Below are positions 1-64,000 of a stretch of 64,000 bases of DNA, piece by piece. This DNA is from Lysobacter sp. BMK333-48F3 (GTDB lineage Bacteria; Pseudomonadota; Gammaproteobacteria; Xanthomonadales; Xanthomonadaceae): contig NZ_JAIHOO010000001.1 in assembly GCF_019733395.1 (NCBI RefSeq), positions 248,001 to 312,000 of the forward strand. Reading direction: 5' to 3'. The translations under genes and the position numbers were made by a program. The notes below the pieces were generated by a model that was not told the DNA's origin, searched no databases, and was given only the letters and a program-made list of their open reading frames with translations. Position 1 is the first letter of the stretch. The number at the start of each line of letters is the position of its first letter.

Positions 1-1
1 C

Positions 2-1261
2 GGCGGCTCGACCGACCTGGCCAGCGGCCCGACCTCCGGCGCCTACAACCTCGACGAGTTCTACGCCGAGTTGCAGATCCCGGTCCTGGCCGACGTCACC
101 GGCGCGAAGGAACTGACCTTCAACGTCGCGACCCGCTACTCCGACTACGACACCTTCGGCAACACCACCAACAGCAAGTTCGGCTTCAAGTGGAAGCCGA
201 TCGACTCGCTGCTGGTCCGCGGCACCTGGTCGGAAGGCTTCCGCGCCCCGACCATCGCCGACCTGTACGGCGGCCTGGGTCAGTCGTTCTCGTTCTACAC
301 CGACGCCTGCGACACCCTGTTCGGCGACGCCGCCGGCAACACCCGTTGCCGTCGCGACGTGCCGGTCGGCTTCCGTCAGGCCGCCAACACCCCGAGCGGT
401 CTCGCCCCGGGCCCGGGCACCCAGACCAACACGCCGTTCCTGTCGGGTTCGAACGACAAGCTGGTTCCGGAAACCTCCACCTCGAAGACCTTCGGCGTGG
501 TGTGGAGCCCGACCTTCGTCGACAACCTGAACCTGTCGCTCGACTGGTGGAACATCAAGATCGAGAACGCGATCACCGCCGACACCCCGACCCAGGTGCT
601 GGCCGACTGCTACACCCGTGGCATCGAATCGCGCTGCAACACCGCCCAGGATCCGGCCCGCTCGCGCTTCGTGCGTGATCCGATCACCGGCAACATCACC
701 AGCTTCATCTTCGCGCCGATCAACGTGGGCTACAACGAAGTCGAAGGTTTCGACTTCGATGTGAACTATCGTCTCGACACCGAGTGGGGCCGGTTCGGCG
801 TTGCCTGGCTCAACAGCTACACCACCAAGAACGAGCTGCAGACCGACATCCTCGGCGAAGCCGCTCCGACCCAGCAGAACGGCTTCGGCGGCTTCTTCCG
901 CATCCGTTCGAACCTCAACCTGAGCTGGGACAAGGGTCCGTGGGGCTTCACCTGGGGCATGCGTTACTACTCCGGCGTGAAGGAAGAGTGCTACTTCGAC
1001 GACCGCTGCTCGCTGCCGGACTACATGGCTCCGGACACCAACGGCGAAGTGTCGCCGAAGAACGAGATCGGCTCGAACACCTTCCACGACATGCAGGTCC
1101 GCTTCAACGCGCCGTGGAACGCCACCATCGCGGTCGGCGCCAACAACGTGTTCGAGCACTACGCCGCTCCGCAGTACGATCAGCCGAACTCGGGCTACTC
1201 GTACTACGGCGGCTACGACATCGGCCGTTTCGTGTACTTCAAGTACCAGCAGCGCTTCTAA
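2..1261 (+). CDS. TonB-dependent receptor, C-terminal part
   Basis: The frame is open from the left edge of the window, so only the last roughly 420 residues of an outer-membrane active-transport receptor are present. The visible part is beta-barrel: alternating aromatic/polar strands, the FRAPT motif that is typical of the barrel in this family (near nt 240-255), paired cysteines in extracellular loops (DACDTLFG, RCRRD, EECYFDDRC) and a terminal strand ending in QQRF with the usual C-terminal Phe. The plug domain and signal peptide lie outside the window. It is the same type as the complete receptor immediately downstream, so the two are likely a tandem pair of paralogues. The substrate cannot be deduced. 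Confidence 0.93.
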   Translation, partial: GGSTDLASGPTSGAYNLDEFYAELQIPVLADVTGAKELTFNVATRYSDYDTFGNTTNSKFGFKWKPIDSLLVRGTWSEGFRAPTIADLYGGLGQSFSFYTDACDTLFGDAAGNTRCRRDVPVGFRQAANTPSGLAPGPGTQTNTPFLSGSNDKLVPETSTSKTFGVVWSPTFVDNLNLSLDWWNIKIENAITADTPTQVLADCYTRGIESRCNTAQDPARSRFVRDPITGNITSFIFAPINVGYNEVEGFDFDVNYRLDTEWGRFGVAWLNSYTTKNELQTDILGEAAPTQQNGFGGFFRIRSNLNLSWDKGPWGFTWGMRYYSGVKEECYFDDRCSLPDYMAPDTNGEVSPKNEIGSNTFHDMQVRFNAPWNATIAVGANNVFEHYAAPQYDQPNSGYSYYGGYDIGRFVYFKYQQRF

Positions 1262-1285
1262 GCAACACCGCGGCACCGCAACATG

Positions 1286-1317
1286 AACACGGCCCCCTCG
1301 GGGGCCGTGTTTTTTTG
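1286..1317 (+). terminator. rho-independent terminator after the first TonB receptor
   Basis: A near-perfect hairpin (ACACGGCCCCC / GGGGGCCGTGT, loop of 2-3 nt) is followed by a run of seven T. It lies 25 nt after the receptor stop codon, which shows that the two receptor genes are separate transcription units. Confidence 0.9.
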
Positions 1318-1374
1318 TGCCTGCGGAACTGCGTCGCAGAACGACAAGCGACAGAAATTCGCACTTAACAACAC

Positions 1375-1403
1375 TTTAATTAGTGCGCCAAGCCGTCTAC
1401 TAT
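1375..1403 (+). promoter_or_regulatory. possible sigma-70-like promoter of the second TonB receptor
   Basis: TTTAAT at 1375-1380 and TACTAT at 1398-1403 are separated by 17 nt, in a locally AT-rich stretch between the upstream terminator and the start codon at 1496. The match to -35 is weak; the placement is what supports it. Confidence 0.3.
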
Positions 1404-1495
1404 CGACGCGGCTTTGCCAACTTAGGCCTGTTTTTTCACGCCCCTTGGCCAGCCCCCTTACGGGATCCGTTCGTTCAGGACACTTGGAGAGAGAG

Positions 1496-4396
1496 ATGAC
1501 CCTGAAGACCACCAAGCTGCGCGACGCGATCGTTTTCGCGTTGTGCGTGGGCGCCACCAGCCTCGCCGGCACCGGCCTGGCCTCCGCCCAGGACACCCCG
1601 GCCCCGGCGCCGGCGGCGTCCGAAGACGCCACCACCCTCGACCGCATCCAGGTCACCGGCAGCCGCATTTCGATTCCCGGCCTGACCACCAACAGCCCGG
1701 TCATGACCGTCGATCGCGAAGAGATCGACCGCAACCAGCCGGTCACCGCCGAAGACTTCCTCAAGATCGTGCCCGGCGCGGTTCCGGCGATCGGCCCCGG
1801 CACCAACAACGGCGCCAACGGCGGCGCCACCATCAACCTGCGCGGCCTGGGCGACAACCGCACCGTCGTGCTGATGGACGGCCGCCGCGTGGTTCCGTTC
1901 AACCTGTTCGGCGTGGTCGACACCAACGTCATTCCGGTGGCGCTGATCGACAGCGTGGACATCGTCACCGGCGGCGCGTCCGCGGTGTACGGCGCCGACG
2001 CGGTCGCGGGCGTGGTCAACTTCGTGCTCAAGCGCAACTTCGAAGGCGTCGAGGTCAACACCAGCTACGGCCAGTCGAGCAAGCAGGACGGCGACCGCCG
2101 CAACACCACCGTCACCCTGGGCATGAACCTCGACGACGGCCGCGGCAACTTCGTGCTGAGCCTGGGCAAGACCGATAACGACCCGCTGCTGCAGGGCGCG
2201 CGCGGCTTCTCCGAGTTCAACCTCGACTCGACCAACGGCGAAGCCGGCGGTTCGGGCACCTCGATTCCGACCCGCGTCGGCCCGCTCGGCCAGATCAATC
2301 CGGCCACCGGCCGCTTCGACGGCATCGTCACCCCGTTCAACTACAACCCGTACAACTTCAACCAGACCGCGCTGGATCGTTGGCAGGCCACCGCGCTCGG
2401 CCGCTACGAGATCAACGAGCACGCCGAGGCCTACACCCAGCTGCTGTACACCCGCTCCAACGTGTTCTCGCAGATCGCTCCGGGCGGCCTGTTCGGCGGC
2501 CGCTTCGACCTGGGCATCGGCAACCCGCTGATCCCGAACGCCGCGCGCCAGCAGATCTGCAACCAGTTCGGCGTTTCCGCCGCCAACTGCGTGGTCGGCA
2601 GCACTGCGACCGTCAACACCACGCTGAACCGCCGCACCACCGAACTGGGCACCCGCTCGACCGACTTCCAGAACAAGGTCTTCCAGGCCACCCTCGGCCT
2701 GCGCGGCGACATCAACGACCGTTGGCGCTACGACGTCAGCTGGTCGCACGGCGAAGCCGATCAGCTGACCGTGTCGGCCGGCTTCCTGTCCAAGGCCCGC
2801 ACCCAGCAGGCGCTGCTGTCGACCGACGGCGTCAACTGCGTCGACCCGACCAACGGCTGCATCCCGCTCAACCTGTGGGGCCCCGAAGGCTCGATCAGCA
2901 AGGACTCGAAGAAGTTCCTCGAAGTGCTGACCTTCGCCACCCAGCGCGTCGAGCAGGAAGTGTGGTCCGGCTCGGTCAACGGCGACCTCGGCGACAACTT
3001 CAAGAGCCCGTGGGCCGATTACCCGATCGGCGTCGCGTTCGGCCTGGAAGGCCGCAAGATGGAAGCGCTGAACCGCGCCGACGCCGCCTCGCGCGATCCG
3101 GAGGAAGTGCAGGGTTCCGGCGGCGCCAACCCGGACGTGGAAGGCAACTTCACCCTGCGTGAGGCCTACGTCGAAGCCATCGTGCCGCTGATCAGCGGCC
3201 GCACCGGCGCGCAGGCGCTGAACTTCGAAGCCGGCTACCGCCACAGCCAGTTCAAGTCCGGCCAGACCGACACCGACTACGGCAGCTACAAGTACGGCCT
3301 GGAGTGGGCGCCGATCGAACAGCTGCGCTTCCGCGGCATGTTCCAGCGCGCGACCCGCGCCCCGAACGTCAACGAGCTGTTCCAGCCGGTCGTGACCGGC
3401 CTGGACAACACCGCGGTCGATCCCTGCGAAGCCTCGCAGCTGGCCAAGAACGGCGGCATCACCGGCCAGGTGGCCGCGCTGTGTCTGGCCACCGGCGTGC
3501 CGCAGGCGATCCTCAACAGCCAGGGCGGCGTCGACGGTCCGAGCGCGGGTCAGGCCAACGCCTTCGTCGGCGGCAACCCGATCCTGGGCCCGGAAAAGGC
3601 CGACACCCAGACCCTGGGCCTGGTGTGGCAGCCGATGGACGACCTGTCGATCACCCTGGACTACTGGAAGATCGACATCAAGGACGCGATCACCCGTCCG
3701 GTGCTCGGCGACGCGCTGTTCGGCTGCTACGACCGCGAATTCAACCCGACCCTCAGCGTGTCGCACCCGATGTGCCAGCTGATGATCGGCGCGCGCGAAG
3801 CGGTCGACGGTTCGCTCAACGGCGAAGCGCGCGGTCCGTTCCTGAACCGCTCGAACAAGGGCCGCATCACCACCGACGGCTGGGATCTGGGCGTGCGTTA
3901 CGGCTTCCCGCTGGCCAACGAGTGGGGCCGCCTGGACTTCGCCCTGGACCTGACCAAGACCGACTCCTACGACTACCAGGGCGACCCGCAGGTGGCCAAG
4001 CACGACTGCGTCGGCGTCTACGGCGTGTCCTGCAACGTCATCGCCGGCATCGTGTACGACTACAAGTCGAACTTCCGCGCGGTGTGGTCGATCAAGGACT
4101 TCGAGCTGGGCTTCAACTGGCGCCACCTGAGCTCGGTGGACGTGGAAGACGGCCCGATCGAATGGTTCCCGGCCTACACCTCGATCGATGCGTACGACTA
4201 CTTCGATCTGACCATGGCCTACGAACTGCCGTGGAACGCCCGCATCAACTTCACCGTGAACAACGTCGCCGACAAGAAGCCGCCGGTCGTGGGCAGCAAC
4301 ATCGGCAGCACCGGCTTCAATAGCGGCAACACCTTCCCGCAGTACTACGACACCCTGGGCCGCTACTACACCCTCGGCCTGACGATGCGCTTCTAA
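1496..4396 (+). CDS. TonB-dependent outer-membrane receptor
   Basis: A complete 966-residue receptor. The ATG at 1496 is chosen because GGAGAGAGAG lies directly upstream and a signal peptide starts there (hydrophobic core around residues 10-27, cleavage near ASAQD); the open frame extends upstream into non-coding DNA. After an Ala/Pro-rich linker comes a short LDRIQVTGSRI segment and the plug domain (about residues 55-185, with INLRGLG and VDIVTGGASAVYGADAVAGVVNFVLKR-type plug motifs), then a 22-strand-type barrel with RATRAPNVNELF and a terminal Phe. The size and the large cysteine-bearing loops match the big receptors abundant in Xanthomonadaceae, which often import carbohydrates or peptides, but there is no neighbouring gene that indicates the substrate. 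Confidence 0.95.
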   Translation: MTLKTTKLRDAIVFALCVGATSLAGTGLASAQDTPAPAPAASEDATTLDRIQVTGSRISIPGLTTNSPVMTVDREEIDRNQPVTAEDFLKIVPGAVPAIGPGTNNGANGGATINLRGLGDNRTVVLMDGRRVVPFNLFGVVDTNVIPVALIDSVDIVTGGASAVYGADAVAGVVNFVLKRNFEGVEVNTSYGQSSKQDGDRRNTTVTLGMNLDDGRGNFVLSLGKTDNDPLLQGARGFSEFNLDSTNGEAGGSGTSIPTRVGPLGQINPATGRFDGIVTPFNYNPYNFNQTALDRWQATALGRYEINEHAEAYTQLLYTRSNVFSQIAPGGLFGGRFDLGIGNPLIPNAARQQICNQFGVSAANCVVGSTATVNTTLNRRTTELGTRSTDFQNKVFQATLGLRGDINDRWRYDVSWSHGEADQLTVSAGFLSKARTQQALLSTDGVNCVDPTNGCIPLNLWGPEGSISKDSKKFLEVLTFATQRVEQEVWSGSVNGDLGDNFKSPWADYPIGVAFGLEGRKMEALNRADAASRDPEEVQGSGGANPDVEGNFTLREAYVEAIVPLISGRTGAQALNFEAGYRHSQFKSGQTDTDYGSYKYGLEWAPIEQLRFRGMFQRATRAPNVNELFQPVVTGLDNTAVDPCEASQLAKNGGITGQVAALCLATGVPQAILNSQGGVDGPSAGQANAFVGGNPILGPEKADTQTLGLVWQPMDDLSITLDYWKIDIKDAITRPVLGDALFGCYDREFNPTLSVSHPMCQLMIGAREAVDGSLNGEARGPFLNRSNKGRITTDGWDLGVRYGFPLANEWGRLDFALDLTKTDSYDYQGDPQVAKHDCVGVYGVSCNVIAGIVYDYKSNFRAVWSIKDFELGFNWRHLSSVDVEDGPIEWFPAYTSIDAYDYFDLTMAYELPWNARINFTVNNVADKKPPVVGSNIGSTGFNSGNTFPQYYDTLGRYYTLGLTMRF

Positions 4397-4421
4397 TAAA
4401 AAGCATCATCCGAGTCGAATT

Positions 4422-4449
4422 GAGGCGGGCTTCGGCCCGCCTTTTTTTG
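4422..4449 (+). terminator. rho-independent terminator after the second TonB receptor
   Basis: AGGCGGGC, loop TTCG, GCCCGCCT, then seven T; 25 nt beyond the stop codon. Confidence 0.93.
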
Positions 4450-4909
4450 TGCCCGGCCGAAAACAATGGGATGTGCCGTAGCAATTGCTGTTGCTGTTGC
4501 TGTTCCGAAGAGCTTGGCGCAGCACCGAACTAGCGAAGCCGCCTGCTGACCCGGAGGGCGGCGCACAGGACGTGCGCCGTTTTTCGATAGGACAAGAATG
4601 TCCTATCGAAAAATCCCGGCGCGCGCTGCGAACTCGCAGGGGAGCCTTGTCAAGGAAAGCCCTTTTCTTTGGTTACCTTTCTTTTTGGCTCAGCAAAAGA
4701 AAGTAACCAGGCCGCGCCAGCGGACGGAAGCTTTGCTCTCGTTTGAAGAGGGAAGCACCGAACCCTACCCTATAGGAGCGACGCAAGTCGCGACCGCGAT
4801 GGCTCAGTTTCGCGCCGCTGCCGGCTGGAAACCGGACAGGCGCGGCGCAAGCCGCGACCGCGCCAACTGGGTCAAGCGCCAATCCGCGCCTACGCCCCGC
4901 CCACGTCCG
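4450..4909. repeat. gene-free spacer made of several palindromic repeats
   Basis: No credible gene. In order: a TGCTGT microsatellite-like run near 4487-4504; a hairpin GGCGCAC/GTGCGCC at 4560-4578 followed by five T; directly after it a perfect 15-bp palindrome with a 4-nt loop (4580-4594 with 4599-4613); a GGTTACCTTTCTTTT / AAAAGAAAGTAACC hairpin around 4675-4712; and REP-like units at 4772-4796 and about 4836-4862. The arrangement resembles dispersed intergenic repeats of this family rather than one gene's control region. A long plus-strand open frame crossing it is antisense to the next genes and is not real. Confidence 0.6.
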
Positions 4910-6205
4910 TCAGCCCGCCAGGAACTCCCGGTGCGCGCGCATCATCGCGTCGACCATCTCGCGTTCGGCCAGCGACAGCAGCGGGTTCCAGACGTCGAAG
5001 ATCAGCACCACGCGCAGTTCGTCGCTGTCGTTGCGCGCCTCGTGCTCGATCGAGTCGTCGAAGATCAGCACTTCGCCGACGTTCCAGCCGCGGCGTTCGT
5101 AGCCGACCCGGTAACTGCAGCCTTCCGGCACGATCAGCGGCAGGTGCACGACCAGGCGCGCGTTGGTCTCGCCGTGGTGCGGCGGGATGTGGGTGTGCGG
5201 GGCCAGCACCGAGAACATCGCGTTCGGGCAGACGTCGGCGATCTGGGCCATCTCCACCGCTTCCAGCGCGGCGCGGGTCTGCGGGCAGCGCTGCAGGTGC
5301 TCGTGCACCGGCTGGGCGTAGCTCCACAGCTTGTAGGTGCTCCAGCGGCGCGAGTGATTGAGTTCCTGCCACTGGTTGACCGGGTCGCCGGGCTGGTACT
5401 CGATGTACGGAGTGAACTCGGCCTGCTCGTTGCGCAGCACCTCGCGCATTTCGCGCTGGATCTCGTAGGTGCGCGCCTCCAGTTCCGGCACCCAGGAAAA
5501 CTGCGCGCGATCGTAGAACGGGATCGCCGGCAGCCGCGGCACGCACAGCTGGTTGCAGTCGGAGTGGTAGGGCTTGCTGCGCCCGACCATGATCGAGGCG
5601 GCCTCGTCCCAGCGCCCGCGCACCCCGGCGTCCAGCGCCGCGCGCGGTCCGCCGACGTGGTGGGCGAGGAACTCGGCGAACTCGTCCTGGTACTGGCCGA
5701 CCCGCGCCTTGGCGTTCGCCAACTGCTGGCGCAGCATGTCCGGCCAATGCGGCTCGGGCGGCGCCACGGTCAGCGCGTTCTTGTACGCCTGCGCGGCCAG
5801 GCGCGCGCGCCCGTGCCGTTCCAGATGGTTGGCCTTGGCCAGCAAGCCGGCGAGGAAGTACGGGTCCAGCGCCAGGGCGGCGTTGATCGCCTGCCACTCC
5901 GCGTCGGCGTCGCCGCGCTCGCGCTGCACCATGCCCAGCGAGAGCAGGACCATCGGATCGCTCGGCGCGGCCTGGTGCGCGGCCTGCAGCAACCCGACCG
6001 CGGCGCCGGCGTCGCCGCGCTGCAGGGCGTGGATGCCGAGGCTGTACAGCGCCTGCGGATGCTGCGGCGCCAACGCGCGCACCTGCTGCCACAGCCGCTC
6101 GGCTTCCTGCCAACGCCCCGCGCGCGAAGCCAGGCCCGCGGCCTGGACCAGTTGATCGATCTGTTGGCTCAAGCGCGGCCCCGCCTCGTTGGAATACCGG
6201 CGCAC
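4910..6205 (-). CDS. TPR-containing aspartyl/asparaginyl beta-hydroxylase family protein
   Basis: 431 residues from a GTG start at 6205 (no ATG is available near the N-terminus). Residues about 15-180 are helical TPR-like repeats (ALYSLGIHALQRGD, LLSLGMVQRERGD). Residues about 200-425 form the 2-oxoglutarate/Fe(II) double-stranded beta-helix of the aspartyl/asparaginyl beta-hydroxylase family: HIPPHHGETNARL around 340-351, His354, and DDSIEHEARN at 383-392 supply the expected metal-binding histidines, followed by an Arg (398) suited to bind 2-oxoglutarate. The protein is cytoplasmic by sequence. Family members hydroxylate Asp/Asn side chains or modify lipids or peptides; the substrate here is unknown. 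The TPR part probably presents a protein partner. It stands alone, convergent to the receptor genes. Confidence 0.88.
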   Translation of the reverse strand: MRRYSNEAGPRLSQQIDQLVQAAGLASRAGRWQEAERLWQQVRALAPQHPQALYSLGIHALQRGDAGAAVGLLQAAHQAAPSDPMVLLSLGMVQRERGDADAEWQAINAALALDPYFLAGLLAKANHLERHGRARLAAQAYKNALTVAPPEPHWPDMLRQQLANAKARVGQYQDEFAEFLAHHVGGPRAALDAGVRGRWDEAASIMVGRSKPYHSDCNQLCVPRLPAIPFYDRAQFSWVPELEARTYEIQREMREVLRNEQAEFTPYIEYQPGDPVNQWQELNHSRRWSTYKLWSYAQPVHEHLQRCPQTRAALEAVEMAQIADVCPNAMFSVLAPHTHIPPHHGETNARLVVHLPLIVPEGCSYRVGYERRGWNVGEVLIFDDSIEHEARNDSDELRVVLIFDVWNPLLSLAEREMVDAMMRAHREFLAG

Positions 6206-6367
6206 GATACCGCGCCCGGCGCGCGCTGTGGTCGCGCAAAGCGAACGGGCAGGAGCGGCCCGCCCCTGCCCGTCGCTACATGCCTATCGCTACATGCCTA
6301 TCACTACAGGTCCATCGCCAGCCGGCCTGTCACCCGCCGCATGCTGCCAGCCGCCTGGCGGGCCGGC

Positions 6368-7321
6368 TCAATTCAGGTCCAGCCTCGCATCGCCGGAGAA
6401 GGTCTCGATCCGGACCTTGCCGCTGCCGCTGCCGTAGCGGTGTTCGAAGCTCGAACCCGGGCCGTGCTTGGGACGCTGGATCTGCGCGTCCGGCGCTTCC
6501 AAGTCGCCGCTGAAACTCTGCCCGCGCACGTTCGCCGACAGGTTGCGCGGCAAGCTCAGGCGCACGTCGCCGCTGACCGTTTCCAGCGAGATCTCGCCGC
6601 CTTGGGCCAGACTGACGTTGGCGCGCAGGTCGCCGGACACCGAATTGCCCGACAGCTTGGTCAGTTGCGACTCGTGGGTGGCCAGGTCGATCTTGCCCGA
6701 TACGGTTTCCAGGTCGACTTCGCCGCCGAGCCGGCCGCGCAGGCTGAGGTCGCCGCTGACCGTCTGCGCCGACACCTTGCGGCTGTTGAGGGTCAGGCGC
6801 AGGTCGCCGCTGACGCTGTCGATCTCGGCGCTGCGCGGCGCGCCGGCGACGGTGACGTCGCCGCTGACGCTGTCGATGCTGAGTTCGCGCGAGGCCACGC
6901 CGTTGACGTCGACCGTGGCCGAAACCGCATCGATCTCCAGCGCGGCCTGCAACGGCAGGGTCACCCGCAGTTCGGTGGGCTCGCCGCTGTCGCCGCCGCC
7001 GACCAGGAAGCCGATGCCGCTGCCGCGATTGGGATAGCGCACCTTGATCGACAGGCGCTCGCGATCGCCCTCGATCTCCAGCTTCTCGACGCCTTCGCCG
7101 AGACTGCCTTCGATCTTGACCTCGGGGCGGTCCCAGACCCGCACCTGGATCAGGCCTTTGACGTTGTCGATCTCGACGCTGCCCAGCGGATCCAGCGGCC
7201 GGGTCTGGTTGATCGGCGTCGCCGCCAGGGCCGGCAGGGCCGCGGCCAGCCCCAGGCTCAGCAGGCCGAGCGCGGTGCCTGCGCGGAGAACGCGGCGGAA
7301 CGAAGAATGGACATGAGACAT
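6368..7321 (-). CDS. exported DUF4097-type putative adhesin
   Basis: 317 residues; the ATG at 7321 has AGGAGG eight bases upstream and opens a clear signal peptide (hydrophobic core, cleavage at ALAAT). The rest is a repetitive beta-helix-like domain in which SVSGDV / TVSGDL / TVSGKI motifs recur about every 20 residues, the hallmark of DUF4097 proteins. The function of the family is not firmly known; members often sit beside ECF sigma/anti-sigma pairs or bactofilin-like genes and are assumed to be envelope proteins. It starts 14 nt after the anti-sigma gene, so the three form one operon and this protein is the likely output or signal partner. Confidence 0.9.
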   Translation of the reverse strand: MSHVHSSFRRVLRAGTALGLLSLGLAAALPALAATPINQTRPLDPLGSVEIDNVKGLIQVRVWDRPEVKIEGSLGEGVEKLEIEGDRERLSIKVRYPNRGSGIGFLVGGGDSGEPTELRVTLPLQAALEIDAVSATVDVNGVASRELSIDSVSGDVTVAGAPRSAEIDSVSGDLRLTLNSRKVSAQTVSGDLSLRGRLGGEVDLETVSGKIDLATHESQLTKLSGNSVSGDLRANVSLAQGGEISLETVSGDVRLSLPRNLSANVRGQSFSGDLEAPDAQIQRPKHGPGSSFEHRYGSGSGKVRIETFSGDARLDLN

Positions 7322-7335
7322 GGGCGTCCTCCTGG

Positions 7336-7950
7336 TCAGGTGTAGGCCACGCGCTGGGCCAGCGCGAGGCGACGTGCGTAGGTGCGGCGCAGCTGGTCGA
7401 GCAGCAGCCGCGAATCGGGGTCGTGGGCGAGCGCATCGAGGATCAGCGCCGCGTTGCGGTCGAGCTCGTCGAAGGCCGGCTGCAGTTCGCGGTGCTGGCC
7501 GGCGGCCGGGGCGACTTCCTGCAGCGCCGCCTGGTACTGGCGGGTCATGCCGGCGGCCTCGCGCTGGACCAGGCTGGCCGGCGCGCCGGCCTGGGCCGCC
7601 ATGCGCTCCGTCGCAGGCCCGGTGTCGGGCGCGCGGAAATGCGCGGCGATGCCGATCGCCAGCGCGGCCACGCCCGCGGCGAGCGCGACCGGCGCCATCC
7701 AGCGCGAACGCACGTCGCGCTCGCGGCGCGACAGAGCGACGACGCTGGCGGGATGCGCTTGCGCGGGAGCCTCGGCGAGGGGGACGGTGCCCGGAGCCTG
7801 TTGCGGGCCCAGCCGGGCGGCGATGCCCGGCCACAGGTCGGCGGCCGGCGGCTGGTCGCGGCGCATCGCGCGCAGCTGCCAGCGCAGCGCGTCGGGCAGC
7901 TCGCCTTCGCGCGACGGGACATCGTTGGGGGGAAGCTCGCGCTCGTTCAT
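7336..7950 (-). CDS. membrane anti-sigma factor-like protein
   Basis: 204 residues. The N-terminal cytoplasmic part (1-80) is charged and includes WPGIAARL, a pattern seen in small zinc-free anti-sigma factors of this group; one transmembrane helix lies at about 86-105 (APVALAAGVAALAIGIAAHF); the rest is a periplasmic helical region. Its ATG overlaps the sigma-factor stop (ATGA at 7947-7950), so the two are translationally coupled. Role as the inhibitor of the adjacent sigma factor is inferred from topology and position, since the sequence itself is poorly conserved. Confidence 0.75.
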   Translation of the reverse strand: MNERELPPNDVPSREGELPDALRWQLRAMRRDQPPAADLWPGIAARLGPQQAPGTVPLAEAPAQAHPASVVALSRRERDVRSRWMAPVALAAGVAALAIGIAAHFRAPDTGPATERMAAQAGAPASLVQREAAGMTRQYQAALQEVAPAAGQHRELQPAFDELDRNAALILDALAHDPDSRLLLDQLRRTYARRLALAQRVAYT

Positions 7951-8534
7951 GCCTGTTCTCCGAGCCGCGCGCGCAGCAGATTGCGCGCGCGATGCAATTG
8001 CGCCTTGGAACTGCCGACCGCCATGCCGAGTTCGGCGGCGATCTCCTCGTGTTTCCAGCCTTCTACGTCGTACAGCACCAGCACCGCGCGGGCCCGCGGC
8101 GGCAGGGTCGCGACCGCGCGCTCCAGGTCCATCGACAGGGCGGTGACATGGCCGGCGGAATCGGCGCTGCCGATCCCGTCGAAGGCGTCTTCGTCGTTGT
8201 CTTCCAGCGGCCGGCTGCGGCGCCCGCGCAGCTCCATCAGCGCGGTATTGACCGCCAGCCGGTGCAGCCAGGTGCCGAAGGCCGACTCGAAGCGGAAGTT
8301 CGGCAGCGCCTGCCAGGCGCGGACGAACGCTTCCTGGGTCAGGTCCTCGGCGCGGGCGCCGGCATGGCCGACCAGGCGCGCGATCACGCCGTGGACGCGG
8401 CCGGCATGGCGCCGGTACAAGGCCTCGAAGGCGGCCACACCGCCGGAGGCGGCCGCGGCGACCAGGGCGCGGTCGTCGTCGGCCTCGGCCGGGGCGGCGA
8501 AATCGGGAACGGAGTCGGTCACGGCGGTCAGCAT
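7947..8534 (-). CDS. ECF-type RNA polymerase sigma factor
   Basis: 195 residues from the ATG at 8534. Region 2 (about 25-95) has FEALYRRHAGRV, DLTQEAFVRAWQAL and the WLHRLAVNTALMELR segment; region 4 (about 130-190) has LPPRARAVLVLYDVEGWKHEEIAAELG followed by SSKAQLHRARNLLR, the -35 recognition helix-turn-helix. The first gene of a sigma / anti-sigma / DUF4097 operon. An envelope signal is likely, by analogy with similar operons. Confidence 0.95.
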   Translation of the reverse strand: MLTAVTDSVPDFAAPAEADDDRALVAAAASGGVAAFEALYRRHAGRVHGVIARLVGHAGARAEDLTQEAFVRAWQALPNFRFESAFGTWLHRLAVNTALMELRGRRSRPLEDNDEDAFDGIGSADSAGHVTALSMDLERAVATLPPRARAVLVLYDVEGWKHEEIAAELGMAVGSSKAQLHRARNLLRARLGEQA

Positions 8535-8677
8535 ACTGAGTCCGATGCGGGGCCGGGGCTCAGGGTTTAAGCGGTTGAGAGGTGTTGACAGCGGGATCGG
8601 GGCGGAACGGGGGCGAATCGGGATGCCGGCCCTGCCAGCGCTGGCAGGGTGGGGATGGCGACACATCTTTTTATGCC

Positions 8678-8760
8678 GTCGTCCCCGCGAAGGCGGGGAT
8701 CCAATGCCTCACCGCGACAGAACTCTGAAGTCTCTGGATCCCCGCCTTCGCGGGGATGAC
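8678..8760. repeat. paired GCGGGGATCCA hairpin repeat
   Basis: Two 26-bp arms (8678-8703 and 8735-8760) are inverted copies differing at one base, each itself a CCCCGC-GAAG-GCGGGG hairpin, around a 31-bp spacer containing CTGAAGTCTCT. A half copy with the same spacer motif is at 14463-14521, so this is a dispersed element. The rest of 8535-8893 holds no gene. Confidence 0.85.
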
Positions 8761-8810
8761 ATCGGGGAAGGACGACGGCCCGCAGGAAAGAACACAGCGT
8801 CAAACAACAC

Positions 8811-8835
8811 GGCCCGAATGCGGGGCATTCGGGCC
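8811..8835 (-). terminator. probable terminator of pckG
   Basis: An 11-bp perfect stem (GGCCCGAATGC / GCATTCGGGCC) with a GGG loop lies 59 nt beyond the pckG stop; read on the minus strand it is followed by TGTTGTTTG, a weak T-rich tail. Confidence 0.6.
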
Positions 8836-8893
8836 GCGAGGTCGAGGCTCGGCGCCCCTTCTCACTTTCTCGCAGAAGGGGCCGGCAGTGCGA

Positions 8894-10699
8894 TCAGCCC
8901 TTCAGCGCCGCCGCGATGCGCTGCTGCTCGTCGTGCAGGGCCTGCGGCATGCGCGGGCCGTACTCGCGCAGGTATTCGCCGATGCTGTCGAACTCGGCGC
9001 TCCAGCCGGCGTGGTCGAAGCCGAACAGCTTGGCGTGGGCTTCCTCGCTCAGGCTGACGCCGTCGAGGTTGAGGTCGCCGGCCTGGGGCAGATGGCCGAT
9101 CGGGGTGTCGCTGGCGCCGGCCTCGCCCTTGACCCGGCCGATCATCCACTCGATCACGCGCAGGTTGTCGCCGAAACCCGGCCACAGGAACTTGCCGTCG
9201 TCGCCCTTGCGGAACCAGTTGACGTGGAAGACCTTCGGCAGCTTCGCGCCGGCCTGGTCGAACGACAGCCAGTGGCCGAAGTAGTCGGCGAAGTTGTAGC
9301 CGCAGAACGGCTTCATCGCCATCGGGTCGCGGCGCATCACCCCGACCGCGCCGGTCGCGGCGGCGGTGGTTTCCGAGCCCATCGCGGCGCCGACCAGCAC
9401 GCCGTGGGTCCAGTCGCGGGCCTCGAACACCAGCGGCACCAGCGAGGCGCGGCGGCCGCCGAACACGATCGCCGAGATCGGCACGCCGGCCGGGTTCTCG
9501 GCTTCCGGCGAGTAGCTCGGGCACTGCTTGGCCGAGACGGTGAAGCGCGCGTTCGGATGCGCGGCCGGGCCCTTGGCGGCGTCATAGGCGTTGCCGCGCC
9601 AGTCGGTGACCGGGGTCTGGCCGTTGTCCAGGCCTTCCCACCACGGCTGTCCGTCGGCGGTGACGCCGACGTTGGTGAAGATGGTGTTGCTCTGGATCGA
9701 CTTGAGCGCGTTCGGGTTGGACTTGGCCGAAGTGCCCGGGGCGACGCCGAAATAGCCGGCTTCCGGGTTGATCGCGTACAGGCGGCCGTCGGCGCCCGGG
9801 CGCATCCAGCAGATGTCGTCGCCGACCGTCCACACCTTCCAGCCGTCGCGGCGGTAGCCTTCCGGCGGAATCAGCATGGCCAGGTTGGTCTTGCCGCAGG
9901 CCGACGGGAACGCCGCCGCGACGTAATGGGTCTCGCCCTGCGGATTCTCGATGCCGACGATCAGCATGTGCTCGGCCAGCCAGCCTTCCTGGCGCGCCTG
10001 GTGCGAGGCGATGCGCAGGGCGTGGCACTTCTTGCCGAGCAGGGCGTTGCCGCCGTAGCCCGAACCGAACGACTTGATCGTCAGTTCGTCGGGGAAATGC
10101 ATGATGAAGCGGCGCTCCGGATCGAGCTCGCCGATCGAGTGCAGGCCGCGCACGAACGAATCGCCGCGCTCGATGCGCTCGAGCGCCGCGGCGCCCATCC
10201 GGGTCATCACCCGCATGTTGGCGACCACGTACGGCGAATCGGTGATTTCCACGCCGCAACGCGCCAGCGGCGAGTCGATCGGGCCCATGCAGTACGGAAT
10301 CACGTACAGGGTGCGGCCCTGCATGCAGCCGTCGAACAGCGCGTCCATCTTGGCGTGCGCTTCATGCGGCGCCATCCAGTGGTTGTTCGGACCGGCGTCG
10401 TCGGGTTCGCGGGTGCAGACGAAGGTCAGGTGCTCGACGCGGGCGACGTCGTCGGGATGCGAGCGGTGCAGGTAACTGCCCGGATGGGTGTCCTGGTTCA
10501 GCGTTTCCAGGGTGCCGTCGGCGAGCATCTGCGCGATCAGCGCCTGGTTCTCGGCATCGCTGCCGTCGCACCAGTGGATCTTGTCCGGACGGGTCAGCGC
10601 AGCGACCTGCGCCACCCAGTGATTGAGGGCCGGCAACGAACTGCCCGCGCTCCCCGGCACGGCAGTCGCGGGGGCGGGATCTTTCAAATTGGCATTCAC
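8894..10699 (-). CDS. pckG: phosphoenolpyruvate carboxykinase (GTP)
   Basis: 601 residues, the normal length of the GTP-dependent enzyme that converts oxaloacetate to phosphoenolpyruvate in gluconeogenesis. Visible signatures are the kinase-1a P-loop PSACGKTN (265-272), the kinase-2 metal site VGDDICWM (292-299), the substrate-binding FGSGYGGNALLGKKC region (about 211-225) and the PFCGYNFADYFGHW segment near the C-terminus. The start is a GTG at 10699 with GGAGAG upstream; an ATG five bases further up is out of frame. The gene lies 39 nt after the TetR-family gene on the same strand and may be co-transcribed with it. Confidence 0.97.
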   Translation of the reverse strand: MNANLKDPAPATAVPGSAGSSLPALNHWVAQVAALTRPDKIHWCDGSDAENQALIAQMLADGTLETLNQDTHPGSYLHRSHPDDVARVEHLTFVCTREPDDAGPNNHWMAPHEAHAKMDALFDGCMQGRTLYVIPYCMGPIDSPLARCGVEITDSPYVVANMRVMTRMGAAALERIERGDSFVRGLHSIGELDPERRFIMHFPDELTIKSFGSGYGGNALLGKKCHALRIASHQARQEGWLAEHMLIVGIENPQGETHYVAAAFPSACGKTNLAMLIPPEGYRRDGWKVWTVGDDICWMRPGADGRLYAINPEAGYFGVAPGTSAKSNPNALKSIQSNTIFTNVGVTADGQPWWEGLDNGQTPVTDWRGNAYDAAKGPAAHPNARFTVSAKQCPSYSPEAENPAGVPISAIVFGGRRASLVPLVFEARDWTHGVLVGAAMGSETTAAATGAVGVMRRDPMAMKPFCGYNFADYFGHWLSFDQAGAKLPKVFHVNWFRKGDDGKFLWPGFGDNLRVIEWMIGRVKGEAGASDTPIGHLPQAGDLNLDGVSLSEEAHAKLFGFDHAGWSAEFDSIGEYLREYGPRMPQALHDEQQRIAAALKG

Positions 10700-10738
10700 G
10701 GCATTGCTCTCCAGCCGGGGAAACGATGGGTAACTTGT

Positions 10739-11383
10739 TTACGACGAAGGAATGAGCGTGGCCATCATGTGCTCGACATAGGCCTCGAATTCGTCGTGTT
10801 GCATGCGGGTCTGGTGCAGCTGCAGGTTCAGCTGCAGGAAGCCGACGTAGGCGGCGTAGAGCAGGCGGGCGCGGTGCTGCGCATCGGTGCGGCTGAGGCC
10901 GGCCTGGCGGAAAGAGGCGGTGAGGTAATCCAGGCGGCGTTCGGAGACGCGGCCGATCACCGGCTGCACGGCGGGATGATCCAGCGCCTTGAGCAGCTCG
11001 GAATAGATGATGTGCGACTTGACCTCGTGGGCGACGAGGTGGAACAGCGAGCGCAGGCGCTGGCGCGGATCCGGAATCGGTTCGAGCTGGCCGAACACGG
11101 TTTCCTGCTCGACCTTTTCCCAGCGCTCGAGCGCGGCGACCAGCAGCGCATCGCGCGAGGGGAAATGCCAGTAGAAGCTGCCCTTGGTGACGCCGAGCCG
11201 GCGCGCCAGCGGTTCCACCGCGACCGCGGCGACGCCTTGTTCGGCGATCAGATCGAGCGCGGCCTGCGCCCAATCGTCGGCGCTCAATCGTCCGCTGCGC
11301 TCGGGCTTCGCTTCGGCCTTGGACTCGGTCGCGGCGGTCGTGTCGAGCTTGTGCTCGGGCTTGGTCGGGGCGGGCTGGCTCAT
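10739..11383 (-). CDS. TetR-family transcriptional regulator
   Basis: 214 residues from the ATG at 11383 (a TTG nine bases upstream is a possible alternative). After a low-complexity Lys/Glu/Ala tail of about 30 residues, the TetR helix-turn-helix occupies about 33-80 (ALDLIAEQGVAAVAVEPLARRLGVTKGSFYWHF, a near-consensus recognition helix). The C-terminal ligand-binding helices are diverged. It is divergent from fadE and upstream of pckG, so it plausibly coordinates fatty-acid degradation with gluconeogenesis; that is inference from position. Confidence 0.92.
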   Translation of the reverse strand: MSQPAPTKPEHKLDTTAATESKAEAKPERSGRLSADDWAQAALDLIAEQGVAAVAVEPLARRLGVTKGSFYWHFPSRDALLVAALERWEKVEQETVFGQLEPIPDPRQRLRSLFHLVAHEVKSHIIYSELLKALDHPAVQPVIGRVSERRLDYLTASFRQAGLSRTDAQHRARLLYAAYVGFLQLNLQLHQTRMQHDEFEAYVEHMMATLIPSS

Positions 11384-11580
11384 GGATGACAAGTTTAACC
11401 ATACGGCATGGTCGGGAACAGTACGCAGTGCAGCAAAAGCGACGCAATTGGGGATTTGCGATTCGGGATTCGTTCAAGCAAAAGCCTGAGCCCCCATTCA
11501 GAAACCCCGCGCCACCCTCCCCCGCGACGCCGACTCCCCATTCCCCATTCCCGATTCCCGCCGTCTGGTTGACAGCTCGG

Positions 11581-11615
11581 AAACGCGATTCCATACTCGG
11601 CCGTATGTTACGCGT
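11581..11615. promoter_or_regulatory. operator-like nested palindrome upstream of fadE
   Basis: CATAC (11592-11596) and GTATG (11603-11607) are inverted around a 6-bp centre, and outside them AAACGCG (11581-11587) mirrors CGCGTTT (about 11609-11615). A symmetric site of this size in the tetR-fadE intergenic region is what a TetR dimer pair would bind. The rest of 11384-11730 contains only ATTCCC heptad-like repeats (about 11518-11562) and no gene. Confidence 0.5.
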
Positions 11616-11730
11616 TTGATGCCAGCGTTTGAATGCCGGGGCGCCGCACGGAGGTCGGTCCCGCCATCGCCGCCGGCGTCACGCGCATCCGACTAGCTTG
11701 AGTCTTAGCCGCATCCTCCGGAGCGCCGCC

Positions 11731-14217
11731 ATGAGTATCGCGATCCCCTTCCTTGCTTTCCTTTTCGTCGGCGCCATCGCCGCGTATCACCGCCTCCGCC
11801 TGCCGGTCTGGGCCGCGCTGACCGCCACCGTGCTGGTCGGCTGCTACCTGCTCGGCGCCAACCCGACCGCGACCGTCGTCGCCGCGGTGCTGGTCGCGCT
11901 GATCGCGGTGCCGCTGCTGATCCCGCAGATCCGCCTGCCGCTGATCACCAAGCCGCTGCTCGGCTTCTACACCAAGATCCTGCCGCCGCTGTCGGAAACC
12001 GAACGCACCGCGCTGGAGGCCGGCACGGTCGGCTTCGAAGGCGAGCTGTTCTCGGGCAAGCCGGACTGGCAGCAGCTGCTGTCCCAGCCCAAGCCGGAGC
12101 TGACCGCCGAGGAGCAGGCCTTCCTCGACGGCCCGACCGAAGAGCTGTGCAAGATGACCAACGACTGGCAGATCACGCACATCGATGCGGACCTGTCGCC
12201 GGCGCTGTGGGACTTCGTCAAGAAGAACAAGTTCTTCGGCCTCAACATCCCGAAGGAATACGGCGGCCTGGGCTTCTCGGCGCTGGCCAACCACAAGGTG
12301 ATCCAGAAGCTGGCCTCGGTGTCGAGCGTGGTCAGCTCCACCGTCGGCGTGCCCAACTCGCTGGGCCCGGCCGAGCTGCTGATGCACTACGGCACCAAGG
12401 AACAGAAGGATCACTACCTGCCGCGCCTGGCCGACGGCCGCGAAGTGCCCTGCTTCGGCCTGACCGGCCCCTGGGCCGGCTCCGACGCGACCTCGATTCC
12501 GGACTACGGCATCGTCACCATGGGCGAGTGGAACGGCGCGCGCGTGGTCGGCGTCAAGCTGACCTTCGACAAGCGCTACATCACCCTGGCCCCGGTCGCG
12601 ACCCTGATCGGCCTAGCCTTCCGCATGTACGACCCGGACGGCCTGGTCGGCGACAAGCGCGACATCGGCATCACCCTGGCCCTGTTGCCGCGCGACACCC
12701 CCGGGGTCGAAGTCGGCCGCCGCCACTTCCCGCTCAACTGCACCTTCCAGAACGGTCCGATTCACGGCAAGGAAGTGTTCATCCCGCTGAGCCAGCTGAT
12801 CGGCGGCGAAGCCTACGCCGGCAAGGGCTGGCAGATGCTGGTCGAATGCCTGTCGATCGGCCGCTCGATCACCCTGCCCTCCTCCGGCAGCGGCGGCGCC
12901 AAGATGGGCGCGGTCGTGACCGGCGCCTACGCCCGCATCCGCAAGCAGTTCGGCCTGTCGGTCGGCCGCTTCGAAGGCGTCGAAGAAGCGCTGGCCCGCA
13001 TCGCCGGCAAGGCCTATGCGATCAGCGCGCTGTCGCAGGCCACCGCGGCCGCGGTCGCGCGCGGCGAAAACCCGGCCGTGCCCTCGACCATCGCCAAGTA
13101 CCACTGCACCGAGATGGCGCGCGAAGTCGCCACCGACGTGATGGACATCCACGGCGGCAAGGGCATCATCCTCGGCCCGAAGAACTACGCCGGCCGCAAC
13201 TGGCAGGCGCTGCCGATCATGATCACGGTCGAAGGCGCCAACATCATGACCCGCTCGCTGATGATCTTCGGCCAGGGCGCGATCCTGTGCCACCCGTGGG
13301 TGCTCAAGGAAATGAAGGCGGCGATGCTGCCGGACAAGGCGCAGGCGCTGCGCGAGTTCGACCAGAACCTGTTCGGCCACATCGGCTTCGCGATCTCCAA
13401 CGCGGTGCGCAGCTGGTGGTTCGGCATCACCGGCGCCAAGCTCGGCGCCGCCCCGGGCGACACCTACACCCGCCGCTACTACCGCAAGCTCAACCGCTAC
13501 TCGGCGACCCTGGCGCTGATGGCCGACACCTCGATGCTGCTGCTCGGCGGCAAGCTGAAGTTCAAGGAATCGCTGTCGGGCCGCCTGGGCGACGTGCTGA
13601 GCCAGTTGTACATCGCCAGCAGCATGCTCAAGCGTTATGAGGACCAGGGCCGCCCGGCCGGCGACCAGCCGCTGCTGGCCTGGGCCTTCCACGACGCCGT
13701 GCACAAGATCGAGCTGGCCCTGTCCGGCGCGCTGCGCAACTTCCCGATCCGTCCGGTCGGCTGGCTGCTGTGGGCGCTGATCTTCCCCTGGGGCCGTCGC
13801 GCCCAGGCCCCGAGCGACCGCCTCGGCCACCGCGCCGCGTCCTTGCTGATGTCGCCCAACGACGCCCGCGACCGCCTCGCCGAGGGCGTGTTCACCACCC
13901 CCTGCGCGAACAACCCGGCCGGCCGCATCAACAGCTACCTGCAGAAGGTGATCCTGGCCGAGCCGGTCGAGCGCAAGTTCCTCAAGGCGCTGAAGAACAG
14001 CGACATCCAGGCGCTGGACTTCGCCAGCCAGCTCGACGAGGGCGTGCGCGAAGGCTGGATCACCGCCGAGGAGCGCAAGCAGTTGGAAGAGCTGCGCGAG
14101 ATGACCATCGACACCATCAGCGTCGACGACTTCGACGCGGCGGAACTGCGTTCGGCGGGCTACAAGCCCTACGCCGACGACGGTGGCCATCACGGCGATA
14201 CCCGCGCCGCGGCGTAA
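11731..14217 (+). CDS. fadE: FadE-type acyl-CoA dehydrogenase
   Basis: 828 residues, close to the roughly 815 of Escherichia coli FadE, which catalyses the first step of fatty-acid beta-oxidation using FAD. The ATG at 11731 follows CCGGAG and begins two membrane-anchoring hydrophobic segments (residues 1-20 and 25-70). The dehydrogenase core follows: SALANHKVIQKL, the N-terminal domain, FGLTGPWAGSDATSIPD (substrate/FAD loop), then the C-terminal helical domain with MDIHGGKGI and the FadE-specific C-terminal extension ending near residue 820. The upstream in-frame Met at 11629 lies in repeat DNA and has no ribosome-binding site. Confidence 0.96.
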   Translation: MSIAIPFLAFLFVGAIAAYHRLRLPVWAALTATVLVGCYLLGANPTATVVAAVLVALIAVPLLIPQIRLPLITKPLLGFYTKILPPLSETERTALEAGTVGFEGELFSGKPDWQQLLSQPKPELTAEEQAFLDGPTEELCKMTNDWQITHIDADLSPALWDFVKKNKFFGLNIPKEYGGLGFSALANHKVIQKLASVSSVVSSTVGVPNSLGPAELLMHYGTKEQKDHYLPRLADGREVPCFGLTGPWAGSDATSIPDYGIVTMGEWNGARVVGVKLTFDKRYITLAPVATLIGLAFRMYDPDGLVGDKRDIGITLALLPRDTPGVEVGRRHFPLNCTFQNGPIHGKEVFIPLSQLIGGEAYAGKGWQMLVECLSIGRSITLPSSGSGGAKMGAVVTGAYARIRKQFGLSVGRFEGVEEALARIAGKAYAISALSQATAAAVARGENPAVPSTIAKYHCTEMAREVATDVMDIHGGKGIILGPKNYAGRNWQALPIMITVEGANIMTRSLMIFGQGAILCHPWVLKEMKAAMLPDKAQALREFDQNLFGHIGFAISNAVRSWWFGITGAKLGAAPGDTYTRRYYRKLNRYSATLALMADTSMLLLGGKLKFKESLSGRLGDVLSQLYIASSMLKRYEDQGRPAGDQPLLAWAFHDAVHKIELALSGALRNFPIRPVGWLLWALIFPWGRRAQAPSDRLGHRAASLLMSPNDARDRLAEGVFTTPCANNPAGRINSYLQKVILAEPVERKFLKALKNSDIQALDFASQLDEGVREGWITAEERKQLEELREMTIDTISVDDFDAAELRSAGYKPYADDGGHHGDTRAAA

Positions 14218-14225
14218 GCCTGGCG

Positions 14226-14264
14226 GAACCAAAAACGGCGGCCTGGGGCCGCCGTTTTTGGTTC
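14226..14264. terminator. terminator downstream of fadE
   Basis: An 18-bp stem beginning GAACCAAAAACGGCGGCC around a TGGG loop; its arms contain five A and five T, so it can work in both directions. It starts 9 nt after the fadE stop. Confidence 0.85.
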
Positions 14265-14269
14265 TGGAA

Positions 14270-14332
14270 TGGGAGTCGGGAGTCGGGAATTGGGAATTGG
14301 GAATTGGGAATCGGGAATTGGGATTTTGGGTT
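14270..14332. repeat. heptad GGGAATT tandem repeat
   Basis: Eight or more imperfect head-to-tail copies of GGGAATT/GGGAGTC. Shorter stretches of the same heptad occur at 11518-11562 (opposite orientation) and about 37327-37362. Confidence 0.85.
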
Positions 14333-14462
14333 CTGAAGTTGGCAGGCGGAACTGGACCCGGGGATTAGCGATTGGGGTTCGTAAAACGAGGTACTGAGGA
14401 CCTCGGAACCGCACTCCAGGCATCTCTACCGAATCCAGCAGCGCCCGCGCCTCCCACCTACC

Positions 14463-14521
14463 GTCATCCCCGCGAACGCGGGGATCCAGGGCTTTACCGC
14501 AGCATGCCCCTGAAGTCTCTA
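14463..14521. repeat. half copy of the GCGGGGATCCA hairpin repeat
   Basis: GTCATCCCCGCGAACGCGGGGATCCA followed by CTGAAGTCTCT matches the left arm and spacer of the element at 8678-8760; the right arm is decayed. Confidence 0.75.
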
Positions 14522-14599
14522 GCTCCCGCTTTCCCCCGTGCCCCCCGCAAACGCCGCGTCGCTCATCACTCAATTCAAACAGACCTCATAACCGCCGCC

Positions 14600-15076
14600 A
14601 TGAGCGCCAACGTCCTCGCCCTCTACCGCAAGCTCACCCGCTACCCCGCCGGCCACTGGCTGTTCACCCGCGCCGTCTGCTTCAGGGCGCCCTACTTCGC
14701 CAGCATCTCGCCGCGCTTCGAATCCCTGGAACCCGGCCGCTGCAGCGCCACCATGCGCCACCGCCGCGCCATCACCAACCACCTCGGCACCGTCCACGCC
14801 ATCGCCATGTGCAACCTGGCCGAACTCACCGGCGGGGTGATGACCGACGTCAGCATCCCCCAGTCGATGCGCTGGATCCCGGTCGGCATGAGCGTGGAAT
14901 ACCTGAAGAAAGCGGTCGGCACCGTCCGAGCCGTCGCCACCCCGGCCACGCCCATCGTCGAATCCGGCAGCGCCTACGACCTGCCGGTCGACGTCGTCGT
15001 CACCGACCCGAGCGGCGACGCCGTATTCCGCGCCCGCATCGCCATGCGCGTCTCGCCCAAGCCCAAGCGCGGCTGA
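14600..15076 (+). CDS. DUF4442 hotdog-fold protein
   Basis: 158 residues from the ATG at 14600; the longer open frame runs back through the hairpin repeat and is not coding. The sequence fits DUF4442, a hotdog-fold (thioesterase-like) family: a short helical N-terminus, then NHLGTVHAIAMCNLAELTGG (about residues 62-80), where the hotdog helix and the acyl-CoA contact region lie, and strands up to residue 150. A role on acyl-CoA is plausible next to fadE, but no substrate is known. Confidence 0.85.
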   Translation: MSANVLALYRKLTRYPAGHWLFTRAVCFRAPYFASISPRFESLEPGRCSATMRHRRAITNHLGTVHAIAMCNLAELTGGVMTDVSIPQSMRWIPVGMSVEYLKKAVGTVRAVATPATPIVESGSAYDLPVDVVVTDPSGDAVFRARIAMRVSPKPKRG

Positions 15077-15155
15077 TTCGCGCTCCTGGCACAATCCTCG
15101 GCCGGACGCCGGCGTAGCATCCCGCCACAAGGCATTCCGCACCGGGAGACCCGTC

Positions 15156-15533
15156 ATGAGCGCAAGCGCCTGGATCTGGCTCGGCGGCCTGCACAGCCTG
15201 GCCTTCGCCGTCTTCCACATGGCCTTCTGGAAACTGTTCGGCTGGCGCCGAACCCTGCAGACCGCCACCGTCGCCGACCGCGCCATCCTGCAGATCCTCA
15301 ACCTGCGCCTGATCTACGTCCTGCTCGGCATCGCCGCGCTGTGCTTCTTCTACACCGACCAACTGCAGAACACCGCGCTGGGCCGCGCGGTGCTGATCGG
15401 CATGGCCTTGTTCTGGGTGGGGCGGACGGTGGAGCAGTTCGTGTTCCTGCGCATCAACCGGCCGATGGTGCATGCGCTGACTGCGCTGTTCGTGTTGGGA
15501 GCGGCGATTTTTGTTGCGCCTTTGTTCTACTGA
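15156..15533 (+). CDS. small four-helix membrane protein
   Basis: 125 residues, ATG preceded by GGGAGA. Four hydrophobic helices are evident (about 5-25, 43-65, 78-97, 105-124), with FHMAFWKLFGWR after the first. I do not recognise a function. Its importance here is positional: the 3' end of this gene recurs twice more to the right (18853-19128 and about 21897-21989), marking the borders of duplicated segments in the mosaic island. Confidence 0.8.
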   Translation: MSASAWIWLGGLHSLAFAVFHMAFWKLFGWRRTLQTATVADRAILQILNLRLIYVLLGIAALCFFYTDQLQNTALGRAVLIGMALFWVGRTVEQFVFLRINRPMVHALTALFVLGAAIFVAPLFY

Positions 15534-15905
15534 TCGGGGCGCGTCGGCATCCGTTGGAGGAGGATTGGGCTCGGACTGCCTTGCCCTCGCACGTACTGCG
15601 ACTGATTGCTTCTCATCTCCCGAAAAATCAAAGGGGCTCCGGCTCGTCTTTGCTATCGGGGGGCCTGATGAGAAACAAGGCTGACAGTCGTTGCCACGTT
15701 GAACGACGTATTGTCGCCCGCCGGCGAGGCCGGGGCGTGGCTCACGGGGTCTAAGGCCTCCTTTGCAGAGCCCCTTACCCTAGTTAGGACGCACTGACCG
15801 TAGTCATAGGAATTCACCGCCAAGTTCTACCCAAAAGAGGCTCTGCCCCCATTTTTATCTATGAAAGTTGGACGATCACCCTAACCCGTCGCCGACATCT
15901 CTCCA
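15534..15905. other. mosaic spacer with repeat and transposase debris
   Basis: No intact gene. It carries a palindrome-like AAAGGGGCTCCGG motif (about 15628), the 5' fragment of a REP-associated transposase (15663-15830) and another GAGGCTCTG motif at about 15835. The sequence after the membrane-gene stop is shared with the copies at 19129-19250 and 21990-22110. Confidence 0.65.
15663..15830 (-). pseudogene. 5' remnant of a REP-associated tyrosine transposase
   Basis: Read on the minus strand, this segment aligns base for base with the upstream region and first codons of the fragment at 19855-20105: the same CTAACTAGGGTAAGGG...AAAGGAGGCC leader, then a coding start resembling the CVQRGNDRQPCF motif of these transposases, but with substitutions and a frame change in the first ten codons. 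It ends where the Rhs-type palindrome begins. The HUH domain is absent. Confidence 0.7.
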
Positions 15906-16250
15906 TTACTGGGTTTCCAGCTTCTCAGCGACCGCCTGCATCAGTTGCTTTACCACCCCCAGATCTTTCGGATGTTGGGCCAGGTACATCTCAGCGGCAT
16001 CATTGAGCAAACGAAAGAAATGCTCGCCAGACACAACCAGCTCTTCGGAAAAAATATAAAGCTTAACCCCCTCAAATTTTCCCTCGTCGAAACCAACCTC
16101 TCCCGGAAACTCGCAAACCGCATCATTGAACCCCACCCCGACGCCCCGGGAAAACGCCCTTAAAGTTTCGACGAAATCCCTACTTGGCATAGCATTGAAA
16201 AAGGCCTGCACGGGAAACATGTCCGCGTCAAGAACCAGAGGGAAATCCAT
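15906..16250 (-). CDS. putative CdiI-like immunity protein
   Basis: 114 residues; the ATG at 16250 has AAGGA six bases upstream, so it is preferred to the upstream in-frame start. The sequence is acidic and compact, with GVGVGFNDAVCEFPGEV followed by DEGKFEGVKLYIFSEELVVSGEHFF, a pattern I associate from memory with ribonuclease-toxin immunity proteins of the CdiI type. That assignment is tentative. It is AT-richer than chromosomal genes and lies in an island of orphan immunity-like genes with no intact cognate toxin. Confidence 0.6.
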   Translation of the reverse strand: MDFPLVLDADMFPVQAFFNAMPSRDFVETLRAFSRGVGVGFNDAVCEFPGEVGFDEGKFEGVKLYIFSEELVVSGEHFFRLLNDAAEMYLAQHPKDLGVVKQLMQAVAEKLETQ

Positions 16251-16404
16251 AAAAGTCCTTGATTCAAAATCTGGGAAGAAAGAAAGCAACGCGCCTTGAT
16301 TATAGAGATACCCATGAAGCGCAAGCCACTAGGCGCCGCTCCCGCCCTTCCGCGATTCAAGGGCCCGAGTGAGTGCGCTTCAATTGTAGCTTGATAAAAC
16401 CGGG

Positions 16405-16620
16405 CACAGCTACTTTTCAACGACTGCGGATAAAGTGGCATTCGCGGTCGGCGCGCAGACCTTACTGTGTAAAGTGACTGAGCTGCGGCGCCATTGCATG
16501 CTGAAACTTCGGACCGCCCATGCTCGCTGCTGCGACGGATAGGCTCGAATACATCTTGCTCACTCAGGACTTCTTCGAACAGTCCGCGCTATGCGGCTGT
16601 TCGCATCTCGGCTTGCCGCC
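16405..16620. repeat. dispersed island repeat, copy 1
   Basis: Contains CACAGCTACTTTTCAACG, then TTCGCGGTCGG...CGCAGACC, then GCATGCTGAAACTTCGGAC and TTCGAA motifs. The first part recurs at about 19715-19810 and 21328-21400, the second part at about 18697-18830 and 19805-19870. It marks breakpoints between immunity modules. Confidence 0.65.
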
Positions 16621-16639
16621 CCAGCCCCGCAATGTCGAA

Positions 16640-16835
16640 TCAGTAGGCCGGGTCGACGCCGAGGCAGGTGCCGGAGCCGGACATCTGCTCGTGATACTCG
16701 ACGGCGCGGTTGCCGCGCAGGTCGTAGCCGCTGTACTGCACCTTCAGCTGGATGCCGCGGCAGAAGGTGCGGTTGGTCGCGTTGTCGCCGGCGTCGTAGC
16801 CCAGCAGGCAGGAGTCGCCGCCCCCTCGGCGGCTA
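16640..16835 (-). pseudogene. Rhs/YD-repeat core fragment with early stop
   Basis: The minus strand encodes GGDSCLLGYDAGDNATNRTF, then QLKVQYSGYDLRGNRAVEYH, ending SGTCLGVDPAY and a TGA at 16640-16642. It is clearly homologous to the start of the longer Rhs fragment at 20142-20855, whose matching segment reads GGDSYLLGYDAGGN. Two extra G bases near 16827 shift the frame ahead of it. The YD-type repeat (GYDLRGN) identifies it as the part of an Rhs protein just before a variable toxin tip. Confidence 0.75.
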
Positions 16836-16905
16836 GCAACAGAGCACGGTCAAGAGACCTACCCAGAGGCACTCTGAACCCTTAACTCCGTTTTCGCTTC
16901 TACCC

Positions 16906-17337
16906 CTATCTAGCCAAGACTCGACCACTAATTACAACATCCTCCTCACGCAACAAAATCGACTCCAAACTGGTAATGAACCAGCGAGCATCCGCCGTCA
17001 TTTTATCCTCAGCAAAGAAAATTCCGAGGACATCGAAGACAAAGAAAGCGCGAACCATCTCCATGCGAGAACTTTCAGGCAATCGTAAAAACTCATAAAG
17101 CGTGGGATAGCCGACCGCCCCCTCATAGGGCGGGTTAAACTTACCGACAATCACATCATCGCGAACCAGCTCATCTATGCACTCATTATAAATCGAATCA
17201 AATACATCAACAAAGCACCCCTCCGTTAAATGCAATTCATAACTGCATGCGCCTTGCGGATCTGAATCAAAATGAGCCAACTCCGAAAACGTAACGGAAG
17301 AAAAACTTTCCTGCACTCCATCAACAACCAACTTCAT
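16906..17337 (-). CDS. putative immunity protein of an orphan Rhs module
   Basis: 143 residues. The ATG at 17337 overlaps by four bases (ATGA) the stop of the short upstream frame that carries an Rhs toxin tail, the arrangement expected for a toxin/immunity pair. The product is acidic, with no signal peptide or membrane helix, consistent with a cytosolic immunity protein. It is intact and has a decayed relative at 23835-24238: matching parts include YNECIDELVRDD against YDACVDGVARDD and YPTLYEFLRLPESSR against YPSLHGLLDLPQSAR. The toxin it neutralises is not identifiable. Confidence 0.7.
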   Translation of the reverse strand: MKLVVDGVQESFSSVTFSELAHFDSDPQGACSYELHLTEGCFVDVFDSIYNECIDELVRDDVIVGKFNPPYEGAVGYPTLYEFLRLPESSRMEMVRAFFVFDVLGIFFAEDKMTADARWFITSLESILLREEDVVISGRVLAR

Positions 17338-17531
17338 CCCCCCCCAGGGGGAATTAGAACAACACGCCCACCCTTCGTGACTGTGAGCGGCCCAGAAGGA
17401 ACATAAGGCTCACCAGTACGCAAACCGCCCCCGGCCCTGGCACCAGATCCCTGAAAAAATCCTCCCGGATTTATAATACTCTGGCGTCGTAGCCCAGCAG
17501 GCAGGAGTCGCCGCCCTCGGCGGTCAGCATA
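17334..17531 (-). pseudogene. Rhs core end plus toxin-tail remnant
   Basis: From about 17531 the minus strand repeats the Rhs start (ATGCTGACCGCCGAGGGCGG, then GDSCLLGYDA) and stops almost at once in that frame. A second frame continues SIINPGGFFQGSGARAGGG and ends VVLIPPGGG at a TGA that overlaps the immunity start codon. It looks like the two ends of an Rhs toxin gene joined after loss of the middle. Confidence 0.6.
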
Positions 17532-17590
17532 GAGCTGGATCAAAGGCTTTTCACTGTCGAAAATTCACTCCGACCTCGTTTATTTACTAT
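17510..17590. repeat. Rhs-border palindrome, copy 1
   Basis: CTTTTCACTGTCGAAAA at about 17547-17563 is a CTTTTC/GAAAA palindrome adjoining CACTCCGACC; the same junction, GATCAGAGGCTTTTCACTGTCGAAAAG, precedes the Rhs fragment at 20863-20900. GGGGCTCTGACCCC at 17596-17609 is a neighbouring palindrome found repeatedly in the island (also 20123-20137). Confidence 0.65.
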
Positions 17591-17668
17591 CGGAAAGGGG
17601 CTCTGACCCCGTTTTTGGCCGATGGCGCTCCGGCCCCGCTCCTAATGCACATTGACCCCATTGTTATT

Positions 17669-18186
17669 TCAAAGAAGATCTTTCCACTCCGGGATGATGT
17701 CATCCCGATGCAACGACTGAAATTTTCGCAGCGCCGCCCTATACGTTTCGTCAGCACACCCGTCAACATCGGCATGCATCAGATTATATAGCTTCAACGG
17801 CCTATCGCGCTCGGGAACGCACTGATACAAAGCCTCTATATTGCCCTCATCCACAAAACGATCCATGAGGCCATAAATATAGAGAGGAGAGTCTTCAAAA
17901 ACTTTCGCGGCGACGGCATCGGCCAGATCAAAAAAATAGCGGATCTATCTGACACATATCGCGCGACCATTCCCCTACCCAGATCATTCAACTCATCAGA
18001 GTATTTATCAAAATTAACAGGCAGCTCAGGGTACCGCTTGAAAGCATCGATAATTACATCAACAACCCATTGATTATTGCTCCCGACCGCCACCTCCGAA
18101 ACAGAAAAACCCGAGCTCAATTTTGAAAATATCTCCCGAACCAACGGGACGGTAGCCAGTAACGACTCTCCATAGTGCCTTTGCAT
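17669..18186 (-). pseudogene. putative immunity gene with a homopolymer frameshift
   Basis: Two frames join into one protein. The first begins at the ATG at 18186 (a GTG at 18195 is also possible) and encodes MQRHYGESLLATVPLVREIF onward to DRSAIF; the second encodes FDLADAVAAKVFEDSPLYIYG and continues through LMDRFVDEGNIEALYQC to EWKDLL. They meet at a run of seven T (17930-17936). One more T would give an uninterrupted product of about 172 residues. Either a recent loss, a switchable tract, or a sequencing error. Function is unknown; immunity is inferred from the setting. Confidence 0.65.
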
Positions 18187-18284
18187 AAATATCACCGCCC
18201 AAACCCCTTCATTACACCACTGTCTACGCGCATCTGAAAAAGCTCAGCAGGGCAGTCCATTCCAACCCCATTGCTAAGAAAGCC

Positions 18285-18566
18285 TTACCTATCCAAGACC
18301 CCAATCAGCTGGGCCACGAAATCACTTCTATCAACCGCCCCAAGGCTCGAGTAGGAAATTACCGCGCCGTCCCTTTTGTATACATAGATCATTTCCTCAA
18401 TCACAGCCACTACTTGTTTCGGAATCGAATCCAGCAACGCTGGATCCTTGTACCTGATGATGCATTCGCCGACTCGAAATGCCACAACATCAACAGGAAA
18501 CAACCCTTGACTCCATTTCAGAACCAGCCCCTCCAACTCACAAACCTCACCTTCAGGAGTTCCCAT
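18285..18566 (-). CDS. small putative immunity protein
   Basis: 93 residues; the ATG at 18566 follows GGTGAG. The protein is a small acidic alpha/beta-looking product (CIIRYKDPALLDSIPKQVVAV, then IEEMIYVYKRDGAVISYSSLG) with no signal or membrane segment. Upstream, another frame reads RTADGRLRVPVPGWGSAGYW and may be a leftover toxin tail. Not recognised as a named family. Confidence 0.55.
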   Translation of the reverse strand: MGTPEGEVCELEGLVLKWSQGLFPVDVVAFRVGECIIRYKDPALLDSIPKQVVAVIEEMIYVYKRDGAVISYSSLGAVDRSDFVAQLIGVLDR

Positions 18567-18696
18567 AGAAAAATCTCACCATCTATCCAGTATCCCGCAC
18601 TGCCCCAACCTGGCACAGGAACCCTCAACCTACCATCTGCTGTGCGACTGGCAATATTGCGCCCGAACGAAACGGGCTTGGCACCCGATGGGCATT

Positions 18697-18830
18697 GCAT
18701 GCTGAATTTCGAACTGCCCGATACTCACTACTGCTACAGGCAGGTTCGGATCTCGCCTGTACCCTGCTCACTCGGTACTTCGTCGAACACCCCGCGATAT
18801 GCGGCTGCGCGCTACTCCGACAAACGGGTC
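18697..18830. repeat. dispersed island repeat, copy 2 (second part only)
   Basis: Starts GCATTGCATGCTGAA and carries CTCACT...ACTTCGTCGAACA...GCGATATGCGGCTG, aligning with 16488-16610. It joins directly to the second copy of the membrane-gene 3' end at about 18853. Confidence 0.65.
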
Positions 18831-18852
18831 TGATCTCGCTTTGCTGTCCCCT

Positions 18853-19128
18853 GCAGACCGCCGCCGTCGCCGACCGCGCCATCCTGCAGATCCTCAATCT
18901 GCGCCTGATCTACGTCCTGCTCGGCATCGCCGCGCTGTACTTCTTCCACACCGACCAACTGCAGAACACCGCGCTGGGCCGTGCGGCGCTGATTGGCATG
19001 GCCTTGTTCTGGGTGGGGCGGACGGTGGAGCAGTTCGTGTTCCTGCGCATCAACCGACCGATGGTGCATGCGCTGACCGCGCTGTTCGTGTTGGGAGCGG
19101 CGATTTTTTCTGCGCCTTTGTGCTATTG
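18853..19128 (+). pseudogene. second copy of the 3' end of the membrane protein gene
   Basis: Nearly identical to 15257-15533 (codons 34-125), including the stop codon and about 70 bases of downstream sequence. The 5' third with its start codon and ribosome-binding site is missing, so it is a truncated duplicate. The few differences include LYFFHTDQ for LCFFYTDQ and FSAPLCY for FVAPLFY. Confidence 0.85.
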
Positions 19129-19311
19129 ATCGGAGCGCGTCGGCACCCGTTGGTGGAGGATCGGCCTCGGACTGCCTTGCCCTTCCCGTTGACGGTGACT
19201 GACTGCCACAGGATCAGCAGAATCAAAAAAGAGGCTCTGATCTCGTTACCCCGAGCGTTTCTCCGCGCCCTGAGCATGGCTCGCGGCAACGTCGCCCGAA
19301 GCCAGGTGCAA

Positions 19312-19689
19312 CTACCCTACAGATTCGTACAGACCACCATCCATGTCGGCGATATCGCTATCCATCTCGACCCGAACGGCGGCAGTACTCGAATCGATCA
19401 GAGCGCTGAACAAGACGATAGGACAGACGCCAGAGCGATGAATGATGATTCTCTTCTGACCGCTGCAGACATCTATCTTCGCGAGTACTTTTCGCCCATT
19501 ACGCATCTCCCAAAATTCGCCCTCCTTCAAGCGAACTCTCGGGTTCACCGTTAGCTCAATCAGCCAAGAACCCGAGGCCCTACGGCCGCCGATGGTTACG
19601 CATCGTTCGACCCACTCAGGCAGATGCTCTCTTGGGTGGAGCGCAAAGAACGACTCAAGCGCGAACTGTTTAGCAGCTGAGAAATCCAT
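19312..19689 (-). CDS. putative immunity protein
   Basis: 125 residues; the ATG at 19689 has GGAGGG seven bases upstream, a strong site that decides it over an in-frame start at 19701. Contains LPEWVERCVTIGGRRASGSW, EGEFWEMRNGRKVLAKIDVC and a C-terminal DSDIADMDGG. Cytosolic by sequence. I do not recognise the family; position behind Rhs and transposase remnants suggests an immunity gene. Confidence 0.6.
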   Translation of the reverse strand: MDFSAAKQFALESFFALHPREHLPEWVERCVTIGGRRASGSWLIELTVNPRVRLKEGEFWEMRNGRKVLAKIDVCSGQKRIIIHRSGVCPIVLFSALIDSSTAAVRVEMDSDIADMDGGLYESVG

Positions 19690-19708
19690 TAAACCCTCCA
19701 AATAAAAA

Positions 19709-19870
19709 TCGGATCACAGCTACCTTCAACGGCTACGGATAGAACGCACTTTCGTGGCCGGTGCACAGGCCCCACCTGTGCAAATCGGCCGAACTGTACC
19801 ACTATCGCATGCTGAAGCTTCGGACTGCACCATTCTCGCTGCTACAGATGGGTTCGAATGCACGTGATCA
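19709..19870. repeat. dispersed island repeat, copy 3 (both parts)
   Basis: CACAGCTACCTTCAACG...TTCGTGGCCGG...GCACAGGCC and GCATGCTGAAGCTTCGGACTGCACC match 16405-16560. The repeat cuts the transposase fragment at about 19855. Confidence 0.65.
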
Positions 19871-20105
19871 GTTATGAGCACATAGGCGTGGACGGCTACG
19901 CCGTACCGTAGCGGCGCTTCACGCAACGCAACGAGGCAGCATGCGTAATAGGCTGACCTGAAGAAACAAGGCTGACGGTCGTTGCCACGTTGAACGACGT
20001 GTTGGGGCACGCCGGCGAGGTCGGGACGTGGCTGGCGGAGCATAAGGGCCTCCTTTGTAGAGACCCTTACCCTAGTTAAGGCGCACTGTCCTTAACCATA
20101 GGAAT
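19855..20105 (-). pseudogene. truncated REP-associated tyrosine transposase (RAYT, Y1_Tnp)
   Basis: About 63 codons from 20043 (RQPRPDLAGVPQHVVQRGND, RQPCFF, HAYVLITDHVH) match the N-terminal half of RAYT proteins; the leader CTAACTAGGGTAAGGG...GGAGGCC lies upstream to 20105. The HUH histidines (HVH) survive, but the usual TNHVHLL is altered and the catalytic Tyr half is missing because an island repeat is joined at 19855. RAYTs mobilise REP palindromes, which are abundant elsewhere in this window. Confidence 0.8.
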
Positions 20106-20141
20106 TCGCCGCTCAACTCTATCAAAAAGGGGCTCTGACCC

Positions 20142-20855
20142 CTACAGGGACGTCAGACGGCCGACCAGGTCGTAGCTCAGGGTGTTGGTGGTCGGCTTGT
20201 AATTGCTGTTAGTGCTGACGCCGCTGACGGTCTTTTCCTTGTAGCTCTCCCAGCCCTCGTAGGTGGTGGTGTAGGTGTGCATGTAGCCCGGGGCGTAGGT
20301 GCGGAAGCCCTTCGCCTTGCCGGTGCTGTCGTAGATGCTGTTGCCGGCGGCGTCGACGTACTCGACCCGGCTCTTGAGCGTGTCGAGCACGCTGGTGTCG
20401 TAGGTCTGGCGGTTGTCGGTGTTGTACTGCGACGCCAACGGCACCCAGCCCTCGTAGTTGTCCTTGCGGCGCCAGCTCTCCTGGTAGATCAGTCGGCCGT
20501 CGGCGTCATAGGAATAGTTTTCGGCATCGCTCAGCCAGCCGCTGAAGTCGTAGGTTTCGTACTCCTCGTAGATCTCGCCCGGGCGCGAAGTCCGGGTCCA
20601 GCTGGAACCGGCGGCGAAGTAGCGGCGCGTACCAGTCAGGCGGCTATTGGCGTCGTAGCTGAAGGTGCGGTCGATGCCGAAATAGCCGCCGGCGCCGGAC
20701 AGCTGCTCGTGGTACTCGACGGTGCGGTTGCCGCGCAGGTCGTAACCGCTGTACTGCACCTTCAGCTGGCTGCCGCGGTAGAAGGTGCGGCTGACCGCAT
20801 TGCCGCCGGCGTCATAGCCCAGCAGGTAGGAGTCGCCGCCCTCGGCGGTCAACAT
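20142..20855 (-). pseudogene. Rhs/YD-repeat protein fragment
   Basis: 237 codons open, but only a piece of a normal Rhs protein (over 1,000 residues). It begins MLTAEGGDSYLLGYDAGGN, then has YD-type repeats (GYDLRGN, FSYDANSRLTG, NYSYDADGRLIY, LSYDLVGRLTSL) and ends in a TAG that touches a GGGGTCAGAGCCCC palindrome. The other end starts next to the CTTTTC...GAAAAG junction palindrome. The DPxGL-type cleavage motif and any toxin tip are absent. Shorter copies of its first 20-60 residues are at 16640-16835 and 17510-17531. Confidence 0.8.
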
Positions 20856-20862
20856 AGAGCTG

Positions 20863-20906
20863 GATCAGAGGCTTTTCACTGTCGAAAAGTCACTCTGACC
20901 CGGTCT
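20863..20906. repeat. Rhs-border palindrome, copy 2
   Basis: GATCAGAGGCTTTTCACTGTCGAAAAG and CACTCTGACCCGG, identical in layout to 17540-17572. A degenerate version (GGGTTCAGAGTGCCTCTGGG on the minus strand) adjoins the Rhs piece at 16640-16835. Confidence 0.65.
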
Positions 20907-21047
20907 ATTGGACTCCGCCCGAACCCGAGGTGCGGGTGCAGGTGGAGTCGAGGGCGAAAAGGCTTACCGCCGTTTGCAACAACACCACCGCCCGGCTGTG
21001 CCGGGCGGCGAGTGGACTTTCAGCAGCTGGCGCGAACCGCTAGATCA

Positions 21048-21287
21048 CTATGAAGCCCATTCCAAAACTTCGGGCAAAACTCCCGCCTTCCATTCGCGCG
21101 CAACCTTAATGGCGGCGCGGTTGAAGCAATGAAGCCTTTCATCACCCGGCATTGGTTCAATCAGACTTGCCTCACCTGTCACCTTATCGAAGCTAAGCAC
21201 GCCGCGACGTCCTTGATCGCTCTCAAAAACATAGCGAGCAGACGATTCGCTTTCACCCGTTTTGTTCAGTCGAACATAGAAGGCCAT
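21048..21287 (-). CDS. small putative immunity protein
   Basis: 79 residues from the ATG at 21287 (the open frame continues upstream through repeat sequence). The protein reads like a family of compact proteins that I recall next to CDI/Rhs modules: MAFYVRLNKTGESESSARY, FESDQGRRGVLSFDKVTGE, then AAIKVAREWKAGVLPE. A name cannot be given. The ribosome-binding site is weak. Confidence 0.55.
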   Translation of the reverse strand: MAFYVRLNKTGESESSARYVFESDQGRRGVLSFDKVTGEASLIEPMPGDERLHCFNRAAIKVAREWKAGVLPEVLEWAS

Positions 21288-21327
21288 GGTCTTAATCCGG
21301 AGTCCAAGTGCGTCGAAAATCGGGGTC

Positions 21328-21400
21328 AGAGCCACTTTTAAACATCTACAGCTTAAACTGCCTTTCGTGGCCGATGCACCAGCCACACCTCCGACACCAT
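21328..21400. repeat. dispersed island repeat, copy 4 (first part only)
   Basis: GGGGTCAGAGCCACTTTTAAACATCTACAGC, then CTTTCGTGGCCGATGCACC, aligned with 16405-16470 and 19715-19770. Confidence 0.5.
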
Positions 21401-21409
21401 ATTTTCCAA

Positions 21410-21886
21410 TCATCTAGTGAGCTTACTCTCGAACCATCCACTCGCAAGAAGCTTTTCTCTGTAGACAGCATCCGCCAAGAAATCTGTTTTTAGGTCCAGG
21501 GAGAGAACCGCATCCAAATACTCTTTTGGCGGCGAATAGCCATGCGCCTCAATGTAATGAATGACAGCAACTGGAGATGAGTAAATTCGGCCACTCCCAG
21601 GAATCCAAATTTCAGCACCGGGGAGATAACTATCATTGCATTTGATGTACAGCGAACCACATTCTGGACAGCTCGGCGGAGCTCGACTTGGCTCGACTAG
21701 CGCTTTTAGCGGGCCGTCAGAGCAGGCTATTCGCTTAAGCTTCTCTGTAAATTCCGACGGCACCTCGCCAGTTGGCACGGGCCCACGAACATCTAGCCAG
21801 CCGATGCATACAACATCATCAAATTTGAAATGGCCGAGCATGTGCCCGTAAGGGACGAGATCTTCGTATGCGCAAATCAAATTCAT
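21410..21886 (-). CDS. DUF7919-like hypothetical protein, possible immunity protein
   Basis: 158 residues. The N-terminal part has YEDLVPYGHMLGHFKFDDVV and CIGWLDVRGPVPTGEVPSEF, a pattern I associate with the DUF7919 family; a CPECGS zinc-type motif (about 76-81) and SSPVAVIHYIEAHGYSPPKEY follow. No signal or membrane segment. The ATG at 21886 lies just past GGTTGAG. The role is not established; the context suggests protection against a lost toxin. Confidence 0.6.
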   Translation of the reverse strand: MNLICAYEDLVPYGHMLGHFKFDDVVCIGWLDVRGPVPTGEVPSEFTEKLKRIACSDGPLKALVEPSRAPPSCPECGSLYIKCNDSYLPGAEIWIPGSGRIYSSPVAVIHYIEAHGYSPPKEYLDAVLSLDLKTDFLADAVYREKLLASGWFESKLTR

Positions 21887-21896
21887 CTCAACCTTC

Positions 21897-22075
21897 GTGT
21901 TCCTGCGGATCAGCCGACCGATGGTGCATGCGCTGACTGCGCTGTTCGTGTTGGGGGCGGCGATTTTTTCTGCGCCTTTGTTCTATTGATCGGAGCGCGC
22001 CGGCGCCCATTGGTAGCGCATTGGACTCGGATTGCTGTGCCCTTACCCGTTTACGGCGACTGGTCGATTCTCACC
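21897..22075 (+). pseudogene. third copy of the 3' end of the membrane protein gene
   Basis: Matches codons 96-125 of the gene at 15156-15533 (FLRINRPMVHALTALFVLGA, with local changes), its stop and about 80 bases beyond. Together with the copy at 18853 it fixes the edges of two roughly 3.0-3.6 kb repeated segments. Confidence 0.75.
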
Positions 22076-22114
22076 TCTAGCAGAACCCAAAGGAACTCCG
22101 CGCCCCTATCCTGC

Positions 22115-22840
22115 TTACAGCACCACAAGCCGATCGAGGACAGAGTCCTTCGGCACCGTCATCAACCGGCTCAGCTCCTCCAACAAACGCTCAAAAGCGA
22201 TGTCGTTGGACTCGATCACCAAACCATCCGGCGCCGGGACAATCTCGTAATGCTGGAAGAATCGTTTGGCGGTGTACTCGATCAAGCGCCGAGACTCTTT
22301 TTCGGTCAAGACCGAAAAAGGGACTTTGAACCTAACCTGATGCGGCGGCACGAAGATCATATCCCGCAGATCGAGATGCTCGATTCTCGCGCCACACTCG
22401 GTACACAATTCCGGACTCGCGGAGTCCATCAGACACACGCAACATGCGAAAGACTCGCCACTACCGGCATTCGCGGCTCGTTTCTTGATGCCCGCCTCAA
22501 CCGGCTCTTGCAAAGCAAAAACCTCGGCACCCCTGAAAACCCTAAAATCCGACACCTCGCGCAGAGCAAGCCCACCTTCGCCGGCATACAGGCTCCCCGT
22601 AATCAACGCCGGGTCACAGTAAAGAAACTGCCCACCCACATAGCAAGGAACACTCTCCAGAAGACGATCCAGAATATCTTGATCTGAAATGGTCAGTTGT
22701 GCCCCGCCCCATCGATCGACGCACAAGGCGACGCCGCCGTGTTTCACGGCGAGAAGGCCTCTAATGGAAACCCGAGCATCAAGGAATCGATCGGAGTCCA
22801 GAAGCAGGTCTTCGAGCTTGATCTCGTGAGCGTCCATCAT
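22115..22840 (-). CDS. hypothetical protein with a Cys4 zinc-like motif
   Basis: 241 residues. The N-terminal half (LEDLLLDSDRFLDARVSIRG, LLAVKHGGVALCVDR) could be an OB-like domain, and residues about 130-155 include CCVC...CTEC, a probable zinc ribbon. The C-terminal half is helical. Not recognised; the gene may be an immunity or accessory gene, as it sits in the same minus-strand array. The start could be 22840 or the adjacent ATG at 22837. Confidence 0.55.
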   Translation of the reverse strand: MMDAHEIKLEDLLLDSDRFLDARVSIRGLLAVKHGGVALCVDRWGGAQLTISDQDILDRLLESVPCYVGGQFLYCDPALITGSLYAGEGGLALREVSDFRVFRGAEVFALQEPVEAGIKKRAANAGSGESFACCVCLMDSASPELCTECGARIEHLDLRDMIFVPPHQVRFKVPFSVLTEKESRRLIEYTAKRFFQHYEIVPAPDGLVIESNDIAFERLLEELSRLMTVPKDSVLDRLVVL

Positions 22841-23098
22841 CCGTCCAGTCAGCCGTCAAGAAATCAGGGCGCGTTTCGCCCTCTGAAGGCACAACGGCAT
22901 CCACGGTCGGCTCCACCGAGATCCCATAGCCTTGGGAGCGACGCCCAATCTGTGTGACACGTTCTTTGGCACTGCCAGTTCTGCCCGCCGCGCACCGATT
23001 GTTACGCCTTTTTCCAGAGTCCTTGGCGGACTCGAACTCGACCGCCATCTACCGGATGGCTCGCAGCAAAGAGGCAGCCCTCGGTCCGCCGCTTGAGC

Positions 23099-23533
23099 TC
23101 AGTAGATGAAGTCCCCCGAGCAGACCGGACAGACGGGCGGCGAATGAAGTATGTCGTGCACCGCGCAATGACAGGCTGAATTGTTCGGGTCGCAATCGGA
23201 TTCAGTGACAACCACCGTCTCGTCGATTATCCAGGCGGGCATTTGGGACAACAGCTGGGGCAACTGACTCGCGCCGCGATAGAAATAGAGTCTGACGTAA
23301 GCTCCAGCTTCGACAGCCGACCTAATCGCGCGATAGGCTCCCATCTTGCCAATGGAGCACTGTGCCGAAAGCCAGTCTGCGAGCGATACCGCGGATCCTT
23401 TTTTCACCTTCGCCCAGACATCGAAAGCCGCCGGATCATGGATCACCTCGCCCTCATCCGCAACGTGTTGCTGCGCCTCAACGGTGCGGCCGTGCTGACG
23501 CGGCAGCGACATCCAGGCTTTGATCGCGCCCAT
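23099..23533 (-). CDS. hypothetical protein
   Basis: 144 residues; the ATG at 23533 has GAAGGGGATA upstream. It contains VWAKVKKGSAVSLADWLSAQ, YRAIRSAVEAGAYVRLYFYR and a C-terminal CPVCSGDF pair of cysteines that may bind metal. Upstream the frame stays open for about 40 bases (EYTQEIVALLKGIFAMG), and a seven-C tract at 23589-23595 separates it from another open frame (23600-23813, MALRSGVIEVEVEGSAEPCP), so a longer, frameshifted gene is possible. Function unknown. Confidence 0.5.
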   Translation of the reverse strand: MGAIKAWMSLPRQHGRTVEAQQHVADEGEVIHDPAAFDVWAKVKKGSAVSLADWLSAQCSIGKMGAYRAIRSAVEAGAYVRLYFYRGASQLPQLLSQMPAWIIDETVVVTESDCDPNNSACHCAVHDILHSPPVCPVCSGDFIY

Positions 23534-23834
23534 CGCGAATATCCCCTTCAGAAGCGCGACAATTTCTTGAGTGTACTCGCCGGGGAAGCCCCCCCGCCGC
23601 TGGAGTCGGAATAGGCCACAGCACCTTTAGATAGCCCGCGCATTCGGCGATACCAACCCCGCCGCCAAAGCCTCTCATCCGATCGCGCATTGTATAGCAC
23701 CATTTGCGAACCGATTTTCCTCCGGACGGCGTGCCCTGGCCCCCCATCTTGTCGGGACAGGGTTCGGCCGATCCCTCGACTTCGACCTCGATCACTCCAC
23801 TACGCAGCGCCATGGGGCCGAGGCCGACGAGCGT

Positions 23835-24238
23835 TCAGCGCACCTCCAAGCCGCGCCCATCCTCGGTCAAGTAACGACGGAAGATGTCGTGCATGAGATA
23901 GGCGTCGACCACCCGCTTCCTGGCGCTCTGCGGCAGATCAAGCAGCCCATGCAGCGATGGGTAGGCGACAGCCCAGAGATAGAGCGAAGGGGCTCGAATT
24001 GCCCAGTCGTCGCATCGTCGCGCGCCACCCCGTCCACGCATGCGTCGTAAACAGCCCGGAGCCTGCCGACGAATTCGTCCGCGGCCAGTCGCCAGAGCGC
24101 GCGATCCCGAACGCCGGCCTTGCCCGGCTCAACTCGGAAAGCGGCTGTCGCCACAAGGCGCGTTGCGGCAACTCGCCGGCGTTCGCCGCCCGCCAGTCGG
24201 CTGGCTTTTGCCTGCGAGCCGGCTACCGCCGGTGCCAT
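23835..24238 (-). pseudogene. decayed paralogue of the immunity gene at 16906-17337
   Basis: One frame gives ADEFVGRLRAVYDACVDGVA and RDDATTGQFEPLR, and a second frame continues SLYLWAVAYPSLHGLLDLPQ, SARKRVVDAYLMHDIF. Joined, they align with the intact protein over about 70 residues (YDACVDGVARDD with YNECIDELVRDD). An N-terminal piece (QPLSELSR, compare TFSELAHF) is in a third frame. At least two frameshifts and a shortened C-terminus mark it as dead. Confidence 0.65.
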
Positions 24239-24241
24239 GGC

Positions 24242-24643
24242 TCACCCGGCAAACGGCGCGGCAGCGAAGAAAGTGTCTGCGACCTTATAAGCGCAGGCGG
24301 TTTCGTACATGAAAGAAAGCACGAAATCGCAATCGGCTTGTCGCCGCAATAGTCCTATCAAGCCGTCGATTTCCCGATACGACTGCGTCAGGCGGGCATT
24401 GTGCAAGGTAAACAGGACATAGGCGGACAGCAGCCAGCCTTCATCGCGGAACATGTCGGCCGATACCGCCGATCTGCAGGGGTAGAACGAAGCAAGCATG
24501 AGCGTTTCAGGAAAGCGCGTGCTGAAGGCTCCATCCGGCCCGCCTCGCCGGATCGCGCCCTGCGGACCGACCGACAGCAGTGCCGCCCTGACCATCTCGG
24601 CACCTGCGGCGCCGACTATTTCCAGCGCATAGAAATTCGACAC
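24242..24643 (-). CDS. hypothetical protein, possible immunity protein
   Basis: 133 residues if the GTG at 24643 is used; it has GGGAGA seven bases upstream, which the ATG at 24694 lacks. The product has a patterned core, SNFYALEIVGAAGAEMVRAA, RFPETLMLASFYPCRSAVSA and LHNARLTQSYREIDGLIGLL. No signal or membrane helix. Not recognised. It ends four bases before the decayed paralogue begins. Confidence 0.5.
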   Translation of the reverse strand: MSNFYALEIVGAAGAEMVRAALLSVGPQGAIRRGGPDGAFSTRFPETLMLASFYPCRSAVSADMFRDEGWLLSAYVLFTLHNARLTQSYREIDGLIGLLRRQADCDFVLSFMYETACAYKVADTFFAAAPFAG

Positions 24644-24724
24644 GGACTGTTCTCCCGGACATCGCCGCTGATCATAGCCCCGGCGCGACAGCATGGCCGT
24701 TCCGGCGGAGCGACCCGGCTTTCA

Positions 24725-25743
24725 TCAGGCACCGGGGCCGCGCCTGGGCGAAGTGACGAATCTCCGAGGGCGATAGAGCCGCTGCGCCATTTCCAACGCC
24801 GCAGCGATATCGGCCTCGGCCAGTTCGCCGCGAAGCGACACCCGGCCTTCATCCAGACAGAAAACGGCTGCGATCGCCGGATCCGATCGCAACAGCGCAA
24901 CTGCCGATTCGCGCCCCGACCCGAACTCACCGACACGCATCGTCGTCATGCGCGGGAAACGCGCACGCGACTTCAGCCAAGACAGAAGCGTAATACAGAC
25001 GAACCGCAAATCCTGGCGTCCGACAAGCGCCTCGGCCGGCGCCAACATCGCGTCCGTCGCGCCCGAAGCGACATATTCCGCCATGGCGATCACCAGAGTT
25101 TGGGGAAACCGATCTTTGGAGCCACCGATCACTCGACACCCCATATCCCATGGCCGCAGGAGCACCTCGTATGCGCCTGAGGACCTCGCTCGCTTCGGCC
25201 AGTTCCTCGACGGCGTGCTCTCTTTCGCGGCCCGCGTTGCGCAACGGCCTTCGGCGTAGCCCGGCCCACGCTTCGGCCCCGATGTATTGCATCGTGCCGC
25301 GCGCCGCTCGTCGAAAATCGATAGACGACGTCGCAACGGTACGACGAGACCTTCAACACGTGGGGGAGCGGCGTGAGAATACGCATCGCGTACCAGTTGA
25401 AATCCACCAGGTTCGTGGACCCGATGGATCGCCGGTGGATGCACAGGCTGACGAACATCGTATTACCGGCTTCGAAGACGAAGTTTCCGCCGATTCCGCT
25501 TTCCTCCCATACCAGCGATACGCCGACCCACTCGCCGGCCGCGGCCTTTTGCTTCGCCAGCGATTCGACCGTCATCTCGCCCGTGCGCCAGTCGAAATCC
25601 TCTTTGTCGCCCAGCGGCAGGTAAAGCTGCGCGGGCTCGAGCCGCCAACCCGCATCGATCAAGACAGGCAGCGCGACCCAGGCCAGGCCCTGCGCCGGCG
25701 CGGCGTCGACAAAATCCATGTCGATCGAGGCCGATATCGACAT
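24725..25743 (-). pseudogene. one or two frameshifted genes of unknown function
   Basis: The ATG at 25743 (AGGGGAACG upstream) opens a good frame, ISASIDMDFVDAAPAQGLAW through VVYRF, until about 25300. After that, coding-like sequence is found in a second frame (AEAWAGLRRRPLRNAGRERE, EVLRRIRG, to about 25160) and then a third (GAYEVLLRPWDMGCRVIGGS and on to the stop at 24725). Either two adjacent genes with one frameshift in the second or a single gene with two. Not recognised. Confidence 0.4.
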
Positions 25744-25878
25744 TCGTTCCCCTAAACCGTCTTGGTCGAAGCTGTCGCACATTCTATTGGAACAAGCAGC
25801 GATCCAGCCTCTCTGAACAAACCGGCCGTTCGGCCGCACTCAAGAGTCGTCGCCAATGGAAGCAGGCCGACCAGTCGG

Positions 25879-27042
25879 TCATGCCGGTTCGGCTTGGACC
25901 GGCGACGGCCCGGCCGCCAGCAGCCCCACCCCCACCAGCACCGACAGCCCGACGATGGCCGCCGCGGCATAGCCCAGCGCGCCGACCCCGATCGCGTCGA
26001 TGACCCGGCCGCCGACGATGGCGCCGACGCCGATGCCGAGGTTGGCGCCGGAGATGTTGAGCGAGGCGGCGAAGGCCGGGGCTTCGGGGGCCGACTTCAT
26101 TACCCGCACATGGCTGACCGGGAACAGCGCGGCCTGAGTCACGCCCCACAGCGCCAGGGTCGCGGCGAACAGCGGCAGCGACTGGATCGAGGGCACCACC
26201 AGCACCAGGCCCAACGCCATCGGCGCGCTGAAGAGCAGCGACACCGCCAGCGGGTGGCGGTCGACGTAGCGGCCGCCGAGGCTGTTGCCGATCAGGCCGA
26301 CCGCGCCGAAGGCCATCAGCGCCCAGCCCACCACCTGGCCGTCGAAGCCGGCCAGGCGCTCGAACAGGTCGGCCAGGTAGGTGTAGGCGGTGAACATGCC
26401 GGTGAACAGGATCACCGACAGCAGCACGTGGCCGCCGACGCGCGGGTCGCGCAGCACCCGGAACTGTTCGCGCAGGCGCGGCTGCGGCTTGTCGTTGCGG
26501 TGGTCGGGCAGGAACGCGAACAGCATCGCCGCCTTGGCCAGCGAGGCGATCGCCAGGGCGACGAAGGCCGCGCGCCAGCCGAAGGCATCGGCGATCAGGG
26601 TGCCGGTGGGTACCCCGATCACGGTGGCGCAGATCACCCCGAACGAGATCACCGAGATCGCCCGGCCGGCGCGCTCCTGCCCGGCCAGGTCGACCGCGGT
26701 CTCGCTGGCCAGGGCCCAGAACACCGGCACGCCCAGCGCCGGAATCAACCGCGCCAGCGCCATCACGCCCAGGCTGGGGGCCATCGCCGCGATCGCGTTG
26801 GACACGGCGAACAGCAGCAGCACCACGATGAACAAGCGCTTGCGTTCGAAGCGCGAGAAATAGGCGGTCAGGAACGGGCCGCTGGCGGCGACCGCGAAGG
26901 CGAACAAGGTCACCAGCAGGCCGGCCTGGGACACGCTGACCCCGAGGTCGCGGGCCAGCGGCGGCAGCAGGCCCACCAGGATGAATTCGGTGGTCAGCAC
27001 GGTGAATCCGGCGGCCGACAGCAGCAACAGGGGCAATAGCAC
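25879..27042 (-). CDS. MFS drug-efflux-type transporter
   Basis: 387 residues, about 12 transmembrane helices. Signatures of the DHA1 (12-TM proton antiporter) family are visible: TTEFILVGLLPPLARDLGVS in the first helix and loop, RLIPALGVPVF in helix 4, and GVPTGTLIADAFGWRAAF in helix 5 (motif C-like). Likely an inner-membrane exporter of sugars, amino-acid derivatives or drugs, but the substrate is not deducible. It forms the right-hand edge of normal chromosome after the mosaic island. Confidence 0.92.
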   Translation of the reverse strand: MLLPLLLLSAAGFTVLTTEFILVGLLPPLARDLGVSVSQAGLLVTLFAFAVAASGPFLTAYFSRFERKRLFIVVLLLFAVSNAIAAMAPSLGVMALARLIPALGVPVFWALASETAVDLAGQERAGRAISVISFGVICATVIGVPTGTLIADAFGWRAAFVALAIASLAKAAMLFAFLPDHRNDKPQPRLREQFRVLRDPRVGGHVLLSVILFTGMFTAYTYLADLFERLAGFDGQVVGWALMAFGAVGLIGNSLGGRYVDRHPLAVSLLFSAPMALGLVLVVPSIQSLPLFAATLALWGVTQAALFPVSHVRVMKSAPEAPAFAASLNISGANLGIGVGAIVGGRVIDAIGVGALGYAAAAIVGLSVLVGVGLLAAGPSPVQAEPA

Positions 27043-27431
27043 GGGAGGCTCCGAAAGGCGCAGGGACGCCGGACGACGGCGCGCAGCCGTCGCGGCGAGA
27101 GCAAAGGGGAAGGATTCGCGGAAGACCGCGCCGCGGTGCGGCGCATGCGGGCCAATCTAGGCGACGCGCGCACGGCGATAAACCGGCCGCGTGCGGCCGC
27201 ATCGTTCCGCGACGCGAACAGCGCTTTCGCGCTTTGCGAATCGCGCACTTAGCGCGATCGCGGCGATCCGGGAAGGTTTATCCCGCGATGCGCTCTAGTC
27301 GCGGCGCGGCGACTGGCTCAGGCTTGCGCCGTTATGCCGACGCGATCGGCGCAAGCCATCGCCCTGCGGACGGCGCAGCGCGCTTCAGCAGCGCCGTGCC
27401 GGATCGCTCGCCAACAGCGATCCGAGCGCGC
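27043..27431. other. gene-free spacer
   Basis: GC-rich upstream region of the transporter. I see no credible gene, terminator or repeat; the open frames here are extensions or shadows of neighbours. Confidence 0.5.
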
Positions 27432-27782
27432 TTACAACAGCCACAGCGCCGCCAGCGCGGCCAGGGCCGGCACCGCCTGCACGTAGAAGATGCGCCGGCT
27501 CACCGTCGCCGCGCCGTACGCGCCGGCGACCGTCACGCAGACCAGGAAGAAGGTCGCCACGTCGGTGCGCGCGCAGACCAGGCCCCAGACCAGGCCGGCG
27601 ACCAGGAAGCCGTTGTACAAGCCCTGGTTGGCCGCCAGCACTCGGGTCAGCTCGGCTTTTTCAGGGCTGTTGCGGAACACCTTCATGCCCAGCGGCTTGG
27701 TCCACAGGAACATCTCCAGCACCAGGAAGTACAGGTGCAGCAGCGCGACCAGGGCGATCAGGGCGATGGCGATCCAGGGCAT
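27432..27782 (-). CDS. DUF1304 small membrane protein
   Basis: 116 residues with four hydrophobic segments. The DUF1304 pattern is clear: HLYFLVLEMFLW near the N-terminus and LAANQGLYNGFLVAGLVWG in the middle, ending in a hydrophobic helix. Function of the family is unknown. It stands alone. Confidence 0.9.
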   Translation of the reverse strand: MPWIAIALIALVALLHLYFLVLEMFLWTKPLGMKVFRNSPEKAELTRVLAANQGLYNGFLVAGLVWGLVCARTDVATFFLVCVTVAGAYGAATVSRRIFYVQAVPALAALAALWLL

Positions 27783-27937
27783 GGCGCGGCGGTCCGGGGC
27801 GGGTGTGCGATGGAACAGAAGATAGCGGATCGGGAGATGGAAGGTGACGGGTCGAAAGCCGCCGAGCGGCGGCGGCCGACGCCGCTGCGCTCTTCGCTAT
27901 CTCCTACCCGCCTTCTGCCGACGCCTGGCGGTATCTC

Positions 27938-29068
27938 CTACCGAGCCCGCGCATGCCAGGCCTTCAGCACCTGCGCCTCGCGCTCCGGCGCGATGCCGGC
28001 CTTGGGCTTGGCGCGCCGGTCGGCCGGCAGTTGCCGCCAATAAGCCAGGGTATCGCGCACGGTTTCGCCCAGCGGGCGGTGGCGCAGGCCGGCGGCCTGG
28101 GCCTTGGCCACCGAGGTGCGGCCGAAACCGGCGTACTCGCCGCGCGCCGGTATCCACGCCGGCATGTCCTGCCACGGCGAGACCTTTTGCGTTTCCAGGA
28201 ACTCGGCCGGCACCCAGGTCAGGCTCGACTCGGCCCCGGCCGCGCGCTGCGACTCGCGCAGCACCGCGCCCATGCTCAGCGTGCCCGGCGCGGCGTCGGC
28301 GTTGTAGATGCCGAAGTGGCGGCGTTCGATCGCGGTCAGCAGGAACTCGGCCAGGTCGCGCACGTCGATGAACTGGGTCGGGTCCTCGGCGCTGCCCGGG
28401 GCGAGGATCTCGCCGCCGCGATCGGCGCGCGCCGGCCAATAGGTAAACCGATCGGTGCGATCGCCCGGGCCGACGATCAGGCCGGGCCGGACGATGGTGG
28501 TGCGGCCCGGCGCCTCGCGCTCGGCCGCGGCCTCGCACAGCGCCTTCAGCCCGCCGTAGGTCTCGCCGGTCACCTCGGTTACGTTCGGATCGGCGAGCTG
28601 GGCCAGCGGCGAGTTCTCGTCGGCCGGCACGTCGTTGCGGGCGTAGACCGAGATCGTCGACACCAGCAGGTACTGGCCGATGCGCGGCGCCAGCAGGCCG
28701 GCCGAACGGGTCACGTCGGCCGGCAGGTAGGCCGAGGTGTCCAGCACCGCGTCCCAGCGGCGCTCGCCTTCCAAGGCCTTCAGGTCGGTCTTGCGGTCGC
28801 CGTGCAATTGCTCGATGTCGCTGAACTCCTCGCCGGCGAACTTTTCCGGCGCCGTCTTGCCGCGGTTGAACAAGCTCAGCTTGTGCCCGCGGCGACGCGC
28901 GGCTTCGACGAAATGCGGACCGAGAAAACCGGTGCCGCCGAGCACCAGCAGGGTCATCGGCTTGAGCTTGGGCTTGAGCTTGGCCGTGGCCTGGGCAAAG
29001 GCCGGCAACGCCAGCAGGCCGGCGCCGGCCGCGCCGGCGGCGAGAAAGTCGCGGCGGCTGGTAGTCAT
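27938..29068 (-). CDS. Tat-exported NAD-dependent epimerase/dehydratase-like protein
   Basis: 376 residues. The N-terminus has a Tat signal (SRRDFLAAGAAGAGLL at residues 4-19), then a Rossmann fold with GGTGFLG (44-50) as the nucleotide-binding loop, an SDR-type YGGLK (Tyr-x3-Lys) in the middle and FRDLAEF-type sequence (DVRDLAEFLL). The protein belongs to the extended SDR/NAD-dependent epimerase family, but export through Tat is uncommon and the substrate is unknown. Its ATG overlaps the stop of the transporter gene upstream (ATGA at 29065-29068), so the two are one operon. Confidence 0.88.
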   Translation of the reverse strand: MTTSRRDFLAAGAAGAGLLALPAFAQATAKLKPKLKPMTLLVLGGTGFLGPHFVEAARRRGHKLSLFNRGKTAPEKFAGEEFSDIEQLHGDRKTDLKALEGERRWDAVLDTSAYLPADVTRSAGLLAPRIGQYLLVSTISVYARNDVPADENSPLAQLADPNVTEVTGETYGGLKALCEAAAEREAPGRTTIVRPGLIVGPGDRTDRFTYWPARADRGGEILAPGSAEDPTQFIDVRDLAEFLLTAIERRHFGIYNADAAPGTLSMGAVLRESQRAAGAESSLTWVPAEFLETQKVSPWQDMPAWIPARGEYAGFGRTSVAKAQAAGLRHRPLGETVRDTLAYWRQLPADRRAKPKAGIAPEREAQVLKAWHARAR

Positions 29069-30474
29069 GTCTCACCTCGCAGGGGTTGGGCAGAAGTCGA
29101 TAAGGCTGAAGTCGATAAGGCCGAAGCGGATAGGGTCGAAGCAGGCAGGCCCGGACCGGGCGCAGGCGCCGCTTCGCCGAGACCGCGGCGCGCGCGCAGG
29201 ATCGCGCAGACCCCGCCGAGCATGCCGGCCGCGGCCACCGCGCCAGCGGCGAACACCGTCGCCGTGCCGGCCGCGGCCACCGCCTTGTGGATCCAGACGA
29301 AGGCCAGGTCGGTGCCGCGGAACACCGCGGTGTCGATCACCGCCTTGCCCTGATAGCGCGAAGGCCGATCGACCCGGGTGTACAGGGTTTCGCGCGCCGG
29401 CTTGGCCAGGGCGAACTCGCCGGCGCGCTGCGCCACCTGCACGATCGCCACCATCACCGGCAGCGGCGAAGCCAGCAGCAGGCCGAAGCCGAGCAGCAGC
29501 ACCAGCGCCGGCAGCAGCAAGGCCGGCGCCACTCCGAAGCGGCCGAGCAACCAGCGGGTCAGCAGCAGTTGGGTCAGGATCGCCAGCAGATTGACCGCGC
29601 TGTCGATGCGGGCGAAGTACGCGGTCGCCGCGGCCGGGTCGGGATAGAACTCGCGCGCGATCGCGGCCTGCTGGTTGTACAGCAGGGTCGCCGCGCCGAC
29701 GCTGAAGAACAGGGTGATCGCCATCGCCCGCAGCAACGGCCGCTGCCAGACCAGGCGCAGGCCGGCCCAGACCGATCCGCCCATCGCCGCCTCGCCGCTG
29801 GCCAGGCCTTGCCGGCGCTCGCGCCGGATCGCCCAGCCGCGCAAGCGCACGATGCACAGCACGCACACCGACAGCAGCGCCGCCGACACCAGCAACAACT
29901 GGGCCACGCCGATCCGGCCGACCAAGGCTTGGGTCAGCAGCGGACCGAGCACCGCGCCGGCGGTGCCGCCGGCGCCGATGTAGCCGTACACGCGGCGCGC
30001 CTGGGCCTCGTCGAACACGTCGCCCATGTAGCTCCAGAACACGGTCACCGCGAACAGGTTGAACACCGCGATCCAGACGAAGAACAGCATGCCGCGACCG
30101 GACAGCTGGGCCTGGAAGGCCCAGTGGAAACCGAGCAGGCAGACGATGAAGCACAGGTACACCAGCGGCAGGAACACCCGGCGCGGAAAGCGCGCCACCA
30201 GGGCGCCGTAGAGCGGCTGCAACAGCAGCATGACTACGAAGGTGCAGGTGAACAGCAACTGCAGGACGAAGTCCTTCAACGCCCATCCATGCGCCTGCGC
30301 CCAGTCGATCCACGCCGCCGGGAACACCGTCGCCGCATCGGCCGCGGCGCCCATCGCGTCGCGCACCGGCCGCAGCACGTAATAGCCGCACAGCAGGCAG
30401 AAGAAGTACAGCAGCGACCACCACAACGGCGGGCTCGCGCTCGCGGCGGCGCGCAGCCGCGCCAGCGCGCTCAT
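29065..30474 (-). CDS. MFS/TLC-like inner-membrane carrier
   Basis: 469 residues, 12 predicted helices. The first helix ends LLCGYYVLRPVRDAMG, a motif also present in the paralogue at 31600-32982 and reminiscent of ADP/ATP-type (NTP/NDP) carriers, which use LRxxRD after helix 1. ATG at 30474; upstream codons are low-complexity Arg-rich and unlikely. The C-terminus ends in a Ser/Ala/Leu tail with repeats STLSASALSTSALSTSA, made by 15-18 nt repeats in the DNA at 29095-29150. Substrate unknown. Co-operonic with the Tat-exported protein. Confidence 0.75.
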   Translation of the reverse strand: MSALARLRAAASASPPLWWSLLYFFCLLCGYYVLRPVRDAMGAAADAATVFPAAWIDWAQAHGWALKDFVLQLLFTCTFVVMLLLQPLYGALVARFPRRVFLPLVYLCFIVCLLGFHWAFQAQLSGRGMLFFVWIAVFNLFAVTVFWSYMGDVFDEAQARRVYGYIGAGGTAGAVLGPLLTQALVGRIGVAQLLLVSAALLSVCVLCIVRLRGWAIRRERRQGLASGEAAMGGSVWAGLRLVWQRPLLRAMAITLFFSVGAATLLYNQQAAIAREFYPDPAAATAYFARIDSAVNLLAILTQLLLTRWLLGRFGVAPALLLPALVLLLGFGLLLASPLPVMVAIVQVAQRAGEFALAKPARETLYTRVDRPSRYQGKAVIDTAVFRGTDLAFVWIHKAVAAAGTATVFAAGAVAAAGMLGGVCAILRARRGLGEAAPAPGPGLPASTLSASALSTSALSTSAQPLRGET

Positions 30475-30688
30475 GCGCACGCGCCGGCCCCGGGCGAATC
30501 GCGGCCGGCGGCGAGCGCGACCATGCATGCCGGCACCGTGGCGTCCTCGCGCATTGCCCGTTCTCCCGTTGGCCGCCGCTCACGCTAACGCCGGCCCCGC
30601 GCTCGGCCATCTGCGGATGGTCATCCCAACCTTCGGCAGGGGCTCCGACCGCGGCCTCGTTTTGCCGACGCAGGCGGCGGCGCGGCGA

Positions 30689-31603
30689 TCAGCGCGCGGC
30701 GGGAGCGGCGTCGGCGCGGTTGGGAGCGCTGGCCGGCTCGCGCGCCGCCGCGCGCAAGGTCAGCTGGGAAATCTCCGGCGGCACGCCGAAGCGCACCGGC
30801 AGGATGCTGGTGCCGATACCGGTGCTGACGAACAGATGCTTGCCGTGTTCGATCAGATAGCCGCCGGCGTAGCGCTGGTCGGCCGGCAGCACGGGCGTGC
30901 CGATCCAGGGCAGTTTCACCTGGCCGCCGTGGGTGTGGCCGGCCAGGGTCAGCGAAGCGCGCGGCGGGATGTCGGGGAAGATGTCCGGATTGTGGGTCAG
31001 GGCCAGCGCCGGCGCGGCGTCGTTGACTGCGGAAAAGGCCCGGACCACGTCGTGGCGGGTCTCCCATTTATCGCCGATGCCGACCACCCACAAGCGGCAG
31101 CCGCCGAGCTCGGTCGCGCGCGCCTCGTCCTCGAGCACGATCACCCCGGCCGATTCCAGCGCCGCGCGCACCTTGTGCCCGTCCTTCCACCAGTCGTGGT
31201 TGCCGAGCACCGCATACACCGGCTTGCGCGCGGTCAACGGCTTGAGATGCGGCGCCATCTGGTCGGCGGAGACATAGGTACCGCCGAGCACGCTGAGAAT
31301 GACGTAGTCGCCGGCCATCAGCACCGCGCGCGCGTCGCTGGCGATCAAGCGCTCGACCAGGCGATCGAGCCGGTCCAGGCCGTTGTGCGGCGAGCCGGTG
31401 TGGATGTCGGCGACCACGTCGATGCGCAGCCCCTCGCACTGCGGGCTCCAGTGCGGCAGGCGCAGGTCGTAGCCGCGTTCGACCAACTGCCGCGGTTCCC
31501 AGAAGAAGCCCCAGCTCAGGCAGCCGACCGCGATCAGCACCGTGCCGACGAACAGACGTTGCAGCCACGGCTGGCGCGGCCAGGGCCGCCAAGCGCGGTT
31601 CAC
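30689..31603 (-). CDS. membrane-anchored metallophosphoesterase
   Basis: 304 residues from a GTG at 31603 that overlaps the stop of the upstream carrier (GTGA). One N-terminal transmembrane segment (about 16-32) anchors a calcineurin-like phosphoesterase. All metal-binding blocks are seen: DIHTG, GDYV, GNHDWW, a THNPD His, and GHTHGG. Family relatives (YaeI/YkuE-like) hydrolyse phosphodiesters of lipids or act in the periplasm. The coupling to a carrier suggests a shared substrate, which is inference. Confidence 0.93.
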   Translation of the reverse strand: MNRAWRPWPRQPWLQRLFVGTVLIAVGCLSWGFFWEPRQLVERGYDLRLPHWSPQCEGLRIDVVADIHTGSPHNGLDRLDRLVERLIASDARAVLMAGDYVILSVLGGTYVSADQMAPHLKPLTARKPVYAVLGNHDWWKDGHKVRAALESAGVIVLEDEARATELGGCRLWVVGIGDKWETRHDVVRAFSAVNDAAPALALTHNPDIFPDIPPRASLTLAGHTHGGQVKLPWIGTPVLPADQRYAGGYLIEHGKHLFVSTGIGTSILPVRFGVPPEISQLTLRAAAREPASAPNRADAAPAAR

Positions 31604-32982
31604 CCGCGCGGCCCGGGTTCGGCGGCGGCGCCGCGCTGCACCCAGCGCGCCAGGTTCCAGCCGATCAGGCCGGCGCCGGCGGCGACCGTGGCGCTGATGC
31701 CGGCCAGGCCGGCGACGCCGACGCCGGCGCTGCGCAGGGCCACCATCGCCGTCGCCACGGCCACGTCGCCGAAGCGCCAGGCGGCGGTGTCGACCGCGTT
31801 CTTGCCCTTGTAGCGCAGGCTGCGCGCGGCGCTGGCGAACAGGCTTTCGCGCGCCGGGTTGGCCATGCCGTAGGCCAGGCCGCGGCTGACGATCAGGGCC
31901 AGCGCCACCGCCGGCATCGCACCGATCGTCGCCGCCACGCCGTCCGGCAGCCAGGCCAGGCCGGTGCCGAACAGCGGCAACGCGCGCGCCAGCGGCGCAT
32001 GCGGATCGGCGACCAGGGCCACGGTCAGCAGCGCCGCGACCGTGACCAGGGACCAGGCGCCGATCACCGTCGCCGCGCCGCGTCGCGCCAGCAGCCACGG
32101 CGTGATCAGCAACTGGGTCGCCAGCGCCAGCAGGTTGGTCATCAGGTCCAGGTCGGCGGCGAAGCGGGTGCGCGCGACCGCATCGACGAAGGTCGCCTTG
32201 GAGTAGTCCACGACCAGGCCGTAGTTGACCGTGCCGATCCAGTCGCCGAGCAGCAGCAGGATCGCCATCGAGCGCATGAACGGATTGGCGAACACCTGCT
32301 TGAGGCCGTCGAACATGCCGCCGCCGATCGCCGCGTCGTGCGCGGCCTCGTGCCGGCGCGCGCCGTGCACGCGCGCCCAGCGCCCGAGCAGGCCGACGAA
32401 CAGCAGCGACGAAGCCAGCAGCCCGGCCGAGACCAACAGCAAGGGCGCCACGCCGATGCGTTCGACCAGCACCCGGGTCAGCGCCGGGCCGGCCAGCGAA
32501 CCGACCGTGCCGGCCACCGCGATCAGCGGGAACAGCCGCCGCGCCTGGCCCTCGTTCCAGATGTCGGTCATGAAGCTCCAGAACACCGACACCACGAACA
32601 GGTTGAACACGCTGATCCAGACGAAGAACAAGGTGCCCAGAGCGCGCGGGCTGAGCGGGCCGTGCTCGGCGAACAGCGGCACGAAGCCGAGCAGGCAGGC
32701 GATGAAGAAGCCGTACACCAGCGGCACCACGACCCGGCGCGGGTAGCGCGAGACCAGGCCGGAGAACACCGGGGTCAGGGCCAGGGTGGCGACCAGGGTC
32801 GCGGCGTAGAACCAGGGCAACTGGGTCGAGCCGACCGCGCCGCTGAGTTGATCGCGCAGCGGCCGGATCACGTAGTACGCGGTCAGCACGCAGAAGAAAT
32901 ACCCCAGCGAGAACGCGACCGCGGTCCATTCTCCGGTGTGGACGCGCCCCGGCCGCAGGCTGGCGTCTTGGACTGCCGACAT
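31600..32982 (-). CDS. MFS/TLC-like inner-membrane carrier, paralogue
   Basis: 460 residues, about 12 helices; ATG at 32982. Clearly paralogous to the carrier at 29065-30474: VLTAYYVIRPLRDQLSG after helix 1, FFVWISVFNLFVVSVFWSFM in the middle, LRYKGKNAVDTAAWRFGD near the end against RYQGKAVIDTAVFRGTD. Two such genes in a row separated by a phosphoesterase suggests duplication of a carrier/phosphoesterase unit, with the phosphoesterase kept once. Substrate unknown. Confidence 0.78.
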   Translation of the reverse strand: MSAVQDASLRPGRVHTGEWTAVAFSLGYFFCVLTAYYVIRPLRDQLSGAVGSTQLPWFYAATLVATLALTPVFSGLVSRYPRRVVVPLVYGFFIACLLGFVPLFAEHGPLSPRALGTLFFVWISVFNLFVVSVFWSFMTDIWNEGQARRLFPLIAVAGTVGSLAGPALTRVLVERIGVAPLLLVSAGLLASSLLFVGLLGRWARVHGARRHEAAHDAAIGGGMFDGLKQVFANPFMRSMAILLLLGDWIGTVNYGLVVDYSKATFVDAVARTRFAADLDLMTNLLALATQLLITPWLLARRGAATVIGAWSLVTVAALLTVALVADPHAPLARALPLFGTGLAWLPDGVAATIGAMPAVALALIVSRGLAYGMANPARESLFASAARSLRYKGKNAVDTAAWRFGDVAVATAMVALRSAGVGVAGLAGISATVAAGAGLIGWNLARWVQRGAAAEPGPRG

Positions 32983-33266
32983 TCCGTCGCTCCGTGAGGG
33001 CGCCGGCACGCGGCCGGCGCTTCGGGGATGTTCGGCGCGGGTCGGCGCGGCGCAAACCGGGCCCGACCGCATCGCCGTCGGCGGACCGGTCGCCGCCGGT
33101 CCTCCATTGGCCGGCACGGTAGCCGAACGGGTCGAGGACCGCCACCACTGCGCCGGGCGGCAAGCGCGGCGGCGGCGCCGAGCGCGCATTGGGAGCATTT
33201 GCTCTAGTTTTGCCGCTTACGGTCCCCGCACGGCGCCGCACTCGGCGCACAACGGCTTCGGATACC

Positions 33267-34859
33267 GTGTCCCAAGAGTTCGACTACATCGTCATCGGCG
33301 CCGGTTCGGCCGGCTGCGTGCTCGCCAACCGCCTCAGCGAAGATCCCGACGCGCGCGTGTTGCTGATCGAGGCCGGTCCGCGCGACCGCCACCCGTTCCT
33401 GCACATGCCCGCCGGCCTGGCCAAGCTGGTCGACAAGAAGGGCGTGAACTGGAGCTACGACACCGCGCCGGAGCCGCAGTTGAACGGCCGCAGCCTGTGG
33501 TGGCCGCGCGGCAAGGTGCTCGGCGGCTCCAGCTCGATCAACGCCATGTGCTACATCCGCGGCGTGCCCGGCGATTACGACGACTGGGCCGCCGCCGGCG
33601 CCGACGGCTGGAACTGGAACGGCGTGCTGCCGTTCTTCCGCCGCAGCGAGCGCAACAGCCGCGGCGACGACGCCCTGCACGGCAGCCTGGGCCCGCTGTA
33701 CGTGTCCGACCTGCGCTACACCAACCCGCTGTCGTCGGTGTTCATCGAGGCCGGGGTCCAGGCCGGCTACGTCCGCAACCAGGATTTCAACGGCCCCGAG
33801 CAACAGGGCTTCGGCTTCTACCAGGTCACCCAGAAGAACGGCGCGCGCTGCTCCAGCGCGGTCGCCTACCTGGACCCGGCGCGCGAACGGCGCAACCTGC
33901 ACATCGTCACCGGCGCCCTGGTCGGCCGGATCACCTTCGAACGCGGCCGCGCCACCGGCGTGGTCTACAGCGCCGGCGGTCGCGCCTACCACCAGCGCGC
34001 CGCGCGCGAAGTGCTGCTCAGCGGCGGGGCGATCAATTCGCCGCAGTTGCTGATGCTGTCCGGCGTCGGCCCGGCCGCCGAGCTGCGCCGGCACGGCATC
34101 GAGGTCGTGCACGACGCGCCGCAGGTCGGGCAGAACCTGCAGGACCACCTCGACGTCTGCACCCTGCAGCACTCGACCCAGCGCATCACCTACGACCGGG
34201 TCAGCGATGTGCGCATCGCCTTCGACTACTACCTGCGCGGCCACAGCGGCCCGGGCAGCAGCAATATCGCCGAGGCCGGCGGCTTCGTCCGCTCGGCGCT
34301 GGCGCCGGACGCGCGCGCCGACGTGCAGTTCCATTTCGTCCCGGCGATGCTCGACGACCACGGCCGCCGCCGCCTCGCCGGCGACGGCTACACCGCCCAC
34401 GCCTGCTTCCTGCGCCCGCGTAGCCGCGGCGCGATCTCGCTGGCCAGCGCCAGCGCCGGCGACAAGCCGCGGATCCAGGCCAACTACCTCAGCGATCCGG
34501 AAGGCTTCGACCTGAAGATGATGGTCGAGTGCGCCAAGCTCTCGCGCGAGCTGTTCGCGCAGAAGGCCTTCGATCCCTATCGCGGCGCGCCGATCTTCCC
34601 CAAGCGCAACGACCTCAGCGACGCCGAATTGGTCGAGTTCGTGCGCGCCAAGGCCGAAACCGTCTACCACCCGGTCGGCACCTGCCGGATGGGCAACGAC
34701 GAGGCCGCGGTGGTCGACCCGCAGCTGCGCGTGCGCGGCGTCGAGGGCCTGCGGGTGATCGACGCCTCGGTCATGCCCAGCCTGATCGGCGGCAATACCA
34801 ACGCGCCGACGATGATGATCGCCGAGCGCGCCAGCGACCTGATCCGCGGCCGGCTCTGA
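33267..34859 (+). CDS. GMC-family FAD-dependent oxidoreductase (choline/alcohol dehydrogenase-like)
   Basis: 530 residues from a GTG at 33267 (no better start; the open frame before it is Arg-rich spacer). An N-terminal FAD-binding GAGSAG (residues 11-16), the GMC signatures GGSSSINAMCYIRG and LSGGAINSPQLL, and the C-terminal HPVGTCRMG / GGNTNAPTMMIAERASDLI with the catalytic His and Asn. Oxidises an alcohol; choline or medium-chain alcohols are typical for this subgroup. Divergent from the carrier operon. Confidence 0.95.
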   Translation: MSQEFDYIVIGAGSAGCVLANRLSEDPDARVLLIEAGPRDRHPFLHMPAGLAKLVDKKGVNWSYDTAPEPQLNGRSLWWPRGKVLGGSSSINAMCYIRGVPGDYDDWAAAGADGWNWNGVLPFFRRSERNSRGDDALHGSLGPLYVSDLRYTNPLSSVFIEAGVQAGYVRNQDFNGPEQQGFGFYQVTQKNGARCSSAVAYLDPARERRNLHIVTGALVGRITFERGRATGVVYSAGGRAYHQRAAREVLLSGGAINSPQLLMLSGVGPAAELRRHGIEVVHDAPQVGQNLQDHLDVCTLQHSTQRITYDRVSDVRIAFDYYLRGHSGPGSSNIAEAGGFVRSALAPDARADVQFHFVPAMLDDHGRRRLAGDGYTAHACFLRPRSRGAISLASASAGDKPRIQANYLSDPEGFDLKMMVECAKLSRELFAQKAFDPYRGAPIFPKRNDLSDAELVEFVRAKAETVYHPVGTCRMGNDEAAVVDPQLRVRGVEGLRVIDASVMPSLIGGNTNAPTMMIAERASDLIRGRL

Positions 34860-35159
34860 GCCGCGGCGGCCGGCCCGGCAGGGTCGGCGCCCCGCTTCCC
34901 GGCCGCTTGCGCCGGCCGCTTGCGCGACGGTTTCGCGACGGTTTCGCGCATCGGCCATGACGCAGCGCCGCATGCCGGCGCCGCCCGCGTTCGCGGCGGC
35001 GCCGGCGCGACCCTTCGTCGGCGTTTTTCGCGCGCTGGTAGGCCGATCGGCGCACCGGCCATTAATCCCTGAAAAAACAGAAACCTGAACACGCTTGTTG
35101 TTCAATTCCCTGAGATCGGAGCTAGAATCGGCCCATCCGATCCATGCAGGCGCCGAGCG

Positions 35160-36560
35160 ATGAAACACGACTCCTCACGACGCTCATTCACTCCCTGGCG
35201 CCTCGGCACCCTCGCCGCCCTGCTCACCCTGACCCTGGGTTCGAGCGCGCAGACCTCGCTGCGCTGGGGCAGCGGCCAGGATCCGGCCACCGCGGTCGCG
35301 CGCAGCCAGGGCGTCGACGGCAGCGTGCGTCCGGGCCAGTTCTCCACCGCGCGCAGCGTCGGCAACACCCGCGCCCAGCCGCTGGCCGCCGGCTTCGACG
35401 TGCAGCAGTTCGAGTCGATGGCCCAGGCGATGGTCGCCGACCAGCGCATCCCCGGCATGGCGATGGCGATCGTGCACAACGGCCAGGTCCTCAGCGCCCG
35501 CGGCTACGGCATCACCGACGTGCGCAACGCCGAGCCGATCGACAGCCACACCGTGTTCCGCCTGGCCTCGCTGTCGAAGAGCTTCGCCGGCACCCTGACC
35601 GGCCTGCTCGTCAACGACGGCACCCTGCGCTGGGACAGCAAGCTGGTCGACTACATGCCCAGCTTCCAGTTGGTCGACCCCAACGCCGCGCGCACCATCA
35701 CCGTCGCCGACGTGCTCAGCCACCGGGTCGGCCTGAGCCACAACACCTACGACCGCGACCTCGAGAACTACGCCGACTACCGCAGCCTGACTCAGAAGCT
35801 GGCCTATGCGCCGATGACCTGCCAGCCGGGCACCTGCTACGGCTACCAGAACATCGCCTTCAGCCTGATCGGCGACGTGGTCTTCGCCGCCACTGGCGAC
35901 TTCTACAGCCAGGAAGTGCAGCGCCGCCTGTTCAAGCCGCTGGGCATGAACGACGCCAGCCTCGGTCTGGAAGGCATCACCGCCAGCGCGCGCTGGGCCA
36001 AGCCGCACGTGCGCGGCCGCGGCGGCTGGGCCTCGCTGACGCCCAAACCGACCTACTACCAGTTGCCGCCGGCCGCCGGCGTCAACGCCAGCGCCAGCGA
36101 CATGGCGCAGTGGCTGATCGCCCAGACCGGGCATCGTCCGGACGTGCTGCCCCTGCCGCTGTTGGCGACCCTGCACCAGCCGCTGGTCGACACCCCCGGC
36201 GAGATCCGCGGCTCCAGTTGGCGCCGCCAGCGCCTGAGCTCGGCCGGGTACGCGCTGGGCTGGCGCGTGTTCGACTACGCCGGCCACCGGGTGGTGTTCC
36301 ATGCCGGCGCGGTGCAGGGCTATCGCGGCATGGTCGCCCTGCTGCCCGAACGCGACCTCGGCTTCGCGGTGCTGTGGAACAGCGAAAGCGCGCTGCCGAC
36401 CGGCCTGCTGCCGACCATGCTCGACCGCGCCATCGGCATGCCGGCGCAACGCTGGCTCGATGTGGACGGCTTCGACGAGACCCTGCTCTACGCCTCCGAA
36501 GGCGCGCCGCAGAACCCCAGCGGCAGCAACGCGCAGAAGTCGACCGCCGCGCCGCAGTAA
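35160..36560 (+). CDS. secreted serine hydrolase of the beta-lactamase (class C) fold
   Basis: 466 residues. A signal peptide covers about 1-30. The class C/penicillin-binding core follows: SLSK at 137-140 (nucleophile Ser and Lys), YQN at 229-231 (Tyr and Asn), and HAG with preceding strand near residues 380-383, taking the KTG role. It is longer than AmpC, with Ala/Ser-rich ends. Such proteins may be esterases, D-aminopeptidases or beta-lactamases; the substrate cannot be inferred. Confidence 0.92.
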   Translation: MKHDSSRRSFTPWRLGTLAALLTLTLGSSAQTSLRWGSGQDPATAVARSQGVDGSVRPGQFSTARSVGNTRAQPLAAGFDVQQFESMAQAMVADQRIPGMAMAIVHNGQVLSARGYGITDVRNAEPIDSHTVFRLASLSKSFAGTLTGLLVNDGTLRWDSKLVDYMPSFQLVDPNAARTITVADVLSHRVGLSHNTYDRDLENYADYRSLTQKLAYAPMTCQPGTCYGYQNIAFSLIGDVVFAATGDFYSQEVQRRLFKPLGMNDASLGLEGITASARWAKPHVRGRGGWASLTPKPTYYQLPPAAGVNASASDMAQWLIAQTGHRPDVLPLPLLATLHQPLVDTPGEIRGSSWRRQRLSSAGYALGWRVFDYAGHRVVFHAGAVQGYRGMVALLPERDLGFAVLWNSESALPTGLLPTMLDRAIGMPAQRWLDVDGFDETLLYASEGAPQNPSGSNAQKSTAAPQ

Positions 36561-36582
36561 GCGCAGCGGCATCCAAACGACT

Positions 36583-36612
36583 CAACGGGCCGCGGCATGC
36601 CGCGGCCCGTTG
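36583..36612 (+). terminator. hairpin after the serine hydrolase gene
   Basis: A perfect palindrome CAACGGGCCGCGG...CCGCGGCCCGTTG, followed by CGTTTGCG. Convergent genes share it. Confidence 0.7.
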
Positions 36613-36641
36613 CGTTTGCGCCGCCCGCGAAGACTGCGGGC

Positions 36642-37175
36642 TCAGTGCGGGGCGTCTTCCAGGGTCTGCTTGAGCTTCAGCAGGCCCTTCTCGTAGTCCT
36701 TACCGACCATCGAATCCATCGCCAGGCCGAACCAGCGCGAGACCAGGTTGTAGCCGTGCTGGCTGTCCAGCGACCAGGTCACGCGGGTGCCGGCGCCTTC
36801 TTCCTGCAGGTCGAAGCGCGCCGTCGCCTCGGTGCCGCCGAAGTCCAGCGCGTTGACGATCCGGCTCGGCGGAGTGGACTCGACGATGCGCTGGCTGCCG
36901 CTGCCGACCTTGTCGCCCTGCCACGACATCGCCGCGCCGACGCCGGCCTGCGGGCCGCTGTAGGCGTACTTCGCGGTCGGCTCCATTTCGTACCAGGGCG
37001 ACCACTCGTTGAAGCGCTGGAACGAGTTGAGCATGGCGTGGACCTCGCCCGGCGGCCGCTCGATCACGATCGAACGTTCGACATGGCTGCTGGCGGGCAG
37101 CAGGAAGCCGCCGGCCACGAACACGATGCCGAGCAACAGCAACAGGTACAGCGCCCCCTTCAACAAGGTCTTCAT
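36642..37175 (-). CDS. membrane-anchored SRPBCC-family protein
   Basis: 177 residues; the ATG at 37175 lies behind GGGGGAG. An N-terminal hydrophobic helix (about 8-28) is followed by a START/SRPBCC (polyketide-cyclase-like) domain: HVERSIVIERPPGEVHAMLN, FNEWSPWYE, and the C-terminal long helix. Ligand unknown. Open frame upstream of the ATG is not coding. Confidence 0.88.
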   Translation of the reverse strand: MKTLLKGALYLLLLLGIVFVAGGFLLPASSHVERSIVIERPPGEVHAMLNSFQRFNEWSPWYEMEPTAKYAYSGPQAGVGAAMSWQGDKVGSGSQRIVESTPPSRIVNALDFGGTEATARFDLQEEGAGTRVTWSLDSQHGYNLVSRWFGLAMDSMVGKDYEKGLLKLKQTLEDAPH

Positions 37176-37519
37176 CGCGGCTCCCCCGAGGTTGGATTGC
37201 GGCCGAGTCGCGGCCGGTCTGTCCCGGCCGATCCTAACCGCTGCCGCGGCGGGACGACGCCGATGCCCGGCCTCGGCCGACGAGAGGTCGGCCGCGGTGC
37301 GTGCCGATTCGCTTGGCACACTTCGGCGGGGGGGGCGGGAGTCGGGAATTGGGAATCGTGGTCGGCGGCGGCGCCTGGTGAGATGCGACGTGTCGGCCGC
37401 GGGGCGCGACTGCGCTCGCTCACCCAAGCTCACGCGGTGCGCTACCGCCGATCGGCTGCGGACGGGGACGAGGCGCGGCGAGCGCGTACCGCTCCGATGC
37501 CGCATTTCGCCGCGCCCAT

Positions 37520-37557
37520 AAAAAAACTCTCCCCCCGCCTGGGCTGCGGGGAGAGAG
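37520..37557 (-). terminator. terminator of the histone-H1-like gene
   Basis: CTCTCCCC(CC)GC stem with a 7-nt loop, followed on the minus strand by T7AT; 29 nt beyond the stop codon. Upstream, 37176-37519 has no gene (only a GGGAATT heptad stretch at about 37327-37362). Confidence 0.88.
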
Positions 37558-37585
37558 CTGGATTACGGCGTATCGGGGTTTCTTA

Positions 37586-38029
37586 TTAGATCAGCGGCGC
37601 CGGGGTGGCCGGAAGAGCAGCCGAGGACTTCGCCTTGCGGGCGCGCTTGGCGGCCTTCTTCGGGGCCTTCTTGGCGGCCTTCTTAGCCGTCTTCTTGGCG
37701 GCCTTCTTGGCGGTCTTCTTGGCGGCCTTCTTGGCGACCTTCTTCGCGCCAGTCTTCTTGGCGGCCTTCTTGGCAGTCTTCTTGGTCGCCTTCTTAGCCG
37801 CCTTCTTGGCGGTCTTCTTGGCAGCCTTCTTGGCGGTCTTCTTGGCGGCCTTCTTCACGGTCTTCTTGGCGGCGGCCTTGCGGGCGGTCTTCTTCACGGC
37901 CTTCTTGGCGGCCTTCTTGGCGGTCTTCTTGGTGGCCTTCTTGGCGACCTTCTTCGCGCCAGCCTTCTTGGCGACCTTCTTCGTCGCCTTCTTGGCGGCG
38001 GATTTCTTAGCGGCTTTCTTAACGGCCAT
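37586..38029 (-). CDS. histone H1-like lysine/alanine-rich DNA-binding protein
   Basis: 147 residues, almost all repeats of KKAAKK / KKTAKK type, with a short terminal tail (SSAALPATPAPLI). The composition and repeat match bacterial H1-like proteins (Hc1/AlgP type) that condense DNA. A strong terminator follows. The repeats at DNA level (AAGAAGACCGCC-type units) make the gene prone to length change. Confidence 0.92.
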   Translation of the reverse strand: MAVKKAAKKSAAKKATKKVAKKAGAKKVAKKATKKTAKKAAKKAVKKTARKAAAKKTVKKAAKKTAKKAAKKTAKKAAKKATKKTAKKAAKKTGAKKVAKKAAKKTAKKAAKKTAKKAAKKAPKKAAKRARKAKSSAALPATPAPLI

Positions 38030-39834
38030 GGGATGGCTCCTCGTCAGTGGTGATCAGGGATTGATCAGTGGTAGTGCGGTAGGCCCAGTGGAAAGGGACT
38101 CTGTGAAGACAGAGCCGCGGGAGTCGGACCCGCGTGCAGCCGCCGACGCGCAAGGCGCGCCGGAACGGATCGGGGATCGCGTCCGGCCGCGGGCGCGGCG
38201 GGGGCGATGGCGCGTCGGCCGGAACGGCGGACGAAGGCGGCCGCCAGAACCGGCGGCCAAACAAAAACCCGGCGCGCCGAGTGCGAACCGGGTTGCAGGG
38301 TGCGGGACGCCAGCGATGTCATCGGGAAGGTGGATGTCATCGGCGAAGAGAGTGCGGTCAACATTTCTGCAGAGGAAGCGAACCCTGCGTCCACCGTTTT
38401 GACTGTCCGGGCGGAGGTCCGATTTGTGCTGCATGTTGTCGCGCTGGGTTTTCTCACTCTCGTCTGCAGGAAACGTCTGCTGGGCGAAACCTAATCACGC
38501 TTTTTCGCACTGTCAACAACCCCGCCGTTTTTTCTTTCCGCCGCCCCCGCCCCGACGACGCCTCGCGCGCGTCGCCGGCCGCTTCGACAAACGCGCGCGC
38601 GTATCGCGAACGCATGCGGAAGTTTTTTTTCGAGCGCGCTGAAACCCAAGCGTGGCGCGGGTTTCAGAGCGAATCAAGAAATCGATTCGACAATTTCCGC
38701 AAGCGTTTCGGGTTCGCATCGCGCATGTCGAAGCGGCGATCGACGGACGTTTCCGGAAGAAAAAATTCCTTCCCCTCGCCCCGGTCGATTTCGCGTCGCA
38801 CAAGCCGATTTGCGCAAAAGTGCGCGAACGGTTTTTAGCCGCGAGCGCGACGCCGACGAGGCGCGCGCGGCGCGTGCGCGCGCAAACCGCCGACCGCGCG
38901 CGGCGCGAAAACCCGGTCGCGCTCGCGCCGGCCGCGCGGCGCCGGCGACCTCCGCGCGGATCGCGACGCCGCCGCGGCGAAACAGAAAATCCCTGCAAAT
39001 AAGCGGTTTTCCATCGCCGCCGGCGAAACCGCTGCGGACGCGCGTGACGACGACGCGAAGCCGCCCGGGCGCGCGGCGAGCGCCACAGCGCCGGCGCGCG
39101 ACGCGCCCCGGTTGCGGTCGGCGCGGCCGACGGCGAACGCCGTGCCGAAGCGAAGACGTGCCGAGGCATCCACTGTGAAGCCCGCGCGCGCCGGCCACCC
39201 ACCGACGACCGTTCGTCGGCGCGCGTTCGATGCCGGTCGCGCGCCGTCGGCGATCGCGCGGCCGACGCGGGAGCATGCGCTCGGAGGCAGGACGCGGCCA
39301 ACGCCGCCGCACCCGGGCGGCGCGACGCGCGCGGCGCCGACGGTGGAGGTGGGCGCTGCCTCGGTCGAGGCCGCTTGTCTATCGCCACTCCGACGAACAG
39401 ACGCGTCCTACTGCGTCGGGTGCGAGCAACTGCACCGCGGTTTGCCGGCGGTGCCGCTCAAGGCAGAGTCCAGAGCAAATCCCCCCTGCCCCCCTTTTTC
39501 AAAGGGGGGAACAGCCGCATCCGGACGACGACAGCGGCGCCCCATCGAGCAGGGCGGGACGTTCGCATCGCCGCTCACCGACCAAGCCGACCCGTCTCCA
39601 TCGCCCCCTTCGACAAAGGGGGCGCGCGCCTTGCGTCGCCGGACCCGGGACGCGAGACCGGCGGCACGGGGGATTTGCTTCTTGCCGCAGCTCACGCGAG
39701 GCGGAAACCGAAGCAAGTACCTGCCCCGCTACCGCAAGGCAACCGCGAAGCCGGACGACAGTGGGATGCGATGCCGGCGCCGCGGATCGCTCCCTTCGCC
39801 CAAGCCGGCCCACCCGCATCGCCCCCTTTTACAA
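38030..39834. other. gene-poor region of about 1.8 kb
   Basis: 38030-38500 is the upstream spacer of the H1-like gene. 38500-39400 is extremely CG-rich with many overlapping open frames on both strands (several over 100 codons), but none has a start with a ribosome-binding site, a known motif or normal amino-acid usage (Arg/Ala-rich), so I call none. A GAAACCC / GGGTTTC hairpin lies at about 38639-38664. 39400-39834 is repeat sequence, described separately. Confidence 0.5.
39475..39720. repeat. CCCCCTTT...AAAGGGGG repeat elements
   Basis: At 39475-39511 AAATCCCCCCTGCCCCCCTTTTTCAAAGGGGGG; at 39600-39690 CGCCCCCTTCGACAAAGGGGGCGCGCGCCTTGCGTCGCCGG...ACCGGCGGC...GGGGGATTTGCTT. The latter is repeated, split by an insertion sequence, at about 39818-39834 and 40584-40660. 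Confidence 0.7.
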
Positions 39835-40583
39835 GGGTCTTAGGAAGCAAACAGCCCCTCAGAGTGGGTTGGATCGTAGCAACTTGAGGGTCGCCCGGTA
39901 GAGGTCTTCGTGGCGGTGGTTGAAGCGGAACTCGCACTCCTTCAGGTGCAGGTAGAAGGTGGCCTTGGGCACCCCGTTGAATTTGGCCAGGCGCCGCTTG
40001 GCGAAGCTCCAGAAGCTCTCGATGCCGTTGATGTGGTTGTCGCCCTCGGCGAAATGATTGCCGCTGTGGCGAATGCGCCAGTGCTTGGCATAGCCCAGGT
40101 CGACCAGGCCGTCGTAGCTGGACAGACAGTCGGAGAGGATTTCGCTCTCCAGGCGAATATGCCCACGAATTAAGGCCTGAAGCGTGGCGGTTTTGCAGTT
40201 GGGGACGATCTGGGTGTAGACGTGCTGGCCGCGTTTGAGCATGCCGAAGACGATGGTTTTCTTGCCGGCGCCGCGGCCGCGTTTGCCGCGCACGCGCCAC
40301 GGTCCGAAGAAGGATTCGTCGACTTCCACCTGGCCGGTGAACGGCGAATGCTGCTCGCATTCGGTGGCGATGGCACGACGCAAGGCAAGGAAGATCGAGT
40401 TGACCGATCGCACGCTCAACCCGGTCAGTTGCGCGGTGCTGGTCGCGGTCAGGTCCAGGGCCCAGCAGCGCACGAGGGCCCGAAATCGGGCCTCGCTGAT
40501 TTTCGAACGGCTGTAGTACCTATTTTTCTTATTCATTTCAGGAAGATAGCTGCGTTATGAGGCAGCTTTGCTTCCTAAGACCC
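39835..40583. mobile_element. IS1595-family insertion sequence
   Basis: 749 bp. Terminal inverted repeats GGGTCTTAGGAAGCAAA (39835-39851) and its complement (40567-40583). Flanked by 7-bp direct repeats TTTACAA (39828-39834, 40584-40590); the family usually makes 8. Removing the element rebuilds the hairpin CCCCCTTT-TAC-AAAGGGGG, so it went into the loop. It carries one transposase gene. Confidence 0.85.
39859..40536 (-). CDS. IS1595-family transposase
   Basis: 225 residues, complete and with no frameshift. It has an N-terminal helix-turn-helix region and a DDE core: VEVDESFFGP (first Asp/Glu site, near residue 71), SDCLSSYDGL (second Asp), and NHINGIESFWSFAKRRLAKF, where the family has its typical N/H and Glu. 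The DDE_Tnp_IS1595 (ISXO2-like) assignment rests on these blocks. The gene ends 8 codons inside the left inverted repeat and looks functional. Confidence 0.92.
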   Translation of the reverse strand: MNKKNRYYSRSKISEARFRALVRCWALDLTATSTAQLTGLSVRSVNSIFLALRRAIATECEQHSPFTGQVEVDESFFGPWRVRGKRGRGAGKKTIVFGMLKRGQHVYTQIVPNCKTATLQALIRGHIRLESEILSDCLSSYDGLVDLGYAKHWRIRHSGNHFAEGDNHINGIESFWSFAKRRLAKFNGVPKATFYLHLKECEFRFNHRHEDLYRATLKLLRSNPL

Positions 40584-40769
40584 TTTACAAAGGGGGCGCG
40601 CGCCTTGCGTCGCCGAATCCAGGCGCGATACCGGCGGCGCGGGGGATTTGCTTTTGCCGTCTGGGCCGCGGGAGGCAGACCGAAGTCGTTGCTTCGGCCT
40701 CGTTCGGAAAGGCAACGGCAGCCGTCGCCGGCGCAGGCGCGTGGGCGCACCCGGTGCCCACAAACGAAA

Positions 40770-40816
40770 ACGGGGAGCGCCTGGTCGGCCGCTCGCGGCC
40801 GCAGTGCGCTCCCCGT
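40770..40816 (-). terminator. probable terminator of gcvH
   Basis: ACGGGGAGCGC (40770-40780) and GCGCTCCCCGT (40806-40816) form an 11-bp stem with a 25-nt loop; on the minus strand TTTTCG follows. 38 nt after the stop. Confidence 0.6.
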
Positions 40817-40853
40817 GGTTCCGGCGCCGCCCGCAGGCGGCGACGGCGACGGA

Positions 40854-41249
40854 TCAGTGATCGTCGTCTTCGAGCAGTTCGGCGTAGTCGTCCGGGGCGA
40901 GCAGTTCGTTGAGCTGGTCAGGTTCCTCGATCGCCACCGCGAAGATCCAGCCTTCGCCGTAGGCGTCTTCGTTGATCGTCTCGGGCTTGTCGGCCAGCGC
41001 CGAGTTGACCGCGGTCACGGTGCCGGTGACCGGGGAGTAGACGTCCGAGGCCGCCTTCACCGACTCGACCACGGCGCAGGCGTTGCCGGCCTCGACGCGG
41101 TCGCCGACGTTCGGCAGTTCGACGTAAACCAGGTCGCCGAGCAGGCCCTGGGCATGGTCGGAGATGCCGATGGTGACTTTGCCGTCGCCTTCGACGCGGG
41201 CCCACTCGTGGGACTTCATGAACTTCAGATCGCCGGGAATTTCACTCAT
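40854..41249 (-). CDS. gcvH: glycine cleavage system H protein
   Basis: 131 residues, normal length. The lipoyl site is Lys65 in [16 protein letters not shown]; the rest ([30 protein letters not shown]) is typical. The lipoylated H protein shuttles the aminomethyl group between P, T and L proteins. It is grouped with gcvT, but a DsbA-family gene sits between them. Confidence 0.98.
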
Positions 41250-41339
41250 GGCTGGCCTCGAACGTGACGGGAGCGGCTGGTTGATGGCGCGTAGTTTAAC
41301 GATGCGGAGCGGACATGCGACAGGGGCGGCGCCGGAACT

Positions 41340-41975
41340 TCAGCGCGCCGCGCCAGGGGCCTCGCTGCGATAGGGCGCGCGACCGCTGCGCAAAGCCTCG
41401 CGCAGCGCCTCGACGCGGTCCTGGCCCCAGAACGGTTCGCCGTTCAACACATAGCCGGGCAGGCCCGGCAGGTCGGCGGCGATCGCCGCCTCGGTATTGC
41501 GCCGATACCGTTCGTCGGCCGCTTCGGACTCGGCGGCGGCGAGCACCGCCGCCGCGTCGTGGCCGTGCGCGCGCAGCAGCGCGGCGACGGTGTCGCGGTC
41601 GGCGAGGTCGCGGTCTTCGGCCCAGACCGCGCGGAACGCGGCATCCATGTAACCGGCCGGATCGGCGCCGGCCTGGTCCAGGACGATCGCGCAGCGGTCG
41701 GCCAGCGACGGGTCGACCGGGAAATGCTTGGGCGCCAGGTTCAGCGGCAGCGCGCGCTCGGCGCGCGCGCGCTGCAATTCGAACAGGCGGTAACGCTGGC
41801 GCGCCGGCGCGCGCTGGCCCAGCGGCAGGCCGCCGTTGGCGGCGAACAGTTCGAAGATCCGCACCGGCCGGTAGGCCAGGCGCGCGCCGTGCTCGCGCGC
41901 CACCGCGACCACCGCGGCGTGGCCGAGGTAGGCGTAGGGCGAGAGCAGGCTGAAGTAGTACTCGACCTGGACCAT
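41340..41975 (-). CDS. 2-hydroxychromene-2-carboxylate isomerase-like (DsbA-fold) protein
   Basis: 211 residues. N-terminal YYFSLLSPYAYLG carries the Ser that, in this family, takes the place of the thioredoxin active-site cysteine to bind glutathione; the helical insert and the cis-Pro-like LPGLPGYVLNGEPFWGQDRV near the C-terminus complete the DsbA fold. Family members isomerise naphthalene-pathway intermediates, and many in unrelated operons have unknown substrates. It begins 16 nt after gcvT. Confidence 0.88.
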   Translation of the reverse strand: MVQVEYYFSLLSPYAYLGHAAVVAVAREHGARLAYRPVRIFELFAANGGLPLGQRAPARQRYRLFELQRARAERALPLNLAPKHFPVDPSLADRCAIVLDQAGADPAGYMDAAFRAVWAEDRDLADRDTVAALLRAHGHDAAAVLAAAESEAADERYRRNTEAAIAADLPGLPGYVLNGEPFWGQDRVEALREALRSGRAPYRSEAPGAAR

Positions 41976-41991
41976 GTCCGCCGCCTCCGGC

Positions 41992-43113
41992 TCAGCCGAG
42001 CACGCCGTCCTGGGCCTGGCCGTCGCGCACGAACGGGAACTTGACCACCCGCACCGGCACTTCCTTGCCGCGGATGTCGACGCGCACGTTGCCGGCGGCG
42101 CCGAGCGGGATCTCGCCGGCCGGCACGCGGGCGAAGGCGATCGACTTGTTCAGGGTCGGCGAGAAGGTGCCGGACAGGATCTCGCCCTCGCCCTGCGCGG
42201 TCAGCACCTTCTGGCCGTGACGCAGCACACCCTTCTCGTCCATCACCAGGCCGATCATCTGCCGCGCCGCGCCGCTGGCCCTGAGCTGTTCCAGCGGTGC
42301 GCGGCCGATGAAGTCGCGGCCTTCGTCCAGGGCGATGGTCCAGGCCAGCGCCGCCTCGTAGGGCGACACCGCATCGTCCATGTCCTGGCCGTACAGGTTC
42401 ATGCCGGCTTCCAGGCGCAGGGTGTCGCGCGCGCCCAGGCCGGCCGGCTTCACGCCCGCGGCGAGCAGCGCGTCCCACAACGCCACCGCGCGGTCTTCCG
42501 GCACCACTACTTCGAAACCGTCCTCGCCGGTGTAGCCGGTGCGGGCGACGAACAGCTCGATGCCGTCGGCGGTACGGGCCTCGCCGGCGACGAACTTGCC
42601 GAGCTTGCCGATCCGCGCGCGGTCTTCCTCGCGCAGCAGGCCGACCACCTTGTCGCGCGCGTTCGGGCCCTGCACCGCGATCATCGCCAGTTCCGGCCGC
42701 TCGGTCGCTTCGACCGCGAAGGCCTGCGCCTGCTCGCCGATCCAGGCCAGGTCCTTGTCGCGGGTGGCGGCGTTGACCACCAGGCGGAAGTGGCTTTCGT
42801 CGAGGAAGTACACGATCAGATCGTCGATCACCCCGCCCTGCGGGTTGAGCATGCAGGTGTACAGGGCCTTGCCCGGCTTCTGCAGTTTGTCGACCGAGTT
42901 GGCCACCAGCCGGCGCAGGAACTCGCGCACGCGCTCGCCGCGCAGGTCGACCACGGTCATGTGGCTGACGTCGAACATGCCGGCGTCGCGGCGCACCTGG
43001 TGGTGCTCCTCGATCTGCGAGCCGTAGTTGATCGGCATGTCCCAGCCGCCGAAATCCACCATCTTGGCGCCGAGTGCGCGGTGGGCGTCGTTGAGGATGG
43101 TCTTTTGGCTCAT
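41992..43113 (-). CDS. gcvT: glycine cleavage system T protein (aminomethyltransferase)
   Basis: 373 residues. Has the folate-binding and active-site features: [20 protein letters not shown] at the start, [31 protein letters not shown], and [20 protein letters not shown]. Transfers the methylene group from the H-protein lipoate to tetrahydrofolate. First gene of the gcvT - isomerase-like - gcvH group. No glycine riboswitch was seen upstream. Confidence 0.98.
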
Positions 43114-43257
43114 GGGGGCGCGGCCTGCTGGGTCGGGGAGATGGAGCCGCCGATTATCCCAGAAGCGCGCGCCGCGCGCGTTGCCCGCGATTGAGTACGC
43201 AGGCGAATGGAAATTGCGCGCAGCGGCGCCGGCCCTCGCGCCGGCACGGCGCGCGGT

Positions 43258-43845
43258 TCACTCGCCGTCGATGCCTTCGTTGTAGCACTGCACCTGGCGC
43301 GGATCGAGATCGACGAAACGGCCGCTGGCGCGATCCAGCCGCACCGCCCAGCGCACCGCGGCGAAGGTCTCGCGCGCCTGCGCGTCCTCGACCGCGGTGT
43401 CGACGACCGCGATCGCGCCGGCGTCGGCGACTCCGTCGACGGTGCAGGTAGAAATCGACACCCGCTCGCCGCGCTGCAGCTTCGGGTAAGGCACCAGGTC
43501 GGTGATCTTCCAGCGCGCCTCGTTGCCGTTGCGGCCGGCCAGCTCGGCGGCATACAGGCGCACCGAGCGGTCGTCGGCGTCGTCGACGGTGCCGATGCTG
43601 CGCGCGCAGATCTGCTCGGCATTGCTGCCGGAACCGACGCAGCCGCCGGTATTGGAGCGGAAACCCTCGGGGAACGGCGGCACCACCCGGCCAATCCAGT
43701 TCGCCCAGTTCGTGGCGTTCGCCAAATCCGTGCGCGCCGGCTCCTGCGGCTCCTGCGGCTTGTGCGGGCCGTGCGGCGCGGCGCCGACGGCGCCGGCCGC
43801 GGCCCACAGCAGCGCGGCGATCGCCGGGGCGCGCAGCGCGTTCAT
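43258..43845 (-). CDS. exported hypothetical protein
   Basis: 195 residues. A signal peptide (LRAPAIAALLWAAAGAVGAAP) precedes a Pro/Gln segment and a domain of about 150 residues with four Cys (GGCVGSG, EQICARS, STCTVDG, VQCYNEG) that may form disulfides. Not recognised. Its ATG overlaps the end of the NfeD gene (ATGA), so it belongs to that operon. Confidence 0.7.
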   Translation of the reverse strand: MNALRAPAIAALLWAAAGAVGAAPHGPHKPQEPQEPARTDLANATNWANWIGRVVPPFPEGFRSNTGGCVGSGSNAEQICARSIGTVDDADDRSVRLYAAELAGRNGNEARWKITDLVPYPKLQRGERVSISTCTVDGVADAGAIAVVDTAVEDAQARETFAAVRWAVRLDRASGRFVDLDPRQVQCYNEGIDGE

Positions 43846-44288
43846 GGCCGGTCCGCCGCCTCGACCTGCAGGTTCATGCCGTCGGTGCCGATCACCCGCA
43901 CCGGCGTGCCGACCGGCAGGTCGGGGCCGCTGACGTCCCAGAACGCATCGGCGATCTGCACCCGACCCACGCCCTGCACGATCGCCCGCTCCAGCGGCAC
44001 GACCCGGCCGACCAATTGCTCGGCGCGGCGATTCAGCAAGGGCCGGTCGCTGGCGCGCTCGCGGCCGCGGAACCAGGTCCGGTAGACCTGGATCGAGACG
44101 AAGCTCAGCAGCACGAACGCGGCCACCTGGGCCAGCACGGTCAGCCCGGGAAACACCAGCACCAGGGCGAACACCGCGGCCGCGGCAAGGCCGAGCCAGA
44201 GCATGAACGCCCCCGGCGCCAGCGCCTCGGCCGCGAACAACAGCAGCGCGATCGCCGCCCAGGCGATGGTCTGCCAGTTCCAGATCAT
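43842..44288 (-). CDS. NfeD-family membrane protein
   Basis: 148 residues. Two or three transmembrane segments lie in residues 10-75 (AALLLFAAEALAPGAFMLWL, VLAQVAAFVLLSFVSI), and the C-terminal beta-barrel OB domain has the GVGRVQIADAFWDVSG pattern of short NfeD proteins. NfeD proteins pair with SPFH proteins to organise membrane domains; the partner gene is directly upstream. Confidence 0.93.
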   Translation of the reverse strand: MIWNWQTIAWAAIALLLFAAEALAPGAFMLWLGLAAAAVFALVLVFPGLTVLAQVAAFVLLSFVSIQVYRTWFRGRERASDRPLLNRRAEQLVGRVVPLERAIVQGVGRVQIADAFWDVSGPDLPVGTPVRVIGTDGMNLQVEAADRP

Positions 44289-44289
44289 C

Positions 44290-45246
44290 TCAGCCCCCCG
44301 ACCGCGGCGGCACGCCCGGGCCGCGCGCCGGCGCCTGCCGGTCCATCGCTTCCTTGGCCAGTTCGGCGATGCCGGCCAGCGAGCCGATCACCCCGGCCGA
44401 CTCCATCGGCATCATCACGAACTTCTGGTTCGGCGCCTCGGCCAGCGACTTGAACGCCTCGATGTACTTCTGCGCGACGAAATAGTTGATCGCCTGCACG
44501 TTGCCGCGCGAGATCGCGTCCGACACCAGTTGGGTGGCCTTGGCCTCGGCCTCGGCCAGCCGTTCGCGCGCCTCGGCCTCGCGATAGGCCGCCTCGCGCT
44601 TGCCCTCGGCGGCCAGGATCGCGGCCTGCTTGTCGCCCTCGGCGCGCAGGATCTCGGACTGGCGGTGGCCCTCGGCTTCGAGGATGTTGGCGCGCTTTTC
44701 GCGCTCGGCCTTCATCTGCCGCGCCATCGAATCGACCAGGTCGCGCGGCGGCTGGATGTCCTTGAGCTCGATCCGGTTGACCTTCAGGCCCCAGGGATGG
44801 GTCGCCGCGTCGACCGCGTTGAGCACTTTGGTATTGATCTCGTCGCGCTTGGACAGCGACTCGTCCAGGTCCATCGAGCCGATCGCGGTGCGGATGTTGG
44901 TCATCACCAGGTTGAGGATGGCGATCTCCAGGGTGGCGACCTCGTAGGCCGCCTTGGCCGCGTCCTGGACCTGGAAGAACACGATGCCGTCGACCTTGAC
45001 CACCGCGTTGTCCTTGGTGATCACGTCCTGGCTCGGAACTTCCAGAACCTGCTCCATCATGTTGATCTTGCGGCCGACGCCGTAGATCACCGGAACCAGG
45101 AAGTGCAGCCCGGGGTCCATGGTGTGGGTGTAGCGGCCGAAGCGCTCGACCGTCCACTGGTAGCCCTGCGGGACCATGCGCACGGTCTTGAACAGCAGCA
45201 CCACCCCGGCGAACACCAGCACCATGGCCAGCAACGACGTACCCAT
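44290..45246 (-). CDS. SPFH/stomatin-family protein (QmcA-like)
   Basis: 318 residues. An N-terminal membrane helix (about 5-20) is followed by the SPFH/prohibitin domain (VPQGYQWTVERFGRYTHTMD, DVITKDNAVVKVDGIVFFQV) and a long Glu/Ala/Lys coiled coil (about 190-260, AEREKRANILEAEGHRQSEI). It forms inner-membrane scaffolds with NfeD. Spaced one base from the NfeD gene. Confidence 0.95.
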   Translation of the reverse strand: MGTSLLAMVLVFAGVVLLFKTVRMVPQGYQWTVERFGRYTHTMDPGLHFLVPVIYGVGRKINMMEQVLEVPSQDVITKDNAVVKVDGIVFFQVQDAAKAAYEVATLEIAILNLVMTNIRTAIGSMDLDESLSKRDEINTKVLNAVDAATHPWGLKVNRIELKDIQPPRDLVDSMARQMKAEREKRANILEAEGHRQSEILRAEGDKQAAILAAEGKREAAYREAEARERLAEAEAKATQLVSDAISRGNVQAINYFVAQKYIEAFKSLAEAPNQKFVMMPMESAGVIGSLAGIAELAKEAMDRQAPARGPGVPPRSGG

Positions 45247-45335
45247 GACTCCCCCTTCTCCTTGTCCGGTGGCCTCAGTATAGGCCTGCCGACCGGCTGC
45301 GACCCTTCACGCCCCTGCTGCATCCTTGTCCTGGA

Positions 45336-45980
45336 ATGCCGCCCGAATCCCAGCCCATGCCGCTGTCCCCGCCGGAGCCGACGCGCCCGCTGTCGAGCTT
45401 CGCCATCGACGTCCCGGAGACGTTGCTGGCCCGCGCCCGCGCCGGCGAAGGCCCGGCTTTCGAGCAGATCTACCGCTGGTTCGAGCGGCCGGTGTTCACC
45501 CTGGCGATGCGGATCGCCGGCGACCGCGACGAGGCCACCGAAGTGCTGCAGGAGACGATGCTCAAAGTGCTCACGCGGATCGGCGACTTCCGCGGCCACC
45601 GCGACGGCAGCGGCACGCCGTTCTGGGGCTGGCTGCGCCAGATCGCGGTCAACGAGGCGCTGATGCGGCTGCGCAGCCAGCGCCGCCACGAGCACGCGGT
45701 CGAGGCCGAGGACGAACACCTGGCCGACGACCGCACTCCGCCGCCGCCGGCCGCGGCCGACGCCGCCGCGCTCGGCCGCGCCCTGGCCCAGCTGCCCGCC
45801 GCGACCCGCAGCGTGCTGTGGCTGTACCACGCCGAGGGCTACACCCACGAGGAGATCGCGTCGCTGATGCAGCGCACGCCGAGCTTCTCCAAATCGCAAC
45901 TGGCGCGCGGCGGCCGCCGCCTGCGCCAATTGCTGGAACCGGACATGCAACGCAACTCCCTGGAGCAGGCCCATGCCTGA
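45336..45980 (+). CDS. ECF-type RNA polymerase sigma factor
   Basis: 214 residues; ATG at 45336 (another at 45357 is possible). Region 2: FEQIYRWFERPVFTLAMRIA, DRDEATEVLQETMLKVLTRI, WLRQIAVNEALMRLRSQ. Region 4: LPAATRSVLWLYHAEGYTHE, EIASLMQRTPSFSKSQLARG. It overlaps the next gene by 8 bases and so belongs to the sigma/anti-sigma module. It is unrelated in sequence to the sigma factor at 7947 beyond the fold. Confidence 0.94.
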   Translation: MPPESQPMPLSPPEPTRPLSSFAIDVPETLLARARAGEGPAFEQIYRWFERPVFTLAMRIAGDRDEATEVLQETMLKVLTRIGDFRGHRDGSGTPFWGWLRQIAVNEALMRLRSQRRHEHAVEAEDEHLADDRTPPPPAAADAAALGRALAQLPAATRSVLWLYHAEGYTHEEIASLMQRTPSFSKSQLARGGRRLRQLLEPDMQRNSLEQAHA

Positions 45981-46917
45981 CCATTCCCTCTCGCCGCCGC
46001 AGGACTGGTCCGACGCGTTCGCCCGGCTCGGTCCGGAAACCCCGCCCGCCGACGGCTGGGCGCGCCTGTCCGCGCAGTTGCAGGCCCACGCCGCGGTCGA
46101 ACCGCTGGCCGCGGTGCCGGTGCAGCGCCGACGCGGCGCCGTCCAGCGTTGGGCCTGGGCCGCTGCTGTCGCCGCGGCGCTGCCGCTGGCTGCGTTGTGG
46201 CTGGTCCAGCGCGAGGCCGATGTGCCGTCGCCGCTGCCGGCCGCGCCGGTCGCCGCGGTCGATGCCGCCGCGCTGCCGGCGACGCAGACGCCTGCGGCCG
46301 GACCCACGCCGGCGATCACACCGTCTATTGCGCCGACTATTGCGCCGGCCGTCGCGGCCGACACCCGCAGCGCGGCGGCCGCCACCGTGCCGGCCGCCGC
46401 ACCGGGCCAGCGGCGCACGCCCGCGGCATCGGCGCCGGCCGCCTTGGCCCAGCGAACGCCGCGTGGCGCGACGGGCGCAGGCGACCGCGAGCGCGCCGCG
46501 GCGCCCGCACCGGGTGCCGCTTTGTCTACCGATTCGGCCGTCGACACCGCCGTCGCCGGCACCAGCGCCGAGGACGGCGCCGCCGTCGACCGCATCGCAG
46601 CCGCTGGCGGCAGCTTCGGCGCCGCCGCATTGGCGCGCCTGCAAGGCGAATCGGCTCAGCTCGAATCCCTGGTCGCCCTGGCCCGCGACGACCGCGTCGG
46701 CAGCGGCGCGGCGACCCTGATGAGCGCCGAACTCGACCACGGCATCGCCGCGATCGACGCCGCCCTGTCCGCCAGCGGCATCGGCGAAACCGAGCGCGTC
46801 GCACTGTGGCAACAACGCGTCGACGCCTTGCGCGCGCTCGCCGGCGTCGAAGGCTCGCAGCGCTGGTACGCGGCCCGCGGCGAGCGCTACGAAGACGCGC
46901 TGGTGCGGGTCGACTGA
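45973..46917 (+). CDS. membrane anti-sigma-like protein, Ala/Pro-rich
   Basis: 314 residues. A cytoplasmic head of about 55 residues has DGWARLSAQL (compare LWPGIAARL in the other anti-sigma gene), one transmembrane helix (about 58-75), then an Ala/Pro/Thr-rich periplasmic linker and a C-terminal helical domain. Anti-sigma function is inferred from topology and overlap with the sigma gene. Confidence 0.7.
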   Translation: MPDHSLSPPQDWSDAFARLGPETPPADGWARLSAQLQAHAAVEPLAAVPVQRRRGAVQRWAWAAAVAAALPLAALWLVQREADVPSPLPAAPVAAVDAAALPATQTPAAGPTPAITPSIAPTIAPAVAADTRSAAAATVPAAAPGQRRTPAASAPAALAQRTPRGATGAGDRERAAAPAPGAALSTDSAVDTAVAGTSAEDGAAVDRIAAAGGSFGAAALARLQGESAQLESLVALARDDRVGSGAATLMSAELDHGIAAIDAALSASGIGETERVALWQQRVDALRALAGVEGSQRWYAARGERYEDALVRVD

Positions 46918-47004
46918 GCCGTCCAGCATTCGCCCGTCGCCCTGCCCCGCTGCCGCCCTCCTCCCGTCTTACCCGACCCACCCAGCATCACCGCGGAGAC
47001 CGCC

Positions 47005-48237
47005 ATGCAACGCCCGATCCTGATTCCCTTGTTGCTCGCCGCAGCCGTCGCCGGCGCGCTCGCCAGCGTCGCCGCGGCCAGTTCCGCGGCCGAACCGGCC
47101 GGCGCCGCGCCGCAGGTGCAGCGCAAGACCATCGTCGTCGCCCATCCGGACGGCCATCCGGCGCCGCTGGCGCAGCGGGTCAAGCGGCCCTTGCTGGGCG
47201 TGATCATCGACGCCGACGACGCCGCCGGCGTGCGCGTGCTCGCGGTCACTCCCGACGGCGGCGCGGCCAAGGCCGGGCTGCGCAGCGGCGACCGCCTGCT
47301 GTCGATCGACGGCAGCGCGATCGACGGCGCCGACCAGGACGCGCGCCTGGCCAAGGCCCGCACCCTGCTCGGCAAGCTGCAAACCGAGCGCGCCGCGCAA
47401 CTGCGCTACCGCCGCGACGGCCGCGACGCCACGGTCGCGGTCGTCCCGCAGCTCGGCAACCGGGTAGTGGTGCTCGATCGCGCCGACGGCGCCGGACCCG
47501 GCCCGCGCCGCGAAGTGCGCATCCACCGCATCGGCGACGGCGAGACCTTCGAGTTCCACGACGCCGGTTTCGACTTCGATTTCGATGCCGCGGTCGCCCC
47601 GGCCGTGGCCGCGGCGGTGGCGCCGCAGGTGCGCAGCGAGGTGATCCGGCTCAGCCGCAACGACCGCTGCAAGGGCGGCGATTGCAAGTGGCCGGCGATC
47701 AGCGAAGCGCTGCGCTGGAACGGCCTCAACCTGGCCTCGGTCGACGCCAAGCTCGGACGCTACTTCGGCGCCCAGCGCGGCGTGCTGGTGCTCAGCACCG
47801 GGCCGGAACTGGCCGGGCTGGAAGCCGGCGACGTGATCCAGAGCATCGACGGCCGTCGCGTCGACACCCCGCGCCAGGCGATGGAGGCGCTGCGCGGCAA
47901 GTCCGAGGGCAGCCAGGTCGCGGTCGATTACCTGCGCGACCGGCGCAACGCCCAGACCCAGCTGAAAGTGCCGAAGGCGATCAATTGGACGCCGCCGCGC
48001 CCGCCGGCGCCGCCGGCACCGCCCGCGCCGCCGTCCGCACCCGACCTGCCGCCTCCGCCGGCGCCGCCGTCCGCGTCCGACCTGCCGGCTCCGCCGACGC
48101 CGCCGGCGCCGCCCGCGCCGCCCAAGCGCAGCGCATCGGCCCGATCGCCGGCCATGGCCTTCGCGCCGCCGGCGCCGCCCGCTCCACCGGCGCCGCCGAG
48201 CTGGGCCGACAGCGCCCGGATCCACGCGGTGTATTGA
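47005..48237 (+). CDS. exported double-PDZ protein with proline-rich tail
   Basis: 410 residues; ATG with GGAGA upstream and a signal peptide (1-30). PDZ-like domains at about 60-140 (GVIIDADDAAGVRVLAVTPD, GGAAKAGLRSGDRLLSIDG) and about 245-320 (GLEAGDVIQSIDGRRVDTPR). There is no protease domain. The tail (about 330-400) is PAPPAPP repeats. It is the third gene of the sigma/anti-sigma module and probably its envelope output or a sensor. Confidence 0.85.
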   Translation: MQRPILIPLLLAAAVAGALASVAAASSAAEPAGAAPQVQRKTIVVAHPDGHPAPLAQRVKRPLLGVIIDADDAAGVRVLAVTPDGGAAKAGLRSGDRLLSIDGSAIDGADQDARLAKARTLLGKLQTERAAQLRYRRDGRDATVAVVPQLGNRVVVLDRADGAGPGPRREVRIHRIGDGETFEFHDAGFDFDFDAAVAPAVAAAVAPQVRSEVIRLSRNDRCKGGDCKWPAISEALRWNGLNLASVDAKLGRYFGAQRGVLVLSTGPELAGLEAGDVIQSIDGRRVDTPRQAMEALRGKSEGSQVAVDYLRDRRNAQTQLKVPKAINWTPPRPPAPPAPPAPPSAPDLPPPPAPPSASDLPAPPTPPAPPAPPKRSASARSPAMAFAPPAPPAPPAPPSWADSARIHAVY

Positions 48238-48267
48238 GCCGGGTGCGGACCGGAACGCAGAAACGAC

Positions 48268-48295
48268 GAAGGCCGGAGCTCGCGCTCCGGCCTTC
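48268..48295. terminator. bidirectional terminator after the PDZ gene
   Basis: GAAGGCCGGAGC, loop TCGC, GCTCCGGCCTTC, between convergent genes. Short T-run; probably shared. Confidence 0.75.
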
Positions 48296-48337
48296 TGCAT
48301 TGCGCCGGTCGGCCCGGCGCGCGGCGCGCATCCGCGC

Positions 48338-49276
48338 TTACTCGGCCGGCGCGCGCTCGACCCACTTGGCGAACACCGCGTCGATCTGGCCGGCGCCGAC
48401 CGGCTTGCCCGCTTCGCGCTGGCCGGCCTGCTCGAACAAGGGAATGATCATGGCCATGCCGTCGACCTTGGTCTTCAGGCGCACGCCCGGGGCCTGGCCG
48501 AGATAGCGCTCCCAGCGCTCGCGCACCTGCGCCCAATAGTCCTTGGTCGCAGTCCAGTACGTGTAGGCCGGCTTGAAATCGACTTCGCGGGTCTTCTGGT
48601 AGTCGTTGAAGCCGAACTCGCGCGCCAGCTCCTCCTGGCTGCCGTCGGGCTTGCGCAGGACCTTGGTGTTGAACTGCTCGTGGGTCCAGCCGCCCGGGGT
48701 CAGGGTGTGGCGGTTGACCGCGACGATGGCGTTGTAGTCGCTGCGCTTGGTGTACTCGCGTCGCGGCAGCGGCCGCCAGCTCGCGTCGCTGGTCCAGGTC
48801 GCCACGCCGTTGGCGTAGTCCCAGCGGCCGGTGCCGCAGTAGCGCGGCGCGTCGCTGACTTCGTACACGCATTGGGTCCAGGCGCCGCGGTTGAGCTCGG
48901 CCGCGATCGGCCGCACCTGCCAGGTCTGGTCGGCGCTGAATTCGAAGCGCTGCGGGGCCTCGAAGCTCCAGTCCTGGCGCCAGTGCTTGGTCACATGGCC
49001 GCTCTTGGCGTCGACCAGGATGTGCTGCAGGACGATCTTGCCGGGCCGGTCCTCGACCACGATCACGGTCTCGTTGCCGCCGCTGCGCATCGCCGGCGCG
49101 CGCTCGTAGCCCGGCTTGAGCAGCACGGTTTCGTCGAAGGCGAAATCGACGATGTATTCGCCCTGCATCGCCAGGATCGAGGCGCGATCGCGCTCGGGCG
49201 CGGACGCCGCCGATGCGGCGAGCGGAGTCAGCAGACAGATCGCCAGCAGGCTGGCGCGGTGAGTTAGTCGGGTCAT
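48338..49276 (-). CDS. DUF6607-type exported protein in heme-uptake operon
   Basis: 312 residues from the ATG at 49276 with a signal peptide (1-26, ending AASAA). The body has HVTKHWRQDWSFEAPQRFEF, AWTQCVYEVSDAPRYCGTGR, and WTSDASWRPLPRREYTKRSD, matching what I know as DUF6607. Such proteins occur next to TonB receptors for heme. Role unknown. It follows the Cys-rich 193-residue gene by 65 nt and is the last gene of the hemP operon. Confidence 0.75.
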   Translation of the reverse strand: MTRLTHRASLLAICLLTPLAASAASAPERDRASILAMQGEYIVDFAFDETVLLKPGYERAPAMRSGGNETVIVVEDRPGKIVLQHILVDAKSGHVTKHWRQDWSFEAPQRFEFSADQTWQVRPIAAELNRGAWTQCVYEVSDAPRYCGTGRWDYANGVATWTSDASWRPLPRREYTKRSDYNAIVAVNRHTLTPGGWTHEQFNTKVLRKPDGSQEELAREFGFNDYQKTREVDFKPAYTYWTATKDYWAQVRERWERYLGQAPGVRLKTKVDGMAMIIPLFEQAGQREAGKPVGAGQIDAVFAKWVERAPAE

Positions 49277-49340
49277 GGCGGAAGCTCGTAAGTCGTCGGA
49301 GTAGAAAGAAACAAAAGAAGAACAGGGAATGCGGCGCGGC

Positions 49341-49922
49341 TCAGGCCGGTGCCGCGGCCTCGGCGCGGTCCGACCGGCGCGAGGCCAGGCAGCAACAGGC
49401 GTCGGCCTGCGCGTGCAGGCGCGCGCCCTCGGCCGCGGCGATGCGCCGCGCGTGCGCCAGGCCCAGCGCCGACGGCTCGGCGCGATCGGCCAGCAGGATG
49501 CAGTGGCCGGCCTCGTCGGCCAGCACCTGCAGGCGCAGGATCTGCGCCTGCCAGGGCCCGCGCAGCCGGCGCAGCCAGCGCCGGCGCAGGCGCGCCCAGG
49601 CGCTGCTGCGGGCCTCGCCGCCGCGGCAGGCCGGCAGCGCCGCGATGGCGTCGTCCCAGGCCAGGAAATCGCTGTCCGGCAACAGGTACAGGCACCAGCA
49701 GGCGCGCCCGGCGCGGTCGCGGAACAGCACCGCCTCGCAGCGGTCCTCGCCGTCGCGGCGCAGCAGGCGCTCGGCGCGCTGCGCATGCAACCAGCCGTCC
49801 AGCGCATCGCGATGGCGCGGCGGATACACGCACAGCACCGTCGCCACCGCGGCCAGATGCTCCGGCGCCGGCATGGCGGCGCCCTCTGCATCGGCGGCAA
49901 CGGCGGGCGACGGCGCGCGCAT
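49341..49922 (-). CDS. hypothetical protein with terminal cysteine cluster
   Basis: 193 residues. Helical, with an Arg/Ala-rich core (WARLRRRWLRRLRGPWQAQI) and a C-terminal ADACCCLASRRSDRAE. Not recognised. It begins 3 bases after the heme receptor stop, so it is translated with the receptor; a heme-binding or handling role is only inferred from that. Confidence 0.6.
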   Translation of the reverse strand: MRAPSPAVAADAEGAAMPAPEHLAAVATVLCVYPPRHRDALDGWLHAQRAERLLRRDGEDRCEAVLFRDRAGRACWCLYLLPDSDFLAWDDAIAALPACRGGEARSSAWARLRRRWLRRLRGPWQAQILRLQVLADEAGHCILLADRAEPSALGLAHARRIAAAEGARLHAQADACCCLASRRSDRAEAAAPA

Positions 49923-49925
49923 GGC

Positions 49926-52223
49926 TTACCAGCTCACCGAGACGCTGGCGCCGACGTTGCGGCCCGGCGCGGTATAGCGGTCCAGGATGGCGCTGCTCGC
50001 GCTCAGGCCCGGCAGGTCGCCGGCGTCCCAGTAGGTCTTGTCGGTCAGGTTGAACACGCCGACGTTGAAGCGCGCGCCGGGGGCGAAGTCCCAGTGCGCG
50101 AGCAGATCGAGTGCGCCGTAGCCCGGTGCGGCGAAACGGCCCGGCGCCGGCAGCTCGGTCTTGTGGCGGGCGAAACGACCCGCCAGTTCGACGCCCCAGG
50201 CCTCGCGGTCGTAAGCCACGCCCAGGCTGGCGGTGAGCGGCGCGATCGATTCCAACGGCCGGTTCGCGGTCTTGTCCTCGCCCTTGCTGTAGGCGGCCGC
50301 GCCGCGCAGCGACCAGCCCGCCAGCGCGTCGTTCCAGGCGCCGAAGTCGATGCCGCCGCGCAGCTCGACGCCGCGGATCCGCGCCTTGGCCACGTTCTGC
50401 GACTGGAACACGATCAACGGCGTCTGCGGCGGCGCGCTGACCTGGCGGTTGGATTCGATGAAGTCCTGGTAATCGTTGTAGTACGCCGACAGCTGGGCGT
50501 AGCCGACCGAGTTGCTGAAGCGCAGGCCGAGTTCGTAGCCGTCGCTGGTCTCCGGCTTCAGGTTCGGGTTCGGAATCGCGGTGTAGCCGAACTGCAGATT
50601 GGTGAAGCCCAGGTTGACGTCGCTGTAGGGCGGCGCACGGAAGCCGCGCTGGTAGCCGCCGTACAGCGACCAGTCCGGGGCGAAGTGCCAGACCGCGCCG
50701 AGCTTGGGCGAGACGCTGGTCTTGCTGAGATCGCTGACCTGCACGCCGGGGTTGTCGCCGTTCCAGATCGCGTCCTTCTGCGGCCGCAACTCATAGCGGT
50801 CCACCCGCACCGCCGGCACCAGGCGGAAGGCGCCGTCGGCGAAGCGGATCTCGTCCTGGACGAACACGCCGGCATTGCGGGTCTTGCTGACCGGGAAATC
50901 GCGCACCGGGAACACGTCGGGCAGGATCGCGTTGCTGACCGCGCCGGTGGTCAGGTTGACCGCGCGGCCGTCGCGCTTCTGGCGGAACTCGGTGGCCTCG
51001 TACTCGAAGCCGTAGGTCAGGGTGTGTTCGACCGCGCCGGTGGCGAAGTCCTTGTGCGCGGTGGCCTCGGCGCCGTAGACGCGCTGGTCGAAGTCGAACT
51101 CGCGCAGGCGCAGGGTCGGGCTGGTTTCGCGGCCGCCGATCACGCTGACCCGGTGCTCGCGGGTGCGCTGGTTGGTTTCGCTGTCCTGGCGATAGACCTG
51201 CCAGCGCAACGAATCGGCCAGGGCGCTGTCGAGCGCGTCGATTTCGTGCGCGAACGCGACCCGGGCCCGGGTCTGGCGGTCGTTGCCGGTCTGCGACAGC
51301 ACCCGCACCGCCGGCGCGCCGGGCATCGACAAGGCGGTGCCGCGCGCGCTGTAGACGTCGGTGTCGGTCTGGTCCTCGCTGCCTTCCACGGTCAGACGGA
51401 AGCGCTGGTTCTCGCTCGGCGCGTACACCAGCTTGGTCAGCAGGCTGCGGCCGTCGTTGCTCTGCGGGTTGGGCCGGGTGCGGCGCGCATCCAGCGAGGC
51501 GCGTTCGCCCTGGTTGTGGGTCTCCTCGCCCTGGTGGTGGTTGAGCACCACCAGGCCGGACCAGCGCTCGCCGCCGAACGCGGCGGTGGCGCCGCCGAAC
51601 AGGCTCTCGTTCTTGCCCTCGTAGCCGAGCTTGAGGCCGAAATAGCTGCCGGCGCCGTCCTTCAGATAGTCCTGCGGGTCCTTGCTGACAAACGCGACCA
51701 CGCCGCCGAGCGCGTCGGAACCGTGCAGCGCGCTGCTCGGGCCACGCACGATCTCGACTTCCTTGACCGTGTCCAGGTCGACGAAGTTGCGCCCGGCGCT
51801 GGAGAAGCTGCCGATCGAGAAGCCGTCGGAGATCGAGATGCCGTCGACCAGCACCCGCACCCGGTTGCCGCCGAGACCGCGGATGCGGATGTCGCCGAGG
51901 CCGAAGCGTTCGCGGTTGGAGCCGACCTCGATCCCGGGCTCGTAGCGGAACAGGTCCTTGAGGTCGCGCACCAGCTCACGGTCCATGCGCTCGCGGTCGA
52001 TCGCGCTGACCGTCGCCGGCACGTCCTGCACCGCGCGTTCGGTGCGGGTCGCGCTGACCACCACGCGCTGCAGTTCGTTGACGTCGCCGGAGGCGTCGGC
52101 CGCGTCGGCGGCGTGGGCCAGCGCAGGCAAGGCCAGGCTCAAGGCCAGGGCGAGCGCGCAGCGGGCGGGATGGGAGCGGGCGACGGAAGACAAGGAGGCA
52201 ACACGGGCGTGGACGCGGGACAT
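49926..52223 (-). CDS. TonB-dependent heme/hemoglobin receptor
   Basis: 765 residues. Signal peptide (about 20-38), plug domain (TRTERAVQDVPATVSAIDRE, IRIRGLGGNRVRVLVDGISI), and a barrel with FRAPPYSDVN and NPNLKPETS, the FRAP/NPNL pair that marks heme and hemoglobin receptors. Ends with VSVSW. ATG at 52223. Located in a hemP operon under a Fur box, which supports iron-regulated heme uptake. Confidence 0.93.
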   Translation of the reverse strand: MSRVHARVASLSSVARSHPARCALALALSLALPALAHAADAADASGDVNELQRVVVSATRTERAVQDVPATVSAIDRERMDRELVRDLKDLFRYEPGIEVGSNRERFGLGDIRIRGLGGNRVRVLVDGISISDGFSIGSFSSAGRNFVDLDTVKEVEIVRGPSSALHGSDALGGVVAFVSKDPQDYLKDGAGSYFGLKLGYEGKNESLFGGATAAFGGERWSGLVVLNHHQGEETHNQGERASLDARRTRPNPQSNDGRSLLTKLVYAPSENQRFRLTVEGSEDQTDTDVYSARGTALSMPGAPAVRVLSQTGNDRQTRARVAFAHEIDALDSALADSLRWQVYRQDSETNQRTREHRVSVIGGRETSPTLRLREFDFDQRVYGAEATAHKDFATGAVEHTLTYGFEYEATEFRQKRDGRAVNLTTGAVSNAILPDVFPVRDFPVSKTRNAGVFVQDEIRFADGAFRLVPAVRVDRYELRPQKDAIWNGDNPGVQVSDLSKTSVSPKLGAVWHFAPDWSLYGGYQRGFRAPPYSDVNLGFTNLQFGYTAIPNPNLKPETSDGYELGLRFSNSVGYAQLSAYYNDYQDFIESNRQVSAPPQTPLIVFQSQNVAKARIRGVELRGGIDFGAWNDALAGWSLRGAAAYSKGEDKTANRPLESIAPLTASLGVAYDREAWGVELAGRFARHKTELPAPGRFAAPGYGALDLLAHWDFAPGARFNVGVFNLTDKTYWDAGDLPGLSASSAILDRYTAPGRNVGASVSVSW

Positions 52224-52463
52224 GCTTCGACTCGGATAGGGAAGTGGGGCCGAGGCGAGCTGGCGTCCGCATAGATCGGGGCTGGCAGCCTTTGGAGAGA
52301 GAAGGTGCTGGCGGGTCGGCGGGGCCGACGCATCGCACCGCGCCCATGCCGGGCGCGGTGCGGGTGGTGCGGGCGATGGCGTTGCGTGCCGGCGCCTCGG
52401 TCGCGCTGCGCCGTGCACGGCGCAAGCGACCGACGTGGGGAGGGAGCGCCGTCGGGTGCGTTG

Positions 52464-52617
52464 GAGCGTGCCGGCCTGGGCGGAGAGCGAATGCCTCTCG
52501 TGCCTGATCGGGGCGCATCGAACGCGGGTTTGTTTGGAGCGGACCGGCTTGAGCGAGAAAGCGGGATGTTGCCTTCTCGTGCTTGGCCGGGGCGCGCCGA
52601 ACGTGGGCTTACTTGGT
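52464..52617. repeat. imperfect 75-80-bp direct repeat before hemP
   Basis: GGAGCG..CCGGC.TG.GCG.GA.AGCG, ..CTCTCGTGC.TG..CGGGGCGC and CGAACG.GGGTTT recur at about 52464-52538 and 52537-52617; the second copy overlaps the last codons of hemP. The rest of 52224-52608 has no gene. Confidence 0.55.
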
Positions 52618-52860
52618 CAAAATCAACTTGTCGTTGCGGGTATGGCGCAGGCGGTAGACCTCGCCGCCGTGGCGGATCAGCACTTCGCGCGCGCCGCGCA
52701 GCAACGAGGTGCTTTCCAACAGCACGCCCTGGGCCGCGGCGACGACGGCCGAGGTCACGGAGGCGGGGGCGACGGCGGCGACCGGCGGGGCCGGCGCGAC
52801 GATGGACACGGAACGATCAGTACGGGGCTTCAGCTGCAGCACCGGGTTGCGCATGGACAT
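52609..52860 (-). CDS. hemP: hemin uptake protein HemP
   Basis: 83 residues from the ATG at 52860 (the longer frame runs into the Fur box). The conserved C-terminal part LLRGAREVLIRHGGEVYRLR is the HemP signature, ending TRNDKLILTK. HemP is a small activator/effector of heme uptake genes. It is the first gene of the operon with the heme receptor. Confidence 0.9.
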   Translation of the reverse strand: MSMRNPVLQLKPRTDRSVSIVAPAPPVAAVAPASVTSAVVAAAQGVLLESTSLLRGAREVLIRHGGEVYRLRHTRNDKLILTK

Positions 52861-52896
52861 GGCGGTGACTCGTTCGGGGGTGGGCTCGGTAAAAAT

Positions 52897-52915
52897 GATA
52901 ATGATTCTCATTTAA
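52897..52915. promoter_or_regulatory. Fur box upstream of hemP
   Basis: GATAATGATTCTCATTTAA matches 14 of 19 bases of the Fur consensus, 37 bases before the hemP start. Predicts repression by Fe-loaded Fur. Confidence 0.85.
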
Positions 52916-53011
52916 CCGTCAACACCCCGGCGGCCGGAACTGCGACTGAGGTCAAACGCGGCAAAGCCGGGCTCGCGCCGCCCGGCAGCCCTGCCCTGTT
53001 CATGCCCCGGC

Positions 53012-53983
53012 TCAGGCCACCGCGTTCTCGATCCGCAGCCAGTCCGCCTCGCCGATCCGCCCGGCCAGTTCCAGCGCCTGCAGGTTCTGCCGCAGCTGAT
53101 CGCTGCGGCTGGCGCCGAGGATCACGCTGGACACATGCGGGTTGCGCAGGCACCAGGCGATCGCCAGCGGCGCCGGCGGCTCGCCGAGTTCGCGCGCGAT
53201 CGCCGCGAAGGCCTCGACCCGGGCCAGCCGGCGCTGCTCCGAGCCGCCGACCACCAGCCGCTGCAGCCAGGCGGTATCGGCCAGGCCGAGCCGGCCCTGA
53301 CCGGAGAAGCCGTCGCGGTATTTGCCGCTGAGCAGGCCCGAAGCCAACGGCGACCAGGTGGTGGTGCCCAGGCCCAGCTCGGCGTACAGCGGCGCGTATT
53401 CCAGTTCGACCCGCTCGCGGTGCAGCAGGTTGTACTGCGGCTGCTCCATGGTCGGCGGATGCAGGTGCTGGGTGCGGGCGATCTTGTGCGCTTCGCGGAT
53501 CGACGCCGCCGGCCACTCCGAGGTGCCCCAGTACAGCACCTTGCCCTGCCGGATCAGGCCGTCCATCGCCCACACCGTTTCCTCGATCGGCACGTCCGGA
53601 TCGGGGCGATGGCAGTAGTACAGATCCAGGTGCTCGACCTGCAGTCGGCGCAGCGCATCGTGGCAGGCTTCGACCACGTGCTTGCGCGACAGGCCCTTCT
53701 GGGTCGGAAGCGGGTCCTCGACCGAACCGAACATGACCTTGCTCGACACGCAGTAGCCGTCGCGCGGCAGGCGCAACTGCGCCAGCGCCTGCCCCATCAC
53801 CCGCTCGGCCTCGCCGTTGGCGTAGCCCTCGGCGTTGTCGAAGAAATTGATCCCGTGGTCCCAGGCGGTGGCGATCAGCTCGCGGGCCAGATCGGCGCCG
53901 ATCTGGCTGCCGAAGGTGACCCAGGCGCCGAACGACAGCGCCGACAATTGCAGCCCGGACGAACCCAGTCGACGATATTGCAT
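53012..53983 (-). CDS. aldo/keto reductase, potassium-channel beta-subunit-like
   Basis: 323 residues, ATG at 53983. AKR signatures: INFFDNAEGYANGEAERVMG (active-site Asp, Tyr), SSKV (Lys), HLDLYYCHRPD (His), then GTSEW and GLLSGKYRDGF; VILGASRSDQLRQNLQAL binds NADPH. Closest in type to the Kv-beta-like bacterial AKRs such as YghZ. Substrate: probably small aldehydes. Confidence 0.94.
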   Translation of the reverse strand: MQYRRLGSSGLQLSALSFGAWVTFGSQIGADLARELIATAWDHGINFFDNAEGYANGEAERVMGQALAQLRLPRDGYCVSSKVMFGSVEDPLPTQKGLSRKHVVEACHDALRRLQVEHLDLYYCHRPDPDVPIEETVWAMDGLIRQGKVLYWGTSEWPAASIREAHKIARTQHLHPPTMEQPQYNLLHRERVELEYAPLYAELGLGTTTWSPLASGLLSGKYRDGFSGQGRLGLADTAWLQRLVVGGSEQRRLARVEAFAAIARELGEPPAPLAIAWCLRNPHVSSVILGASRSDQLRQNLQALELAGRIGEADWLRIENAVA

Positions 53984-54051
53984 GGCGGCGCTCCGCGGAT
54001 CGGCGATTGCGGGCATGCTACGCCCACGGACGTAAAGGCGAAGGACGGCTT

Positions 54052-55005
54052 GTGGCGAAATCGGGCATTCGAATCCTGCCGGCGGCGCTGATCGCGATCG
54101 CGGTCGCGTTGTTGGGTTGGCAGCTATGGCGCGCGAAAGCGCCGCCACCGGCGGGCCCGGCCGAGCCGGCGCAGACCGCGGACCCGGCGCCCGCCGGCGA
54201 GGACGCGGCCGGCGCGCCGGCCGCGACGCAGGCCGAGCGCAAGATCCAGCCCAGCCGCGGCCCGGCCTATCGCAATCCGCAGTTGGCCGATCTCAAGCAA
54301 CGCGCCGACGGCGGCGACAGCCGCGCCGCCTGCGAACTCGGCGTCGACCTGCTGCGCTGCGTCGACCTGACTCCGGCCGAGCAGGTGCTGGCCAATGCCG
54401 AAGCCAATTCGCGCACCCAGATGCCGGCCGAGCAGCGCGCCTACCACGAACGCACGGTCAACCGGGCGCGGCAGTTGTTGGCCGAGTGCCGCAACGCCCC
54501 CGAGGACGCCTGGCACCAGGGCAATCACTACCTGCGCCAGGCGGCGCTGGCCGGCGAACCGGAGGCGATGTACCGCTATGCGCGTGGCGATTCGGTGCTG
54601 GCCGACTACTCGCGCATGGCCACGCCGGAGTTCGACCGCTGGCGCGCCGAGGCCGGCAACATGCTGCAACTCTCGTTCGAGGCCGGCTATCTGCCCTCGG
54701 TATTCGACCTGATGGTCGCCTACAGCGACAACTCGTCGCCGATCGCCGGGCTGGTGGCGAACGACCCGACCAAGGCGCGGGCGATGCGGCTGCTGGTCGG
54801 CCGCCTGGCGGGCAAGAACGCCGATCCGCCGGAGGCCCGCTACGCCGCGCTGGAACCGGCAGCCGCGGCGCTGGCGGCGCAATGGCAGCGCGATTACTTC
54901 CCCACGGTCAAACCGCCGCTGCAGCGCTTGCCGCGGATCATGCCGGGCGGCTTCGCGACCCTGTTCTCCGAAGACAACGCCGGACCGCCCTGTTCGCAAC
55001 CCTGA
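54052..55005 (+). CDS. hypothetical membrane-anchored helical-repeat protein
   Basis: 317 residues from a GTG at 54052 with AAGGA upstream. An N-terminal membrane helix (about 8-25), an Ala/Pro linker, then a helical domain (LADLKQRADGGDSRAACELG, LRQAALAGEPEAMYRYARGD) that resembles Sel1-like repeats in parts. Probably periplasmic. Function unknown. Confidence 0.65.
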   Translation: MAKSGIRILPAALIAIAVALLGWQLWRAKAPPPAGPAEPAQTADPAPAGEDAAGAPAATQAERKIQPSRGPAYRNPQLADLKQRADGGDSRAACELGVDLLRCVDLTPAEQVLANAEANSRTQMPAEQRAYHERTVNRARQLLAECRNAPEDAWHQGNHYLRQAALAGEPEAMYRYARGDSVLADYSRMATPEFDRWRAEAGNMLQLSFEAGYLPSVFDLMVAYSDNSSPIAGLVANDPTKARAMRLLVGRLAGKNADPPEARYAALEPAAAALAAQWQRDYFPTVKPPLQRLPRIMPGGFATLFSEDNAGPPCSQP

Positions 55006-55045
55006 CAGGCGCGCTGGCCGACGCCCGCAACGCCGCCGCGCCGTC

Positions 55046-55680
55046 TGCAGGAGCAGCGTAAGCCGCGACCGGGGACGCGCAGAGCATCCCTCGCCTGCGT
55101 CGCCGACCGACGCCGTGCACCATCGCGCGCCGCCACCGCCCAAGGGGTAGGAGCGACGCAAGTCGCGACCGCGCCGCTTCGGCGTCGACGCCGCTGGCCG
55201 GAAATCCTCGCGTCTCCGGTCGCGGCTTACGCCGCTCCTACAAGAGCTACCCCTTCGCCTGTAGGAGCGGCGTAAGCCGCGACCGGGGACGCGCAGCGCA
55301 TCCCTCGCCTGCGTCGCCGATCGACGCCGTGCACCACCGCGCGCCGCCACCGCCCAAGGGGTAGGAGCGACGCAAGTCGCGATCGCGCCGCTTCGGCATC
55401 GACGCCGCTGGCCGGAGGACGTCGCGTCTTCGGTCGCGGCTCACGCCGCTCCTACAAGAGCTACCCCTCGCCTGCAGGAGCGGCGTAAGCCGCGACCGGG
55501 GACGCGCAGAGCATCCCTCGCCTGCGTCGCCGACCGACGCCATGCACCACCGCGCGCCGCCACCGCCCAAGGGGCAGGAGCGACGCAAGTCGCGACCACG
55601 CCGCTTCGGCATCGACGCCGCTGGCCGGAGATCCTCGCGTCTTCGATCGCGGCTGACGCCGCTCCTACAGGGAGCGGTCG
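55046..55680. repeat. tandem array of about 214-bp units with REP palindromes
   Basis: Three near-identical copies (starting at about 55046, 55260 and 55473; period 213-214). Each holds GTAGGAGCGGCGTAAGCCGCGACC, an inner GTAGGAGCGACGCAAGTCGCGACC and an inverted REP GGTCGCGGCTTACGCCGCTCCTAC. Single REPs continue to about 55755. A plus/minus open frame running through it is a shadow. 55006-55860 has no gene. Confidence 0.85.
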
Positions 55681-55877
55681 GCGCGGGCGACGCGGTGCCG
55701 GCAGCCGGCGCGGTAGCCGGGTTGGCGCGGTCGCGACTTGCGTCGCTCCTACCCCGCTCCTGCCCCGCTCCTGCCTCGCTTCGGCTCGCGGCTTGCGGCC
55801 TGTCCCAATCGGGCGGTTGCGAAACGTTCTCATTCGCCGGGTATCGCCGAAGCTGACGTACAATCGCCGCACTTTCC

Positions 55878-56060
55878 TCCTCCGGGGAGTAGCCCACCCG
55901 CCGACGCGAGTCCGCGGGGGCATGCGTCAACACACTTGGCCAACCGGCCATGGCGCATGAGCGGCAGCCAGCAGGTCCGCGATCCGGCATTCCGGCGCGG
56001 CCGCCAGCCACCACGGGCAAGACCGAAGGCAGGCGTTGCGCGTAACCCGGGTCGGGCCGC
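55878..56060 (+). ncRNA. yybP-ykoY-family (manganese) riboswitch
   Basis: Conserved elements of the motif: CCGGGGAGTAGCCC (55883-55896) and CATGCGTCAACACACTTGGCC (55921-55941), in the right order and spacing, upstream of a GDT1-type manganese transporter. The 3' limit is my estimate. Predicts transcript or translation control by manganese. Confidence 0.75.
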
Positions 56061-56108
56061 GCGGCGTCCGCCTTCGCGTCCACGCGAATGCCCGACCCCG
56101 GAGTTTCC

Positions 56109-56699
56109 ATGGATCTGTCCTTCCTGCCGGCCTCGGTCGCCACCACCGCGGTCTCGACCGGCACCGTCGCGCTCGCCGAAATCGGCGACAAGACCCAGTT
56201 GCTGGCCCTGCTGCTCGCCGCCCGCTTCCGCAAGCCCTGGCCGATCATCGCCGGCATCCTGGTCGCGACCCTGCTCAATCACGCCCTGGCCGCCTGGTTC
56301 GGCACCCTGATCGCGCAGTGGCTGCGCCCGGAAATGCTGCGCTGGGTGGTCGCCGCCAGCTTCCTCGCGGTCGCCTTGTGGACCCTCAAGCCCGACCAGC
56401 TCGACGACGAGGAACCGCGCTTCTCCGCCCGCGGCGCCTTCCTCGCCACCACCATCGCCTTCTTCTTCGCCGAGATCGGCGACAAGACCCAGGTCGCGAC
56501 CGTGCTGCTGGCGACCCGCTACGAACCGCTGTGGGGCGTGATCGCCGGCACCACCGTCGGCATGCTGCTGGCCAACGTGCCGGTGGCCCTGCTCGGCAGC
56601 CGCTTCGCCGACCGTCTGCCGCTGAAGACCGCGCGCCTGCTGGCCGCGGCGGTGTTCGCCGCCCTCGCGATCTGGGTCGCCCTGCGCGGAATCGGCTGA
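56109..56699 (+). CDS. GDT1/UPF0016-family manganese exporter
   Basis: 196 residues, two homologous halves of three helices each, with EIGDKTQ at 24-30 and 122-128, the signature acid motif of the TMEM165/GDT1 family. Inner membrane; relatives export manganese (or calcium). The ATG at 56109 has CCGGAG upstream. Placed under a yybP-ykoY riboswitch, which fits manganese export. Confidence 0.93.
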   Translation: MDLSFLPASVATTAVSTGTVALAEIGDKTQLLALLLAARFRKPWPIIAGILVATLLNHALAAWFGTLIAQWLRPEMLRWVVAASFLAVALWTLKPDQLDDEEPRFSARGAFLATTIAFFFAEIGDKTQVATVLLATRYEPLWGVIAGTTVGMLLANVPVALLGSRFADRLPLKTARLLAAAVFAALAIWVALRGIG

Positions 56700-56788
56700 T
56701 TCCCGGCCGATTCCTGCCCCGGCGGGAGCCGCTCGCGCGGCTCTCGCGCTATGCTCGCGGCGACCGCAAACAGGGGAGTCGGGTAGGG

Positions 56789-57925
56789 ATGCACGGCATC
56801 GGCGGGAGGCTGCGCGGCGTGGTGCTGGCGCTGTTGGTGCGGCCCGACGAAATCATGCTCGAGATCGGCGCCGGCGGCGAGCTGCTGGTGGCGCGGCTGC
56901 GCGCGCTGCTGGCGGCGATGCTGCTGTTGCTGCCGCTGTTCAACGCGATCGGCGGCGGCAGCGTCAAGGAAACTCTGATCGGGCTGGGCGGGGCGATCTT
57001 CGTCAACGTGTTCTCGCAGTTGTGGCTGGCCCTGGCCCGGCGCCAGCGCCGCTACCGCTGGCTGCCCTTCGTCACCGCCGCCTTCGACGTCACCACCACC
57101 ACCCTGGTGCTGATCGCGCTGGCGGCGCAGCACCTGCCGGCCGGGCTCAACAGCCTGATCGTGTGGTGCGGCTATCTGTTCGCGATCCTGCTGACCGCGC
57201 TGCGCAGCGACGGCCGGGTGGCGCTGTTCGCCGGCCTGCTGGCCCTGGTCGAGTACGGCCTGCTGATCGTGGGCGTGTTCGCCGCGGCGACCTCGCCGGA
57301 AGACCTGCTGTCCAGCGACTACGGCGCGGTCACACTCGGCAGCCAGACCCAGCGCCTGGTGCTGCTGGCGATGATGACCGTGGCCACCTCGATGGTGGTG
57401 TACCGGATGCAGCGCCTGATCGAGATGTCCGGCACCGACGGCCTGACCCGGCTGCCGAACCGGACCTGGCTGACCCATCGCATCCCGCGCCTGTTCGACA
57501 CCGTGCGCCGCGACGGCGGCAGCCTGACTCTGGCGCTGATCGACCTGGACCACTTCAAGCGGATCAACGACGAGTACGGCCATCGCCTGGGCGACCGCAG
57601 CCTGCGCCACCTGGTCGCGGTGCTGCGCGAGCAGGCCGAGCCCAGCGAATGGCTGGTGCGGCTGTCCGGCGGCGAGTTCCTGCTGGTGATGCGCAAGCCG
57701 CTGGGCACGGCGTTCGAGGAGGTCGACGCGATCCGCCGCACCGTCGCCGAACGCCCGTTCGAACCCGGCCGCGGCGCCGAGCCGCTGTGGCTGAGCTTCA
57801 GCGCCGGCCTGGTGACCTTTCCGCAGGAAGGCGGCGACCTCTCGCGCCTGCTGCGCCGCGCCGACCAGCGCCTGCAGCGGGCCAAGCAGTCCGGGCGCAA
57901 TCGGGTCATGGCGCGGGATATCTGA
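56789..57925 (+). CDS. membrane GGDEF-domain protein with degenerate signature
   Basis: 378 residues. Six membrane helices fill about 35-200, then a GGDEF domain: DGLTRLPNR (217-225), LIDLDHFKRINDEYGH (251-265), then SGGEF at 293-297 in place of GGDEF. The third position (Asp/Glu, metal) is Gly, so catalytic activity is doubtful. The I-site is not clear. Possibly a c-di-GMP- or GTP-binding sensor. Stands alone after the exporter. Confidence 0.85.
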   Translation: MHGIGGRLRGVVLALLVRPDEIMLEIGAGGELLVARLRALLAAMLLLLPLFNAIGGGSVKETLIGLGGAIFVNVFSQLWLALARRQRRYRWLPFVTAAFDVTTTTLVLIALAAQHLPAGLNSLIVWCGYLFAILLTALRSDGRVALFAGLLALVEYGLLIVGVFAAATSPEDLLSSDYGAVTLGSQTQRLVLLAMMTVATSMVVYRMQRLIEMSGTDGLTRLPNRTWLTHRIPRLFDTVRRDGGSLTLALIDLDHFKRINDEYGHRLGDRSLRHLVAVLREQAEPSEWLVRLSGGEFLLVMRKPLGTAFEEVDAIRRTVAERPFEPGRGAEPLWLSFSAGLVTFPQEGGDLSRLLRRADQRLQRAKQSGRNRVMARDI

Positions 57926-58182
57926 ACCGAATCGCCGCAAACGGCACGGTCGGCTCGTCCGTCCGCGCCGCGGGCGGCATCGGCGCGCCGCCTGCGGGCC
58001 CGCCCGGCGTCGCCGGAATGGGCGCATCGTGCGCCGATCCGGCCCGGATCGAGCCCGGTTCGGGGCCGATTTTCGCGCTTCCGAGCCAGCCGCGGCTTGC
58101 CGCTGGCGCGGCCAGCCACTAGGCTGCGCCGACTATTAGAACGCTGACAAGCCGCCGGGGCTCCGGCGCCGGGGAGAGTGGA

Positions 58183-59481
58183 GTGGATTCGATCGTACGC
58201 GTGGGCTTCGGCCTGTTCGGTTTGGCGGTGCTGGTCGGCATCGCCTGGCTGTTTTCGGTCAACCGTCGTTCGGTGGACTGGAGGCTGGTGGTCACCGGCA
58301 TCAGCCTGCAGATCGCCTTCGCGGCCGTGGTGCTGCTGGTGCCGGGCGGCAAGGACGTGTTCGACGCGATCGGCAAGGGCTTCGTGCACGTGCTCGAGTT
58401 CGTCGGCGCCGGCTCGAAGTTCATCTTCGGCGACCTGATGGACGTCAGCAAATTCGGCTTCATCTTCGCCTTCCAGGTGCTGCCGACGATCATCTTCTTC
58501 TCCGCCCTGATGGGCGTGCTGTACCACCTGGGCGTGATGCAGGCGGTGGTGCGCGGCATGGCCTGGGCGATCACCAAGGTCATGCGCGTGTCCGGCGCCG
58601 AGACCACCAGCGTCTGCGCCAGCGTGTTCATCGGCCAGACCGAGGCGCCGCTGACCGTGCGGCCGTACATCCCGAAGATGACCGAGTCGGAGCTGATCAC
58701 GATGATGATCGGCGGCATGGCCCACATCGCCGGCGGCGTGCTCGCCGCCTACGTCGGCATGCTCGGCGCCGGCGACGCCGACGCCCAGGCTTTCTACGCC
58801 AAGCACCTGCTCGCCGCCTCGATCATGGCCGCGCCGGCCACCCTGGTGATCGCCAAGATCCTGGTGCCGGAAACCGGCGAGCCGCTGACCCGCGGCACGG
58901 TCAAGATGGAAGTCGAGAAGCACACCGCCAACGTCATCGACGCGGCCGCCGCCGGCGCCGGCGACGGCCTGCGCCTGGCGCTCAACATCGGCGCCATGCT
59001 GTTGGCCTTCATCGCCCTGATCGCCCTGGTCAACGCGCCGCTGACCTGGATCGGCGAGCAGACCGGCCTGGCCGCGGCGATCGGCAAGCCGACCGACCTG
59101 TCGACCCTGCTCGGCTTCGTGCTGGCGCCGATCGCCTGGGTGATCGGCACCCCGTGGGCCGACGCCAACGTGGTCGGCGGCCTGATCGGCGAGAAGGTCG
59201 TGCTCAACGAATTCGTCGCCTATACCCACCTGGCCGACATCGTCAACGGCAAGGTCGCCGGCGTCGCCCTCAGCGACGAGGGCCGCCTGATCGCCACCTA
59301 CGCCCTGTGCGGCTTCGCCAACTTCAGCTCGATCGCGATCCAGATCGGCGGCATCGGCGGGCTGGCCCCGGAGCGCCGCCAGGACCTGGCCCGGTTCGGC
59401 CTGCGCGCGGTGCTCGGCGGTTCGATCGCGACCTTCATGACCGCGACCATCGCCGGCGTGCTGACCCACTTCTCGGTCTGA
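58183..59481 (+). CDS. NupC-family nucleoside transporter
   Basis: 432 residues; GTG at 58183 with GGGGAG upstream. Concentrative nucleoside transporter (CNT) pattern: FGFIFAFQVLPTIIFFSALM, GAETTSVCASVFIGQTEAPL, TESELITMMIGGMAHIAGGV, CGFANFSSIAIQIGGIGGLA. Inner membrane, H+ or Na+ coupled. Four bases before the PfkB gene. Confidence 0.95.
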   Translation: MDSIVRVGFGLFGLAVLVGIAWLFSVNRRSVDWRLVVTGISLQIAFAAVVLLVPGGKDVFDAIGKGFVHVLEFVGAGSKFIFGDLMDVSKFGFIFAFQVLPTIIFFSALMGVLYHLGVMQAVVRGMAWAITKVMRVSGAETTSVCASVFIGQTEAPLTVRPYIPKMTESELITMMIGGMAHIAGGVLAAYVGMLGAGDADAQAFYAKHLLAASIMAAPATLVIAKILVPETGEPLTRGTVKMEVEKHTANVIDAAAAGAGDGLRLALNIGAMLLAFIALIALVNAPLTWIGEQTGLAAAIGKPTDLSTLLGFVLAPIAWVIGTPWADANVVGGLIGEKVVLNEFVAYTHLADIVNGKVAGVALSDEGRLIATYALCGFANFSSIAIQIGGIGGLAPERRQDLARFGLRAVLGGSIATFMTATIAGVLTHFSV

Positions 59482-59485
59482 GCGC

Positions 59486-60463
59486 ATGAGCCAGCCAGTT
59501 TCCGGCCGGGTCGTCGTGGTCGGCTCGTTCAACGTCGACCACGTCTGGTCGCTGCCGGCGCTGCCGCGCCCGGGCGAGACCCTGGCCGGCACCTACCACA
59601 CCGGCCCCGGCGGCAAGGGCTTCAACCAGGCCATCGCGGCGGTGCGCGCGGGCGCGCCGACCCGCTTCGTCTGCGCCCTCGGCGAGGACGCCGGCGGCCA
59701 GCTGGCGCGCGCGCTCGCCGCCGGCGACGGCCTGGAACTGCACGACCTGCGCAGCGATCTGCCGACCGGCACCGCCGGCATCTACGTCGACGCCGACGGC
59801 CGCAACAGCATCGTCATCGGCGCCGGCGCCAATGCCGAGCTGTCGCCGGCCTGGGTCCAGGCCCAGGCCGATGCGCTGGACGCGGCCCAGGTGGTGCTGA
59901 GCCAGTTGGAGACCCCGGTCGACTCGGCCTGCGCCGCGTTCGAACGCGGCCGCCGCGCCGGCGCCGTCGCCCTGCTCAATCCGGCCCCGGCCGACGCGGT
60001 CGCCAGCGACGCCTTGTGGGCGCTGGCCGACGTGATCACTCCGAACGAAACCGAGTTCTGCGCCCAACTGCGCCGCCGCTGCGGGATCGAACTCGATCCC
60101 GACGCCCTGGCCGGGCTCGACGACGCGGTCTTGCACGGCCATTGCCGCGCCCTGCTCGCGCACGGCAGCGTGGTGGTGACCCTGGGCAAGGCCGGCTGCT
60201 TCGTCTCCCATCCCGACGGCGCCCTGCGCGGCGACGTCCGTGCGCACTACCGCTGCCCTGCGGCTGAGGTGCGGGCGGTCGACACCACCGGCGCCGGCGA
60301 TGCCTTCAACGGCGCCCTCGCCGCTGCTCTGGCGCGCGACCCGTCGGCGGCGTTCGAACGCCATATCGCCTACGCCAGCCGCTACGCCGGCCTGTCCACC
60401 GAGCGCCCCGGCGCGGCCGCGGCGATGCCGCGCGACGCCGAGGTCCGGGCGCGGTTCGGCTGA
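59486..60463 (+). CDS. PfkB-family (ribokinase-like) sugar or nucleoside kinase
   Basis: 325 residues. GPGGKGFNQA (40-49), the N-terminal PfkB motif, and DTTGAGD at 266-272 with the catalytic Asp272. Probably phosphorylates ribose or a nucleoside taken up by the NupC-type transporter in the same operon. Confidence 0.93.
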   Translation: MSQPVSGRVVVVGSFNVDHVWSLPALPRPGETLAGTYHTGPGGKGFNQAIAAVRAGAPTRFVCALGEDAGGQLARALAAGDGLELHDLRSDLPTGTAGIYVDADGRNSIVIGAGANAELSPAWVQAQADALDAAQVVLSQLETPVDSACAAFERGRRAGAVALLNPAPADAVASDALWALADVITPNETEFCAQLRRRCGIELDPDALAGLDDAVLHGHCRALLAHGSVVVTLGKAGCFVSHPDGALRGDVRAHYRCPAAEVRAVDTTGAGDAFNGALAAALARDPSAAFERHIAYASRYAGLSTERPGAAAAMPRDAEVRARFG

Positions 60464-60553
60464 GGCCGCGGGGCGGGCGAACCACGGTCCGCAGCGCAGA
60501 TTCTGTCGCAGTCGGATTGTCGCGGCTCGCGCCGTAGGTTTCGCCGCAGCTGC

Positions 60554-60650
60554 GTTGTCGCGGTCGCGGCTTGCGCCGCTCCTACAAGGGGGCTCCGGCA
60601 CTACGCGATCTCCCTGTAGGAGCGGCGCGAGCCGCGACCGCGGGGACGCA
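60554..60650. repeat. inverted pair of REP palindromes
   Basis: GGTCGCGGCTTGCGCCGCTCCTAC (about 60562-60585) faces GTAGGAGCGGCGCGAGCCGCGACC (about 60616-60639). The rest of 60464-60835 has a Fur box and no gene. Confidence 0.85.
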
Positions 60651-60781
60651 CCCACGACGCAGGCTTCGCCTCCGAACCCGCTCCGGCCGCGCGCCGATGC
60701 AGCTAAGCATCTGAAAAAATTGGTGTTTCTTCCCTTCGAGGACGCACGTCCCCGGCCTCGGCCTCAGCCAAGCCTTGATTT

Positions 60782-60800
60782 GAGAATGGTTCGCATTAAC
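60782..60800. promoter_or_regulatory. Fur-like box upstream of TonB receptor
   Basis: GAGAATGGTTCGCATTAAC matches 13 of 19 bases of the Fur consensus and lies 36 bases before the start. Confidence 0.65.
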
Positions 60801-60835
60801 ATGCCAACCCTGTCGCAGTTCCCAGGCCCCCTTCG

Positions 60836-62956
60836 ATGCCCCGCCTTCCGCTTCTCGCCAGCGCCGTGCTGGCCGCCCTCGCCGCGCCCCTCGCCCACGC
60901 CGACGAGGCCAAAGACCTCGACCGGGTCACCGTCTCGGCCAGCACCAGCCGGATGCCGAACTCGGAGGCCGCGCTGGCCAACACCATCACCGTGATCGAC
61001 CAGGAACAGCTGCAGCAGCAGTTGGCGGTGACCCAGGACGTGTCGCAGGTGCTGGCCAACCTGATCCCCTCGTTCGCGCCCTCGCGGCAGAAGCTGACCA
61101 ACGGCGGCGAGACCCTGCGCGGACGCAAGCCGCTGTACCTGGTCGACGGCGTGCCGCAGTCGACCCCGCTGCGCGAAGGCGGCCGCGACGGCCACACCAT
61201 CGACCCGGCGATGATCGAGCGCATCGAGGTCATCCACGGCGCCAACGCGCTGCAGGGCCTGGGCGCTTCCGGCGGCATCATCAACATCATCACCAAGCGC
61301 GCGCCGCGTCAGGACGGCGAGCGCTTCCAGGAGCTCAGCCTCGGCGCCAGCACCGCGCTGCCGAACCGCAGCGACAGCGTCGGCTACCGCGGTTCCTACC
61401 TGTTCGGCGTCCGCAGCGGCGCGGTCGACTTCGTCGGCGGCCTCAGCTACGCCAGCGAAGGCCTGTACTACGACGGCAACGGCGAGGCGATCGCGGTCAA
61501 CGACATCCAGGGCGACCTGATGGACGCGCGCAGCTACAACCTGTTCGCCAAGACCGGCTGGGACATCGACGACGACAAACGCCTGCAGCTGACCGCCAAC
61601 CGCTACCAGCTGCGCGGCAACAACGACTACATCACCGTCAACGGCGACATCCGCACCGGCAAGCTGGCGACCTCGGCGCCGGGCAGCCGCGAGGGCCGCG
61701 GCGCGCAGAACCGCTCGACCTCGCTGACCCTGGATTACAGCGACAAGTCGCTGGCCGGCGGCTACTTCAACGCCCAGTTGTTCTGGGTCGACTTCAAGGG
61801 CCTGTACGGCGCCACCGACTGGGAAGACTTCTGGCGCGACGGCCGCGACCGGCACTGGTGGGACCAGTCGCAGAACGTGTCGGAAAAGCTCGGCGCCAAG
61901 TTCGGCTGGTCGCGCGACAACCTGTTCGGCCTGCGCCTGCGCACCACCTTGGGCCTGGACTGGAACCGCGACAAGACCTATCAGGAGCTGGTCGTGGCCA
62001 AGCTCAAGTGGGTGCCGGAAACGCAATACGAATCCTGGTCGCCGTTCGTCCAGGCCGAATGGTGGGTGGCCGACAAGCTGATGCTGACCGCCGGCGTGCG
62101 CCACGAGCGCGGCAAGCTGCAGGTCGACGACTTCACCACCATCCCGGCCAACGCCGGCGGCAGCCGCTTCGTCCGCGGCGGCTCGCCCAAGACCCGCGAG
62201 ACCCTGCCCAACTTCGGCGCGGTGTTCGAAGCCAGCGACGCGCTGAAGTTCTACGCCTCCTACTCCGAAGGCTACACGGTGGCCGACATCGGTCGGGTGC
62301 TGCGCGGCATCACCGCGCCGAACCAGCGCGTCGACAACCTGGTCGACCTGTCGCCGGTGGTCTCGGACAACCGCGAAGTCGGCGTCGACTTCGACAACGG
62401 GCGTTGGCTGGCGCACCTGGCCGCGTACTGGTCCGATTCCGACCTCGGTTCGCGCCTGGCCTTCGACCGCAACACCCAGAGCTACAACGTGGTGCGCGAG
62501 CGCACCGAGATCCGCGGCATCGAAGGCAACGTCGCGTTCCAGTTCTCCGAGGCCGGCCGGGTCGGCCTGGGCTACGCGCGCGCCAAGGGCCGCTACGACA
62601 GCGACGGCGACGACCGGGTCGACAGCGACCTGCCGGGCATCAACATCAGCCCCGACCGGCTGACCGCGTTCTGGGACCACACCTGGAACGACCGTCTCTC
62701 GACCCGGGTGCAGGGCAGCCGCGCCTTCGACCGCGATTTCGACGCCAAGGGCGTGCGCGTGGCCAGTACCGACGGCGTCACCACCGTCGACCTGCAGGCG
62801 CGGGTCAGGTTGCCGGTCGGCCAGCTCAACCTGGGCGTGGAAAACCTGTTCGACGAACAGTACGTGACCTACTACTCGCAGAGCACGCCGCGCAACGACA
62901 CCTACGTCGCCGGCCGCGGACGGGTGTTCAACCTCAACTGGTCGTATCGTTTCTAA
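60836..62956 (+). CDS. TonB-dependent siderophore-type receptor
   Basis: 706 residues. Signal peptide (1-22, AHADE), plug (VTVSASTSRMPNSEAALANT, LYLVDGVPQSTPL, IERIEVIHGANALQGLGASG), then barrel with FYASYSEGYTVADIG and terminal WSYRF. The Fur box and downstream PepSY protein point to iron-siderophore uptake; the ligand is not known. Confidence 0.93.
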   Translation: MPRLPLLASAVLAALAAPLAHADEAKDLDRVTVSASTSRMPNSEAALANTITVIDQEQLQQQLAVTQDVSQVLANLIPSFAPSRQKLTNGGETLRGRKPLYLVDGVPQSTPLREGGRDGHTIDPAMIERIEVIHGANALQGLGASGGIINIITKRAPRQDGERFQELSLGASTALPNRSDSVGYRGSYLFGVRSGAVDFVGGLSYASEGLYYDGNGEAIAVNDIQGDLMDARSYNLFAKTGWDIDDDKRLQLTANRYQLRGNNDYITVNGDIRTGKLATSAPGSREGRGAQNRSTSLTLDYSDKSLAGGYFNAQLFWVDFKGLYGATDWEDFWRDGRDRHWWDQSQNVSEKLGAKFGWSRDNLFGLRLRTTLGLDWNRDKTYQELVVAKLKWVPETQYESWSPFVQAEWWVADKLMLTAGVRHERGKLQVDDFTTIPANAGGSRFVRGGSPKTRETLPNFGAVFEASDALKFYASYSEGYTVADIGRVLRGITAPNQRVDNLVDLSPVVSDNREVGVDFDNGRWLAHLAAYWSDSDLGSRLAFDRNTQSYNVVRERTEIRGIEGNVAFQFSEAGRVGLGYARAKGRYDSDGDDRVDSDLPGINISPDRLTAFWDHTWNDRLSTRVQGSRAFDRDFDAKGVRVASTDGVTTVDLQARVRLPVGQLNLGVENLFDEQYVTYYSQSTPRNDTYVAGRGRVFNLNWSYRF

Positions 62957-62980
62957 GCCGCCCCCGCCGTCGCGCCCAGC

Positions 62981-64000
62981 ATGAGCCCACGCCAGGCCCC
63001 CATCCCCTTCCGCCAGCGCCTGCGCGGTGCGCTGAAGTGGCTGCACCTGTGGCTGGGCCTCGGTGCGGGCGCGGTGTTCGCGGTGGTCGCGCTGTCCGGC
63101 ACCGTGCTCGCGTTCCAGCGCGAGCTGATGCTGTGGGCCTATCCGCAACTGGGCGAGCACGCCTTGCCGTCGCCGGCGCAACGCGCGCAGGCGCTGGAGC
63201 GCATCGTCGGCCATTGGCAGGCGCAGGGCATGAGTTCGCTGGACCTGCCCAGCACGCAGTTGCCGGTGTGGCAGGGGTATTTCCCCGACAACGAACGCCG
63301 CTACTTCGACCCGGCCAGCGGCGAACTGCTGCTGACCCGCAACACCAGCAACGACCTGCTGCTGTGGCTGCGCGACCTGCACATCCATCTGCTGGCCGGC
63401 AAGACCGGCGAGCAGGTGCTGGGCGTCGCCGGCGTGATCGCGCTGTTCCTGCTGCTCAGCGGCCTGTACCTGTGGTGGCCGCGCTGGTCGGCCTGGCGCG
63501 CCAGCCTGCGCTGGTACGCCGGGCCGCCGACCCGGCGCTGGTTCAGCTGGCACCGCGGCCTGGGCCTGTGGCTGTTGCCGCTGACCCTGCTCGCCGCGCT
63601 GACCGGCACCGCCATGGTCTACGACGAGATCGCCCGCAACGCGCTGCGCGCCGCCTTCGCCGAGGCCAAGCCGGCCAAGCCGCCGAAGCTGGCGGCCGGC
63701 GAAGGCCCGGTCGACTGGGCCGCGGTGTTGCGCGCCGCCGACGCCGCGGCGGCGCCGGGCGGAGCGATGGCCGGCGCGCAGTTGCGCCGCATCGGTTTGC
63801 CGAAAGCCGGCAGCGGCCTGGTCTCGATCCGCGCCCGGATGCCGGGCGAATGGCATCCGGTCGGACGCTCGCAGGTGTGGATCGACCCGTATCGCGGCGC
63901 GCTGCTCGGCACCCTCGATGCGACCCGCCAGGGGCGCGGCTCGCGCATCTACGAATCGATCTATCCGTTGCACGGCGGCTTCGTCGGCGGCCTGGCCTGG
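62981..64000 (+). CDS. PepSY-associated transmembrane protein (cut by window edge)
   Basis: 340 codons are open from the ATG at 62981 with no stop. Starts MSPRQAPIPFRQRLRGALKW, then membrane helix LGAGAVFAVVALSGTVLAF; later LGVAGVIALFLLLSGLYLWW and LLPLTLLAALTGTAMVY, with conserved WLHLWLGL and HGGF-type residues of the PepSY_TM family. Such proteins accompany siderophore receptors and are thought to reduce iron at the inner membrane. 25 nt from the receptor stop; same operon. Confidence 0.9.
   Translation, partial: MSPRQAPIPFRQRLRGALKWLHLWLGLGAGAVFAVVALSGTVLAFQRELMLWAYPQLGEHALPSPAQRAQALERIVGHWQAQGMSSLDLPSTQLPVWQGYFPDNERRYFDPASGELLLTRNTSNDLLLWLRDLHIHLLAGKTGEQVLGVAGVIALFLLLSGLYLWWPRWSAWRASLRWYAGPPTRRWFSWHRGLGLWLLPLTLLAALTGTAMVYDEIARNALRAAFAEAKPAKPPKLAAGEGPVDWAAVLRAADAAAAPGGAMAGAQLRRIGLPKAGSGLVSIRARMPGEWHPVGRSQVWIDPYRGALLGTLDATRQGRGSRIYESIYPLHGGFVGGLAW

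Follow-up and report, generated by a model that had tools for sequence, protein, structure and literature searches.

In Salmonella and Escherichia coli, orphan Rhs toxin/immunity modules have a core-tip-immunity layout. They lie beside an Rhs gene (described in parts of PMC3967940 and PMC3150448), and in Serratia marcescens Db10 an orphan Rhs immunity gene, located downstream of Rhs and serving as the cognate immunity gene in another strain, was demonstrated to protect (available text of PMC10539506). In the T6SS immunity arrays of Vibrio cholerae, old immunity genes are kept downstream after effector displacement, for which a mechanism with an anchor and an illegitimate end was proposed; the sections considered report recombination without specific integration sites (Kirchberger 2017, PMC5361080).

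Here, we analysed a 64,000-nt window of Lysobacter sp. BMK333-48F3, to which all coordinates refer. It contains an island that probably represents stacked orphan immunity genes at an Rhs locus that lost its Rhs gene, built by serial tip import. The array itself is of a known kind; its additions are copies of a neighbour-gene end and borders that tend to fall at RAYT element ends. Like the V. cholerae arrays, as far as described in PMC5361080, it holds old immunity genes downstream, but it lacks an Rhs gene, carries neighbour-gene scars at its joins and is punctuated by RAYT ends. In contrast to S. marcescens Db10, where two extra genes lie behind a working Rhs gene (PMC10539506, in part), and to the Salmonella and E. 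coli modules (PMC3967940 and PMC3150448, in part), it has neither a parent Rhs gene nor a recognised toxin tip. Growth of orphan immunity arrays has been modelled before and is hard to see directly, and ragged neighbour-gene copies provide a readable scar of it.

An AT-rich island at an Rhs locus

Comparison with G019 and G009, the two nearest relatives by neighbour-gene identity, in which the orthologous site is empty, placed the inserted island at 15553–25908 (no strand assigned): homology to the empty site (L090/L094) stops at 15552 and picks up again at 25909. The island spans 10.36 kb, is AT-rich (GC 0.574 vs 0.699) and is flanked on the right by an MFS transporter-like gene (25879–27042, minus strand; named by inspection), orthologues of which lie at the site in relatives. 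At the orthologous site, G001 and G016 each carry an open giant Rhs gene of about 4,980 aa, G003 an Rhs gene in pieces, and G018 a 1,595-aa ORF that is of Rhs type by inspection and is followed by a tail. The Rhs genes of G001, G016 and G003, which run in the orientation of the island, together with the core fragments inside it identify its position as an Rhs locus. G014 and G002 also carry large inserts at this site, but these were rejected as counterparts, being high in GC and having longest ORFs without Rhs repeats. In G014, the neighbour gene is adjoined by a relative (23%) of the tail gene in L087.

Three Rhs-core fragments, all on the minus strand, are interleaved with the small island ORFs. 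R2 (20142–20909) shows 60–66% to the giant Rhs cores L112–L116, with 20142–20855 matching giant Rhs proteins of relatives. R3b (16651–16853) is 88% to 20669–20848, with an Rhs protein match at 16634–16822, and R3a (17483–17584) is a 91% DNA match to 20808–20909 in R2. The longest Rhs piece inside the island has 237 aa, and no Rhs gene is present. The same genome carries Rhs genes at other loci; the island DNA gave zero blastn matches to eight stretches with these loci, and matched itself alone in a whole-genome DNA search.

In 15553–22840, the minus strand has 8 ORFs of at least 110 aa, compared to a mean of 2.5 in dinucleotide shuffles, 0/300 of which reached 8. ORF length alone is weak evidence, because the eight include an Rhs fragment and a piece of the broken gene i3, and 6 ORFs of this length also occur on the plus strand. 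The pI was 4.3–6.6 in nine of the 11 island ORFs measured (i3a and i13, about 9), and the top 19-residue mean hydropathy among island ORFs was 1.65, in i5; the encoded proteins are likely cytosolic. These data agree with the first-pass annotation, which had described small, mostly acidic minus-strand genes in an AT-rich stretch, with Rhs core fragments and transposase debris and without an intact Rhs gene. The toxin-tail remnants that it also listed were not confirmed, as the window ORFs submitted to Pfam contained no toxin domain.

Small genes and their Rhs-tail relatives

Relatives at Rhs tails or in the cognate-immunity position exist for four intact ORFs, i1, i5, i8 and i9 (all small genes lie on the minus strand), and for this part of the gene set the sequence comparisons support an immunity role. 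The putative immunity gene i1 (15906–16289) encodes a CdiI_4 protein. It matched PF18624 (E 2.1e-8; 34.9 bits, above the gathering cut-off of 25.9) and the CdiI structure 5hkq_I in the PDB (E 4.3e-4), stayed below the curated cut-off of the NCBIfam equivalog immun_CdiI (32.1 bits vs 60), and has relatives in the Rhs tails L096, L116 and L118. A link of i1 to EndoU was discarded: 1 of 54 tail ORFs matched EndoU, and a scan of ten chosen ORFs failed to place it.

Other species have relatives of i5 (19312–19701), the C-terminal half of i8 (22115–22840) and i9 (23099–23533) in the tails that follow their giant Rhs genes. These three are plausible candidates for new immunity families. In a search of 199 genomes, the sole non-self relative was an Rhs-tail gene both for i5 (L118, 18865–19233; 33–34%) and for i8 (L113; 28%, E 5e-18). 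The same search returned five non-self relatives of i9. The one in L139 occupies the cognate-immunity position, with its ATG 29 bp after the Rhs stop codon (E 1e-17), another lies in antisense orientation at 6 kb behind an Rhs gene, and those in G018 and G008 are not near Rhs. Shuffled controls of the island proteins and pieces (100 shuffles each) gave no match to the tail set at E 1e-3. In relatives, the first gene after the Rhs stop reappears as an orphan at another locus in 8/17 cases tested (23–98% identity), which points to displacement.

The link to immunity is weak for i4 (18285–18566), a small acidic ORF resembling the first gene after the Rhs stop in L121 (24%, E 2e-4; blastp, 183-sequence set) that the search of 199 genomes did not recover at E 1e-3. 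For the acidic orphan i2 (16906–17337), i6 (21048–21413; 79 aa from an inner ATG) and i7 (21410–21886), position is what suggests an immunity role, and for i2 and i6 it stays positional because both are absent from every other genome of the 227 family genomes searched. No Pfam family was found for i2, and neither i2 nor i8 matched plasmids. The DUF7919 protein i7 (PF25535, E 1.9e-25) was found in its own genome only among 398 phylum genomes. It was rejected as an Rhs-linked family: its two relatives, in distant phyla (Leptospirales and Planctomycetia MAGs), were inspected over 12.3 and 5.3 kb, and the ORFs read there included no Rhs. PDB searches with i7 and with an i9 profile gave no credible match.

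Several further genes appear frameshifted or broken by inspection (i3, i10, i12 and i13). i3 (17669–18195) has two overlapping frames (17836–18195 and 17669–17866) and no Pfam family above cut-off, and i10 (23796–24238) is a broken paralogue of i2, to which 23796–23981 matches at 32% (E 1.1e-4) with one stop. The small ORFs i11–i13 (24242–25839), degraded by inspection, have no Pfam family at E 1.

The proposal of the first-pass annotation that the small genes form an immunity reservoir left by Rhs tip replacement therefore holds in part: the Rhs locus of the relatives and i1, i5, i8 and i9 favour it, while i2, i6 and i7 are positional and i4 is weak. The searches it had suggested gave an immunity family for i1 and found relatives of i1, i5, i8 and i9 in Rhs tails of other genomes. 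With regard to homologues away from Rhs, which it had named as a possible objection, the outcome was mixed: two of the five i9 relatives are not near Rhs, and the ORFs read around the two i7 relatives included no Rhs, but the single relatives of i5 and of i8 in 199 genomes lie in Rhs tails.

Repeated neighbour-gene ends and a proposed serial tip import

The intact neighbour gene F1 on the left flank (15156–15533, plus strand; 125 aa, without a Pfam match above cut-off) was matched in 19/19 other same-genus genomes. Two truncated copies of its 3′ end lie on the plus strand inside the island: F2 (18849–19206; self-BLAST 93%), with codons 33–125 and about 76 bp past the stop, and the shorter F3 (21894–22100; self-BLAST 82–89%), with codons 92–125 and sequence past the stop. 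The coding part of F2 is 95.3% to F1, compared to at most 88.8% to the 19 other species, and that of F3 is 94.8% to F2. All three cluster together against the 19 species, as own-lineage sequence, and have about 70–100 bp past the stop in common, which the empty site lacks beyond about 20 bp. The truncation points of F2 and F3 differ (codon 33 vs 92), and neither is at an element end. Ragged neighbour-gene copies at the same site were seen in none of the 19 relatives, so that the scar evidence comes from one genome.

The two F1 end copies fit homology-facilitated illegitimate recombination stacking three tails. In such serial tip import, a new toxin tip and the immunity gene belonging to it would arrive. 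The donor was probably a close conspecific, given that the copies of the neighbour-gene end are own-lineage sequence. The upstream end of the incoming module would recombine through the common Rhs core, and its downstream end would join at a chance point within the incoming neighbour-gene copy. The old tip and immunity gene would be shifted downstream, a ragged neighbour 3′ end staying behind as a scar, and two scars would split the island into three stacked tails. Old toxin parts would decay and several immunity ORFs remain open, their proteins possibly binding and blocking toxins delivered by rival strains. The sequences themselves show the site, the fragments, the repeated neighbour ends and the Rhs-tail relatives of i1, i5, i8 and i9; we infer the recombination route, the disappearance of toxin parts, protection and, if it acts, selection to keep the genes. 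Counted against this explanation of the island are i2, i6 and i7 without an Rhs-linked relative, two of the five non-self i9 relatives away from Rhs and another antisense at 6 kb, i4 missed by the whole-genome search, the lack of a toxin domain in the window ORFs submitted to Pfam, a scar seen in one genome, and tandem duplication within the locus, which could likewise yield own-lineage copies.

RAYT element ends and alternative origins

The H-repeat of E. coli Rhs elements is a transposase-type gene belonging to Rhs loci, like the RAYT gene here, and is of another transposase class than the Y1 RAYT of the island. The term H-repeat occurs in PMC3032704 (available text). REP-flanked RAYT genes of Pseudomonas, like the RAYT here, pair a gene for a Y1-type transposase with nearby repeated ends in inverted orientation; the available text of PMC3390384, from which 'Rhs' is absent, describes a major RAYT clade of which 9/10 genomes have one orthologue, whereas the copies here cluster in Rhs tails. 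No word starting with 'transpos' occurs in the available text on S. marcescens Db10 (PMC10539506), and a literature search found no report of a link of RAYT to Rhs tails or orphan immunity arrays.

Two RAYT pieces were found in the island, both on the minus strand. T2 (19726–20043) is 56–58% to the N-terminal part of the L114 RAYT, with a Y1/RAYT match at 20043–19858 (E 1.6e-16), and T3b (15664–15850) is the 5′ end of a second copy (83% to 19957–20142; tblastn 15749–15672, E 0.002). The intact L114 RAYT contains a Y1_Tnp domain (PF01797, 51.1 bits); the fragment in the window, scanned by itself, had no Y1 match in Pfam. In relatives, inverted copies of a 23-base element, putative REP sequences, lie near the RAYT gene. 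For the full 23-base element, neither a search allowing up to 6 mismatches nor a weight-matrix scan at 11 bits gave a site in the window, and the window sites are diverged variants picked up with shorter patterns. The element end GGGGTCAGAGYSNCTTT lies on the minus strand at 15834–15850 (1 mismatch), 17594–17610 (10 bp from the R3a border), 20126–20142 (at the R2/T2 border) and 20886–20902 (1 mismatch; at the R2 start), and on the plus strand at 21322–21338, before the inner i6 start and away from repeat borders. These five sites in the window are all inside the island (0.00 expected). Module borders tend to coincide with RAYT element ends: four of the five sites fall no more than 20 bp from a repeat border (random placement gives P about 0.009, a test that is not independent because the borders were drawn from repeats containing the element). 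The first-pass annotation had missed these borders and the repeated neighbour-gene ends, both of which bear on the origin of the island.

Across nine genomes, most of them picked for holding such Rhs loci, 23 of 27 RAYT matches (matched stretches, several per gene) were in Rhs tails or orphan-immunity islands: 19 in five Rhs tails, 3 in an Rhs-less immunity island and 1 in the present island. This concentration, and the element sites next to repeat borders, could mean that toxin-immunity modules are moved or recombined by the RAYT elements, whose ends would define the modules, a tentative explanation that we regard as unlikely: besides the choice of genomes and the non-independent border test, AT-rich tails are perhaps merely safe landing ground, F2 and F3 end without an element, and G007 and G008 lack a RAYT match. 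Likewise unlikely is a dedicated Y1 (HUH-type) element, nearly confined to Rhs tails of the genus, whose ends move, cut or join toxin-immunity modules, as a diversification device of Rhs loci with the island as its fossil record. A transposase element concentrated in Rhs tails is a candidate mechanism as well as a marker for islands without an Rhs gene.

The repeats could instead stem from tandem duplication and deletion within the locus, by unequal crossing over at copies of RAYT or of the element. F1–F3 being own-lineage, the repeated element and RAYT pieces as possible recombination sites, and one cassette gene present twice in L145 would suit this origin, but F2 and F3 begin at differing codons away from element ends, and the genes adjoining the F copies differ (i5 vs i8 and i1 vs i5 without meaningful BLASTP similarity), which makes it improbable compared to serial tip import. 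It is very improbable that the small genes have no immunity role and represent unrelated, AT-rich cargo carried by a mobile element or defence island: i2, i3, i6 and i11–i13 have no family above cut-off or Rhs-linked relative at E 1e-3, but PADLOC at E 0.01 matched 0/10 island proteins to defence families, arguing against an anti-phage defence island, Rhs fragments are interleaved, and i1, i5, i8 and i9 have Rhs-tail relatives. The i9 relative adjoining an Rhs toxin gene offers an assayable toxin-immunity pair.

An AT-rich insert and its site in related genomes

In order to delimit the island, we compared the window (C1:248001-312000 in a genome of 5.23 Mb) with the empty site of the two relatives G019 and G009. 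Because homology to this site stops at window position 15552 and picks up again at 25909, the insert corresponds to 15553-25908; its GC content is 0.574, compared to 0.699 in the remaining window. ORF listing revealed small ORFs on its minus strand (candidate immunity genes i1-i13), self-comparison together with matches to Rhs loci of relatives identified three Rhs-core fragments, and a homology search detected pieces of a REP-associated Y1 transposase (RAYT) gene. In addition, self-comparison and a neighbour-gene search uncovered F2 (18849-19206) and F3 (21894-22100), which both repeat, in truncated form, the 3' end of the intact left neighbour gene F1 (15156-15533, plus strand). The degraded island proposed in the first-pass annotation was thus borne out as an AT-rich insert with small minus-strand ORFs, Rhs-core fragments, and RAYT pieces. 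It is a real island of orphan immunity genes without an Rhs gene, marked by scars of the way it grew and by the ends of a transposase element associated with tails, where we infer the immunity function of its genes. Orphan immunity arrays as such are well known (PMC3967940, PMC3150448, PMC5361080, PMC10539506). Other Rhs-repeat genes of the same genome, on C1 near 62k, 185k, 389k, 2257k, 3108k, 3144k, 3154k, 3157k, and 3369k, showed no DNA relation to the island core.

The neighbour gene was matched in 19/19 other same-genus genomes searched, and the fetched site of each was compared. In G019 and G009, 76 bp separate the matched parts of the neighbour gene and of the right-flanking MFS transporter-like gene (25879-27042, minus strand; named by inspection), and several further genomes have a likewise short gap. 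G001 and G016 carry open giant Rhs ORFs at the site (4,988 and 4,971 aa), oriented as the island and reading towards the neighbour gene; in G003 the Rhs ORF is in several pieces, with masked letters among them. G018 encodes a 1,595 aa ORF, Rhs-type by inspection, followed by small genes including one i1 relative and two that are SUKH-like by inspection. In seven genomes, the stretch fetched showed no MFS match: in G010-G013 and G015 the next gene directly follows the neighbour gene, and G014 and G002 have large high-GC inserts whose longest ORFs lack Rhs repeats. At the same site in G008 (L097), the 731 bp gap between both flanking genes contains no Rhs gene and, at 1958-2308, a relative (27%) of the gene that immediately follows the Rhs gene of L087.

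Relatives of the island genes and of Rhs tail genes

Profile searches against immunity families, as suggested by the first-pass annotation, succeeded for i1, which matched CdiI_4 (Pfam; 34.9 bits, cut-off 25.9) and the CdiI protein chain 5hkq_I in the PDB (E 4.3e-4). For i7 they returned only DUF7919 (Pfam), a family found in no other genome among 398, and the remaining scanned ORFs had no Pfam or NCBIfam family above cut-off. A search of the fetched sites and of fifteen additional Rhs loci in related genomes revealed relatives of i1 (L096, L116, L118), i5 (L118), the C-terminal half of i8 (L113), and i9 (L125). The i8 gene (22115-22840) is apparently two parts fused, with a relative known for the C-half alone.

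The same annotation would have been contradicted by homologues lying consistently away from Rhs, CDI, or other polymorphic toxins. In whole-genome searches of 199 genomes, i5 and i8 were each found in two, their own and that with the L118 or L113 Rhs tail, respectively, in agreement with the proposal. The i9 gene, present in 6/199 genomes, gave a divided picture: in G004, where the Rhs ORF measures 3,283 aa or more, the relative starts (ATG) 29 bp past the stop of that ORF; in G037 the relative is a broken copy adjoining ORFs Rhs-like by inspection, and in G001 it lies in antisense orientation roughly 6 kb past an Rhs gene; in G018 and G008, no Rhs was seen in 20 kb of sequence. A weak likeness links i4 to the first gene after the Rhs stop in L121, and i4 was not recovered in the 199 genomes; i2 and i6 were in no other genome among 227.

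Displacement of tail genes was examined at 17 Rhs loci by comparing the first ORF past each Rhs stop with the window and all remaining loci. For 8/17, this ORF recurs at a different locus, which points to displacement: L089 in L126 (98%), L112 in L116 (83%), L115 and L119 in L145 (74% and 67%), L116 in L118 (51%), L139 in the window (30%, E 7e-17) and four other loci, L117 in L121 (29%), and L087 in L097 (27%) and L095 (23%). A ninth match, L125 to itself, lies inside a single tail and is outside this count. Among 54 hand-picked tail ORFs (52 from a list of 73 and two others), scans identified SUKH_6 (5), SMI1_KNR4 (5), SUKH_5 (3), Sel1 (2), CdiI_4 (1), EndoU (1), and a marginal M90 peptidase (1).

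Truncated copies of the neighbour gene

F2 begins at neighbour-gene codon 33 and F3 at codon 92, and both extend through the stop and 70-100 bp beyond. Where their coding columns overlap, F2 and F1 are 95.3% identical and F3 and F2 94.8%, compared to at most 91.4% (to F1) and 88.8% (to F2) for 19 other species. Moreover, F1, F2, and F3 have post-stop sequence in common, which the empty site lacks beyond about 20 bp. This own-lineage identity and common post-stop sequence indicate that the copies stem from the lineage's own locus and were made after insertion. They divide the island in the order i13-i8, F3, i7-i5, F2, i4-i1, F1, and none was found at the equivalent site in 19 relatives. Recombination with one anchored and one illegitimate end, as modelled by Kirchberger and colleagues (PMC5361080), would be expected to leave such scars; that the copies instead arose by tandem duplication appears unlikely.

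RAYT genes and element ends

The RAYT gene in the L114 tail is intact and carries a Y1_Tnp domain. A search of nine selected genomes with this gene yielded 27 matching stretches, with several to a gene. The Rhs tails L112, L113, L114, L116, and L118 account for 19 of them, locus L145 in G018 for three, and the island for one, and four weak ones (30-37%) lie elsewhere. Counted by place, 7/11 are in Rhs tails, L145, or the island, a count that is not a random sample because the genomes were picked mostly for having such Rhs loci. Two of the nine, G007 and G008, had no match, and three of the four places elsewhere, when fetched, lacked both the element core and Rhs-like ORFs. Since L145 carries relatives of two cognate-position genes and no Rhs over 20 kb, we read it as another island lacking an Rhs gene. 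Its 8.2-17.3 kb stretch (G018 C1:2653-2662k) holds RAYT copies and the orphan relatives of these two genes, one of which is in two copies. RAYT genes with REP copies on their flanks have been described in a study whose text makes no mention of Rhs (PMC3390384), and no report of a RAYT-Rhs link was found in the literature searched, which covered subscription journals thinly.

A weight matrix (11 bits) for the 23-base element AAACAGGGGTCAGAGTGCACTTT, trained on seven of the ten positive loci, detected 72 sites in 10/54 sources, all in tails or L145, and none in 43 loci (737 kb) or the window. The shorter pattern GGGGTCAGAGYSNCTTT, allowing at most one mismatch, has five sites in the window, all five in the island (expected 0.00); four are no more than 20 bp away from a repeat border (P about 0.009, in a test dependent on the repeats). 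In some tails, paired copies of the element make up long palindromes, which may also serve as terminators or represent transposon ends. In L087, L113, and L126, inverted GGGGTCAGAG pairs give rise to long palindromes between tail genes.
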